Positions 1-40,379 of a DNA stretch of 40,379 nucleotides are shown in pieces; the first letter of the stretch is position 1, and each line of letters begins with the position of its first letter. This stretch comes from Methanobrevibacter sp. (GTDB taxonomy: Archaea > Methanobacteriota > Methanobacteria > Methanobacteriales > Methanobacteriaceae): the NCBI GenBank assembly GCA_016838945.1, contig JADLKP010000003.1:1-40379 (forward strand), written 5' to 3'. The notes below the pieces were generated by a model, which saw only the letters and a list, made by a program, of their open reading frames with translations, did no database searches and had not been told where the DNA came from. The position numbers and the translations under genes were made by a program.

Positions 1-140
1 AATAAAGTGAAGAATATAAATTTTGCAAAGGAAATTGAAACTCAAAATATCCTAAAAAATAATAAATAAAGTGAAGAATATAAATTTTGCAAAGGAAATT
101 GAAACTCAAAATATCCTAAAAAATAATAAATAAAGTGAAA
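1..140. repeat. 64-bp tandem direct repeat, 2 full copies plus 12 bp of a third, directly upstream of the first CDS
   Basis: aataaagtgaagaatataaattttgcaaaggaaattgaaactcaaaatatcctaaaaaataat starts at 1 and again at 65; a partial third copy (aataaagtgaa) starts at 129. Each copy contains a TATA-like aatataaatttt. Confidence 0.95.
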
Positions 141-142
141 AC

Positions 143-1084
143 ATGATTATAGATTCACCTCTAAAAATAAGAAACATCACTCTTTCCAATCGTATCGTAT
201 TGCCTCCTATGGCAAGAGAGCTCAGTGAGGAAGGAAAGGTTTCAGATGAATTGATTGACTATTACCAAAAGAGAGCAGACGGAACAGGGCTTATAATAGT
301 AGAGCATTCATATGTCTCTCCTGAAGGAATTGCAAGCAAAAGGCAGTTGTCCATGGCAGATGACAGCGTGATTGATGGATTTAAGAAACTTACTGATGCC
401 ATACATGCTCAAGGCAGCTTTGCAATTGCACAGATAAGCCATGCGGGATTTGAATCAATGAGTGAAGATAAGCTCAATTTAAATGAAATGACTCCTGAAG
501 ATATGGATGAAGTGAGGAATGCATTTATTGAAGCTGCTGTGCGAACTCAAAAGGCAGGTTTCGATGGTGTGGAGATTCACTCTGCACATGGATACTTCCT
601 GAACCAGTTCTATTCACCTTACACAAACAAAAGAACCGATGAATATGGTGGAGACCTTGAAAATAGAATCAGATTGCATAATGAAATAATCCGAGAAGTC
701 CGTGACCGTGTAGGTGAAGACTATATAATAGCCATTCGCTTAGGTGCCTATGACTATTTGGATGATGGATCAAAGCTTGAAGACATTCCAATTGCTGTAA
801 ATTCATTTATAGAAAATGGAGTTGACCTGATAGATATCAGCGGTGGACTCTGCAGATATAGAAGTCCAGTCAGCAAGGAGCCGGGATACTTTAAGGAACT
901 TAGCAAAATAGCTAAGGAGTCATGTGATGTTCCTGTGATTCTCACCGGTGGAGTGAAGAAGGCAAAGGATGCTGAAAGATTGCTTGAAGAGGAATACTGC
1001 GACTTGATTGGAATCGGCAGGGCATTTTTAATGGATGCTGAATGGTCTAAAAAGGCATTGTATAAATTAAGGAAAATAGAATGA
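143..1084 (+). CDS. NADH:flavin oxidoreductase / Old Yellow Enzyme family protein
   Basis: OYE-like TIM-barrel motifs: PLKIRNITLSNRIVLPPM, AQISHAG, AGFDGVEIHSAHGYFLNQFYSPYTNKRTDEYGGDLENR, DLIGIGRAFLMD. Confidence 0.9.
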   Translation: MIIDSPLKIRNITLSNRIVLPPMARELSEEGKVSDELIDYYQKRADGTGLIIVEHSYVSPEGIASKRQLSMADDSVIDGFKKLTDAIHAQGSFAIAQISHAGFESMSEDKLNLNEMTPEDMDEVRNAFIEAAVRTQKAGFDGVEIHSAHGYFLNQFYSPYTNKRTDEYGGDLENRIRLHNEIIREVRDRVGEDYIIAIRLGAYDYLDDGSKLEDIPIAVNSFIENGVDLIDISGGLCRYRSPVSKEPGYFKELSKIAKESCDVPVILTGGVKKAKDAERLLEEEYCDLIGIGRAFLMDAEWSKKALYKLRKIE

Positions 1085-1204
1085 ACTTCATGATAGATAA
1101 GCATATATGATAAAAAACAAGAAATCATCACAACAAAATAGAAAGATCAAAAAAATTTTAATTTACCAACTGACAAAATTGAAAAAACATATGAGGGCAA
1201 GACA

Positions 1205-2899
1205 ATGAGGAATATTATAATTGTTGAATGCGTTTCTACTGGAATAAACTTTATTCAAGACATTATTAATAGGAATTATAATCCTATAGTATTGCAGACA
1301 AAAAATGAAGAAGGGGAAGCAAATCAAGCTTATGAAAAGCTACTTAAAGACTCTTATAAAAAAATAGAGGCTGATTTTGAACTTATTTATGAAAAAGGTT
1401 CCTATGAAGAAACTCTTGATATGGTAATGAAATATGATCCTCTATTAGTTATTGCAGGATCTGAAAAGGGAGTGATTTTAGCAACCAAATTGGCAAATGA
1501 CTTAAGCCTTAAATGCAATCCAATAGAAAATCTTGATGCAATGACCCTTAAGGATAAGATGCAGGAAAGAATAGCTGAAAAGGGCCTTAGACATATTCGT
1601 GGAAAGGTGATACGTTCAATTGAAGAGGCTATTGATTATTATGATGAATGCGGATTCAAGGAAGTTGTTGTAAAGCCTGTCTACAGTGCAGGTTCTGTTG
1701 GCGTTAGGATTTGCTTAAATAAGGAAGATATGATAAATTCCCTTGAAGAACTCTTCAATGAAGTAAATATATATGGAGACGAAGTAAATGAATTTGTAAT
1801 CCAAGAGAGGATTGACGGAGATGAATATATTGTCAATACAGTTTCCTGCAATGGAGTTCATCGCATAACACTTATGTGGAAGTATACCAAGCGAAAAACC
1901 AATGAAGGTGGGCAAATTTATGATTACCAAGTAACTGTTAATGAATTAGGCCTTGGTGAAGCGAATCTGGTGGAATATGCTTATGATGTGGCGAATGCCA
2001 TAGGCATTAAATACGGACCTATTCATGGAGAATACATGATAGATGAAAATGGCCCTGTATTGATTGAAGTCAACTGTCGTCCATGCGGCTTGAATATGTC
2101 AGCGAAATTTATAGATAAAATATCCGGCCAACATGAAACAGACAGTGCTCTTGATTCCTATTTGAATCCTGAGAAGTTCAATTACGAAAAGAATAAAGGC
2201 TACACATTGTATGAACATGGTGCGATAAAGACAATCGTTGTTCCAAAAGACATCACTGCCGAATCAGCCCCTATGGCTGAAATCAGCAATAGACTGAAAA
2301 GCCATTGTGAAACCAGCATGGACATTATCGAACAGGCGCAATTCTTTACCAAAACACAAGATTTGGAAACAACTGGAGGAACAATTTACTTAGCTCATGA
2401 GAATCCCTACATCCTTCAAAAGGACCTCGATTTTTTATGTGATGTAGAAAAGTATGCATTTCAATTGGTATTGAGCAATCGGGAAGAGAAAAAGACATCC
2501 TTTGATGAAGATGAAAGCTACAATGACCTTAAAAGCATTTTAAATAAAATCCATGCTTATGGATTAACCCTATTTGTAACAGATGAAATCTTTGATGAAG
2601 TAGACTTGATGCAAGTATTGCCTGAAGAAATCAGGGATGTGAAGGGCGATTTTGATTGCGTAGTTGTCAATTTGAATAAAAGCATTACCAATAAAAAGGA
2701 TGACGAAGTGGCAAATCTATTGCTGAACATTATTGATAGGGTAAAGGTCGGAGGATTCATATTCATTCCTCAATCAACCTACCAATATCTTCCTAATGGC
2801 AGAATTGGGGCTGAAGCATTGATAAAGGTTTTAGATTTGAAACTGGAGCTTCCATTGCTGGACTTTAAAAAAGTTGCGATAGCTTCAAAAAGATTATGA
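1205..2899 (+). CDS. ATP-grasp domain protein (carboxylate-amine ligase / L-amino-acid ligase-like) with an additional C-terminal region
   Basis: ATP-grasp motifs: VVVKPVYSAGSVGVRIC, FVIQERIDGDEYIVNTVS, GPIHGEYMIDENGPVLIEVNCRPCG. C-terminal ~110 aa (LLNIIDRVKVGGFIFIPQSTYQY) look like the end of a class I methyltransferase-type fold. Confidence 0.8.
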   Translation: MRNIIIVECVSTGINFIQDIINRNYNPIVLQTKNEEGEANQAYEKLLKDSYKKIEADFELIYEKGSYEETLDMVMKYDPLLVIAGSEKGVILATKLANDLSLKCNPIENLDAMTLKDKMQERIAEKGLRHIRGKVIRSIEEAIDYYDECGFKEVVVKPVYSAGSVGVRICLNKEDMINSLEELFNEVNIYGDEVNEFVIQERIDGDEYIVNTVSCNGVHRITLMWKYTKRKTNEGGQIYDYQVTVNELGLGEANLVEYAYDVANAIGIKYGPIHGEYMIDENGPVLIEVNCRPCGLNMSAKFIDKISGQHETDSALDSYLNPEKFNYEKNKGYTLYEHGAIKTIVVPKDITAESAPMAEISNRLKSHCETSMDIIEQAQFFTKTQDLETTGGTIYLAHENPYILQKDLDFLCDVEKYAFQLVLSNREEKKTSFDEDESYNDLKSILNKIHAYGLTLFVTDEIFDEVDLMQVLPEEIRDVKGDFDCVVVNLNKSITNKKDDEVANLLLNIIDRVKVGGFIFIPQSTYQYLPNGRIGAEALIKVLDLKLELPLLDFKKVAIASKRL

Positions 2900-2908
2900 G
2901 AAGGGTTC

Positions 2909-3088
2909 ATCCCAATTACAAACATGCCAAATAATTTAAATATGGAAAATATATCCCAATTACAAAACATGCCAAATAATTTAAATATGGAAAATATATC
3001 CCAATTACAAAACATGCCAAATAATTTAAATATGGAAAATATATCCCAATTACAAAATATACCAAATATTATTTAAATATGGAAATAT
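2909..3088. repeat. 45-bp tandem repeat, about 4 copies (last degenerate)
   Basis: atcccaattacaaaacatgccaaataatttaaatatggaaaatat; 'cccaatta' recurs at 2911, 2955, 3000 and 3045. Confidence 0.95.
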
Positions 3089-3251
3089 AAAGTTAATATA
3101 TTATATAAAAAATAATGAAAATTACTATTTTTTATTAATTATATTTATTAACAGTTGATGACAACAGACTGTTACTACTAACTGGCAGTTGAAGTCTAGA
3201 AACTGTTACTCATAATTACAAATATTCATGAAAGAGAAAAAAGGTGTTTTA

Positions 3252-4637
3252 ATGAATATCCTTGAAAAATTAAATGCAATTAAAAATCAGGAAATTACTG
3301 CAAAGGAAAATGTAGAATCATATTTAAAAGTAATTGAAGAAAAAAATGAAGACATTAACGCTTTTCTTGAATTAAATACCGAACAGGCTATTGCTAAAGC
3401 TGAAGAAATCGATGCTAAAATCAAAGCTGGAGAAGAGGTCGGAGCTCTTGCAGGTTTAGTGTTTGGTATTAAAGCTAACATTAATGTGGAAGACTTAATC
3501 ATTTCCGCTGCATCCAAAACCTTGGAAGACTATATTGGAAGCTATGATGCAACTGTCGTCAAGAAAATAAAGGCAGAGGACGGAATCATCATCGGAATCA
3601 ACAACATGGATGAGTTTGCAGCAGGAAGTTCAACTGAAACCTCATACTATGGAGCGGTAAACAACCCCGCTGCACCTGGAAGAATCCCTGGAGGTTCAAG
3701 TGGAGGAAGTGCAGCAGCAGTGGCAGCAGATATGTGTGACATTGCAATCGGTTCTGACACAGGCGGATCAATCAGAAACCCATCTTCCCACTGTGGTGTG
3801 CTTGGTATGAAACCTACATACGGTGCAGTTTCAAGACAAGGTTTGCTTGACTTGTCAATGAGTTTAGACCAAATCGGACCTATGGCTCGTGACATCACTG
3901 GAATCGCCCTTGCACTTGACACCATCATCGGATATGACCCAACCGAATGCACAACCTTGAAATGGGATGCCCCTAACTTTACAGAAATAGCTGAATCAGT
4001 TAAAGGGGAAGAAAAGCCATTGGCTGGCATGAAAATAGCTACATGTAAGGAATTCAAGGAAGTCACCAGCGATGAGATCAATGGAATCATTGACGAATCT
4101 GTAGCTAAGCTTGAGGAATTAGGTGCTGAAGTAGTTGAATTAAGCTTCGACCACATCGACATCTGTTTACCTACCTACTACCTCATCAACTATGTTGAAT
4201 TCTTCTCTGCAACCAGAAAATACGATGGAAGAAAATACGGTTCAAGAATCGAAGAGGTATGTGGTGCAGAAGTACTTAGAAGAATCCAAATGGGTTCATA
4301 CATTTCACAAAAGGAATTCAGCGGCAAATACTATCAGAAAGCACTTCAAGCTAGGTCCCTCATTAGAAATGAGATCAATAAGATGTTGGAAGGTGTGGAC
4401 TTGATTGTAGGGCCTACCGTTCCTAAATTGCCACACAAATTAGGTGAAGAATTGGAACCTATGGAAATGTATGCATACGACGTCCTTACCGTAATTGCTA
4501 ACTTGGCAGGTATTCCAGCAGCTAGCGTAAAAGCAGGTGAAGTTGAGGGCATTCCTGTAGGATTGCAATTGCAGGCAAAACCTCAAGATGATGCAAAGAT
4601 TGTCAAAGCAATGGCTGCATTCGAGTATGCAAAATAA
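3252..4637 (+). CDS. gatA: Glutamyl/aspartyl-tRNA amidotransferase subunit A
   Basis: Amidase signature GRIPGGSSGGSAAAVAADMCDIAIGSDTGGSIRNPSSHCGVLGMKPTYGAVSRQGL. ORF track starts at 3228, but aaaggtg before ATG 3252 (MNILEKL) supports the later start. Confidence 0.93.
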   Translation: MNILEKLNAIKNQEITAKENVESYLKVIEEKNEDINAFLELNTEQAIAKAEEIDAKIKAGEEVGALAGLVFGIKANINVEDLIISAASKTLEDYIGSYDATVVKKIKAEDGIIIGINNMDEFAAGSSTETSYYGAVNNPAAPGRIPGGSSGGSAAAVAADMCDIAIGSDTGGSIRNPSSHCGVLGMKPTYGAVSRQGLLDLSMSLDQIGPMARDITGIALALDTIIGYDPTECTTLKWDAPNFTEIAESVKGEEKPLAGMKIATCKEFKEVTSDEINGIIDESVAKLEELGAEVVELSFDHIDICLPTYYLINYVEFFSATRKYDGRKYGSRIEEVCGAEVLRRIQMGSYISQKEFSGKYYQKALQARSLIRNEINKMLEGVDLIVGPTVPKLPHKLGEELEPMEMYAYDVLTVIANLAGIPAASVKAGEVEGIPVGLQLQAKPQDDAKIVKAMAAFEYAK

Positions 4638-4662
4638 ATTTAAATCATAATGGCTTTTAGCT

Positions 4663-4722
4663 ATTATTTTACTTTTTTTACTTTTTTTAGCTATTTTTTA
4701 CTACTATTTTTATTTTAATTTA
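4663..4722 (+). terminator. Probable archaeal T-rich terminator downstream of gatA
   Basis: Series of T tracts (attttactttttttactttttttagctattttttac) just after the gatA stop. Confidence 0.45.
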
Positions 4723-4734
4723 AGAGGATTTAAA

Positions 4735-5424
4735 ATGACAGACAATTCATCAAATAAGCAGAATTCCAACAGAAGAAACAGAAACAATTCTAAAAATTCC
4801 AACAACAAAAAGCTCATTCAAGAAATAAGCAAACTGAAAGAAGAGCTTGAAATCAAAAATGAAGAGATTCAGGAATTGGAATATGAATTGTCCCTAAAGG
4901 ATGAAAAGATAGAGGACATAAGGAATGACTTGGAATTGAAAGCTGTTGAAATTGATGAATGCAGTCAAAAATTGGATGAAGCGAAAGATAAAATAAGCAA
5001 GCTCAACAATGCTCTTGTCAAATACAAGTTTGAAAGGGAGAAGCTTGACTTGAAGTTGAAAAACGAGATAAACTATGAGAAGTCAAGAATGAAGGAAATG
5101 GATGATTTAGAGAAGAAAATCAATGAGAAGGTAGCAATCATTGATGACAAGCAGGATCAAATCAACTACCTCAGAAGCCTGATCAATGACTATAAGGAGC
5201 AAGTCAAAAGCAATGCAGATAACCTTGAGCTTCAATTGAAGAAAATAACAAAGACTTATGACAATCTATTAAGCCAAAAGGATTCAATAATAGAAAAGCA
5301 GGACAAGACAATTGAAGAGATGATTGAATCTGCAAAGCAAATGGCAAAAGACAATAAGGCTACAATTACAAGCCTTGAATTGCAAATAGGCAATTATAGG
5401 GAATTGCTGAAAAAATATGAATAA
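4735..5424 (+). CDS. Coiled-coil protein, function unknown
   Basis: Asn/Lys/Arg-rich N-terminus followed by ~200 aa of heptad-like Glu/Lys/Leu sequence. Start preceded by aagagg. Confidence 0.75.
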   Translation: MTDNSSNKQNSNRRNRNNSKNSNNKKLIQEISKLKEELEIKNEEIQELEYELSLKDEKIEDIRNDLELKAVEIDECSQKLDEAKDKISKLNNALVKYKFEREKLDLKLKNEINYEKSRMKEMDDLEKKINEKVAIIDDKQDQINYLRSLINDYKEQVKSNADNLELQLKKITKTYDNLLSQKDSIIEKQDKTIEEMIESAKQMAKDNKATITSLELQIGNYRELLKKYE

Positions 5425-5504
5425 AAATTGATCAATACCTATCAATGAAGAGTATTGAAAAACACGAATAAAAACAATTAAAAAAAAGTAAATTATTCTA
5501 TAAA

Positions 5505-6203
5505 TCAAACAAGATTCATAGAATAATAGAACGAAGGCAATGTCAACTCATAATATCCTTCTTCATAATTCAAGTTCAAGTCATCCGGATTAGAGATGGT
5601 TGCACCACATTCGCCACATCTGTAGACTCCGCCGGATTCATATATTGCTTCACTTCCACAATATGGACAGGTTTCAGCTCCGTCTCCATCACTTGAACTG
5701 CCGCTTCTTAAAGCAAATGGATTTGAATTTGATGAAGAAGATGAAGAAGATGAAGATTTTTTAGCCCTTTCTTGAGCTTCCCTTTGAGCCTTTTTCTCCT
5801 TATTTTTCAAATCATTGATGAATCCTTTTACTTTTATAACATAATGGTCATATTCTCCACCTATGAGCAGCCCATTATCGTTTTTATCACAATATACAAA
5901 CATTTCATAGAGATCATTTTCACTGATGCTGTATTTTGAAGTATGATCATAGGATTTAACTTCATCAAAGCTTAATCCCCCATCGCCGTTTAGATCCAAT
6001 TGGGTGAAATCAGCATATTTTGTATTGGTATCTTCTGTATAGGAATCATACGGAATTCCTAAAACCAGATTGCCTATAAGACTGATTATAAATAGAACTA
6101 TCCAAACTGCACAGCATCCAACTATGATTCTGCTGATAATGTTCATTTCATTGAACCTATTAATCTTATCCTCTAAACCTGACATAAAATCCCCTTTTCT
6201 CAA
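5505..6203 (-). CDS. Membrane-anchored EF-hand protein with C-terminal zinc ribbon
   Basis: One N-terminal TM helix (IISRIIVGCCAVWIVLFIISLIGNLVLGI); two canonical 12-residue EF loops (DLNGDGGLSFDE, DKNDNGLLIGGE); Ser-rich linker; zinc ribbon CPYCGSEAIYESGGVYRCGECGATI. Confidence 0.8.
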   Translation of the reverse strand: MRKGDFMSGLEDKINRFNEMNIISRIIVGCCAVWIVLFIISLIGNLVLGIPYDSYTEDTNTKYADFTQLDLNGDGGLSFDEVKSYDHTSKYSISENDLYEMFVYCDKNDNGLLIGGEYDHYVIKVKGFINDLKNKEKKAQREAQERAKKSSSSSSSSSNSNPFALRSGSSSDGDGAETCPYCGSEAIYESGGVYRCGECGATISNPDDLNLNYEEGYYELTLPSFYYSMNLV

Positions 6204-6228
6204 GTAATTATTATTTTATGTAAACTTA

Positions 6229-7068
6229 TTAATTAATAGTTATGGTAACTGGAGCTGTCAACTCCATATATCCTTCCCCATATCCCAACTCCAGATCATC
6301 CGGATTGTAGATATTGGAACCGCATGCAGCGCATCTATAATGGCCTCCGGTTTCATAGACAGATTCGCTTCCGCAGTATGGGCAGGTCAAAACATAGCCT
6401 TCGCCACTATCATATTCTTGATCATCTAGACTGTTGGTGGATTTGGAGTTTCCTGAACTGTAATCATGGCCTCCGCTTGATGAGGATGAACTGGAATATT
6501 TGAATTTGTCACTGCCTGAACTGGAAGAACTGGAATCAATGTAATATTTCCTATAAAATTTTAAATCATCATAAAACAGTTCATACTCATGGCCCTTCAG
6601 ATAGCCATTATGATTCGTATCCGCCTCATTGAAATATTTGGTCACGTTTGAATCAGGTATGTTTGGATTTACTTGCAAAGCCTCATCAAGGGATAATCTC
6701 CCATTCCCATCCACATCAAAATATTCATAGGTATGGCCATAGCTTATAGGAAAGCTTTCACCAGCATCATGATAAACAACTGCAACCACAATAAAACCAA
6801 TGAAAAGAATTAAAGGCACATAGCAGCACCACATCTTCATACTGCCATTCCTTTTTGAATCAGGATTGGCATTTGTGCCATTAGAATTAGAACCGAGCGA
6901 TGCAGAAGCGTCAACACTTGAAGTGCCTATGAAACCAAACGATGCAGAAGCGTCAGCACTTGAAGCACCTATGGAATCATTCAAACTTGAATCCAATTTG
7001 AATCCACATTCAGCACAATAAATGGCCTTGTCAATATTTTCCTTTCCACATTTTGCACATTTTTTCAT
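6229..7068 (-). CDS. Membrane-anchored EF-hand protein with N- and C-terminal zinc ribbons
   Basis: CAKCGKENIDKAIYCAECG at the N-terminus; TM WCCYVPLILFIGFIVVAVVY; EF loops DVDGNGRLSLDE and DTNHNGYLKGHE; C-terminal CPYCGSESVYETGGHYRCAACG. Paralogous to the neighbouring 5505-6203 gene. Confidence 0.8.
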   Translation of the reverse strand: MKKCAKCGKENIDKAIYCAECGFKLDSSLNDSIGASSADASASFGFIGTSSVDASASLGSNSNGTNANPDSKRNGSMKMWCCYVPLILFIGFIVVAVVYHDAGESFPISYGHTYEYFDVDGNGRLSLDEALQVNPNIPDSNVTKYFNEADTNHNGYLKGHEYELFYDDLKFYRKYYIDSSSSSSGSDKFKYSSSSSSSGGHDYSSGNSKSTNSLDDQEYDSGEGYVLTCPYCGSESVYETGGHYRCAACGSNIYNPDDLELGYGEGYMELTAPVTITIN

Positions 7069-7130
7069 ATTACCCCCCTCAATATAAAAATCAGCTATTT
7101 ATAAAAAAACTTAAAAAAATAGAATAGTCA

Positions 7131-7511
7131 TTAAATGTCAATGGTTATAAGAACCTCATCTCCATCATTAAAATTGTATTTGTCTCTCAATTTGTCCTTT
7201 GCTATGAACTCAAGATAATTTTCGTCATGGGTTGTCTTGTCTGGAAATACGATTGCTCCAACAATCTCATCATTGAGATGAGCTTTGATATACCTTACGG
7301 CACCGAATCCTTGATCTGGCTTTATGACATTCTTGCAGCTGTTTTTCATCAGTCTGATGTCATCAAGCTTATCCTCTTCTACAATAAGATTCAAAGTTCC
7401 GGCAAATGGGGTGAACCCGCATTTCTCTCTGAACTGGTCCTTATAAAAGTCCTGACCTAAAAAATATGCAGCTTTTCCTAAACCTGTTGTAACAATTCCT
7501 GTAATTTCCAT
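7131..7511 (-). CDS. ribK: CTP-dependent riboflavin kinase (archaeal, DUF120 family)
   Basis: 126 aa; ITGIVTTGLGKAAYFLG, CGFTPFAGTLNLIV, AHLNDEIVGAIVFPDKTTHDENYLEFIAKDKLRDKYNFNDGDEVLI match the archaeal RibK family as I recognise it. Confidence 0.85.
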   Translation of the reverse strand: MEITGIVTTGLGKAAYFLGQDFYKDQFREKCGFTPFAGTLNLIVEEDKLDDIRLMKNSCKNVIKPDQGFGAVRYIKAHLNDEIVGAIVFPDKTTHDENYLEFIAKDKLRDKYNFNDGDEVLITIDI

Positions 7512-7553
7512 TATAATCCCTAAATAAATGTAATACTTATAAATAAATAATTT

Positions 7554-7639
7554 AAAACTATTGTGAAACCAATAATAATTATAGCATGCATAATATAATA
7601 ATTAAAAACTATTGTGAAACCAATAATAATTATAGCATG
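7554..7639. repeat. 51-bp period direct duplication in the ribK upstream intergenic region
   Basis: aaaactattgtgaaaccaataataattatagcatg ends at 7588 and is repeated ending at 7639. Confidence 0.92.
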
Positions 7640-7649
7640 AACCGATTCA

Positions 7650-9368
7650 TTAAAGTGAAGTTAACTGAACGAATGCATCCTTGTCATTGGAAACATAGTT
7701 TCTGATGGATGTGCTGTTTCTATCCTCAAATACTATCCGCCCATCTTTTTCTCCATAAGTGAAATCAATACTTCCCTTCTCTACATCATCATAATCGAAA
7801 GTGCAAATCACATTTCCATCATATAAGATTGAATAGCTTGAGTTGTATTTGAAGTTTCCAACTGAAGACAAAATGGATTCGTTATCCAAAGTCAAGTTGA
7901 AGAAAGTGGCATTTTTGGATCTAGGACTAATGCTGAATTCCACAAATCCTTCCAATTCGTCACTTAGATTATTGAATTGAATATTGTGCTTGACTACTGA
8001 TCTTTGGAATATTTCAGCAATACGGCTGTTTGGTATGACTTCACGTTCATCCAAACCTAAACTTTGTCTAGCTTTTGACGGCAACCTGAAGGTATCTGCA
8101 GAATCCCCTTCTCTTGTGGAATTTACATAATACTGCCTGCCATCAATGATCATCGTATCATTCTCAGACATTTCCAATGTGCTTAATGCATCCTGAGGAA
8201 TCCTTAATATGTCTGTCTCATTTTCAATAGCACTGTCAATGGTATATGGGCCTCTAACTGAAATGGTCTGCTGATTAACGTCAGATGGAGCATAAACAAA
8301 GTTTCTGGAAGTGAGCTCAACTGAGATTCTTCCATCGTTGAAGGTAGCTGCGGATAAGAATGTTGAAAGCATTAGAATCAGAATCAATCCTGAAACGATC
8401 ACTGGGAAATGCATCTTTACAAAGGACTGCAAAGAGGTCCGTGTATTGCTTTTCCTTAGGATAGGTATTGATCTTTTAATGATTTTGACTATGTAGAGAA
8501 TTGTCAGCACAACTCCGACAAAGGCTACAAAGACAGATATCAGCAATGGTATGAATGGCACAAAGAATATCATGAAAAGACCTAAGATGATAAGGGACAA
8601 TCCCATAATGGCCATTCTGATATAGTTTCCTAATGTGTCCATCATTGTAACACGGCCGTAATCCACTGCCCTGTCGATGATGGTTCTGACCACTTCATTC
8701 GCCATTTTGTTTAAATCGGCAAGAGGAGACATGTCATGTGAAATATCTCCAATATCAACTTCCAAAATGCTTATGCCATGAACATCAGCATCAAGTACGA
8801 TACCAACATCCACACCATAATCCTTTTCAAATTTAATCTTATTCAATGCAGAACGTTTACCAGCAAATTGACCGCTTAAAGGCTGTTCATAATTAAGCTC
8901 AGGGAAGAAGAAACTTAAAAGAGGCTTTGCTGTAAGCTCTGTTACACGTCCGCTTTCCCTTGCAAATTTGGTTTTTGTTATATCAGTCTTATCCTCTAAA
9001 ATCGGCCTGATGATCTTATCTATTTTGCTTGATGTGAAATTTGAAATGTCTGCATCGATAAATGCTACAATGTCTCCATGGGAATTCTTGAATCCTGTCT
9101 TGATTGCTGAACCCTTACCTTCATTGGTAATATGGCTGATTACAGTAGCTCCTGCTCCTTCTGCCTCTTCTACAGTCCTATCACTGGACCCATCATCAAC
9201 TACTATCACCTCATCGACATAATCGAGCTTGCGCGCAACACTTACAACCTGAGCAACAGTAGCTTCCTCATTAAATGCAGGAATAACAATGGAAACTGAT
9301 TTTTTAGGATCTTTAGTTGATTTGATTGATGCAAGTAAAAATACTAAAATCACCATTAGCCAAGACAA
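7650..9368 (-). CDS. Membrane glycosyltransferase, GT2/GT81 (glucosyl-3-phosphoglycerate synthase)-like, with large C-terminal domain
   Basis: VSIVIPAFNEEATVAQVV, EVIVVDDGSSDRTVEEA, NEGKGSAIKTG, FIDADISNF, GRVTELTAKPLLSFFFPELNYEQPLSGQFAGKR; three hydrophobic helices after the catalytic domain, then ~200 aa hydrophilic domain with several N-x-S/T sites. Confidence 0.82.
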   Translation of the reverse strand: MSWLMVILVFLLASIKSTKDPKKSVSIVIPAFNEEATVAQVVSVARKLDYVDEVIVVDDGSSDRTVEEAEGAGATVISHITNEGKGSAIKTGFKNSHGDIVAFIDADISNFTSSKIDKIIRPILEDKTDITKTKFARESGRVTELTAKPLLSFFFPELNYEQPLSGQFAGKRSALNKIKFEKDYGVDVGIVLDADVHGISILEVDIGDISHDMSPLADLNKMANEVVRTIIDRAVDYGRVTMMDTLGNYIRMAIMGLSLIILGLFMIFFVPFIPLLISVFVAFVGVVLTILYIVKIIKRSIPILRKSNTRTSLQSFVKMHFPVIVSGLILILMLSTFLSAATFNDGRISVELTSRNFVYAPSDVNQQTISVRGPYTIDSAIENETDILRIPQDALSTLEMSENDTMIIDGRQYYVNSTREGDSADTFRLPSKARQSLGLDEREVIPNSRIAEIFQRSVVKHNIQFNNLSDELEGFVEFSISPRSKNATFFNLTLDNESILSSVGNFKYNSSYSILYDGNVICTFDYDDVEKGSIDFTYGEKDGRIVFEDRNSTSIRNYVSNDKDAFVQLTSL

Positions 9369-9417
9369 GTTTTCACCTCATTAAAGTTCTCATGGAAATA
9401 TAAAATCAAATATAATT

Positions 9418-9571
9418 GTACAATATTGAATATGTTAACAATTTACAATATAGCTAATAAAGCCAATCATATTTCTACAATATTAAATATGTTAACAAAT
9501 TACAATATAACTAATAAAGCCAATCATATTTCTACAATATTAAATATGTTAACAAATTACAATATAACTAT
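9418..9571. repeat. 57-bp tandem repeat, ~2.6 copies, upstream of the GT81-like gene
   Basis: ctacaatattaaatatgttaacaaattacaatataactaataaagccaatcatattt; 'gttaaca' at 9434, 9491, 9548. Confidence 0.95.
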
Positions 9572-9603
9572 TATGTTTTAAGAATGTATAAATTTTGTTA
9601 TAT

Positions 9604-9705
9604 TATTGCGATATAATCATGAAAAATATAGAGAGTTAAAGAAAAATGAAAATTGAATTATTGCGATATAATCATGAAAAATAGAGGGGGTTAAAGAAAA
9701 AATGC
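9604..9705. repeat. 55-bp direct duplication
   Basis: ttgcgatataatcatgaaaaatagag..gttaaagaaaaa begins at 9606 and 9661. Confidence 0.9.
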
Positions 9706-9734
9706 AATAGGTCACATGTGAAAATAAAAAAGAA

Positions 9735-9778
9735 AAAATAAGAAAATAAAAAAGTTAGTTATCACATAATGTGATAAC
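9735..9778 (-). terminator. Inverted repeat plus T-rich tract (minus strand) downstream of the permease gene; possible terminator or operator
   Basis: gttatcacaTAAtgtgataac at 9758-9778 is a perfect 9-bp inverted repeat with 3-nt spacer; on the minus strand it is followed by aactaacttttttattttcttattttttct. Confidence 0.5.
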
Positions 9779-9827
9779 AATTGATTTTAACTAAAGTCTT
9801 TGATTTGGGTTAACCCTTAAGTTCTCT

Positions 9828-11177
9828 CTAGAGTCCGAAGAACAGGTATAAGAAGAACACAATAGCCAATACCCAAATTCCCCAACTTATTTCTTTGTAT
9901 TTACCGGTAGCAATGGTTGCAACAGTGTAAGTTACGAATCCCCATGCGATACCAAGGGAAATGGAATAGGTTAAAACCATCATGATAATGGTCATGAATA
10001 CAGATGAAGCTACAACCAAGCTGTCCCATTGCACATCTTTCAATTGCATGATCATCAATACACCGACCATAACAAGAGCAGCTGCGGTTACGGTTGATGT
10101 GAATAATGCAAGAACAGTAGGAGCAAAGAATACAGATAATAAGAATAATATACCAGTTACGATTGCAGCAAGTCCGGTTCTACCGCCAGAACCTACACCA
10201 GTAGCACTTTCCACATATGCAGTTAAGGTACTTGTACCGCAAATGGAACCGATTACTCCACTTAATGCATCTACTAAAAATGCTTTTTCAATACCTTCAA
10301 TTTCACCTTTTTCATCGATGTATCCTGCTTGGTTTGCAATACCGAGCAAGGTACCTGTAGTGTCAAAGAAGGTAACGAATACAAGTGAGAAGAGTATCAT
10401 GATCAAGTTTGGAATATTAGAGAACAGCTCTCCAAATCCAGACAGGAATCCACCAACCAAACTGGTGTCAAAGCTGAATGAAATGAATTCAGTAGGTATG
10501 CTAGGCATAAGTGGGTCTCCAGCACCGAATCCGAATACTGTAAAAATCAAACCTAAAATAGCTGTGATGATCAATCCAAAGAATACAGCACCTGGAACTT
10601 TTTGCACATAGAAAATCAAGGTGATCAAGATACCGATTAATGCAAGAAGTGCAGGAGCGGAAGTCATAGCACCTAAAGTTACGAAAGTGGAAGGGTCAGC
10701 AACGATAATTCCAGCACCTTTTAAACCAAGGAAGGCCAAGAAGAAACCGATAGCTGCACCAATACCCAGTTTCAAGTCAATAGGAATGATGTTAAGAATT
10801 GCTTCCCTTAATCCTGAAATGGTAATGATTAAAAAGATTATACTTGACAATACAACAGCTGCCAAAGCAGCGTTCCAACTGCAGCCCATACCTAAAATGA
10901 TAGTATAGGTGAACAATGCATTTAGCCCCATACCTGGAGCAAGTCCAACAGGCCAGTTAGCAACAAGACCCATTATAATACAAGCAATACCTGATGCAAC
11001 AGCGGTAGCAAAGAAAACACCTGTTGCAGGCATTCCACCGTCAGCAAGCATTGCTGGGTTTACCCCTAAAATATATGCCATAGCGAGGAAGGTTGTTAAA
11101 CCTGCAATAAGCTCAGTTTTGGCATTAGTATTTTTTTCATCCAATTTAAAAAGTTTATTTAACATAAAACACCTCAA
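9828..11177 (-). CDS. NCS2 family permease (AzgA-type purine/guanine-hypoxanthine permease)
   Basis: TELIAGLTTFLAMAYILGVNPAML, ANWPVGLAPGMGLNALFTY, FVTFFDTTGTLLGIANQAG, GTSTLTAYVESATGVGSGGRTGLAAI. Start may be 11163 (MLNKLFKL). Confidence 0.92.
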   Translation of the reverse strand: MRCFMLNKLFKLDEKNTNAKTELIAGLTTFLAMAYILGVNPAMLADGGMPATGVFFATAVASGIACIIMGLVANWPVGLAPGMGLNALFTYTIILGMGCSWNAALAAVVLSSIIFLIITISGLREAILNIIPIDLKLGIGAAIGFFLAFLGLKGAGIIVADPSTFVTLGAMTSAPALLALIGILITLIFYVQKVPGAVFFGLIITAILGLIFTVFGFGAGDPLMPSIPTEFISFSFDTSLVGGFLSGFGELFSNIPNLIMILFSLVFVTFFDTTGTLLGIANQAGYIDEKGEIEGIEKAFLVDALSGVIGSICGTSTLTAYVESATGVGSGGRTGLAAIVTGILFLLSVFFAPTVLALFTSTVTAAALVMVGVLMIMQLKDVQWDSLVVASSVFMTIIMMVLTYSISLGIAWGFVTYTVATIATGKYKEISWGIWVLAIVFFLYLFFGL

Positions 11178-11236
11178 ATATGAAAACTAAAATAAACTAA
11201 GTTTTCTTAAATATATATTTAATTAAATTTGCTTAT

Positions 11237-11373
11237 TAAGTTTTTCATAATTTCGTAATAATTAATCTAAAAAATCTTAAGTTTTTCATAATTCTGTAAC
11301 AATAAACCTATAAAAATCAAAAAATTTTAACAATTCTGTAACAATAAACCTATAAAAATCAAAAAATCATATG
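11237..11373. repeat. Imperfect ~42-bp tandem repeat, ~3 copies, in the permease/tex divergent intergenic region
   Basis: aattctgtaacaataaacctataaaaatcaaaaaat occurs at 11290 and 11332, with a diverged copy (aatttcgtaataattaatctaaaaaatc) at 11249. Confidence 0.88.
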
Positions 11374-11480
11374 AAACTTAAATTTAAATAATGAGTCAAA
11401 TAAAAATAACTTAATGAATAAAAAACAATTTAATGAATAAAAAAAAAATAATTTTATGAATGATTACTACAGGTTAAAAA

Positions 11481-13670
11481 ATGATGATAGCAGATACATT
11501 ATCACAGGAACTCAATATAAAAACATCACAAGCTGAAAGCGTTATAAGGCTGATTGATGATGGAAATACAATTCCATTCATTGCAAGATACAGAAAAGAG
11601 GCGACAGGCTCACTTGATGATGAAATTCTTAGAAGATTTGATGCAAGATTGAAATATCTCAGAAACCTTGAAGAGAAAAAGGAGTCAATCTTAAATTCCA
11701 TTGAAGAACAGGGAAAATTGACTGAAGAGCTAAGGAAATCCATTCTTGAAGCCAAGACCCTTGTTGAGCTTGAAGACTTATACAGGCCATATAAGCAAAA
11801 AAGGCGAACCCGTGCAACAATAGCTAAGGAAAAGGGATTGGAAGAACTTGCAAACATTATCCTTGCACAAGATATAGAAGTTCCAATTGAAGAAATAGCT
11901 AAAGACTATGTTACCTCAGACAATGAAGAGATAGATGAGGAATTGAGAGTCAACGATACTGAAGAGGCTATTCAAGGGGCACAGGATATCATAGCTGAGA
12001 TAATATCTGACAATGCAAGTTTCAGATCTCTTATTCGTGAGTTGAGCTATGAAGATGGGAAACTTATCTCTGAAGCAAAGGGCAAGGATGAGGAATCTGT
12101 CTATGACATGTACTATGACTATAGTGAGGAAGTGTCTAAAATAGCAAGCCATAGGATACTTGCAATCAATCGTGGGGAGAAGGAAAAGTTCCTGAAAATA
12201 AAGATAAGCACTCCTGAAGAGGACATAATAGCTTATCTTAGAAGACATGTATTGATTAATAAAGGTGGAAAGCCAACACAACCGATATACAACAAATACA
12301 CTGAAGAGACATTGACCGAAGCGATAGAGGATTCCTATAAAAGACTTATCGCACCAGCTATCGAAAGGGAGTTAAGAAACCAGCTCTTTGAAAAGGCTGA
12401 GGATAAATCCATAAAACTATTTTCTAAAAACCTTGAGCAATTATTGATGCAGGCACCAATCATAAACAAGGTTGTTTTAGGCTGGGACCCTGCTTTCAGA
12501 ACAGGATGCAAACTTGCTGTAGTGGACGAATATGGTAAGGTATTGGAAACTGCACTTGTATTCCCAACAGAACCTCAAAACAAGATATCTGAAACCCGTT
12601 CAACTGTCCGTGACTTGATCTTCAAATATGACATAAATATCATTGCAATCGGAAACGGTACAGCTTCAAGGGAATCAGAAGCTATCGTTGCAGAAATCAT
12701 TAAGGATCTTGATGTCCAATATGTAATCGTCAATGAAGCTGGAGCAAGCGTATACTCTGCAAGTGAACTTGCAAGTGAGGAATTCCCAGATTACAATGTA
12801 GGTGAAAGAAGTGCAATCTCAATTGCAAGACGTCTTCAGGACCCTCTTGCAGAACTAGTGAAGATTGACCCTAAATCCATTGGAGTGGGACAGTACCAAC
12901 ATGACATGAACCAAAAGAAGCTTGGAGAATCACTTGACAATGTTGTTGAAAAATCGGTGAATGAAGTGGGAGTGGATGCTAATACCGCCTCAGTATCACT
13001 TATGGAGCATGTAGCGGGAATAAGTAAAACAGTAGCAAAAAACATTGTAAAGTACCGAGAGGAGAATGGTAGGTTCCACACAAGAGATGAACTTTTAAAG
13101 GTAAACAAACTAGGTCCAAAGGCTTATGAACAATGTGCAGGATTCATGAAGGTTAAAGGTCATAATCCATTGGACAATACAACTGTCCACCCTGAATCAT
13201 ATGATGCAACAATTGCATTTTTAATTTCATTAGGATATTCACTTGAAGACTTGGAAAATAAAAAGATAAAAGAATCCGACCTGGAATTAACGGATGATGA
13301 ATTTAAAAGCCTTGCTCAGGAATTAGAAATTGGGGAAATAACTCTAAAGGACATTGCAAAGGAACTTAAAAAACCTGGACGTGACCCAAGGGATGAAATG
13401 CCTCAACCAATTCTTAGAAAAGATGTTTTGACAATGGAAGACCTAGAAGAGGGAATGGTTTTAAGTGGCACTGTCCGAAATATTGTAGACTTTGGCATAT
13501 TTGTAGATATTGGCGTTCATCAGGACGGTATGGTTCATAAGTCTCAAATAACTGATAGCCAATTCGTTAAACATCCTATGGATTTTGTAAGTGTTGGGGA
13601 CATTATTGATGTCAAAGTACTTGATGTGGACCTTTCCAGATCCAGAATACAATTATCCATGATTATTTAA
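11481..13670 (+). CDS. tex: Tex-like S1 RNA-binding protein (bacterial transcription accessory protein family)
   Basis: FIARYRKEATGSLDDEILRR, LEDLYRPYKQKRRTRATIAKEKGLEELA, LGWDPAFRTGCKLAVVDEYGKVL, GNGTASRESE, DPLAELVKIDPKSIGVGQYQHDMNQKKL, HhH region, C-terminal S1 domain. Confidence 0.95.
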   Translation: MMIADTLSQELNIKTSQAESVIRLIDDGNTIPFIARYRKEATGSLDDEILRRFDARLKYLRNLEEKKESILNSIEEQGKLTEELRKSILEAKTLVELEDLYRPYKQKRRTRATIAKEKGLEELANIILAQDIEVPIEEIAKDYVTSDNEEIDEELRVNDTEEAIQGAQDIIAEIISDNASFRSLIRELSYEDGKLISEAKGKDEESVYDMYYDYSEEVSKIASHRILAINRGEKEKFLKIKISTPEEDIIAYLRRHVLINKGGKPTQPIYNKYTEETLTEAIEDSYKRLIAPAIERELRNQLFEKAEDKSIKLFSKNLEQLLMQAPIINKVVLGWDPAFRTGCKLAVVDEYGKVLETALVFPTEPQNKISETRSTVRDLIFKYDINIIAIGNGTASRESEAIVAEIIKDLDVQYVIVNEAGASVYSASELASEEFPDYNVGERSAISIARRLQDPLAELVKIDPKSIGVGQYQHDMNQKKLGESLDNVVEKSVNEVGVDANTASVSLMEHVAGISKTVAKNIVKYREENGRFHTRDELLKVNKLGPKAYEQCAGFMKVKGHNPLDNTTVHPESYDATIAFLISLGYSLEDLENKKIKESDLELTDDEFKSLAQELEIGEITLKDIAKELKKPGRDPRDEMPQPILRKDVLTMEDLEEGMVLSGTVRNIVDFGIFVDIGVHQDGMVHKSQITDSQFVKHPMDFVSVGDIIDVKVLDVDLSRSRIQLSMII

Positions 13671-13672
13671 TC

Positions 13673-15400
13673 TCAATTATCAAACAAATGCTTAGATTTT
13701 CTAAGAGGCTCTGTAACTTTCCAACTTGTAGAATTTATAATTTCCTTATTTTTTGCTCTTGATTTAGTTAAAGCCTCTTTTAATTTTATATTTCTCTCTT
13801 TTAGATCGTCATTTTTCCTTTCTAGTCGTCTGTTTTGTCTTTCCAAAGCTTTATTGCGGTCAATCAAGTCTTGGATGCGTGAATACAATTCCTCTCTCAA
13901 TTGATTATATTTTTCAAAAGTAAAAGGAGTGATTATGAAGGAATCATCACTGAATATGAGAATATATTCTTCATTTACCAAGTGATTTACATGATTAAAT
14001 AAAATGGTATCATCTTTAAATCTAATATGATTATTTAAGGCTATTCTATTGGAATCCTCTTCATAAATTAAATTGAAAGCAATTGTAGAATCTTCCTCAA
14101 CCATAGGTATATTAAAGTAAAAATGGTATCTGTAATGCCAATCGATTCCGAATATTCTTCTGACATGGGATTTTTCCAAATCAGTTCCTGCCTTAAAAAC
14201 ATCTTTAGAACCATCTCCATGTGTACGGGTAGCTTCAATGGCTAAAGTATCATAATTACATGAACTGGTAAAGCTTCCATGAACCTTTAAAAATCCATCT
14301 TGAATCATTACATCGTAAAAATATAAATTATGCTTATTCAATTCATTGATGGTAAAATCACCAGTTTTCAAGTTGACAGTTGGTTGGGATAACAATCCAG
14401 AGCCAAACCCATCAACATCAATATAAAAGTCTCTATGATTCTTGATATACATTAAAAAAGACCTTACATAAATCTTTTTAATAATTATCTTATCATTTAT
14501 AACCTCATCATCAATATAAGATAATATTTCATAAAAATACTTCCAAAAATCCTTTATTTCATCTTTTGAGAGGAATTCAGGAAAGTCTGATATATTGTAG
14601 TACCATTGTATGTCATATGCGATAAGGTATTGGATAAAATCTGGTACAAATCCTTCTTTTTCAAGGGAATAATCAATAAGCATTTTAAAATAATCCCTTA
14701 ATCTAGGAACAAAGAATTCCCTTTTGGATTTTGCATTATCAACTGTAGAAGATTCATCCTGTCTTTTTCTATAGAAATATCTGGCTCTGTTTAAAAAAGC
14801 AATTTTTTTCTTATCAAGAAGTATCTTGTTAACAATAATTGAATCTTCACCTGTAACCAAGTTTGTATTGAACCTATAATCCTTAAAGGCTTCCCTTTTA
14901 ATAAAGGATGAATTGATGGCAAGTTGTGGATATTTTGGACTCTCCTCCAGGTCCACTATCCTCTCTGTTTTAAACTTATAATTCAATATATGATCTCCCT
15001 GTATTGCATCGAAGTATACCAATGGAATACTTACAATGTCAATTTGCTCCCCATGCTCTAAAAAGTAGTTATAAACTGCACTTAATGTATTGAGAGAAAG
15101 CTTATCATCACTATCCAAGAATGTGATATATTCTGAATCCACATATTCCAAGCCTAAATTACGGGCTGAACCTTGTCCACCATTTTCTTTGCTTATGGCA
15201 ACTATATTATCTGGATACTTTTCCTTATATCTTTGACAAATTTCAAAAGAATTATCTTTGCTTCCATCATCTATCAAAATAAGTTTAACATTTTCACTAA
15301 AGCCTATATCCTGATTTATAATAGACTCTATTGCCACCTCAAGATATTCTTCAGTATTATAAATAGGCATTATAACAGAAAACTTAAAACCACAATCCAT
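13673..15400 (-). CDS. GT2 family glycosyltransferase with accessory domain, coiled coil and C-terminal NSTSWKVTEPLRK tail
   Basis: FSVIMPIYNTEEYLEVAIESIINQDIG, LIDDGSKDNSFEIC, GGQGSARNLGLEYVDSEYITFLDSDDKL; coiled coil LIDRNKALERQNRRLERKNDDLKERNIKLKEAL; tail INSTSWKVTEPLRKSKHLFDN. Confidence 0.88.
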   Translation of the reverse strand: MDCGFKFSVIMPIYNTEEYLEVAIESIINQDIGFSENVKLILIDDGSKDNSFEICQRYKEKYPDNIVAISKENGGQGSARNLGLEYVDSEYITFLDSDDKLSLNTLSAVYNYFLEHGEQIDIVSIPLVYFDAIQGDHILNYKFKTERIVDLEESPKYPQLAINSSFIKREAFKDYRFNTNLVTGEDSIIVNKILLDKKKIAFLNRARYFYRKRQDESSTVDNAKSKREFFVPRLRDYFKMLIDYSLEKEGFVPDFIQYLIAYDIQWYYNISDFPEFLSKDEIKDFWKYFYEILSYIDDEVINDKIIIKKIYVRSFLMYIKNHRDFYIDVDGFGSGLLSQPTVNLKTGDFTINELNKHNLYFYDVMIQDGFLKVHGSFTSSCNYDTLAIEATRTHGDGSKDVFKAGTDLEKSHVRRIFGIDWHYRYHFYFNIPMVEEDSTIAFNLIYEEDSNRIALNNHIRFKDDTILFNHVNHLVNEEYILIFSDDSFIITPFTFEKYNQLREELYSRIQDLIDRNKALERQNRRLERKNDDLKERNIKLKEALTKSRAKNKEIINSTSWKVTEPLRKSKHLFDN

Positions 15401-15465
15401 ATTAACACATCTTTAATTAAAATTTTTTTATAATTTTTAACTTTAAATGATTTTATAATTCTTTT

Positions 15466-16977
15466 TTAAATAATAATTTTAAATGACTTTAATTTGCTAA
15501 TAAGAACCTTAATTTTTTTGCTTGGTTTTTTAGACTTTCTAAATACTTTAGTCAATTTCCAGCTATTGGAATTCAATATTTCACTATTCTTCCTTTTCAG
15601 TTTAGCATTTTCCCTTTTCAATTTATCAATCTGATTATCTTTTGCCTTTGCATCATTTTTAGGCATTATCTGATTCAAGTAATTCACTCTTGACTTTAGA
15701 TAATTGTTTTCCTCTATCAATTCCTCTTCTAAGCTTAGATCTATTGCCTTAACATTGAATTTATCTTCAATTATCTTATGCAATGTCTCTTTGGTAGATT
15801 TATAATCATCAATATAGGACTTGTATTTTATATCAAGGTTATCCAAAACACTATTCTCTTCACAAATAGCCCAGATGTCATTGCCGCTTCCCAAATAATC
15901 GGAATATTTGGAAGGGAGAAATGGATTTTTTTCAAAATAGCTTTTAGTTAATGAATCATTTACAATCAAGACATCTAATTTTGTAGTAATGTTTAAGAAT
16001 TCAAAAAGCGGAACCTTATCATTAATTATTATGTCTTTGTGAATATCCAAATTTTTAATGACATTTTTTAGGTTTCCACCGTCTTCATCATCTGATATGA
16101 ATAAATGAAGCTTTACTTTATGTTTTAAATCATCATCTAAAGATTCCATAGAATAGAATAAGGTTTCAAAGTTTCTCTTGGCTAGATAAGTGCCAAAATA
16201 ACCTAGATTAATGCATTCATCATCAACTTCATAGTCTGTTTCCTTTATATGATAATACTCTTCAGATAGGGTAGGATGGATTTTTATTTCGGACTTTTCC
16301 AAAACAAAACCCTCAATGTCATAAGGAAAGCCTGACAACATGATTTCTTGCTGATTTGGATTTGTAAAGATTATCTTATCTGCAAAAAGGTAAGCCAAAT
16401 ATTCTGCAATGAAATAAACGGTTTCTCCTTTTTTAATTAAGGGAAAATTTTTATTGTTGGCTTCATTCAACTCTTGGATTTTGCTATTTACTTGATTTAA
16501 GAATTCCTCATTTTTATAATGGTAAGACTCAGATTTTCCCCTTCTCTTGTTTTCAAGATTTACACGGATAGGATCTGAAAATTCGGCAATCCAAGTGGTT
16601 TCTGGGTGATTCATCTTATATTCGAATGCTAAAAAATGATTGGTTGTAGGGAAGCAGCGGGTTTTTAATGTTTTATATTCCTTATTTAAAGAGTCAATAG
16701 CTTTCATTCCATCTTTTCTAAACTTCTCCGAATTGTCTACAGAATCTGAATAGGGATTCATGTCAATGATGATTCTATTGTCTATCAAATCCTCTAAGAC
16801 TTGATTGAATTCTTCATCCAAGGCTCCTTTAAACTGTCCTTGGACTAAATCTATATCTTTTTTATCATTTAGTATTCTTTTGGCAAATACAATTCCACTT
16901 GTACTGGTTACAGGTGGAAACTTGGCAGCTATGACCAAATCCTCTGCACCTTTTTTATTTTCATCCTTTTTACTCAT
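15466..16977 (-). CDS. GT-B type (GT4-like) glycosyltransferase with coiled coil and C-terminal NSNSWKLTKVFRK tail
   Basis: Divergent GT-B layout: DLVIAAKFPPVTSTSGIVFAKRI, INLGYFGTYLAKRNFETLFYSM, LDVLIVNDS..NPFLPSKYSDYLGSGNDIWAI. ORF track begins at 16992; MSKKDENKKG at 16977 looks likelier. Confidence 0.65.
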   Translation of the reverse strand: MSKKDENKKGAEDLVIAAKFPPVTSTSGIVFAKRILNDKKDIDLVQGQFKGALDEEFNQVLEDLIDNRIIIDMNPYSDSVDNSEKFRKDGMKAIDSLNKEYKTLKTRCFPTTNHFLAFEYKMNHPETTWIAEFSDPIRVNLENKRRGKSESYHYKNEEFLNQVNSKIQELNEANNKNFPLIKKGETVYFIAEYLAYLFADKIIFTNPNQQEIMLSGFPYDIEGFVLEKSEIKIHPTLSEEYYHIKETDYEVDDECINLGYFGTYLAKRNFETLFYSMESLDDDLKHKVKLHLFISDDEDGGNLKNVIKNLDIHKDIIINDKVPLFEFLNITTKLDVLIVNDSLTKSYFEKNPFLPSKYSDYLGSGNDIWAICEENSVLDNLDIKYKSYIDDYKSTKETLHKIIEDKFNVKAIDLSLEEELIEENNYLKSRVNYLNQIMPKNDAKAKDNQIDKLKRENAKLKRKNSEILNSNSWKLTKVFRKSKKPSKKIKVLISKLKSFKIII

Positions 16978-17061
16978 AAAACCCCTGTCCAAATAAATAC
17001 TTATAATTATTCTTCATTCTTTCTAGCTAAATTATCACTTCTATCTTTTAATGAAAATGAT

Positions 17062-18096
17062 CTATTTTTCAATTCTTTCATAAGGGAAATATTCAAAATT
17101 ATGTTTTTTTACCTCTTCAATGACCTTCTCACGTTCCTCAGGATATTCCCTCAAATATCTCTGCATGAATCCTGATTGGCCTCTCATCAGGATTCTTAAA
17201 AACTTTTTATATTCCTTATCACTCTTTTTGACATTTAAATAACTTTCATTAATATCATCCATGACTTTTAAACGATCCAATACATTGAATTGGAAAGAAT
17301 ATTCCTGTCTTGAAATTGAACCTGACCTTCTAATCCTATAGTAAATGGCCTCTTCTGATTTGTCTACAAAATAAAACTCAAAATGATGCTTAGGATATAG
17401 CCTGGCATAATAAGAAACATCCACACCATTATTGATATTTGGATTGAAGTCCGTTGCCTTAACAGCCATTGTAGGAAGAATTTTGGCAGTGGTTATAATG
17501 CAAAGATCCGCCATGATGGATGGAGCACCTTCAACCACTCCAGAATCATTCATGTCAAAAGGAACAAGAAAAGACTCAATCTCTTCACCGGTTTCCTCAT
17601 CAATATCTATAAAATTAGACATTACAACCCTATTTGGCCCTATATGATTATAAAGAACCTCCAAATATTTTTCACTGATGAAGTCATCATCATCGAGAAA
17701 ACCAATATATTCCCTTTTAGCTATTCTTTTTCCAATATTTCTTGCATTGCACACTCCAGCCTCATTGGTATAAGTTAATGTAATGTTCATGTCTTGATTG
17801 TTTTTGGTGAAATCTGTTAATATGTCCATTGTGGAATCCATTACACCATTTACAACAAATATTACTTCAAACAGGTCTTTTGATAGAGTTTGCTTTTCTA
17901 AAGAATTCAAAATAGGAAGAATATGATTTTCTCCTTTATAACTAGGAATGACTACACTGATTCCCTTTTCCAATTCAGGAGACAATTCATTAATCTCATC
18001 CTTTAATTTCTTATTTTCCTTCTTTAATTGGCTTGTCTTATCTTTGTAATAATTATATTGATTACTTTTAGATAAAATTGAATTCTTTAATGACAT
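17062..18096 (-). CDS. GT2 family glycosyltransferase with N-terminal coiled coil
   Basis: N-terminal DKTSQLKKENKKLKDEINEL then GISVVIPSYKGENHILPILNSLEKQTLS, TYTNEAGVCNARNIGKRIAKREYIGFLDDDDFISEKYLE. Confidence 0.88.
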   Translation of the reverse strand: MSLKNSILSKSNQYNYYKDKTSQLKKENKKLKDEINELSPELEKGISVVIPSYKGENHILPILNSLEKQTLSKDLFEVIFVVNGVMDSTMDILTDFTKNNQDMNITLTYTNEAGVCNARNIGKRIAKREYIGFLDDDDFISEKYLEVLYNHIGPNRVVMSNFIDIDEETGEEIESFLVPFDMNDSGVVEGAPSIMADLCIITTAKILPTMAVKATDFNPNINNGVDVSYYARLYPKHHFEFYFVDKSEEAIYYRIRRSGSISRQEYSFQFNVLDRLKVMDDINESYLNVKKSDKEYKKFLRILMRGQSGFMQRYLREYPEEREKVIEEVKKHNFEYFPYERIEK

Positions 18097-18111
18097 TTTT
18101 CACCTGAACTA

Positions 18112-19236
18112 TTATTTTAATTTCCTAAGAGGCTTAGTAATTTTCCAAGACTTAGAGTTTAAGATTTCTTTATTCTTATCTTTAGCCTTATCCAAGTCCT
18201 TTTTAAGCTTCTTGTTTTCATTGCTTAAATCCTTGTTTTTCTTGGATAAGCTATTTACCTTTTTCTCCAATTCATAAATTTCCATTTTATAATTATAAGC
18301 TTCAAGAGAATCTGAATTTAAAATGGTTTCGGCCTTGAACCTGACATTTTTAGCAAGCAAATCATTATTTAAGTCTATGCCAGTTAATCTTTCCTTGGCT
18401 AAATCAAAGTATTCTTCAGGCCTGTCACGTATTTCATAAGTGACCCTGTTTATTACAAAATAATCAAATTCCTTTTTAAATTCCTCAAACAAACCCTCTT
18501 CCTTTAAAAAGTCCTCTATAATATCGATTATATAAAAAATGTCTTTATACCTTTTCAAACGCTTGTTTGAAATGGAATTTGGATTGTCTGTTCTATAATG
18601 GTATAGATATTCTGGAACAAATGATATTTTAGAGGCCTTAAGGATTGTCTTAACATGAAATGGAACATCATTATGATTTAAATTTTCAGGAAATGAAAAA
18701 TAATCCTTGCTATCTAAAAATTCTCTCCTGTATAATTTGTACCAAGGTGCAAATGGACCTTTAAAAGCGATTTTCTTATAATCATAGACATTAAACGTAA
18801 AATTGTTATAATCCTCATTGGGGAACTGTTTTTCCATATCAAGGTCTATATATTCAAAGAATTTATCATCCCTATACTGCTCGTATCTAAAAAGAACAAT
18901 GTCTGAATCGTTGCCTATTGCATTGGAGAAAGCTTTTTCCAATCCATCTTCAACTAAATAGTCATCTGCATCAAAAAAGTAAATATAATCCCCTGAAGCC
19001 ATATCCATAGCTTTGTTTCTTGCAATGCTTGATCCTTGATTTTCCTGACTATAAACGCAAAGGCGGGAATCTGAAGACTCCATTTCTCTTAAAATATTTA
19101 AGGTATTGTCACTGGAACCATCATCAATGGCAATAACTTCAATATCCTTAAAACTTTGATTTAAAATGCTCATAACTGATTCTTCAATATATTCTTCACA
19201 ATTGTACACAGGTATGATAACTGATATTTTAGTCAT
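18112..19236 (-). CDS. GT2 family glycosyltransferase with coiled coil and C-terminal NSKSWKITKPLRK tail
   Basis: ISVIIPVYNCEEYIEESVMSILNQSFKDIEVIAIDDGSSDNTLNIL, GSSIARNKAMDMASGDYIYFFDADDYL; C-terminal EKKVNSLSKKNKDLSNENKKLKKDLDKAKDKNKEILNSKSWKITKPLRKLK. Confidence 0.92.
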   Translation of the reverse strand: MTKISVIIPVYNCEEYIEESVMSILNQSFKDIEVIAIDDGSSDNTLNILREMESSDSRLCVYSQENQGSSIARNKAMDMASGDYIYFFDADDYLVEDGLEKAFSNAIGNDSDIVLFRYEQYRDDKFFEYIDLDMEKQFPNEDYNNFTFNVYDYKKIAFKGPFAPWYKLYRREFLDSKDYFSFPENLNHNDVPFHVKTILKASKISFVPEYLYHYRTDNPNSISNKRLKRYKDIFYIIDIIEDFLKEEGLFEEFKKEFDYFVINRVTYEIRDRPEEYFDLAKERLTGIDLNNDLLAKNVRFKAETILNSDSLEAYNYKMEIYELEKKVNSLSKKNKDLSNENKKLKKDLDKAKDKNKEILNSKSWKITKPLRKLK

Positions 19237-19573
19237 ATAAATCCCAAATAGTTCTTAAATTGAATGATTAACATATAAATTAAAAATCTATACTATTTAT
19301 AGATTTAATTAGATTATTATTTAAATATTGTTGAATTTCAATAAGATTTAAAAATCAATCCTTTTTTAAAAGAAATGGAATTAAAGAAAAACGTCCTTTT
19401 TTATTAAATATTATATAATAGTATCAATAAATATTAAAACATATTGTAAACTTTTGTAAATGAACTTTTGTAAAAAAAGTTTAAGCAAAAAGAACATATT
19501 AAAATTTTAAATTTTATAAAAAATCTCATAATTAAAAAGGCTAAAAATAATTAAAGGGGATTGGGAGGATTAA

Positions 19574-20578
19574 ATGATTCCAAAAGTAATGATAATTCTT
19601 GGAAGCGGATCTGATAAGGACATAGCAATGAAAGCTATTAAAATATTGGAAAAGCTCCAAATTTCATATAGTATAAAAGTTGCATCAGCACATAGAACCC
19701 ATGACAAAGTTAAAAAATTGGTTATAGATGCAACAAAAGAAGGTGTAGAAGTATTCATAGGAATTGCAGGATTGGCAGCTCACCTACCTGGTGCAATAGC
19801 TGCATACACCCACAGACCAGTTATTGGGGTTCCTGTTGATGGTGCAGTTGGTGGTCTTGATGCATTATATGCATGTGTGCAAATGCCCTTCCCTACAGCT
19901 GTAACTACCGTTGGAATCAATAGAGGAGATAATGCTGCAATACTTGCAGGGCAAATCATCGCAAGTTATGACGAAGCTGTTGCAGAAAGAATATCAGACC
20001 TTCGTGTTGAATATCAGAAAAAAGTTGAAAAAGGGGAAAAGGAAATTATAGAAAGCATTGAAGGTGAATTTTTCCAAAAAGACTTTTTAGCTGAAGAAAA
20101 TTATGAAAAAATCGAATTTGAGGAATTGGATGATACACCTGATGTAATGATACTTGCAGGAAGCTATTCAGATATGGAAATAGCTAAAAATGTGGCCATA
20201 TTACTTGAAAGAATGCAGATAGACTACAAACTTGATTATATTTCTCCAATAAGACATGCTAAGGACTTTGAATCTTACATGAGCAAAAGAAACAATGCAA
20301 AGTTATTCATAGCTATCAGTGGATTATCTGCTCTTGTAGCAGGATCTGTTGTTGCCCTTACCGAAAAGCCTGTAATAGGAGTTCCATGCTCTAAGAAATT
20401 AGAGGGCCAAGATGCTCTACTTACAATGGCAAACATGCCTCCAGGAGTACCTGTAGGAACAGTTGGAATCGATAATGGAAGAAATGCAGCAATTGTTGCA
20501 GGTGAAATCCTTGGAATATCCAATAAAAACATTGAAGGAAACCTAAAATGGATTAAATACAAAAATGCGGATTTATAA
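19574..20578 (+). CDS. purE: Phosphoribosylaminoimidazole carboxylase PurE, tandem-duplicated domain form
   Basis: Domain 1: PKVMIILGSGSDKDIAMKA..SAHRTHD..IGIAGLAAHLPGAIAAYTHRPVIGVPVD..VQMPFPTAVTTVGINRGDNAAILAGQI. Domain 2: PDVMILAGSYSDMEIAKN..SPIRHAK..IAISGLSALVAGSVVALTEKPVIGVPCS..ANMPPGVPVGTVGIDNGRNAAIVAGEI. Confidence 0.93.
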   Translation: MIPKVMIILGSGSDKDIAMKAIKILEKLQISYSIKVASAHRTHDKVKKLVIDATKEGVEVFIGIAGLAAHLPGAIAAYTHRPVIGVPVDGAVGGLDALYACVQMPFPTAVTTVGINRGDNAAILAGQIIASYDEAVAERISDLRVEYQKKVEKGEKEIIESIEGEFFQKDFLAEENYEKIEFEELDDTPDVMILAGSYSDMEIAKNVAILLERMQIDYKLDYISPIRHAKDFESYMSKRNNAKLFIAISGLSALVAGSVVALTEKPVIGVPCSKKLEGQDALLTMANMPPGVPVGTVGIDNGRNAAIVAGEILGISNKNIEGNLKWIKYKNADL

Positions 20579-20632
20579 CAATTATAAAAATCTCCTATAA
20601 GAATAATGACAAATAAAATGATGAGTGGTTTT

Positions 20633-21898
20633 ATGACTAAAGATATTATTAATGTGATTCAAATTGATAAAGAGGTAGATGCAGAATATGAAGCTGCAAA
20701 AATACTTCGTGAATACCCAAAGGAAACTGTAATGTTAAATAATGTGAAAGGATACGATATTCCTGTAGTGTCTGGAATATGCAATACCAGAGAGAAAATA
20801 GCTCAATCCCTCGGTTGTCAGGTTGATGAGATACTTTATAAAATTATTGATGGAATGAACAATCCTACCCCAGTCACAAAATTCATTGACTTGAAGGATG
20901 AATACAATAGCAAAAGAGTGGATTTAGGTAAAATCCCTATTCTAACTCATTATAAACGTGATGGGGGAGCATATATAACTGCAGGAGTTGTATTCGCTAA
21001 AGATCCTGAAACAGGTATTCAAAACGCTTCAATTCATAGAATGCTGGTTCTTGAAAAGAACAAATTGGCTATTCGTATCGTGCCAAGAAACCTTTATACC
21101 TATTTCCAAAAGGCAAAGGATATGGGCAAAGACTTGGACATTTCAATAGCTATTGGTATGGAACCTTCCATTCTTCTTGCTTGTACAACTTCAATACCAA
21201 TAGATGCTGATGAGATGGAAGTTGCAAACAGATTCAAAGATGGAAACCTTGAACTTGTAAGCTGTAAAAATGGTATTAAAGTTCCAGAGGCCGACATAAT
21301 CTTCGAAGGAAAAATCCTAATAGATGAAACCGCTCCTGAAGGTCCATTTGTAGACTTGACCGACACTTATGATTATGTGAGAGAGGAACCTGTAATAAAA
21401 TTAAGCAAGATGTACATTAAAAAGGAAAATCCAATGTACCATGCAATCTTGCCTGCAGGATTCGAGCATAAATTGCTTCAAGGTATGCCACAGGAACCAA
21501 GAATATTCTCTGCAGTGAAAAATACCGTTCCTACCGTACAGAATGTAGTGCTAACAGAAGGAGGCTGCTGTTGGTTACATGCAGCTGTTTCAGTTAAAAA
21601 GCAGACTGAAGGAGATGGAAAAAACATAATTATGGCTGCACTTGCTGCACATCCATCATTAAAGCATGTGGTGGTTGTAGATGAAGATGTGAACATTTTC
21701 GACCCACAGGATATTGAATATGCAATAGCCACAAGAGTTAAAGGTGATGATGATATAATTATCGTGCCTAAAGCAAGAGGTTCCTCTTTAGATCCAAAAG
21801 CTTCTGAAATTGATGGAACAACCACTAAAGTTGGTGTGGATGCTACCAAATCAATTTTAGAGCCTGAAAAATTCGAAAGAGTTAGTTTTAGTGAATAA
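20633..21898 (+). CDS. UbiD-family decarboxylase; candidate archaeal anhydromevalonate phosphate decarboxylase
   Basis: [119 protein letters not shown] track starts at 20606; MTKDIIN at 20633 is an alternative start. Confidence 0.87.
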
Positions 21899-21995
21899 AT
21901 AATGTTTAAATTAATTGTTAAATTGTTAGTTTTAGTGAAAATTATATTTCTAATTAATGTATATGTGAACCTTGTGATATTTATTAGGTGAAATA

Positions 21996-22964
21996 ATGGA
22001 AAAAGTAGGTGTTATAGGAGCTGGAAGTTTAGGAACTGCCCTAGCTCAAACAATTTCTGAAAATGTTGAAGAGGTTTATTTGCATCTAAGGAGAGAGGAG
22101 ATAAAAGATGCGATAAATGAAACCGGATACAACAGCGAGTACTATCCCAATACAAAATTGAAGGACAATATAATTGCAACTACTGACTTGAATGATTTGA
22201 AAGATTGCACTATCATATTTTTAGCAATACCATCATCTGCCTTTAGAACATGCCTAGAAAGTCTAAAAGGATTGGTTAAAGATGATGTGATCCTTGTTAC
22301 AACTGCAAAGGGAATAGAATATCCTTCATTGAAAAGCATGGGTAAAATCATAGAGGAATACTTTGATGATAACTATGTAGCATTGTCTGGACCTAATTTT
22401 GCATCTGAAATAGTATTGAACCTTGCAACAGTTTCAAACATTGCATCAAAAAGCAGTGAAAATTCTAAAAGAGTTAAATCCGTATTGGCAACTCCACAGT
22501 TTAAGGTAAAAATCATCGATGATGTCATCGGCCTTGAAATTTGCGGTGTCGTTAAAAACATCAATGCAATAGCTAATGGTATCTGTGAAGGAATGAATAT
22601 CAATGAAAATGCAAGATTTGCTGTTTTGACAAAAGGCTTTGACGAGACAAAAAATATCCTAGGAAAAATTGGAGGCCAGGAATCCACTGCCGGAGAGTAT
22701 TGTGGATTTGGAGATCTGGTAATGACTTCAACATCTCTGGAAAGTAGAAATCATACACTTGGTATGCTATACGGTCAAAGACTTATAGTTGATGAAAAGG
22801 CAAGTGGAATAGTCTTTGAAGGTAAAAATTCAATTATGGCAATAAAGGACATTTGCGACAAAAACAATATTGAAAGCGTTACAGTCAATTTCGTTTATGA
22901 TGTTATCGTTAGGCAGATAAAACCAACAATAGCTTTTAACAGCTTATGGGAAAAAATAGAATAA
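21996..22964 (+). CDS. gpsA: NAD(P)-dependent sn-glycerol-3-phosphate dehydrogenase (bacterial GpsA type)
   Basis: VGVIGAGSLGTALAQTISEN, FLAIPSSAFR, TTAKGIEYPS, ALSGPNFASEI, GLEICGVVKNINAIANGICEGMNINENARFAVLTKGFDE, GEYCGFGDLVMTSTSLESRN. Confidence 0.88.
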   Translation: MEKVGVIGAGSLGTALAQTISENVEEVYLHLRREEIKDAINETGYNSEYYPNTKLKDNIIATTDLNDLKDCTIIFLAIPSSAFRTCLESLKGLVKDDVILVTTAKGIEYPSLKSMGKIIEEYFDDNYVALSGPNFASEIVLNLATVSNIASKSSENSKRVKSVLATPQFKVKIIDDVIGLEICGVVKNINAIANGICEGMNINENARFAVLTKGFDETKNILGKIGGQESTAGEYCGFGDLVMTSTSLESRNHTLGMLYGQRLIVDEKASGIVFEGKNSIMAIKDICDKNNIESVTVNFVYDVIVRQIKPTIAFNSLWEKIE

Positions 22965-22992
22965 AGTTAGAGTTAAAGAAAGGAGAAATTAT

Positions 22993-25617
22993 ATGGTTAA
23001 ATTTTCAATAGTCATTCCTGTTTATAATTCTGGAAAATATCTTAAGGAATGTTTAGACAGCATCATAAACCAAACATTTAAGGATATTGAAATAATCTGT
23101 ATAGATGATGGCTCTACAGACAATTCCCTAAGCATATTAAAGGCATATGAAGAAAAGGACAATCGCATCAAAGTTTATTCTCTAGAAAACAAGGGAGTGG
23201 GTGCAGCAAGAAACTATGGTATGGAACTTGCTAAAGGAGAATACATCAACTTTCTCGACAGTGACGATAAATTATCATCCAATGCTTTAAAGGCTGTGAA
23301 CAAATTCTTTGAAAACAATGAAGACATTGATGTTATTGCCATACCTATACTCTTTTTCAGTGAATACAATCATGAACTAAACTATAAATTCAATTTGGAA
23401 GAGGATTCAAGAGCAATAGACTTGAATAAAAACTATGAAGCTATTCAGGCATCTGTAAGTTCTTCCTTTATTAAAGCTGATTCCATAGGAGATTTAAGAT
23501 TCAATGAAGAATTATCCTACAATGAAGATTTGATATTCATCAATAAGCTTCTGCTTGAAACCAAGAAAATAGGCTTGGTTAAAGATGCAGCATACTTCTT
23601 TAGAAGAGGCAATGAAAACTCATTGACAAACACTGCAAAGGGCAGAAAGAAATTTTTTGTCTACAGATTAAAATGTTTAAGGGAACTTATCGATTATGCA
23701 TTAGAAAAAGATGGTGCTGTTCCTAAATTCATACAAGGCATAATTACATACAGTCTAAAGTCATTTGAATCCATAGCTGATTTACCTGAAATTTTATCAA
23801 AGGAAGAAATTGATGAATTTTGGGAAATCCTATACGATGTTTTGGATTACATTGATGAAGACATTCTTACACACCCCCAAATAATCGGTCCAAAAATAGA
23901 TTATTTCGGTGATTTCCTGGTTTACTTAAAAAATAGAAGGGATTTCCGTATTGAAAAAGATGAAGAAAACTTCACTTGCTTGAAAACAGGTAATTATACA
24001 ATCAATAGACTTGAAAAACATAGAATATTCTTTGACATTATAGAACTTAAAGATGGATTTTTAAACCTATGTGGAAATTATGTCAGCTCTTGCAAAAAGG
24101 ATGTTTTAAGTATAGAAGCAATTAAAGTTCATAAAGGTAAAAAAGAAAGGTTTATTGGAAAATATGTTGAATATCCTAAAACCCCTCGTGAAACAAGAAG
24201 ATTGCTAGGTATTGACTGGAGATTTGACTATGGTTTTGAATTCAAGATACCTATTGACAAAAAAGGAGAAACAAAAATCAATTTCCATATGATTCTTGAT
24301 GAAGATGGCAATAAGGTGCTTATGAAAAACAATATCACATTCAGGAAATTTGCAGAAATATCAAGATTCAGCCATTACTACATTAGAAATTCACAATTAT
24401 TGGCTGCTGTTAACAACTCTTTCCTTATAATGCCATATAGTGCTAAAAAGGCCTTGCGTTATGAATTGACATCTATAAAATCCATGCTTATCAAAAGACC
24501 TAAATACTGGGTAAGGTCAATTTCCTACAGATTATTGTACTTGCTGTCCAGGCCAATAATGAAAAACAAAAAAATCTATTTATTTATGGATAGAAGAGAC
24601 AACACAGGAGACAATGGAGAGCATTTATTCAGATATGCTGCAGATCAAAATGATGGAATTTCAAAATATTTCGCATTGGAAAAGGATTGCAAAGAATTTA
24701 AAAAGCTTAAAAAGGAATATGGAAAGAAAATTCTTAGTTTTGGTTCAGTTAAACATAAATTTATCTACATGTTTACAGAAAAGGTAATCTCTTCACAGGG
24801 TTATAAAAATCATTTGAATCCCTTTGCAGACCTAAATCTAAAATTGGTTCAGGGCATTTCCTCTCCACCTGTTTATTTCCTGCAGCATGGTGTCGGTAAG
24901 TATGATATGCGAAGTTGGCTTAGAAAGTATGACATTAACTTTTCACTCATATTGACAGTTTCAGACTTGGATCAGGAGGCCTTTGTCAAAACATACAATT
25001 ATGATGAGGAAATCATTCAGGAATTGGGTTTTCCAAGATTTGACAATTTGACAAATGAAAACCTTAAAAAGGAAATAGTAGTCATACCTACTTGGAGAAA
25101 GGGAATCAGAGATGAAGAAGACTTTTTAAGTTCTGAATACTTTATGAGATGGAATAATTTATTGAATGATGAGAGATTGATTGAATCTGCCAATGAAAAG
25201 GGTTATAAAATTGTTTTCAAGCCTCATCCAAATTCAATGAAATTTTTGCATTTGTTCAATACTGACAATGTGGAAGTTGATACATATAGAAGATTCCATG
25301 ATATCTTATGTGAATCTGCCTTAATGATTACTGATTATTCATCTGTCAATTTTGATTTCGCATACCTTAAAAAGCCAATAATCTATTATCAATATGGAAA
25401 TGATTACCACTTTGAAGGAGATTCCTTAATTGATGACGATAAAAGTACTTTTGGTGCCATTGAAAAAGATGAAGATGAATTGATTGATAAAGCCATTGAA
25501 TATATTGATAACGATTGTAAAATGGAAGAGGAATATATTGAAAAGGTTGATGGATTCTTTAAATATACTGATAAAAACAATTGCAAGCGTGTTTATGATT
25601 GGATCTTAAAACACTAA
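22993..25617 (+). CDS. Fusion: N-terminal GT2 glycosyltransferase + accessory domain + C-terminal CDP-glycerol glycerophosphotransferase (TagF-like)
   Basis: N-terminal FSIVIPVYNSGKYLKECLDSIINQTFKDIEIICIDDGSTDNSLSIL; C-terminal KVISSQGYKNHLNPF, YFLQHGVGKYD, FKPHPNSMKFL, LMITDYSSVNFDFAYLKKPIIYYQYG. Confidence 0.92.
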   Translation: MVKFSIVIPVYNSGKYLKECLDSIINQTFKDIEIICIDDGSTDNSLSILKAYEEKDNRIKVYSLENKGVGAARNYGMELAKGEYINFLDSDDKLSSNALKAVNKFFENNEDIDVIAIPILFFSEYNHELNYKFNLEEDSRAIDLNKNYEAIQASVSSSFIKADSIGDLRFNEELSYNEDLIFINKLLLETKKIGLVKDAAYFFRRGNENSLTNTAKGRKKFFVYRLKCLRELIDYALEKDGAVPKFIQGIITYSLKSFESIADLPEILSKEEIDEFWEILYDVLDYIDEDILTHPQIIGPKIDYFGDFLVYLKNRRDFRIEKDEENFTCLKTGNYTINRLEKHRIFFDIIELKDGFLNLCGNYVSSCKKDVLSIEAIKVHKGKKERFIGKYVEYPKTPRETRRLLGIDWRFDYGFEFKIPIDKKGETKINFHMILDEDGNKVLMKNNITFRKFAEISRFSHYYIRNSQLLAAVNNSFLIMPYSAKKALRYELTSIKSMLIKRPKYWVRSISYRLLYLLSRPIMKNKKIYLFMDRRDNTGDNGEHLFRYAADQNDGISKYFALEKDCKEFKKLKKEYGKKILSFGSVKHKFIYMFTEKVISSQGYKNHLNPFADLNLKLVQGISSPPVYFLQHGVGKYDMRSWLRKYDINFSLILTVSDLDQEAFVKTYNYDEEIIQELGFPRFDNLTNENLKKEIVVIPTWRKGIRDEEDFLSSEYFMRWNNLLNDERLIESANEKGYKIVFKPHPNSMKFLHLFNTDNVEVDTYRRFHDILCESALMITDYSSVNFDFAYLKKPIIYYQYGNDYHFEGDSLIDDDKSTFGAIEKDEDELIDKAIEYIDNDCKMEEEYIEKVDGFFKYTDKNNCKRVYDWILKH

Positions 25618-25685
25618 ATAATTACTAAAAATAAGTGTATGACTGAATCTTAAAACATTGAAAAAAAAATAATAATTACTAAAAA
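25591..25685. repeat. ~44-bp direct duplication spanning the 3' end of the GT2-TagF gene
   Basis: gtttatgattggatcttaaaacactaaataattactaaaaa (25591-) and gtgtatgactgaatcttaaaacattgaaaaaaaaataataattactaaaaa (25635-25685). Confidence 0.8.
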
Positions 25686-25706
25686 TTACTTAAAAAGAGG
25701 AATAAA

Positions 25707-26474
25707 ATGATTGGTGTGATATTGGCTGCTGGAATGGGTATAAGATTAATGCCACTTACAAAAGACATTCCAAAGGCTTTACTGAAAATTAACGACATGA
25801 CTTTAGTTGAAAGAATGATTAAAAACTGCATTGATGCAGGAATAAGTAAATTCATAGTAGTTGTAGGATATAACAGAGACAAGGTCATTGATTTATGTCC
25901 TGAATTGGAGGAAAAGTATGACATTGAAATAATGGCCGTCATTAACGAAAAGTATGATGTCACCAACACTTCCGTATCAACTTATCTTGCAAGCAAATAT
26001 ATAGAGGAAAATGATTTGGATGACTTCATTTTAGTTAATGGAGATAATGTAGTTGACCCTGAAATCATAAAAAGATTGGCTAAATCCATCAATACTGGAA
26101 TGATAATCGATAACTTTAAGGAACTGAATGAAGAATCATTTAAATTGATTATTGATGATGAATCCTTCAATGAAGATAAAACAATAGCTAACGGTAAAAT
26201 AAATTCAATTGGAAAAGGACTGGACATCCCATCTTCAACAGGGGAATTTATTGGTGTTTCTAAAGTTAAGGCTGATGATGTTGCAGAATTCAATAGAATT
26301 TTAGAGGGATTGATTGAAGAGGACCCTCAAAATTACTATGATTTTGCATATAAGGATTTAAGTCTTATTAAGACCATTGATTTCGTATTGACAAATGGAC
26401 TCAAATGGACTGAAATAGATGATCACACCGATTGGGAAAATGCCCAATTTCTCGTCAAGGAACTTGAAGGCTAA
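25707..26474 (+). CDS. Nucleotidyltransferase family protein (sugar-phosphate / LicC-like cytidylyltransferase type)
   Basis: GVILAAGMGIRLMPLTKDIPKALLKINDMTLVERMIKNCIDAGISKFIVVVGYNRDKV; NEKYDVTNTSVSTYLASKYI; LVNGDNVVDPEII. Confidence 0.85.
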   Translation: MIGVILAAGMGIRLMPLTKDIPKALLKINDMTLVERMIKNCIDAGISKFIVVVGYNRDKVIDLCPELEEKYDIEIMAVINEKYDVTNTSVSTYLASKYIEENDLDDFILVNGDNVVDPEIIKRLAKSINTGMIIDNFKELNEESFKLIIDDESFNEDKTIANGKINSIGKGLDIPSSTGEFIGVSKVKADDVAEFNRILEGLIEEDPQNYYDFAYKDLSLIKTIDFVLTNGLKWTEIDDHTDWENAQFLVKELEG

Positions 26475-26516
26475 TCGATATTGAAAAATATCCAAATAAT
26501 CCAAAAAGGTAGAAAT

Positions 26517-27596
26517 ATGATAAAAAACATTGACGGCAGAGACAGAATATTCTATCTAGATGAAGTTAGGGCTTTGGCCATCATATTGGTTATATTATGC
26601 CATATAATAAGAGAATTTTGCCAAATTCGTCCATCAGGATCATTAGGTTGGTTATCTGTAGGAGTATTTATTGATTTGGGAGTTATGGGAGTTCCATTGT
26701 TTTTAATGATAAGCGGTTCACTGCTATTGAACAGAGAATATGACCTGCCAGACTTCCTAAAGAGAAGATTTACAAGAATTTTGATTCCATTCATATTTTG
26801 GGCCTTGCTTCTTCCTGTCTATAAAATGATAGTCAACAACGATCCAACACCTTATCTGACATTGTTCCTTGACAGACAGTACTGGTTCATTTATATGTTG
26901 ATAGGGGTTTATTTGTTCCTGCCTATAATCAACTCATTTATCAGAGAATATAAAATGAAAGGAGTTGAATATTTACTGGTATTGTGGCTAATCACCATTA
27001 CTTTGAATACATTCGGATTATACCCATTCCATGCATTGGAATTAAGCTATTTCGCAGGTTATGTAGGATTTGTCATACTGGGTTATTATTTAACCAATAA
27101 GGAATTCAAATTAAGTGACAAGCATATGATATGGCTAGGCCTGATATTGTTTATAGTCTTTACGCTCATAAATTTACACTTTACCCTAACCCATTACAAA
27201 ATTGGAACTTTCAGTGCTGGTGCATTGAAATACTATCACTATGAAACCCTTGTTGTTGCACTTCAAGCAACCGGCGTATTCCTGATGATTGAATACTATG
27301 CCAAATATTGTTCAAAACATAAAGGCACTTTCAGAAACAAGATCTATTCATTTTTCAAGGATACATTCATGTCTAAAATAATATATTCATTAAGCATCTG
27401 CAGCTATGGTATGTATCTGGTCCACTATTTCGTAATCTATGGAATAAGATGGGTAAGCAACAACATATTCCCTATTTACAGTGCAAAACCTGTCATAATG
27501 CCTTTGGTATGGATTGTAGTTGTATTCTTCAGTTGGCTTATAATATATGTTTTAAGTAAAATCCCTTATTTAAAAGGAATAAGTGGTGCACATTAA
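26517..27596 (+). CDS. Acyltransferase family 3 membrane protein (putative O-acetyltransferase)
   Basis: RIFYLDEVRALAIILVILCHIIREF, multiple TM helices, WFIYMLIGVYLFLPIIN, SYGMYLVHYFVIYG. ORF track starts at a TTG (26481); ATG 26517 preceded by aaaggt is likelier. Confidence 0.87.
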   Translation: MIKNIDGRDRIFYLDEVRALAIILVILCHIIREFCQIRPSGSLGWLSVGVFIDLGVMGVPLFLMISGSLLLNREYDLPDFLKRRFTRILIPFIFWALLLPVYKMIVNNDPTPYLTLFLDRQYWFIYMLIGVYLFLPIINSFIREYKMKGVEYLLVLWLITITLNTFGLYPFHALELSYFAGYVGFVILGYYLTNKEFKLSDKHMIWLGLILFIVFTLINLHFTLTHYKIGTFSAGALKYYHYETLVVALQATGVFLMIEYYAKYCSKHKGTFRNKIYSFFKDTFMSKIIYSLSICSYGMYLVHYFVIYGIRWVSNNIFPIYSAKPVIMPLVWIVVVFFSWLIIYVLSKIPYLKGISGAH

Positions 27597-27704
27597 TAAA
27601 TTAAAAAAGTATTAAATATTTGACCAGACCGAGAAAAATAAACTAAAAAATTATTTGAATCTGATTAAAATTCAGAAAAATTTATTAAAAAAAGAGAGGA
27701 TAGA

Positions 27705-28925
27705 ATGGATAAGAAAACTTTAATCAAAGACTTAAAATACATAATACTAACTTGTGCCAAATATAGTGCACGAGCATTATACTACATAGGAACTCATGTT
27801 CTTAGTCCAAAAGACAATATTATCCTCTTTGAATCTAGTAATGGCCGTAATTATACTGGAAATCCGAGATATGTTTATGAAGAAATCCTAAATCAAGGCT
27901 TAGAGAATGAACTTAAGTGTGTATGGGTCTTCATGCATCCGGAAAAACAAAAAATACCTGGAAATGGAATCAAGGTTAAAAGATCCTATTTCAAGTTTTT
28001 ATACTATGCTATTGTAAGTGGTGCCTGGGTATTTGATTCCAGACACCTTTACTATCTCAAGAAAAATAAGAAGACAAAATACATTCAAACATGGCACGGC
28101 ACTCCTCTTAAGAAACTGGGACTTGATATGGATTACATAGACATGAGTGGAAACCAGAACATTGAAAAGTACCATGATGAATTTATTAAAAACAGTGCCG
28201 ACTGGCAATATCTGATTTCACAAAATAGCTATTCAAGCGAGATATTCAAAAGGGCATTTGCCTTTAATGGAGAAATGCTTGAAATCGGATACCCCCGCAA
28301 TGACATTTTGATAAATAACAACAATGCAGATCATATAGATAAAATCAAAAGCAAATTCAATGTTCCAAAGGACAAGAAACTAATTCTTTATGCGCCAACT
28401 TGGAGAGACAATGAATACTATCAAAAGGGAGAATATAAGTTTGCAACCGAAATGGATTTCGATGCCATGAAAGAGGCATTATCCGATGAATATGCCCTTT
28501 TCGTTAAATATCACTATCTTGTCAAGGAAAACATAGACTGGAAAAAATATGATGACTTTATAATAGAATGTGATGCAGAGTGGGACATTCAGGAACTGTA
28601 TTTGATTTCCGATGTTTTAATTACAGACTATTCCTCTGTAATGTTTGACTATGCCATACTTAGAAGGCCTATGATGTTTTTCGCATATGACTTGGAGCAT
28701 TACAAAGACAGCTTGAGGGATTTCTATTTCGATATGTTTGAAGAGGTTCCAGGACCTATTGTTAAAAGTACAGAAAAACTCATTGAAGAAATCAAAAAAC
28801 TAAAAGTGGATGATTATGAACTAAAATATGGTCAAAAGTATGATGATTTCCAAAAAAAGTATAATGAATTTGATAAGGGAATAGCATCTAAAACCATAAT
28901 TGAGTTAATAAGAAATAGAAATTAA
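27705..28925 (+). CDS. CDP-glycerol glycerophosphotransferase family protein (TagB/TagF-like)
   Basis: DNIILFESSNGRNYTGNPRYVYEEIL, YIQTWHGTPLKKLGLDMDY, LILYAPTWRDNEYY, YLISDVLITDYSSVMFDYAILRRPMMFFAYD. Confidence 0.93.
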   Translation: MDKKTLIKDLKYIILTCAKYSARALYYIGTHVLSPKDNIILFESSNGRNYTGNPRYVYEEILNQGLENELKCVWVFMHPEKQKIPGNGIKVKRSYFKFLYYAIVSGAWVFDSRHLYYLKKNKKTKYIQTWHGTPLKKLGLDMDYIDMSGNQNIEKYHDEFIKNSADWQYLISQNSYSSEIFKRAFAFNGEMLEIGYPRNDILINNNNADHIDKIKSKFNVPKDKKLILYAPTWRDNEYYQKGEYKFATEMDFDAMKEALSDEYALFVKYHYLVKENIDWKKYDDFIIECDAEWDIQELYLISDVLITDYSSVMFDYAILRRPMMFFAYDLEHYKDSLRDFYFDMFEEVPGPIVKSTEKLIEEIKKLKVDDYELKYGQKYDDFQKKYNEFDKGIASKTIIELIRNRN

Positions 28926-29013
28926 TGCTTTATATCAAATCAAGGAAAAAAGAAAGAAAATAATGATTAAAAGAATTAATCCGTTAAATAAATAAAATTT
29001 CAGTGATGATAGA

Positions 29014-31194
29014 ATGGATGAAGTGAATTCAATTGATTATAAGGAATATGAATTGGAGAAAGGTTTTTCCGTTAGGAAAAGTAAAGAATATAATGCTCTT
29101 TTTAAAAATGGGAAACCTAATGTTGTATTAAAGGCTAATCAAAATGTCTACAATAGAATATTTGATTTTCAACCTAAGGCCCTATCCATATCCATGAAGG
29201 AAGACAAGGTCATTATAGAGTTTGCCGTTTTAAGCAAAAAATTCCAAAATTATGACTTAAGAAAATACCATGTCAATTTGGGTTACAATAATTACGATTT
29301 TACAAAAAAATCCGAAAACAGATACCTGGTGGAAATACCATACAACAGCATAAACATTTCTGGCCGTTCCGCTGGAGTATATATTGAATACATTGATGAA
29401 AATGGATTCAGCTATAAAAAGAAATTCCTTTCTATGAGAAGTACCTATAAGAGGGGGAAAAACAAGCTTTTCAAAAAGTTAGGCATTTACGATGAACGTA
29501 GAGACCATAACCTATATTACAGTGATTTGATCTACTTTGAAAACCACAGCATATTCCTGTATGAAACCTGGAAGGGATTTTTATCATTGGCATATAGGGA
29601 AATAAATGTGACAGATGATATTGAAGAGCAAAAAAAGATAAGGTCAGCTTATAAGGAATATATGGCCGATTCAAAGAAAGGAAAAAACACTCCTTCAATA
29701 TTGCTATATGAAAAGTTTTGCGGAAAATACGAAGAAAGTGCCAAATATGTTTATGAAAGATTGATAGACGATGGCTGGGAAAACGTCTATTTTATACTCA
29801 GTAAAGACAGCGAATTTCAAAATAAAGTTCCTGAAAAGTATAGGAAGAACCTGATTGAAAAATATTCCAAAAAACATTACTATGAGTACTTTAATGCTAA
29901 GGCATTCATTACTACAGAATCAATAAACCATGTGATTGACTTGACAACATATAATGCATTGACACGTAAAAGGCAGTACTGGAAAGATTATTACTACATC
30001 TTCCTACAGCATGGAGTCATGTATGCCTATTCCTTGAAAGGTAGATGGGACTTTGAAAAAGGTGGAGGATTCGGTGATAATTCTTATGTGGTTGTTTCCT
30101 CTGAAACTGAGGCGAATCATTTTATAGAGGATGGAAATTTCGATAGGGAAGATTTGATTAAATGCGGACTTCCAAAATTCGACCATTCCATACAAAATGA
30201 AGATGCAGATAAGATCCTCATCATGCCAACCTCAAGAAACTTCGAATATTCAACCATAAGAGATGACACTCTAAACTCAACATACTATAATTTTTCAAAA
30301 AACATCATAGAAAGTGTGCCTGATGATTTAAAAGATAAGATAGTGTTCATTCCTCACCCTTTAGTGAATGCAATCTTTGGAGAAACCGATTTGGACAAAT
30401 ATATGCCAGCCGAATACAGTTATGATGAATTATTAAAAAATACCCGTTTGCTAATAACAGATTACTCCTCAATCTCATACGATGCATTCTATAGAGGAGC
30501 CAATGTAATTTTCGCTTGGATGGAAAAGGAAATGTGTCTTGAAAATCTAGGTATAGATTTAAAATTAAATGAGGATAATTCTTTTGCAGACATCGCATAT
30601 GATTATGAAAGCCTGACTGAATTGATTTCAGATAATTATTATGGAATTCATAGCCAGGAAAACATTGAAAAGTACAAGGATATAGTTGAATTCCATGATG
30701 GAAAGAATACCGAAAGATTCATAGGATATGTTTATGATACAAACATATTCAGCGAAAGGGCTGGAAAACATGACATCAACGATGCAATAGTGGAAGGAGT
30801 TGAAGATCGCCCATATACCGGTAAAGCAATAGGAATTCCAAAGATTAAAGTAAGCTTTGATGGTAAAAAACTTATTAAAGGCCTTGATTTTGAAGTAAAA
30901 TATCATGACAACCTATCCATTGGTACTGCCAAGTGCGAAATAAAGGGACTGGGCATATACCATGGAACCAAATTCGTTAATTTTGAAATCAAGAAAAACA
31001 TAAAGAAAACCAAAACAAAACTTGATGAAGACCATTTAACCGTTAAGGATGGAGATAAAATACTTATAGAAGGAGAGGATTACTCTATTGAAAAGATAGA
31101 TTATAGTAGCGTAGGGTTGAAAAAAATAGCTATTAACGGTATGGGAGAATATATCGGCCAAAAGGGTATCCTAATCGATGTATCAAAAAATTAA
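29014..31194 (+). CDS. CDP-glycerol glycerophosphotransferase (TagF-like) with C-terminal Ig-like/surface-repeat domains
   Basis: YYIFLQHGVMYAYSLKGRW, KIVFIPHPLV, LLKNTRLLITDYSSISYDAFYRGANVIFAW; C-terminal PYTGKAIGIPKIKVSFDGKKLIKGLDFEVKYHDNLSIGTAKCEIKGLGIYHGTKFVNFEI plus a degenerate second copy. Confidence 0.9.
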   Translation: MDEVNSIDYKEYELEKGFSVRKSKEYNALFKNGKPNVVLKANQNVYNRIFDFQPKALSISMKEDKVIIEFAVLSKKFQNYDLRKYHVNLGYNNYDFTKKSENRYLVEIPYNSINISGRSAGVYIEYIDENGFSYKKKFLSMRSTYKRGKNKLFKKLGIYDERRDHNLYYSDLIYFENHSIFLYETWKGFLSLAYREINVTDDIEEQKKIRSAYKEYMADSKKGKNTPSILLYEKFCGKYEESAKYVYERLIDDGWENVYFILSKDSEFQNKVPEKYRKNLIEKYSKKHYYEYFNAKAFITTESINHVIDLTTYNALTRKRQYWKDYYYIFLQHGVMYAYSLKGRWDFEKGGGFGDNSYVVVSSETEANHFIEDGNFDREDLIKCGLPKFDHSIQNEDADKILIMPTSRNFEYSTIRDDTLNSTYYNFSKNIIESVPDDLKDKIVFIPHPLVNAIFGETDLDKYMPAEYSYDELLKNTRLLITDYSSISYDAFYRGANVIFAWMEKEMCLENLGIDLKLNEDNSFADIAYDYESLTELISDNYYGIHSQENIEKYKDIVEFHDGKNTERFIGYVYDTNIFSERAGKHDINDAIVEGVEDRPYTGKAIGIPKIKVSFDGKKLIKGLDFEVKYHDNLSIGTAKCEIKGLGIYHGTKFVNFEIKKNIKKTKTKLDEDHLTVKDGDKILIEGEDYSIEKIDYSSVGLKKIAINGMGEYIGQKGILIDVSKN

Positions 31195-31210
31195 TAAAAA
31201 AAATAGAAAA

Positions 31211-31310
31211 AAAATGAAAAAACTAATAAAATAAATGTAAAAAAATAGAAAAAATCCTAAAAAAAATGAAAAAACTAATAAAATAAATGTAAAAAAATAG
31301 AAAAAAATAT
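31211..31310. repeat. 52-bp A-rich direct duplication
   Basis: atgaaaaaactaataaaataaatgtaaaaaaatagaaaaaa at 31214 and 31266. Confidence 0.88.
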
Positions 31311-31361
31311 GTAGGACAACACCCAATAAAAAATAACAATTAAAAACACTTATGGAATAAC

Positions 31362-32507
31362 ATGAATAAAAAGAGGATTTTCTATTATGATGCTTTGAGA
31401 GCTTTGGCAATATTTGGGATTATAACATGCCATATGACTGCCAATTTCATCACAAAAATTAATGTTATTTCCATATATAATTTTGATTGGGTCTTTTTGT
31501 TAACTTTAAATCAATTAAGGCAATTTTGCATCCCAATCTTTGTTATGATAAGTGATGCCTTGCTGGTCAATAAAGATTATTCCTTATCAAACTTCATAAA
31601 GAAGAAATTCAATAGAATCTTTATACCTTATATCTTCTGGGCAATTGTTCTGGTCCTTTTCTCATACATACTGATTAATTTGGGCATTAATGCAAACGTG
31701 ATTGACTCCTTCTCAATGGAATATGTCATTAAATCAATATTGGGATTTACCAAAGGATTCCAAAAGGGACGTATCTTTTGGTTCATATGGATGATTTTAA
31801 CTGTATATCTAATCTTGTTTATAATGAATAAGATATTGAAGCCTTTTGAAGAGGAAAAGAAGAAAAAAATAATCGATCTGTTGGTATTCATTTTCACCAT
31901 ATACTGCTTAATTGTCATACCATTCGATTTAATCAACTTAAGTCCTTACAAATCATTCGTGTATTATTATATATCTTTCGCAGGATATGGAATATTGGGT
32001 TACTACTTGGCAAAGACCGACTTTACGAATATAGGTAAACTAAAACTCAGCAACAAAACAGTGCTTTTGGTTTCTTCAGTTTTGTTTATATTGTCATTCA
32101 TCTATTTCCTAATAGATTTGACTAATTTAAGCATTGCATCAAATGAAATTTCAAGTGTAAACTATTTTACTTTTATAACACTATTACTCTCATCAAGCAT
32201 ATTCCTGTCATTCAGGTATTTTGAAGAAGCCAATGAGGATGATGAGGATTCCCTCTTTATGAAAATTAAGAATGGAAAATTAGGCATGCTGATTAATTCC
32301 CTAAGTAAATGCAGTTTTGGAATTTATTTTGTCCATCCCTTGGTTTACATATTCTATAAGGACATAGTGTTTGGTTCAATAGACATATTGAAACATAACC
32401 CTATAAAATGGTCTTCCCTGATGATAGTTTTGGTCCTGTTTACAAGTTGGGGAATAATTTGGATCATGAGCAAAATACCTTATCTTGAAAAGGTATCAGG
32501 TGCATGA
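31362..32507 (+). CDS. Acyltransferase family 3 membrane protein, paralogue of 26517-27596
   Basis: RIFYYDALRALAIFGIITCHMTANF, multiple TM, FGIYFVHPLVYIF, C-terminal WIMSKIPYLEKVSGA (cf. YVLSKIPYLKGISGAH in the paralogue). Confidence 0.87.
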   Translation: MNKKRIFYYDALRALAIFGIITCHMTANFITKINVISIYNFDWVFLLTLNQLRQFCIPIFVMISDALLVNKDYSLSNFIKKKFNRIFIPYIFWAIVLVLFSYILINLGINANVIDSFSMEYVIKSILGFTKGFQKGRIFWFIWMILTVYLILFIMNKILKPFEEEKKKKIIDLLVFIFTIYCLIVIPFDLINLSPYKSFVYYYISFAGYGILGYYLAKTDFTNIGKLKLSNKTVLLVSSVLFILSFIYFLIDLTNLSIASNEISSVNYFTFITLLLSSSIFLSFRYFEEANEDDEDSLFMKIKNGKLGMLINSLSKCSFGIYFVHPLVYIFYKDIVFGSIDILKHNPIKWSSLMIVLVLFTSWGIIWIMSKIPYLEKVSGA

Positions 32508-32515
32508 GAAAAAGG

Positions 32516-33535
32516 CTATCTTAAAACGAAATTCAGTTTATGGCCACAATTGCTACAATGGCCATCCCTTATTCTATTTTTATCACTGTTGCAATACCTC
32601 TCTCTAGCTATCAATAGCTCACCGCAGTTAGGGCAATAGGTATTGTTGTCCGCTGGCATATTGCCCAAATAGACATATTCCACTCCCATGTCAATAGCTA
32701 TTTCCTTTGCCCTAATCAAGTAGTCAATATCAGTTGGGCTTTTGTCATTCATCTTATGCATTGGGAAGAATCTTGAAAAGTGAAGAGGAACTTCAGGACC
32801 CAACTCTTCTAAAATAAAATTGCAGATTGACCTGATATGACCTTCATCAGTGTTCAAGTCATTGATGAGAAGAGTTGTTATCTCCAGATGGGAACCGCTT
32901 TCATAGATTGCCTTGAGGTTGTCAAGCACGATATCCAACTTGCCGCCGCATATTTTCCTATAGAGATCATCACTCATGAACTTCAAGTCTATATTGAATG
33001 CATCAATGAAATTCAATGTTTCAGCCAATGACTCCTCACTCATATAGCCATTGCTGATGTATACATTCCTGAGATTTTTCTTGCGTGAAATCAAAGAAGT
33101 TTCTCGGGCGAAGTCAAAGTATAGCGTAGGTTCATTATATGTCCAAGAAATCGATAGGCAATTGTCATTAATGGCATTTTTAACGATGGTTTCTGGCAGT
33201 ATTTTACTTGAGTTGTATTCTTCATAAGAATTCATAGATAGCATATAGTTCTGACAGTTCAAACAAGAGAAGTTACACCCAAAACCACCAATCGAGTATG
33301 TTGATGACCCTGGCAAAAAGTGATAGAGAGGCTTCTTTTCTATAGGGTCTATGTGAGAAGAAGCTATTCTTCGATAATTAAGTGAAAATAATTTACCATC
33401 TATGTTCTTTTGAGTGTTGCAGAATCCTAAATCATCTTCAGCTATTTTACACTCTCTTCCACATAGATTGCATTGAACCAGTTTTTTGTCCTCATTCTTT
33501 TGATATAATTTTGTGTAAAAACTTGATTCTTTCAT
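32516..33535 (-). CDS. amrS: AmmeMemoRadiSam-system radical SAM enzyme (AmrS-like)
   Basis: VQCNLCGRECKIAEDDLGFCNTQ, YRRIASSHIDPIEKKPLYHFLPGSSTYSIGGFGCNFSCLNCQNY (radical SAM CxxxCxxC), C-terminal zinc-ribbon CPNCGELL..CSNCGHKL. GGAGTG precedes ATG at 33535; ORF track start is 33556. Confidence 0.88.
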   Translation of the reverse strand: MKESSFYTKLYQKNEDKKLVQCNLCGRECKIAEDDLGFCNTQKNIDGKLFSLNYRRIASSHIDPIEKKPLYHFLPGSSTYSIGGFGCNFSCLNCQNYMLSMNSYEEYNSSKILPETIVKNAINDNCLSISWTYNEPTLYFDFARETSLISRKKNLRNVYISNGYMSEESLAETLNFIDAFNIDLKFMSDDLYRKICGGKLDIVLDNLKAIYESGSHLEITTLLINDLNTDEGHIRSICNFILEELGPEVPLHFSRFFPMHKMNDKSPTDIDYLIRAKEIAIDMGVEYVYLGNMPADNNTYCPNCGELLIARERYCNSDKNRIRDGHCSNCGHKLNFVLR

Positions 33536-33594
33536 AAAAAACACTCCAATAAGCATTAAATTCTAAAAATCTAAAAGGAAATACAATAAACCAC

Positions 33595-34755
33595 TTATTT
33601 TAGATGCTGGTAACCCTTTGAGCTTATTTTTTCAATTGTGCCATTTGAGAGTACTATTTCAACTGTATTTTTTTCTATGATTTCACCTATTACATAAAAG
33701 TCCAACTCATTTTCCAATTGGTCTTCAAGTTCCCTGTTTATTGTAAATAAAAATTCAAAATCCTCTCCTACATGGAGGAAAAGATCAAGATAATCGAGTC
33801 CTAAGGCATTTGATATTTCCTTGAACTCATCTTCTACAGGCAGCTTGTCTTCATAGATTCTAATTCCTTTTGAATATGAACTGTCTGAATGGGTGCTGAT
33901 TTTCTTATCGCCATTTTCAAATTGATATTGTCTCTTGTCTGAATTCAATATTTCATAGAATTCACTGGCAAGGCCATCTGTAATGTCTGTTGCAGTGATT
34001 CTGTTTTCACCGGTGTTGAGGTCCCTTAGAATATGGCCTTCAACATGCTTCGCTTCTGGCTTCAATGCCTTGAAAAGGGCCATATCACAAAGTGTTGAAT
34101 CAATTTCATAGGCACTATTGATCTTATCTTGAAGGTCAACCATTTCAAAGAGGTTGTTTTTGAGTAGCTGCTTCATGTTCAAGAGCTCAAATCCAAGTGC
34201 TGCTAGACCAAGACCACCTGTCAAGCATACCAAATCCCCTTCCTTGAATCCATATTTCATCAAGACCTTATCCTTATCGACCTCGCCAATGGCTGTGCCT
34301 GAAATAATTATTTCATTTGCCTCGTTTGTATCTCCACCAATCAGCGGAATATGATAATCATCACAGGCCCTGATTACACCGCATATCAAATCATCAAAAT
34401 CATCTAGGAGTGTGTCCTTAGGAATGGCTATGTTCAATAGAAAGCCAATATTGTCTGCACCCATGCTTGCAAGATCGCTTACATTGACTACAACTGATTT
34501 GTATCCCATCTGAAAATAGCTCATTTCAGGTGGAAAATGGCTTGACTGAATCAGCATGTCAGATGATGAGACCAAATAGCTGTTTTCCTTTAGATCTATG
34601 TTTGTAAGTGCAGAATCGTCTCCTATTGATGTGGCAAAACTGGAATCACTATTAAAATCCTCTCCATTGACAGAACAGGTTTTAGACCTTTCTATGATTC
34701 TTTCAATAAGGCCTTTTTCACCAATGCCAGAGACTTTCATTTGGCTTGATTTCAT
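33595..34755 (-). CDS. thiL: Thiamine-monophosphate kinase
   Basis: IGDDSALTNID, YLVSSSDMLIQSSHFPPEMSYFQMGYKSVVVNVSDLASMGADNIGFLLNIAIP, HIPLIGGDTNEANEIIISGTAIGEV, ATDITDGLASE, HVGEDFEFLFTI. Confidence 0.9.
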   Translation of the reverse strand: MKSSQMKVSGIGEKGLIERIIERSKTCSVNGEDFNSDSSFATSIGDDSALTNIDLKENSYLVSSSDMLIQSSHFPPEMSYFQMGYKSVVVNVSDLASMGADNIGFLLNIAIPKDTLLDDFDDLICGVIRACDDYHIPLIGGDTNEANEIIISGTAIGEVDKDKVLMKYGFKEGDLVCLTGGLGLAALGFELLNMKQLLKNNLFEMVDLQDKINSAYEIDSTLCDMALFKALKPEAKHVEGHILRDLNTGENRITATDITDGLASEFYEILNSDKRQYQFENGDKKISTHSDSSYSKGIRIYEDKLPVEDEFKEISNALGLDYLDLFLHVGEDFEFLFTINRELEDQLENELDFYVIGEIIEKNTVEIVLSNGTIEKISSKGYQHLK

Positions 34756-34960
34756 ATGGGAATATTTGTTTTATTTAATATAAAAAATGTTTTGTAGAAT
34801 AAATCCTGAAATAATAAAAAAAGTTATGCTGAAAAACTTCAAGTATAAGATAATTTAAAAAAAGACATGTGAACTATTTATTGATTGAAAATTTAAAAAT
34901 AGCTAATTAAATTTATTAAAAAAAATAAAAAAAGTAAAGAGTTTAAAATTAAACTCTTTT

Positions 34961-37900
34961 TTATATAATTTTAAGTTTTAAAGCTGTTCTGTAGTCAACT
35001 TTTCCACTGACTTTTAAATTATGAGCTTTTTGGAACTTTTTGACAGCCCATTTAGTGTACTTGAAGAACCATCCGTCCACTAATAAGTGGTGGCCATTGT
35101 ACCTTATGTAGAAATGGTGCTTTTTCAAAGCCCTTTGAATCTTTTTGACGAAGAGCCTGTTTTTGCTTCCTTGGGAAACAGTATCAAACTTAACAGTTAT
35201 CTTAGCTTTTTTGCTTACTTTGTTGAAGGTTTTGTCTCCAGCATAGGAGATAACTGCATTTTTGGTTCCAACTTTGCTTAATTTAGTAAGTTTGAAAGTT
35301 GCTACACCTTTAGCGTTTGTTTTAGCACTGTATGTTTTGCCGTTGACCTTTAAAGTAACTTTTTTACCTTTCAATGCTTTTCCATTATTGTCTTTTAATG
35401 TTACAGCATAGTTTTTGGTTTTTTGGAAGTACTTAAAGGTTTTAGCTTTTGCAGTTAATTTTACATTGACTTTCTTTACAGTGAATTTTGTGCTTTTTGT
35501 GCTAGCATTGTATTTATCGGTTTGCTTGAAAGTTGCTTTTGCAGTGTAGGTTCCAGCAGCAAGGCCGGAAACTTGTGCACTTCCTTTACCGTTAACAACC
35601 TTTACCTCAATATGCTTACCGCCAATGTCTACACCAACATTTCCGCTGAATCCAGCATCAGTGCCAATGGAGACAGTGGCCTTTTCACCATAGCTAATGC
35701 TTTTGACCTTTATGCTTAATTTAGGATCTGCTGGCTCAGGAGCTTTTGCAACATTGAAGCTTACAGAGCTTTCATCTGCATTAAAGGTATCGTCACCGTT
35801 GAATGTGACGGTAGCAAGATAGTCGCCAGGAGCTATATCATCGCTAATGGTAACATTTCCAGAACCATCTACAATGGTTAATGGGTAAACAGCATTGGAA
35901 TTGTTCAATTTTACATTAGCTTCACCGTTTAAGGTTTCATTAGCATTGATGACAGCAACAGGCTTTTGGCCTTCAGTTACGTTATCAACTTTAATGCTAA
36001 AGTTAGGATTGATCTTGTTTACATTGAAGATTGTGGAAGTTTCGTAAGGAGTGAACTTCTTGTCACCGATGAATTTTACAGTAGCGCTGTATTCACCAGC
36101 AGCTAAACCTTCAAATGTGGTTTTTCCATATCCGTTCTTAACAAGCACCTTTTGAGGCATAGGGTTGCCTTTCACATAAACGCTGACATAACCGCTGAAT
36201 ACCTTATTTCCGGTAATTTCAACGGTAGCCTTATCGCCTACGTTAATATCTTCAACATTAATGCTTAAAGCAGGATCTGCCTTTTTGACATGGAAGATGC
36301 TTGAAGTTTCAACAGGATTGAACTTATCATCTCCAATGAACTTGACAGTTGCCTTATGCACACCAGGGTTTAAGTTTCCGAGTGATGCCTTAGCATGGCC
36401 GTTTTTGACAAAGACCTTTTGAGGCATAGGATTGCCTTTCACATAAACGCTGACATAACCGCTGAAAGACTTTTTGGCAGTGATATCTGCAACAGCCTTT
36501 TCGCCATAAGTGATGTCATCTACATCGATTCTTAAGAAAGAATCGTATCTGTTTACATTGAAGACAGTGGAAGTTTCACCTGGGGTGAACTTATCGTCAC
36601 CAGCATACTTTACAGTAGCAGAGTACTTTCCAGCAGCTAATCTGTTAAAGGTAGCTTTAGCATGCCCCTTTTTAACAAGCACTTTTTGAGGCATAGGGTT
36701 TCCTTTCACATAAACGCTGACATAACCGCTGAAAGACTTTTTGGCAGTGATATCTGCAACAGCCTTTTGACCAACATTGATGTCTTTAACATCAATGCTT
36801 AAAGCAGGATTAATTTTCTTAACATTGAAGACGGTTGAAGTCTCATATGGAACAAACTTATCGTCACCATTAAACTTGACAGTAGCAGAGTACTTTCCAG
36901 CAGCTAAGCCACTGAATGTGGTCTTTCCATACCCGTTCTTTACAAGAACCTTTTGAGGCATAGGGTTGCCTTTCACATAAACAGAAACGTAACCGCTGAA
37001 AGACTTTTTAGCGGTAATCTCTGCAGTTGCCTTTTCTCCTACATTAATGTCTTTAACATCAATGCTTAAAGCAGGATCATATCTGTTAACATTGAAGATA
37101 GTTGAAGTCTCATATGGAGCAAACTTATCGTCACCAGCATACTTGACAGTAGCCCTATGCTCACCAGGAGCTAAAACTCCTAATGACACTTTAGCATGCC
37201 CATTTTTAACAAGCACTTTTTGAGGCATAGGATTACCATTCAAGTATACGCTGACATAGCCAGTGAAAGATTTTTTAGCAGTGATGTCTGCAACAGCCTT
37301 TTGGCCCGCTGCAACATCTTTAATGTCAATGCTTAAAGCAGGATCAATTTTCTTAACATTGAATACAGTTGAAGTCTCACCTGGAGCAAACTTATCATCA
37401 CCATTAAACTTGACAGTAGCAGAGTACTTTCCAGCAGCTAATCTGTTAAAGGTAGTTTTACCATGCCCATTTTTAACAAGCACTTTTTGAGGCATAGGAT
37501 TACCATTCAAGTAAACTGAAACGTAACCGCTGAAATGCTTATCAGCACTGATTTCTGCAACAGCTTTTTCACCAACGTTAATATCATTAACATCAATTCT
37601 TAAAGCTGCATCTTCTCTACCAACATTAAAGGTAGTTGAAGCTTCACTTGGTGCAAATTTCTTATCACCAGCATACTTGACTGTAGCTCTGTGTTCACCA
37701 GGAGCTAAAACACCCAATGACACTTTAGCATAGCCGTTTTTGACTAAGACATTATAAGAAACAGGAGAGCCTTTCACATAAAGACTAACGTGGCCAGTGA
37801 AATGCTTATCAGCACTGATTTCTGCAACAGCATTTTGGCCTTTTTTGACATCTCCAACATGAATGTCTAAAGCAGGGTCTTCTCTGCCAACTTTAAAGGT

Positions 37901-38689
37901 GGTGGAAGCTTCGCCTGGAGCGAATTTCTTATCACCAGCATACTTTACAGCAGCACTATATTCACCAGAAGATAAGCCATTAAAAGTCACTTTTCCATAA
38001 CCGTTTTTAATAAGAACCTTTTGATATTGAGAAGAACCTTTCAAGTAAACAGTGACATAGCCACTTAATTCCTTATCACCAGTGATAATTCCAGTAGCTT
38101 TTTCACCGACATTGACATCAGGTACATCAATGCTTAAAGCAGGATCCATTCTGTTAACCTTAAAGCTTGTAGTTTTAATTTCCGCTTTGTAGCATAAACT
38201 GCCGTAATATACAGCTTTAACAGTGTATTTTCCTTCAGGCAAAGCTTTGCTTAAAGTTATTTTTCCATAACCGTTTTTAACAGATACCTTTTGTGGCAAG
38301 GTGTATCCCACTACATTGACGTAAACATTGCCGCTGAATGATTTTTTAGCATTGATTTCTACAGTTGGCTTTTCACCAATCTTGACATCATTAACTTTAA
38401 TGCTTAATCCAGGGCTTGCTGTATCCAATTTTTCATTTTCGTCATTACTTGGTCTTTGTGTGTCCTTATCTTTGATGTCACCACTTTGAGCGCCATCAGC
38501 ATTCTTAGTCTTTTGGTCCTTATTGCTATCAGTGACATTAACATCTTTCACTTTAATGTCACTGTCAGTGTCGTGGCTAATATATTTAGTATTGTTATGT
38601 TCTGGATTTAGATCAACAGCACTTAAAGGTGCTAAACAGTACATAGCAATAATAAATAGACAAGCAACTTTTACAGCTAATCCTTTCAT
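34961..38689 (-). CDS. Secreted adhesin-like protein: signal peptide, ~11 Ig-like ~89-aa repeats, one further Ig-like domain, C-terminal PG_binding_1-like domain
   Basis: Signal peptide MKGLAVKVACLFIIAMYCLAPLSAVD; repeats of type DPALSIDVKDINVGEKA..AKKSFSGYVSVYVKGNPMPQKVLVKNGYGK..GKYSATVKFNGDDKF..ETSTVFNV; C-terminus LFVKKIQRALKKHHFYIRYNGHHLLVDGWFFKYTKWAVKKFQKAHNLKVSGKVDYRTALKLKII. Confidence 0.92.
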   Translation of the reverse strand: MKGLAVKVACLFIIAMYCLAPLSAVDLNPEHNNTKYISHDTDSDIKVKDVNVTDSNKDQKTKNADGAQSGDIKDKDTQRPSNDENEKLDTASPGLSIKVNDVKIGEKPTVEINAKKSFSGNVYVNVVGYTLPQKVSVKNGYGKITLSKALPEGKYTVKAVYYGSLCYKAEIKTTSFKVNRMDPALSIDVPDVNVGEKATGIITGDKELSGYVTVYLKGSSQYQKVLIKNGYGKVTFNGLSSGEYSAAVKYAGDKKFAPGEASTTFKVGREDPALDIHVGDVKKGQNAVAEISADKHFTGHVSLYVKGSPVSYNVLVKNGYAKVSLGVLAPGEHRATVKYAGDKKFAPSEASTTFNVGREDAALRIDVNDINVGEKAVAEISADKHFSGYVSVYLNGNPMPQKVLVKNGHGKTTFNRLAAGKYSATVKFNGDDKFAPGETSTVFNVKKIDPALSIDIKDVAAGQKAVADITAKKSFTGYVSVYLNGNPMPQKVLVKNGHAKVSLGVLAPGEHRATVKYAGDDKFAPYETSTIFNVNRYDPALSIDVKDINVGEKATAEITAKKSFSGYVSVYVKGNPMPQKVLVKNGYGKTTFSGLAAGKYSATVKFNGDDKFVPYETSTVFNVKKINPALSIDVKDINVGQKAVADITAKKSFSGYVSVYVKGNPMPQKVLVKKGHAKATFNRLAAGKYSATVKYAGDDKFTPGETSTVFNVNRYDSFLRIDVDDITYGEKAVADITAKKSFSGYVSVYVKGNPMPQKVFVKNGHAKASLGNLNPGVHKATVKFIGDDKFNPVETSSIFHVKKADPALSINVEDINVGDKATVEITGNKVFSGYVSVYVKGNPMPQKVLVKNGYGKTTFEGLAAGEYSATVKFIGDKKFTPYETSTIFNVNKINPNFSIKVDNVTEGQKPVAVINANETLNGEANVKLNNSNAVYPLTIVDGSGNVTISDDIAPGDYLATVTFNGDDTFNADESSVSFNVAKAPEPADPKLSIKVKSISYGEKATVSIGTDAGFSGNVGVDIGGKHIEVKVVNGKGSAQVSGLAAGTYTAKATFKQTDKYNASTKSTKFTVKKVNVKLTAKAKTFKYFQKTKNYAVTLKDNNGKALKGKKVTLKVNGKTYSAKTNAKGVATFKLTKLSKVGTKNAVISYAGDKTFNKVSKKAKITVKFDTVSQGSKNRLFVKKIQRALKKHHFYIRYNGHHLLVDGWFFKYTKWAVKKFQKAHNLKVSGKVDYRTALKLKII
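36150..37560 (-). repeat. Block of highly similar ~267-bp coding repeats within the adhesin-like gene
   Basis: 'gaggcataggnttncctttcacataaacgctgacataaccgctgaaagactttttggcagtgatatctgcaacagcctttt' occurs at 36421 and 36688 (267 bp apart) with close variants at neighbouring repeats. Confidence 0.9.
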
Positions 38690-38779
38690 TGTATCACCTT
38701 TAATATAGTGTTTAATTTAGTTTTTATTTGTATAAATTCATTTAAACAAGTAATTTTTCCTCAAAGCTAAATTAATGCC

Positions 38780-38796
38780 ATCGGATAAAATCCGAT
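38780..38796. promoter_or_regulatory. Perfect inverted repeat in the adhesin upstream region, candidate operator
   Basis: atcggat-aaa-atccgat: 7-bp arms, 3-nt spacer, 90 bp upstream of the adhesin start. Confidence 0.4.
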
Positions 38797-38922
38797 TGTT
38801 TAACACAATTCTAAAATGAATATAAAGCAAAAAATATTCTTTTTTTTAATTGCAAAATGTTTTTATTGCCATCTTTTTACAAAGGATAAGCCATATCAAA
38901 TTTATATATTTCCTATTTTAGC

Positions 38923-38990
38923 ATGATAAGCAGGTTATAAACCTTATCATAAGCTTTTACATGATAAGCATATCATAAAATCTTATCAAA
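38923..38990. promoter_or_regulatory. Cluster of ATGATAAG/CTTATCAT elements upstream of the adhesin gene
   Basis: atgataag 38923, cttatcat 38943, atgataag 38961, tatcat 38971, cttatca 38982; further gttatcat at about 39023. Confidence 0.45.
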
Positions 38991-39054
38991 TCGTTTAGAA
39001 AAATTAAAACATATTGCAAAATGTTATCATAAGCTTTTAAGCAAAATAAACATG

Positions 39055-39160
39055 ATCAAGATTTTGACATTGCACATAAAGTGAAATTAAAATCATCAAA
39101 AACCATCAAGAATTCGACATCACACTTAAAGTGAAATTAAAATCATCAAAATATTGACAT
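39055..39160. repeat. 50-bp direct duplication, 2 copies plus partial third
   Basis: atcaagattttgacattgcacataaagtgaaattaaaatcatcaaaaacc (39055) and atcaagaattcgacatcacacttaaagtgaaattaaaatcatcaaaa (39105), then tattgacat. Confidence 0.9.
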
Positions 39161-39194
39161 GTATTTATTCAGCAAATGTTACATTTAATAAAAA

Positions 39195-40184
39195 TCAAAT
39201 ATCCCTTACTTTAAAAAAGTGGGTTTTTAAAACTTTCTTAAAGGTTTTGTCGCTTGAAAAATAAAATAAGTTTGGACAATTTTCAGGAGTTAAATCCTTG
39301 ACTAGTGTTTTATTGCCCATACTGTCAGCTATTGACAGTCCCGCAAAAATAGAATCGTTTAAGTTGACTCTTGATAAATCATCGTCTGTGTTTAATGTGC
39401 TAACATCTAAAGATAAGCCATGATTTCCCTTATTCATATGACCAACACTTGAATCAGATTCTATTAAATCTATTGTTCTTTTCACATCAAAGACTGAATT
39501 ATTCTTCAAATGTTTAAATATGTCTTCAGATTCAATCAAAGAGATTCTAACATAATAGTTATTGAAAAGTATTTTTTGATAGTCCTTTACTTTATCAAAA
39601 GGCAATTTGTTGAAGGAATCGTCTAAAGCATAAGATCCATCATATAAATCATATGATTGAAGTTTAGAGTAATTAGCAGTGTCATCATTATTTCCATCAC
39701 TGCAATCCATTGAATCTGTATTTTTATAAACATTAGAATTATTATCGATTAATGCACTATTGTTGTCGATGATTCCAGAGATAGGTACATCACTAGGGAT
39801 AGCATCATCTGCAGGAACACTATCATCACTAGAAATATCTTCATTAATAGGCCTATCACTCTCAGACCCGTTATCATCACTAGGAACATCGCTAGGAACG
39901 ACATCATCAATAGGTAAATTATTAGCATCATCAGATCCGTTATCATTAAATGGCAATTCTCCATTATCAGACCCATTGTTGTCGCTAGGTATGTCGCTAG
40001 GAATAACATCATCAACAGCGCTGCCACCATCTATAGGAATATCGCTAGGAATAGAATCATCTACAATGACACTATCATCCATAGAGATATTGCTGTCGTG
40101 ATTTAACTCTGCAGCACATGCAGGAGCTAAAAAAACAACGCAAATGAAAAATGTGGCAATCAATATTAAATTCATCCCTTTCAT
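39195..40184 (-). CDS. Secreted protein with acidic Asp/Ser/Pro-rich repeat region, function unknown
   Basis: Signal peptide MNLILIATFFICVVFLAPACAAELN; repeats DDVIPSDIPSDNNGSDN / DDVVPSDVPSDDNGSES / DDAIPSDVP; no C-terminal TM. ORF track starts at 40193; 40184 (MKGMNLI) is an alternative. Confidence 0.72.
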   Translation of the reverse strand: MKGMNLILIATFFICVVFLAPACAAELNHDSNISMDDSVIVDDSIPSDIPIDGGSAVDDVIPSDIPSDNNGSDNGELPFNDNGSDDANNLPIDDVVPSDVPSDDNGSESDRPINEDISSDDSVPADDAIPSDVPISGIIDNNSALIDNNSNVYKNTDSMDCSDGNNDDTANYSKLQSYDLYDGSYALDDSFNKLPFDKVKDYQKILFNNYYVRISLIESEDIFKHLKNNSVFDVKRTIDLIESDSSVGHMNKGNHGLSLDVSTLNTDDDLSRVNLNDSIFAGLSIADSMGNKTLVKDLTPENCPNLFYFSSDKTFKKVLKTHFFKVRDI

Positions 40185-40284
40185 AAAAATCACAATTTAT
40201 ATGTTTATTATTAGTTTAATAATGGATATATAAATAGATTTCCGAAAGCAAGTGATTGCTTGCATTTTAAATTAGCTAAAAATC

Positions 40285-40379
40285 AATAAAAATGCTCAAA
40301 ATGAGAAATAATAAAATAATATTAAATATATGAAAAAAAATGCTCAAAATGAGAAATTAATAAAATAATATTAAATATA
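40285..40379. repeat. 48-bp direct duplication at the window end
   Basis: aaaaatgctcaaaatgagaaataataaaataatattaaatatatg; 'aatgctcaaaatgag' at 40291 and 40339. Confidence 0.92.

Follow-up and report, generated by a model that had tools for sequence, protein, structure and literature searches.

We suggest that the glycerol-3-phosphate dehydrogenase GpsA of a gut-type methanogen (Methanobrevibacter) is the first enzyme of a dedicated CDP-glycerol module, a reading that we hold with a probability of about three in four. For this module, we infer the activities, the substrates of the nucleotidyltransferase, co-transcription of the genes and the polymer; the scheme is as follows. GpsA would reduce dihydroxyacetone phosphate (DHAP) to sn-glycerol-3-phosphate (G3P), a LicC/PntC-type cytidylyltransferase (NTPT) would convert G3P and CTP to CDP-glycerol, and the PF04464 (TarF/TagF-type) enzymes encoded in the same cluster would attach glycerol phosphate to a glycan. 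The surface polymer built in this way would be teichoic-acid-like or contain phosphoglycerol, and membrane lipids would stay on G1P from EgsA. The enzyme as such and the idea of a teichoic-like polymer in this genus were already known, and the new part is the conserved pairing of GpsA with a LicC/PntC-type enzyme across methanogens without TagD. The open-access literature searched held no published archaeal GpsA/CDP-glycerol module, GpsA-NTPT pair or archaeal glycerol-phosphate polymer.

GpsA and its gene neighborhood

The window, a stretch of 40,379 nucleotides, is the entire contig C98; the genome to which it belongs measures 2.46 Mb, is 99.55% complete and has Methanobrevibacter as its nearest named relatives, which confirms an archaeal host. 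The following features of the window enter the argument:

19574-20578, + strand: PurE-like protein, AIRC stretch present twice; conserved upstream chromosomal anchor
20606-21898, + strand: UbiD-family decarboxylase; second conserved anchor, immediately upstream of gpsA
21996-22964, + strand: GpsA, NAD(P)H-dependent sn-glycerol-3-phosphate dehydrogenase, 322 aa; would catalyze the DHAP to G3P step (from profiles, residues and model)
22993-25617, + strand: GT2-TagF, fusion of GT2 (PF00535) and TagF-like Glyphos_transf (PF04464, 2.8e-44), 874 aa, with HG and TDYSS motifs
25707-26474, + strand: NTPT, LicC/PntC-type nucleotidyltransferase (NTP_transferase, COG1213-like), 255 aa; proposed CTP:G3P cytidylyltransferase
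26481-27596, + strand: membrane acyltransferase family 3 (PF01757), listed start TTG; possible role in polymer O-acylation
27705-28925, + strand: TarF-type CDP-glycerol glycerophosphotransferase, 406 aa; carries WHGT and TDYSS
29014-31194, + strand: third TagF-type protein, more divergent, 726 aa
31362-32507, + strand: second acyltransferase family 3 gene

From gpsA onward, these genes form a collinear run in the order gpsA, GT2-TagF, NTPT, acyltransferase, TarF-type, third TagF-type and second acyltransferase, the last of which closes the run. The two anchors upstream of gpsA are kept in the window's genus and in the genome G067; the PurE-like protein is not thought to be a pathway member.

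The gpsA reading frame is unbroken from ATG to TAA. Its product contains both G3P dehydrogenase domains (N- and C-terminal) and the bacterial C-terminal domain, with Pfam matches to PF01210 (135.6 bits, 1.9e-39), PF07479 (115.8 bits, 2.3e-33) and PF20618 (56.9 bits, 3e-15), and with 265.6 bits it passes the cut-off of 257 of the NCBIfam model for NAD(P)H-dependent G3P dehydrogenase (NF000942). The closest solved structures are those of Thermotoga maritima and Coxiella GpsA (E ~1e-43), and an AlphaFold model (pLDDT 91) matches the Coxiella enzyme (3k96) with a TM score of 0.90. The two lysines quoted in the earlier note, K105 (TTAKGI) and K187 (VVKNI), are invariant, as are N134, N188, D240, R251 and N252, in 16 homologues down to 35% identity, which bears out the impression of intact signature motifs. 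Judged by its motifs, this ORF is a full-length, catalytically complete GpsA. In plasmid records, homologues were solely bacterial and of less than 60% identity.

The position of gpsA directly before GT2-TagF was likewise confirmed; the stop codon ends at 22964, the next ATG stands at 22993, preceded by AAAGGAG, and the gap measures 28 nt. No terminator-like site was found on the + strand between the two genes, in a terminator/sigma-70 scan that performed at chance level and is uninformative on archaeal promoters. The idea that GT2-TagF is the telling neighbor, however, held only locally. GT2-TagF lies between gpsA and NTPT in the window and in G004 (L095), whereas in most relatives NTPT follows straight after gpsA; in G007, GT2-TagF lies beside gpsA, the contig then ends, and GT2-TagF probably separates GpsA from NTPT in this genome as well. 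The conserved partner of GpsA is NTPT.

On the - strand of the window, two further genes were observed. One (15466-16992) encodes a 508-aa protein with no Pfam matches amid glycosyltransferase genes and has homologues near GpsA in two other loci (L087 and L089); the other (34961-38689) encodes a surface-type protein of 1242 aa, in which twelve bacterial Ig-like stretches are combined with a PG_binding_1 domain at the C-terminus.

Bacterial GpsA serves phospholipid synthesis, and gpsA adjoins the gene of a UbiD-family decarboxylase here, archaeal members of this family including an enzyme of the isoprenoid pathway; both points would fit a GpsA that feeds G3P into membrane lipids of a bacterial or mixed type. 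We regard such a role as very improbable, given that EgsA, the archaeal G1P dehydrogenase, is present in the window's genome (G000:C327), that GpsA-NTPT pairs occur elsewhere without UbiD, and that PlsY (PF02660), the lipid-synthesis enzyme searched for, gave no match in the window's genome or in 20 relatives, with positive controls. A function in glycerol catabolism or redox balance can be given hardly any weight either. The GpsA reaction is reversible in principle, but glycerol kinase (FGGY, PF00370), the catabolic enzyme searched for, found no match in the window's genome or the 20 relatives, again with positive controls, and the genomic context is one of glycan synthesis.

Pairing of GpsA with a LicC/PntC-type nucleotidyltransferase

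GpsA-NTPT loci were gathered in two ways, from GpsA matches and from NTPT matches, a pair being defined as both genes on one strand within 4 kb, a limit of our choice. Among the 55 distinct pairs obtained, 52 are at most 150 bp apart or overlap, and they come from Methanobacteriaceae, Methanothermobacter-like families, Methanoculleus and other Methanomicrobiales, and one planctomycete contig. Gene order varies by lineage, with GpsA-NTPT in Methanobacteriaceae and NTPT-GpsA in families f2 and f3 and in Methanomicrobiales. In f2/f3, the two genes overlap (L079-L081), and Methanoculleus and other Methanomicrobiales carry a PF04464-NTPT-GpsA cassette (L157-L163, L288-L289). The pairwise distance matrices of GpsA and NTPT correlate with r = 0.96 (0 of 2000 permutations as high), and with r = 0.89 in the main clade alone. 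Some members of the genus (L101, L102, L106-L108) keep NTPT in the cluster but at a distance of 5-10 kb from GpsA, the neighbor of GpsA being a TagD-like/oxidoreductase fusion instead; in the sister group with Msm-type GpsA, NTPT is not beside GpsA.

The role that the earlier note had proposed for GpsA, a precursor supplier for TagF-type enzymes, is thus supported by a neighborhood conserved in two archaeal orders, together with the co-occurrence with TarF-type enzymes described below, the failure to find PlsY and GlpK and the presence of EgsA; the key partner, NTPT, had not been linked to GpsA there.

In the same-genus genome G011, the NTPT frame (L097:12181-13064) breaks just before the last catalytic motif, WTEIDDHTDW, which resumes in another frame; either NTPT is a pseudogene here or the finished sequence contains an error. 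At the same locus, an opposite-strand, repetitive, N/S-rich and adhesin-like ORF (L097:10254-12180) lies between gpsA and NTPT in place of GT2-TagF. On the planctomycete contig, from a Planctomycetota MAG (L165:2278-3985), the gene immediately after that of a divergent GpsA encodes an NTPT homologue, and no PF04464 match lies nearby.

NTPT matches PF00483 (NTP_transferase) with 54 bits, and LicC is its best sequence match of known structure. When its model (pLDDT 96) was compared with known folds, Foldseek ranks 1-5 were taken by PntC and LicC, with PntC 6pd2 at the top and LicC 1jyk next; both are CTP-using cytidylyltransferases, which form CMP-AEP and CDP-choline, respectively. UTP- and dTTP-using enzymes, of the UDP- and dTDP-sugar kind, come close behind them, and some relatives have the TagD-like domain fused to an oxidoreductase beside GpsA; both observations favor a scenario in which the CDP-glycerol of GpsA and the PF04464 enzymes comes from another cytidylyltransferase of the genome and NTPT makes something else (a nucleotide sugar, CMP-AEP or a CDP-choline-like product). 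We consider this scenario unlikely, as NTPT pairs with GpsA, often with overlapping genes, in one bacterium and in archaea of two orders, and as nothing TagD-like in the window's genome scores above 32 bits. The TagD model TIGR01518 gave no match over its cut-off in the window's genome; its sole match (32 bits) is a 166-aa protein (G000:C83) of the size of archaeal CoaD/RibL, and we therefore see no ordinary TagD in this genome. With EgsA present, and PlsY, GlpK and full-strength TagD not detected, a lipid or glycerol-catabolic role of GpsA is unlikely, and NTPT ranks as the best candidate for the G3P cytidylyltransferase of the window's genome, its partnership with GpsA being the only pointer to G3P as the acceptor.

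The fusion noted above consists of a TagD-like domain (116 bits, under the cut-off) and a Gfo/Idh/MocA oxidoreductase, and lies 3' of GpsA in L062 (574-1878) as well as in L101, L102 and L106-L108; in L062 it is followed by a class V aminotransferase. It possibly represents a second CDP-polyol route. A bacterial-type TagD over the cut-off was seen in the Methanobrevibacter MAG G014, on a small contig (C223, L061) separate from the small contig that carries GpsA (C254, L031); both contigs are probably bacterial contamination.

In Clostridium sp. C2-6-12 (L168:8870-14405), an NTPT homologue (29% identity) lies between a PF04464 gene and phosphonate genes, which encode a fusion of PEP mutase with a cytidylyltransferase domain, a phosphonopyruvate decarboxylase and an AEP transaminase; this cluster is the phosphonate counterpart of the GpsA module. 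Since the supplier at this locus would make 2-aminoethylphosphonate and the one in the window G3P, gene order suggests that a transferase of the PF04464 family may form a unit with a LicC/PntC-type enzyme, the precursor supplier being exchangeable and the upstream enzyme setting the substrate.

TarF/TagF-type transferases and the candidate product

The TarF-type enzyme (27705-28925) matches PF04464 with 364.5 bits over positions 7-365 of 367, with its WHGT and TDYSS motifs present, and can be aligned from end to end with solved TagF structures (324 bits). With 344.4 bits, it misses the cut-off of the NCBIfam TarF equivalog (550 bits) and is hence termed TarF-type rather than a TarF equivalog.

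Co-occurrence with GpsA was counted in 140 genomes of the family, a PF04464 match being termed strong TarF-type at a best E <= 1e-100. GpsA is present in 48 of the 50 genomes with a strong match and in 13 of the 90 with a weaker match or none (77 have neither); the corresponding Fisher p of ~7e-23 is inflated by shared ancestry, the genomes not being phylogenetically independent. The strong match comes without GpsA in two genomes, G003 and G089, whose assemblies are fragmented and reach 68% and 86% completeness, respectively. In the genera of mixed content (g9, g13, g16 and g17), GpsA occurs solely in genomes with a strong transferase.

As to the end product, two divergent PF04464 enzymes in the window and several GT2 and acyltransferase genes, as in capsule loci, would also fit single phosphoglycerol decorations on glycans, on pseudomurein-associated polysaccharide or on glycoproteins. 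This variant of the last step is compatible with the module, but the TarF-type enzyme aligns over its full length with a TagF polymerase, and wall phosphate is reported to be high in M. ruminantium (PMC2812497). Single decorations are therefore a possible, if doubtful, alternative to a teichoic-type chain.

Ancestry of GpsA and comparison with known systems

In a tree of 78 sequences, methanogen GpsA (the main and Msm types of Methanobacteriaceae, f2/f3 and Methanomicrobiales) forms one group (100/99), from which Archaeoglobi-like GpsA (100/100) and the bacterial sequences are separate; the tree is unrooted. Upon removal of two long branches, support for the methanogen group rose to 100/100. 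A clade joining methanogens with the sampled Bacillota was rejected (p-AU 0.0013), while one joining methanogens with Archaeoglobi is compatible with the data (p-AU 0.44). A recent transfer of GpsA from Firmicutes was rejected by the tree and the AU test, the Bacillota sampling representing the phylum of Clostridium without Bacilli. The Firmicutes affinity raised in the earlier note thus did not survive. Of the things it had set against its own proposal, a deep archaeal inheritance is what the tree gives, and the context is biosynthetic, not catabolic. GpsA falls in one old methanogen clade; as the root was not inferred, an old transfer into methanogens and loss elsewhere are indistinguishable.

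On balance, we lean towards an ancient CDP-glycerol module shared by methanogens of two orders, in which a LicC/PntC-type enzyme would take the place of TagD and both enantiomers would be made, G1P for lipids and G3P for the polymer. This would include Methanoculleus-type methanogens, which are not known to have pseudomurein. Archaeal GpsA is usually discussed solely within the debate on archaeal and bacterial membrane lipids. If our reading is correct, it gains a non-lipid job, and its presence in methanogens says little about mixed membranes; in addition, the missing enzyme is given a testable identity, a LicC/PntC-type G3P cytidylyltransferase. GpsA of Methanobacteria, including a M. ruminantium sequence, was covered by Yokobori et al. 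2016 (PMC5059525), who deemed a bacterial transfer likely, and Coleman et al. 2019 (PMC6431249) found archaeal GpsA to be sporadic.

The proposed module follows the same G3P to CDP-glycerol to PF04464 logic as the Gram-positive wall teichoic acid pathway (GpsA - TagD/TarD - TagB/TarF/TagF). It differs in the absence of full-strength TagD from this genome, in a candidate cytidylyltransferase of another, unrelated type (LicC/PntC), and in its host, an archaeon with G1P lipids. With LicC and PntC (COG1213-like), NTPT shares the fold and the glycine-rich and GD..EID motifs at an identity of ~20%, but its genomic partner GpsA implies G3P rather than phosphocholine or 2-aminoethylphosphonate as the substrate. 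Another COG1213-type enzyme, Caulobacter CpgD, makes a CDP-C3 compound and was set beside TagD by its authors (PMC12275187); it uses phosphoglycerate for a sphingolipid, whereas NTPT would use glycerol-3-phosphate for a glycopolymer, and G3P is not among the known COG1213 substrates listed in that paper. Archaeoglobus GpsA (1txg) is an archaeal member of the same dehydrogenase family, with a TM score of 0.84 to our GpsA model, but belongs to a separate clade (~28% identity to the nearest reference), and in the loci examined neither NTPT nor a PF04464 match adjoins it.

A further known system comes from the window's own genus. M. ruminantium is a rumen methanogen whose surface is of vaccine interest. 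In 2010, Leahy et al. (PMC2812497) inferred cell wall glycopolymers from teichoic-type genes, the teichoic-acid homologues of strain M1, and from wall phosphate reported at teichoic-acid levels; their main text names neither GpsA nor a CDP-glycerol-forming enzyme. A 2020 operome paper (PMC7772410) gave the names tagF and tagD to some M1 genes. The module proposed here would put the high wall phosphate reported for M. ruminantium on a genetic footing.
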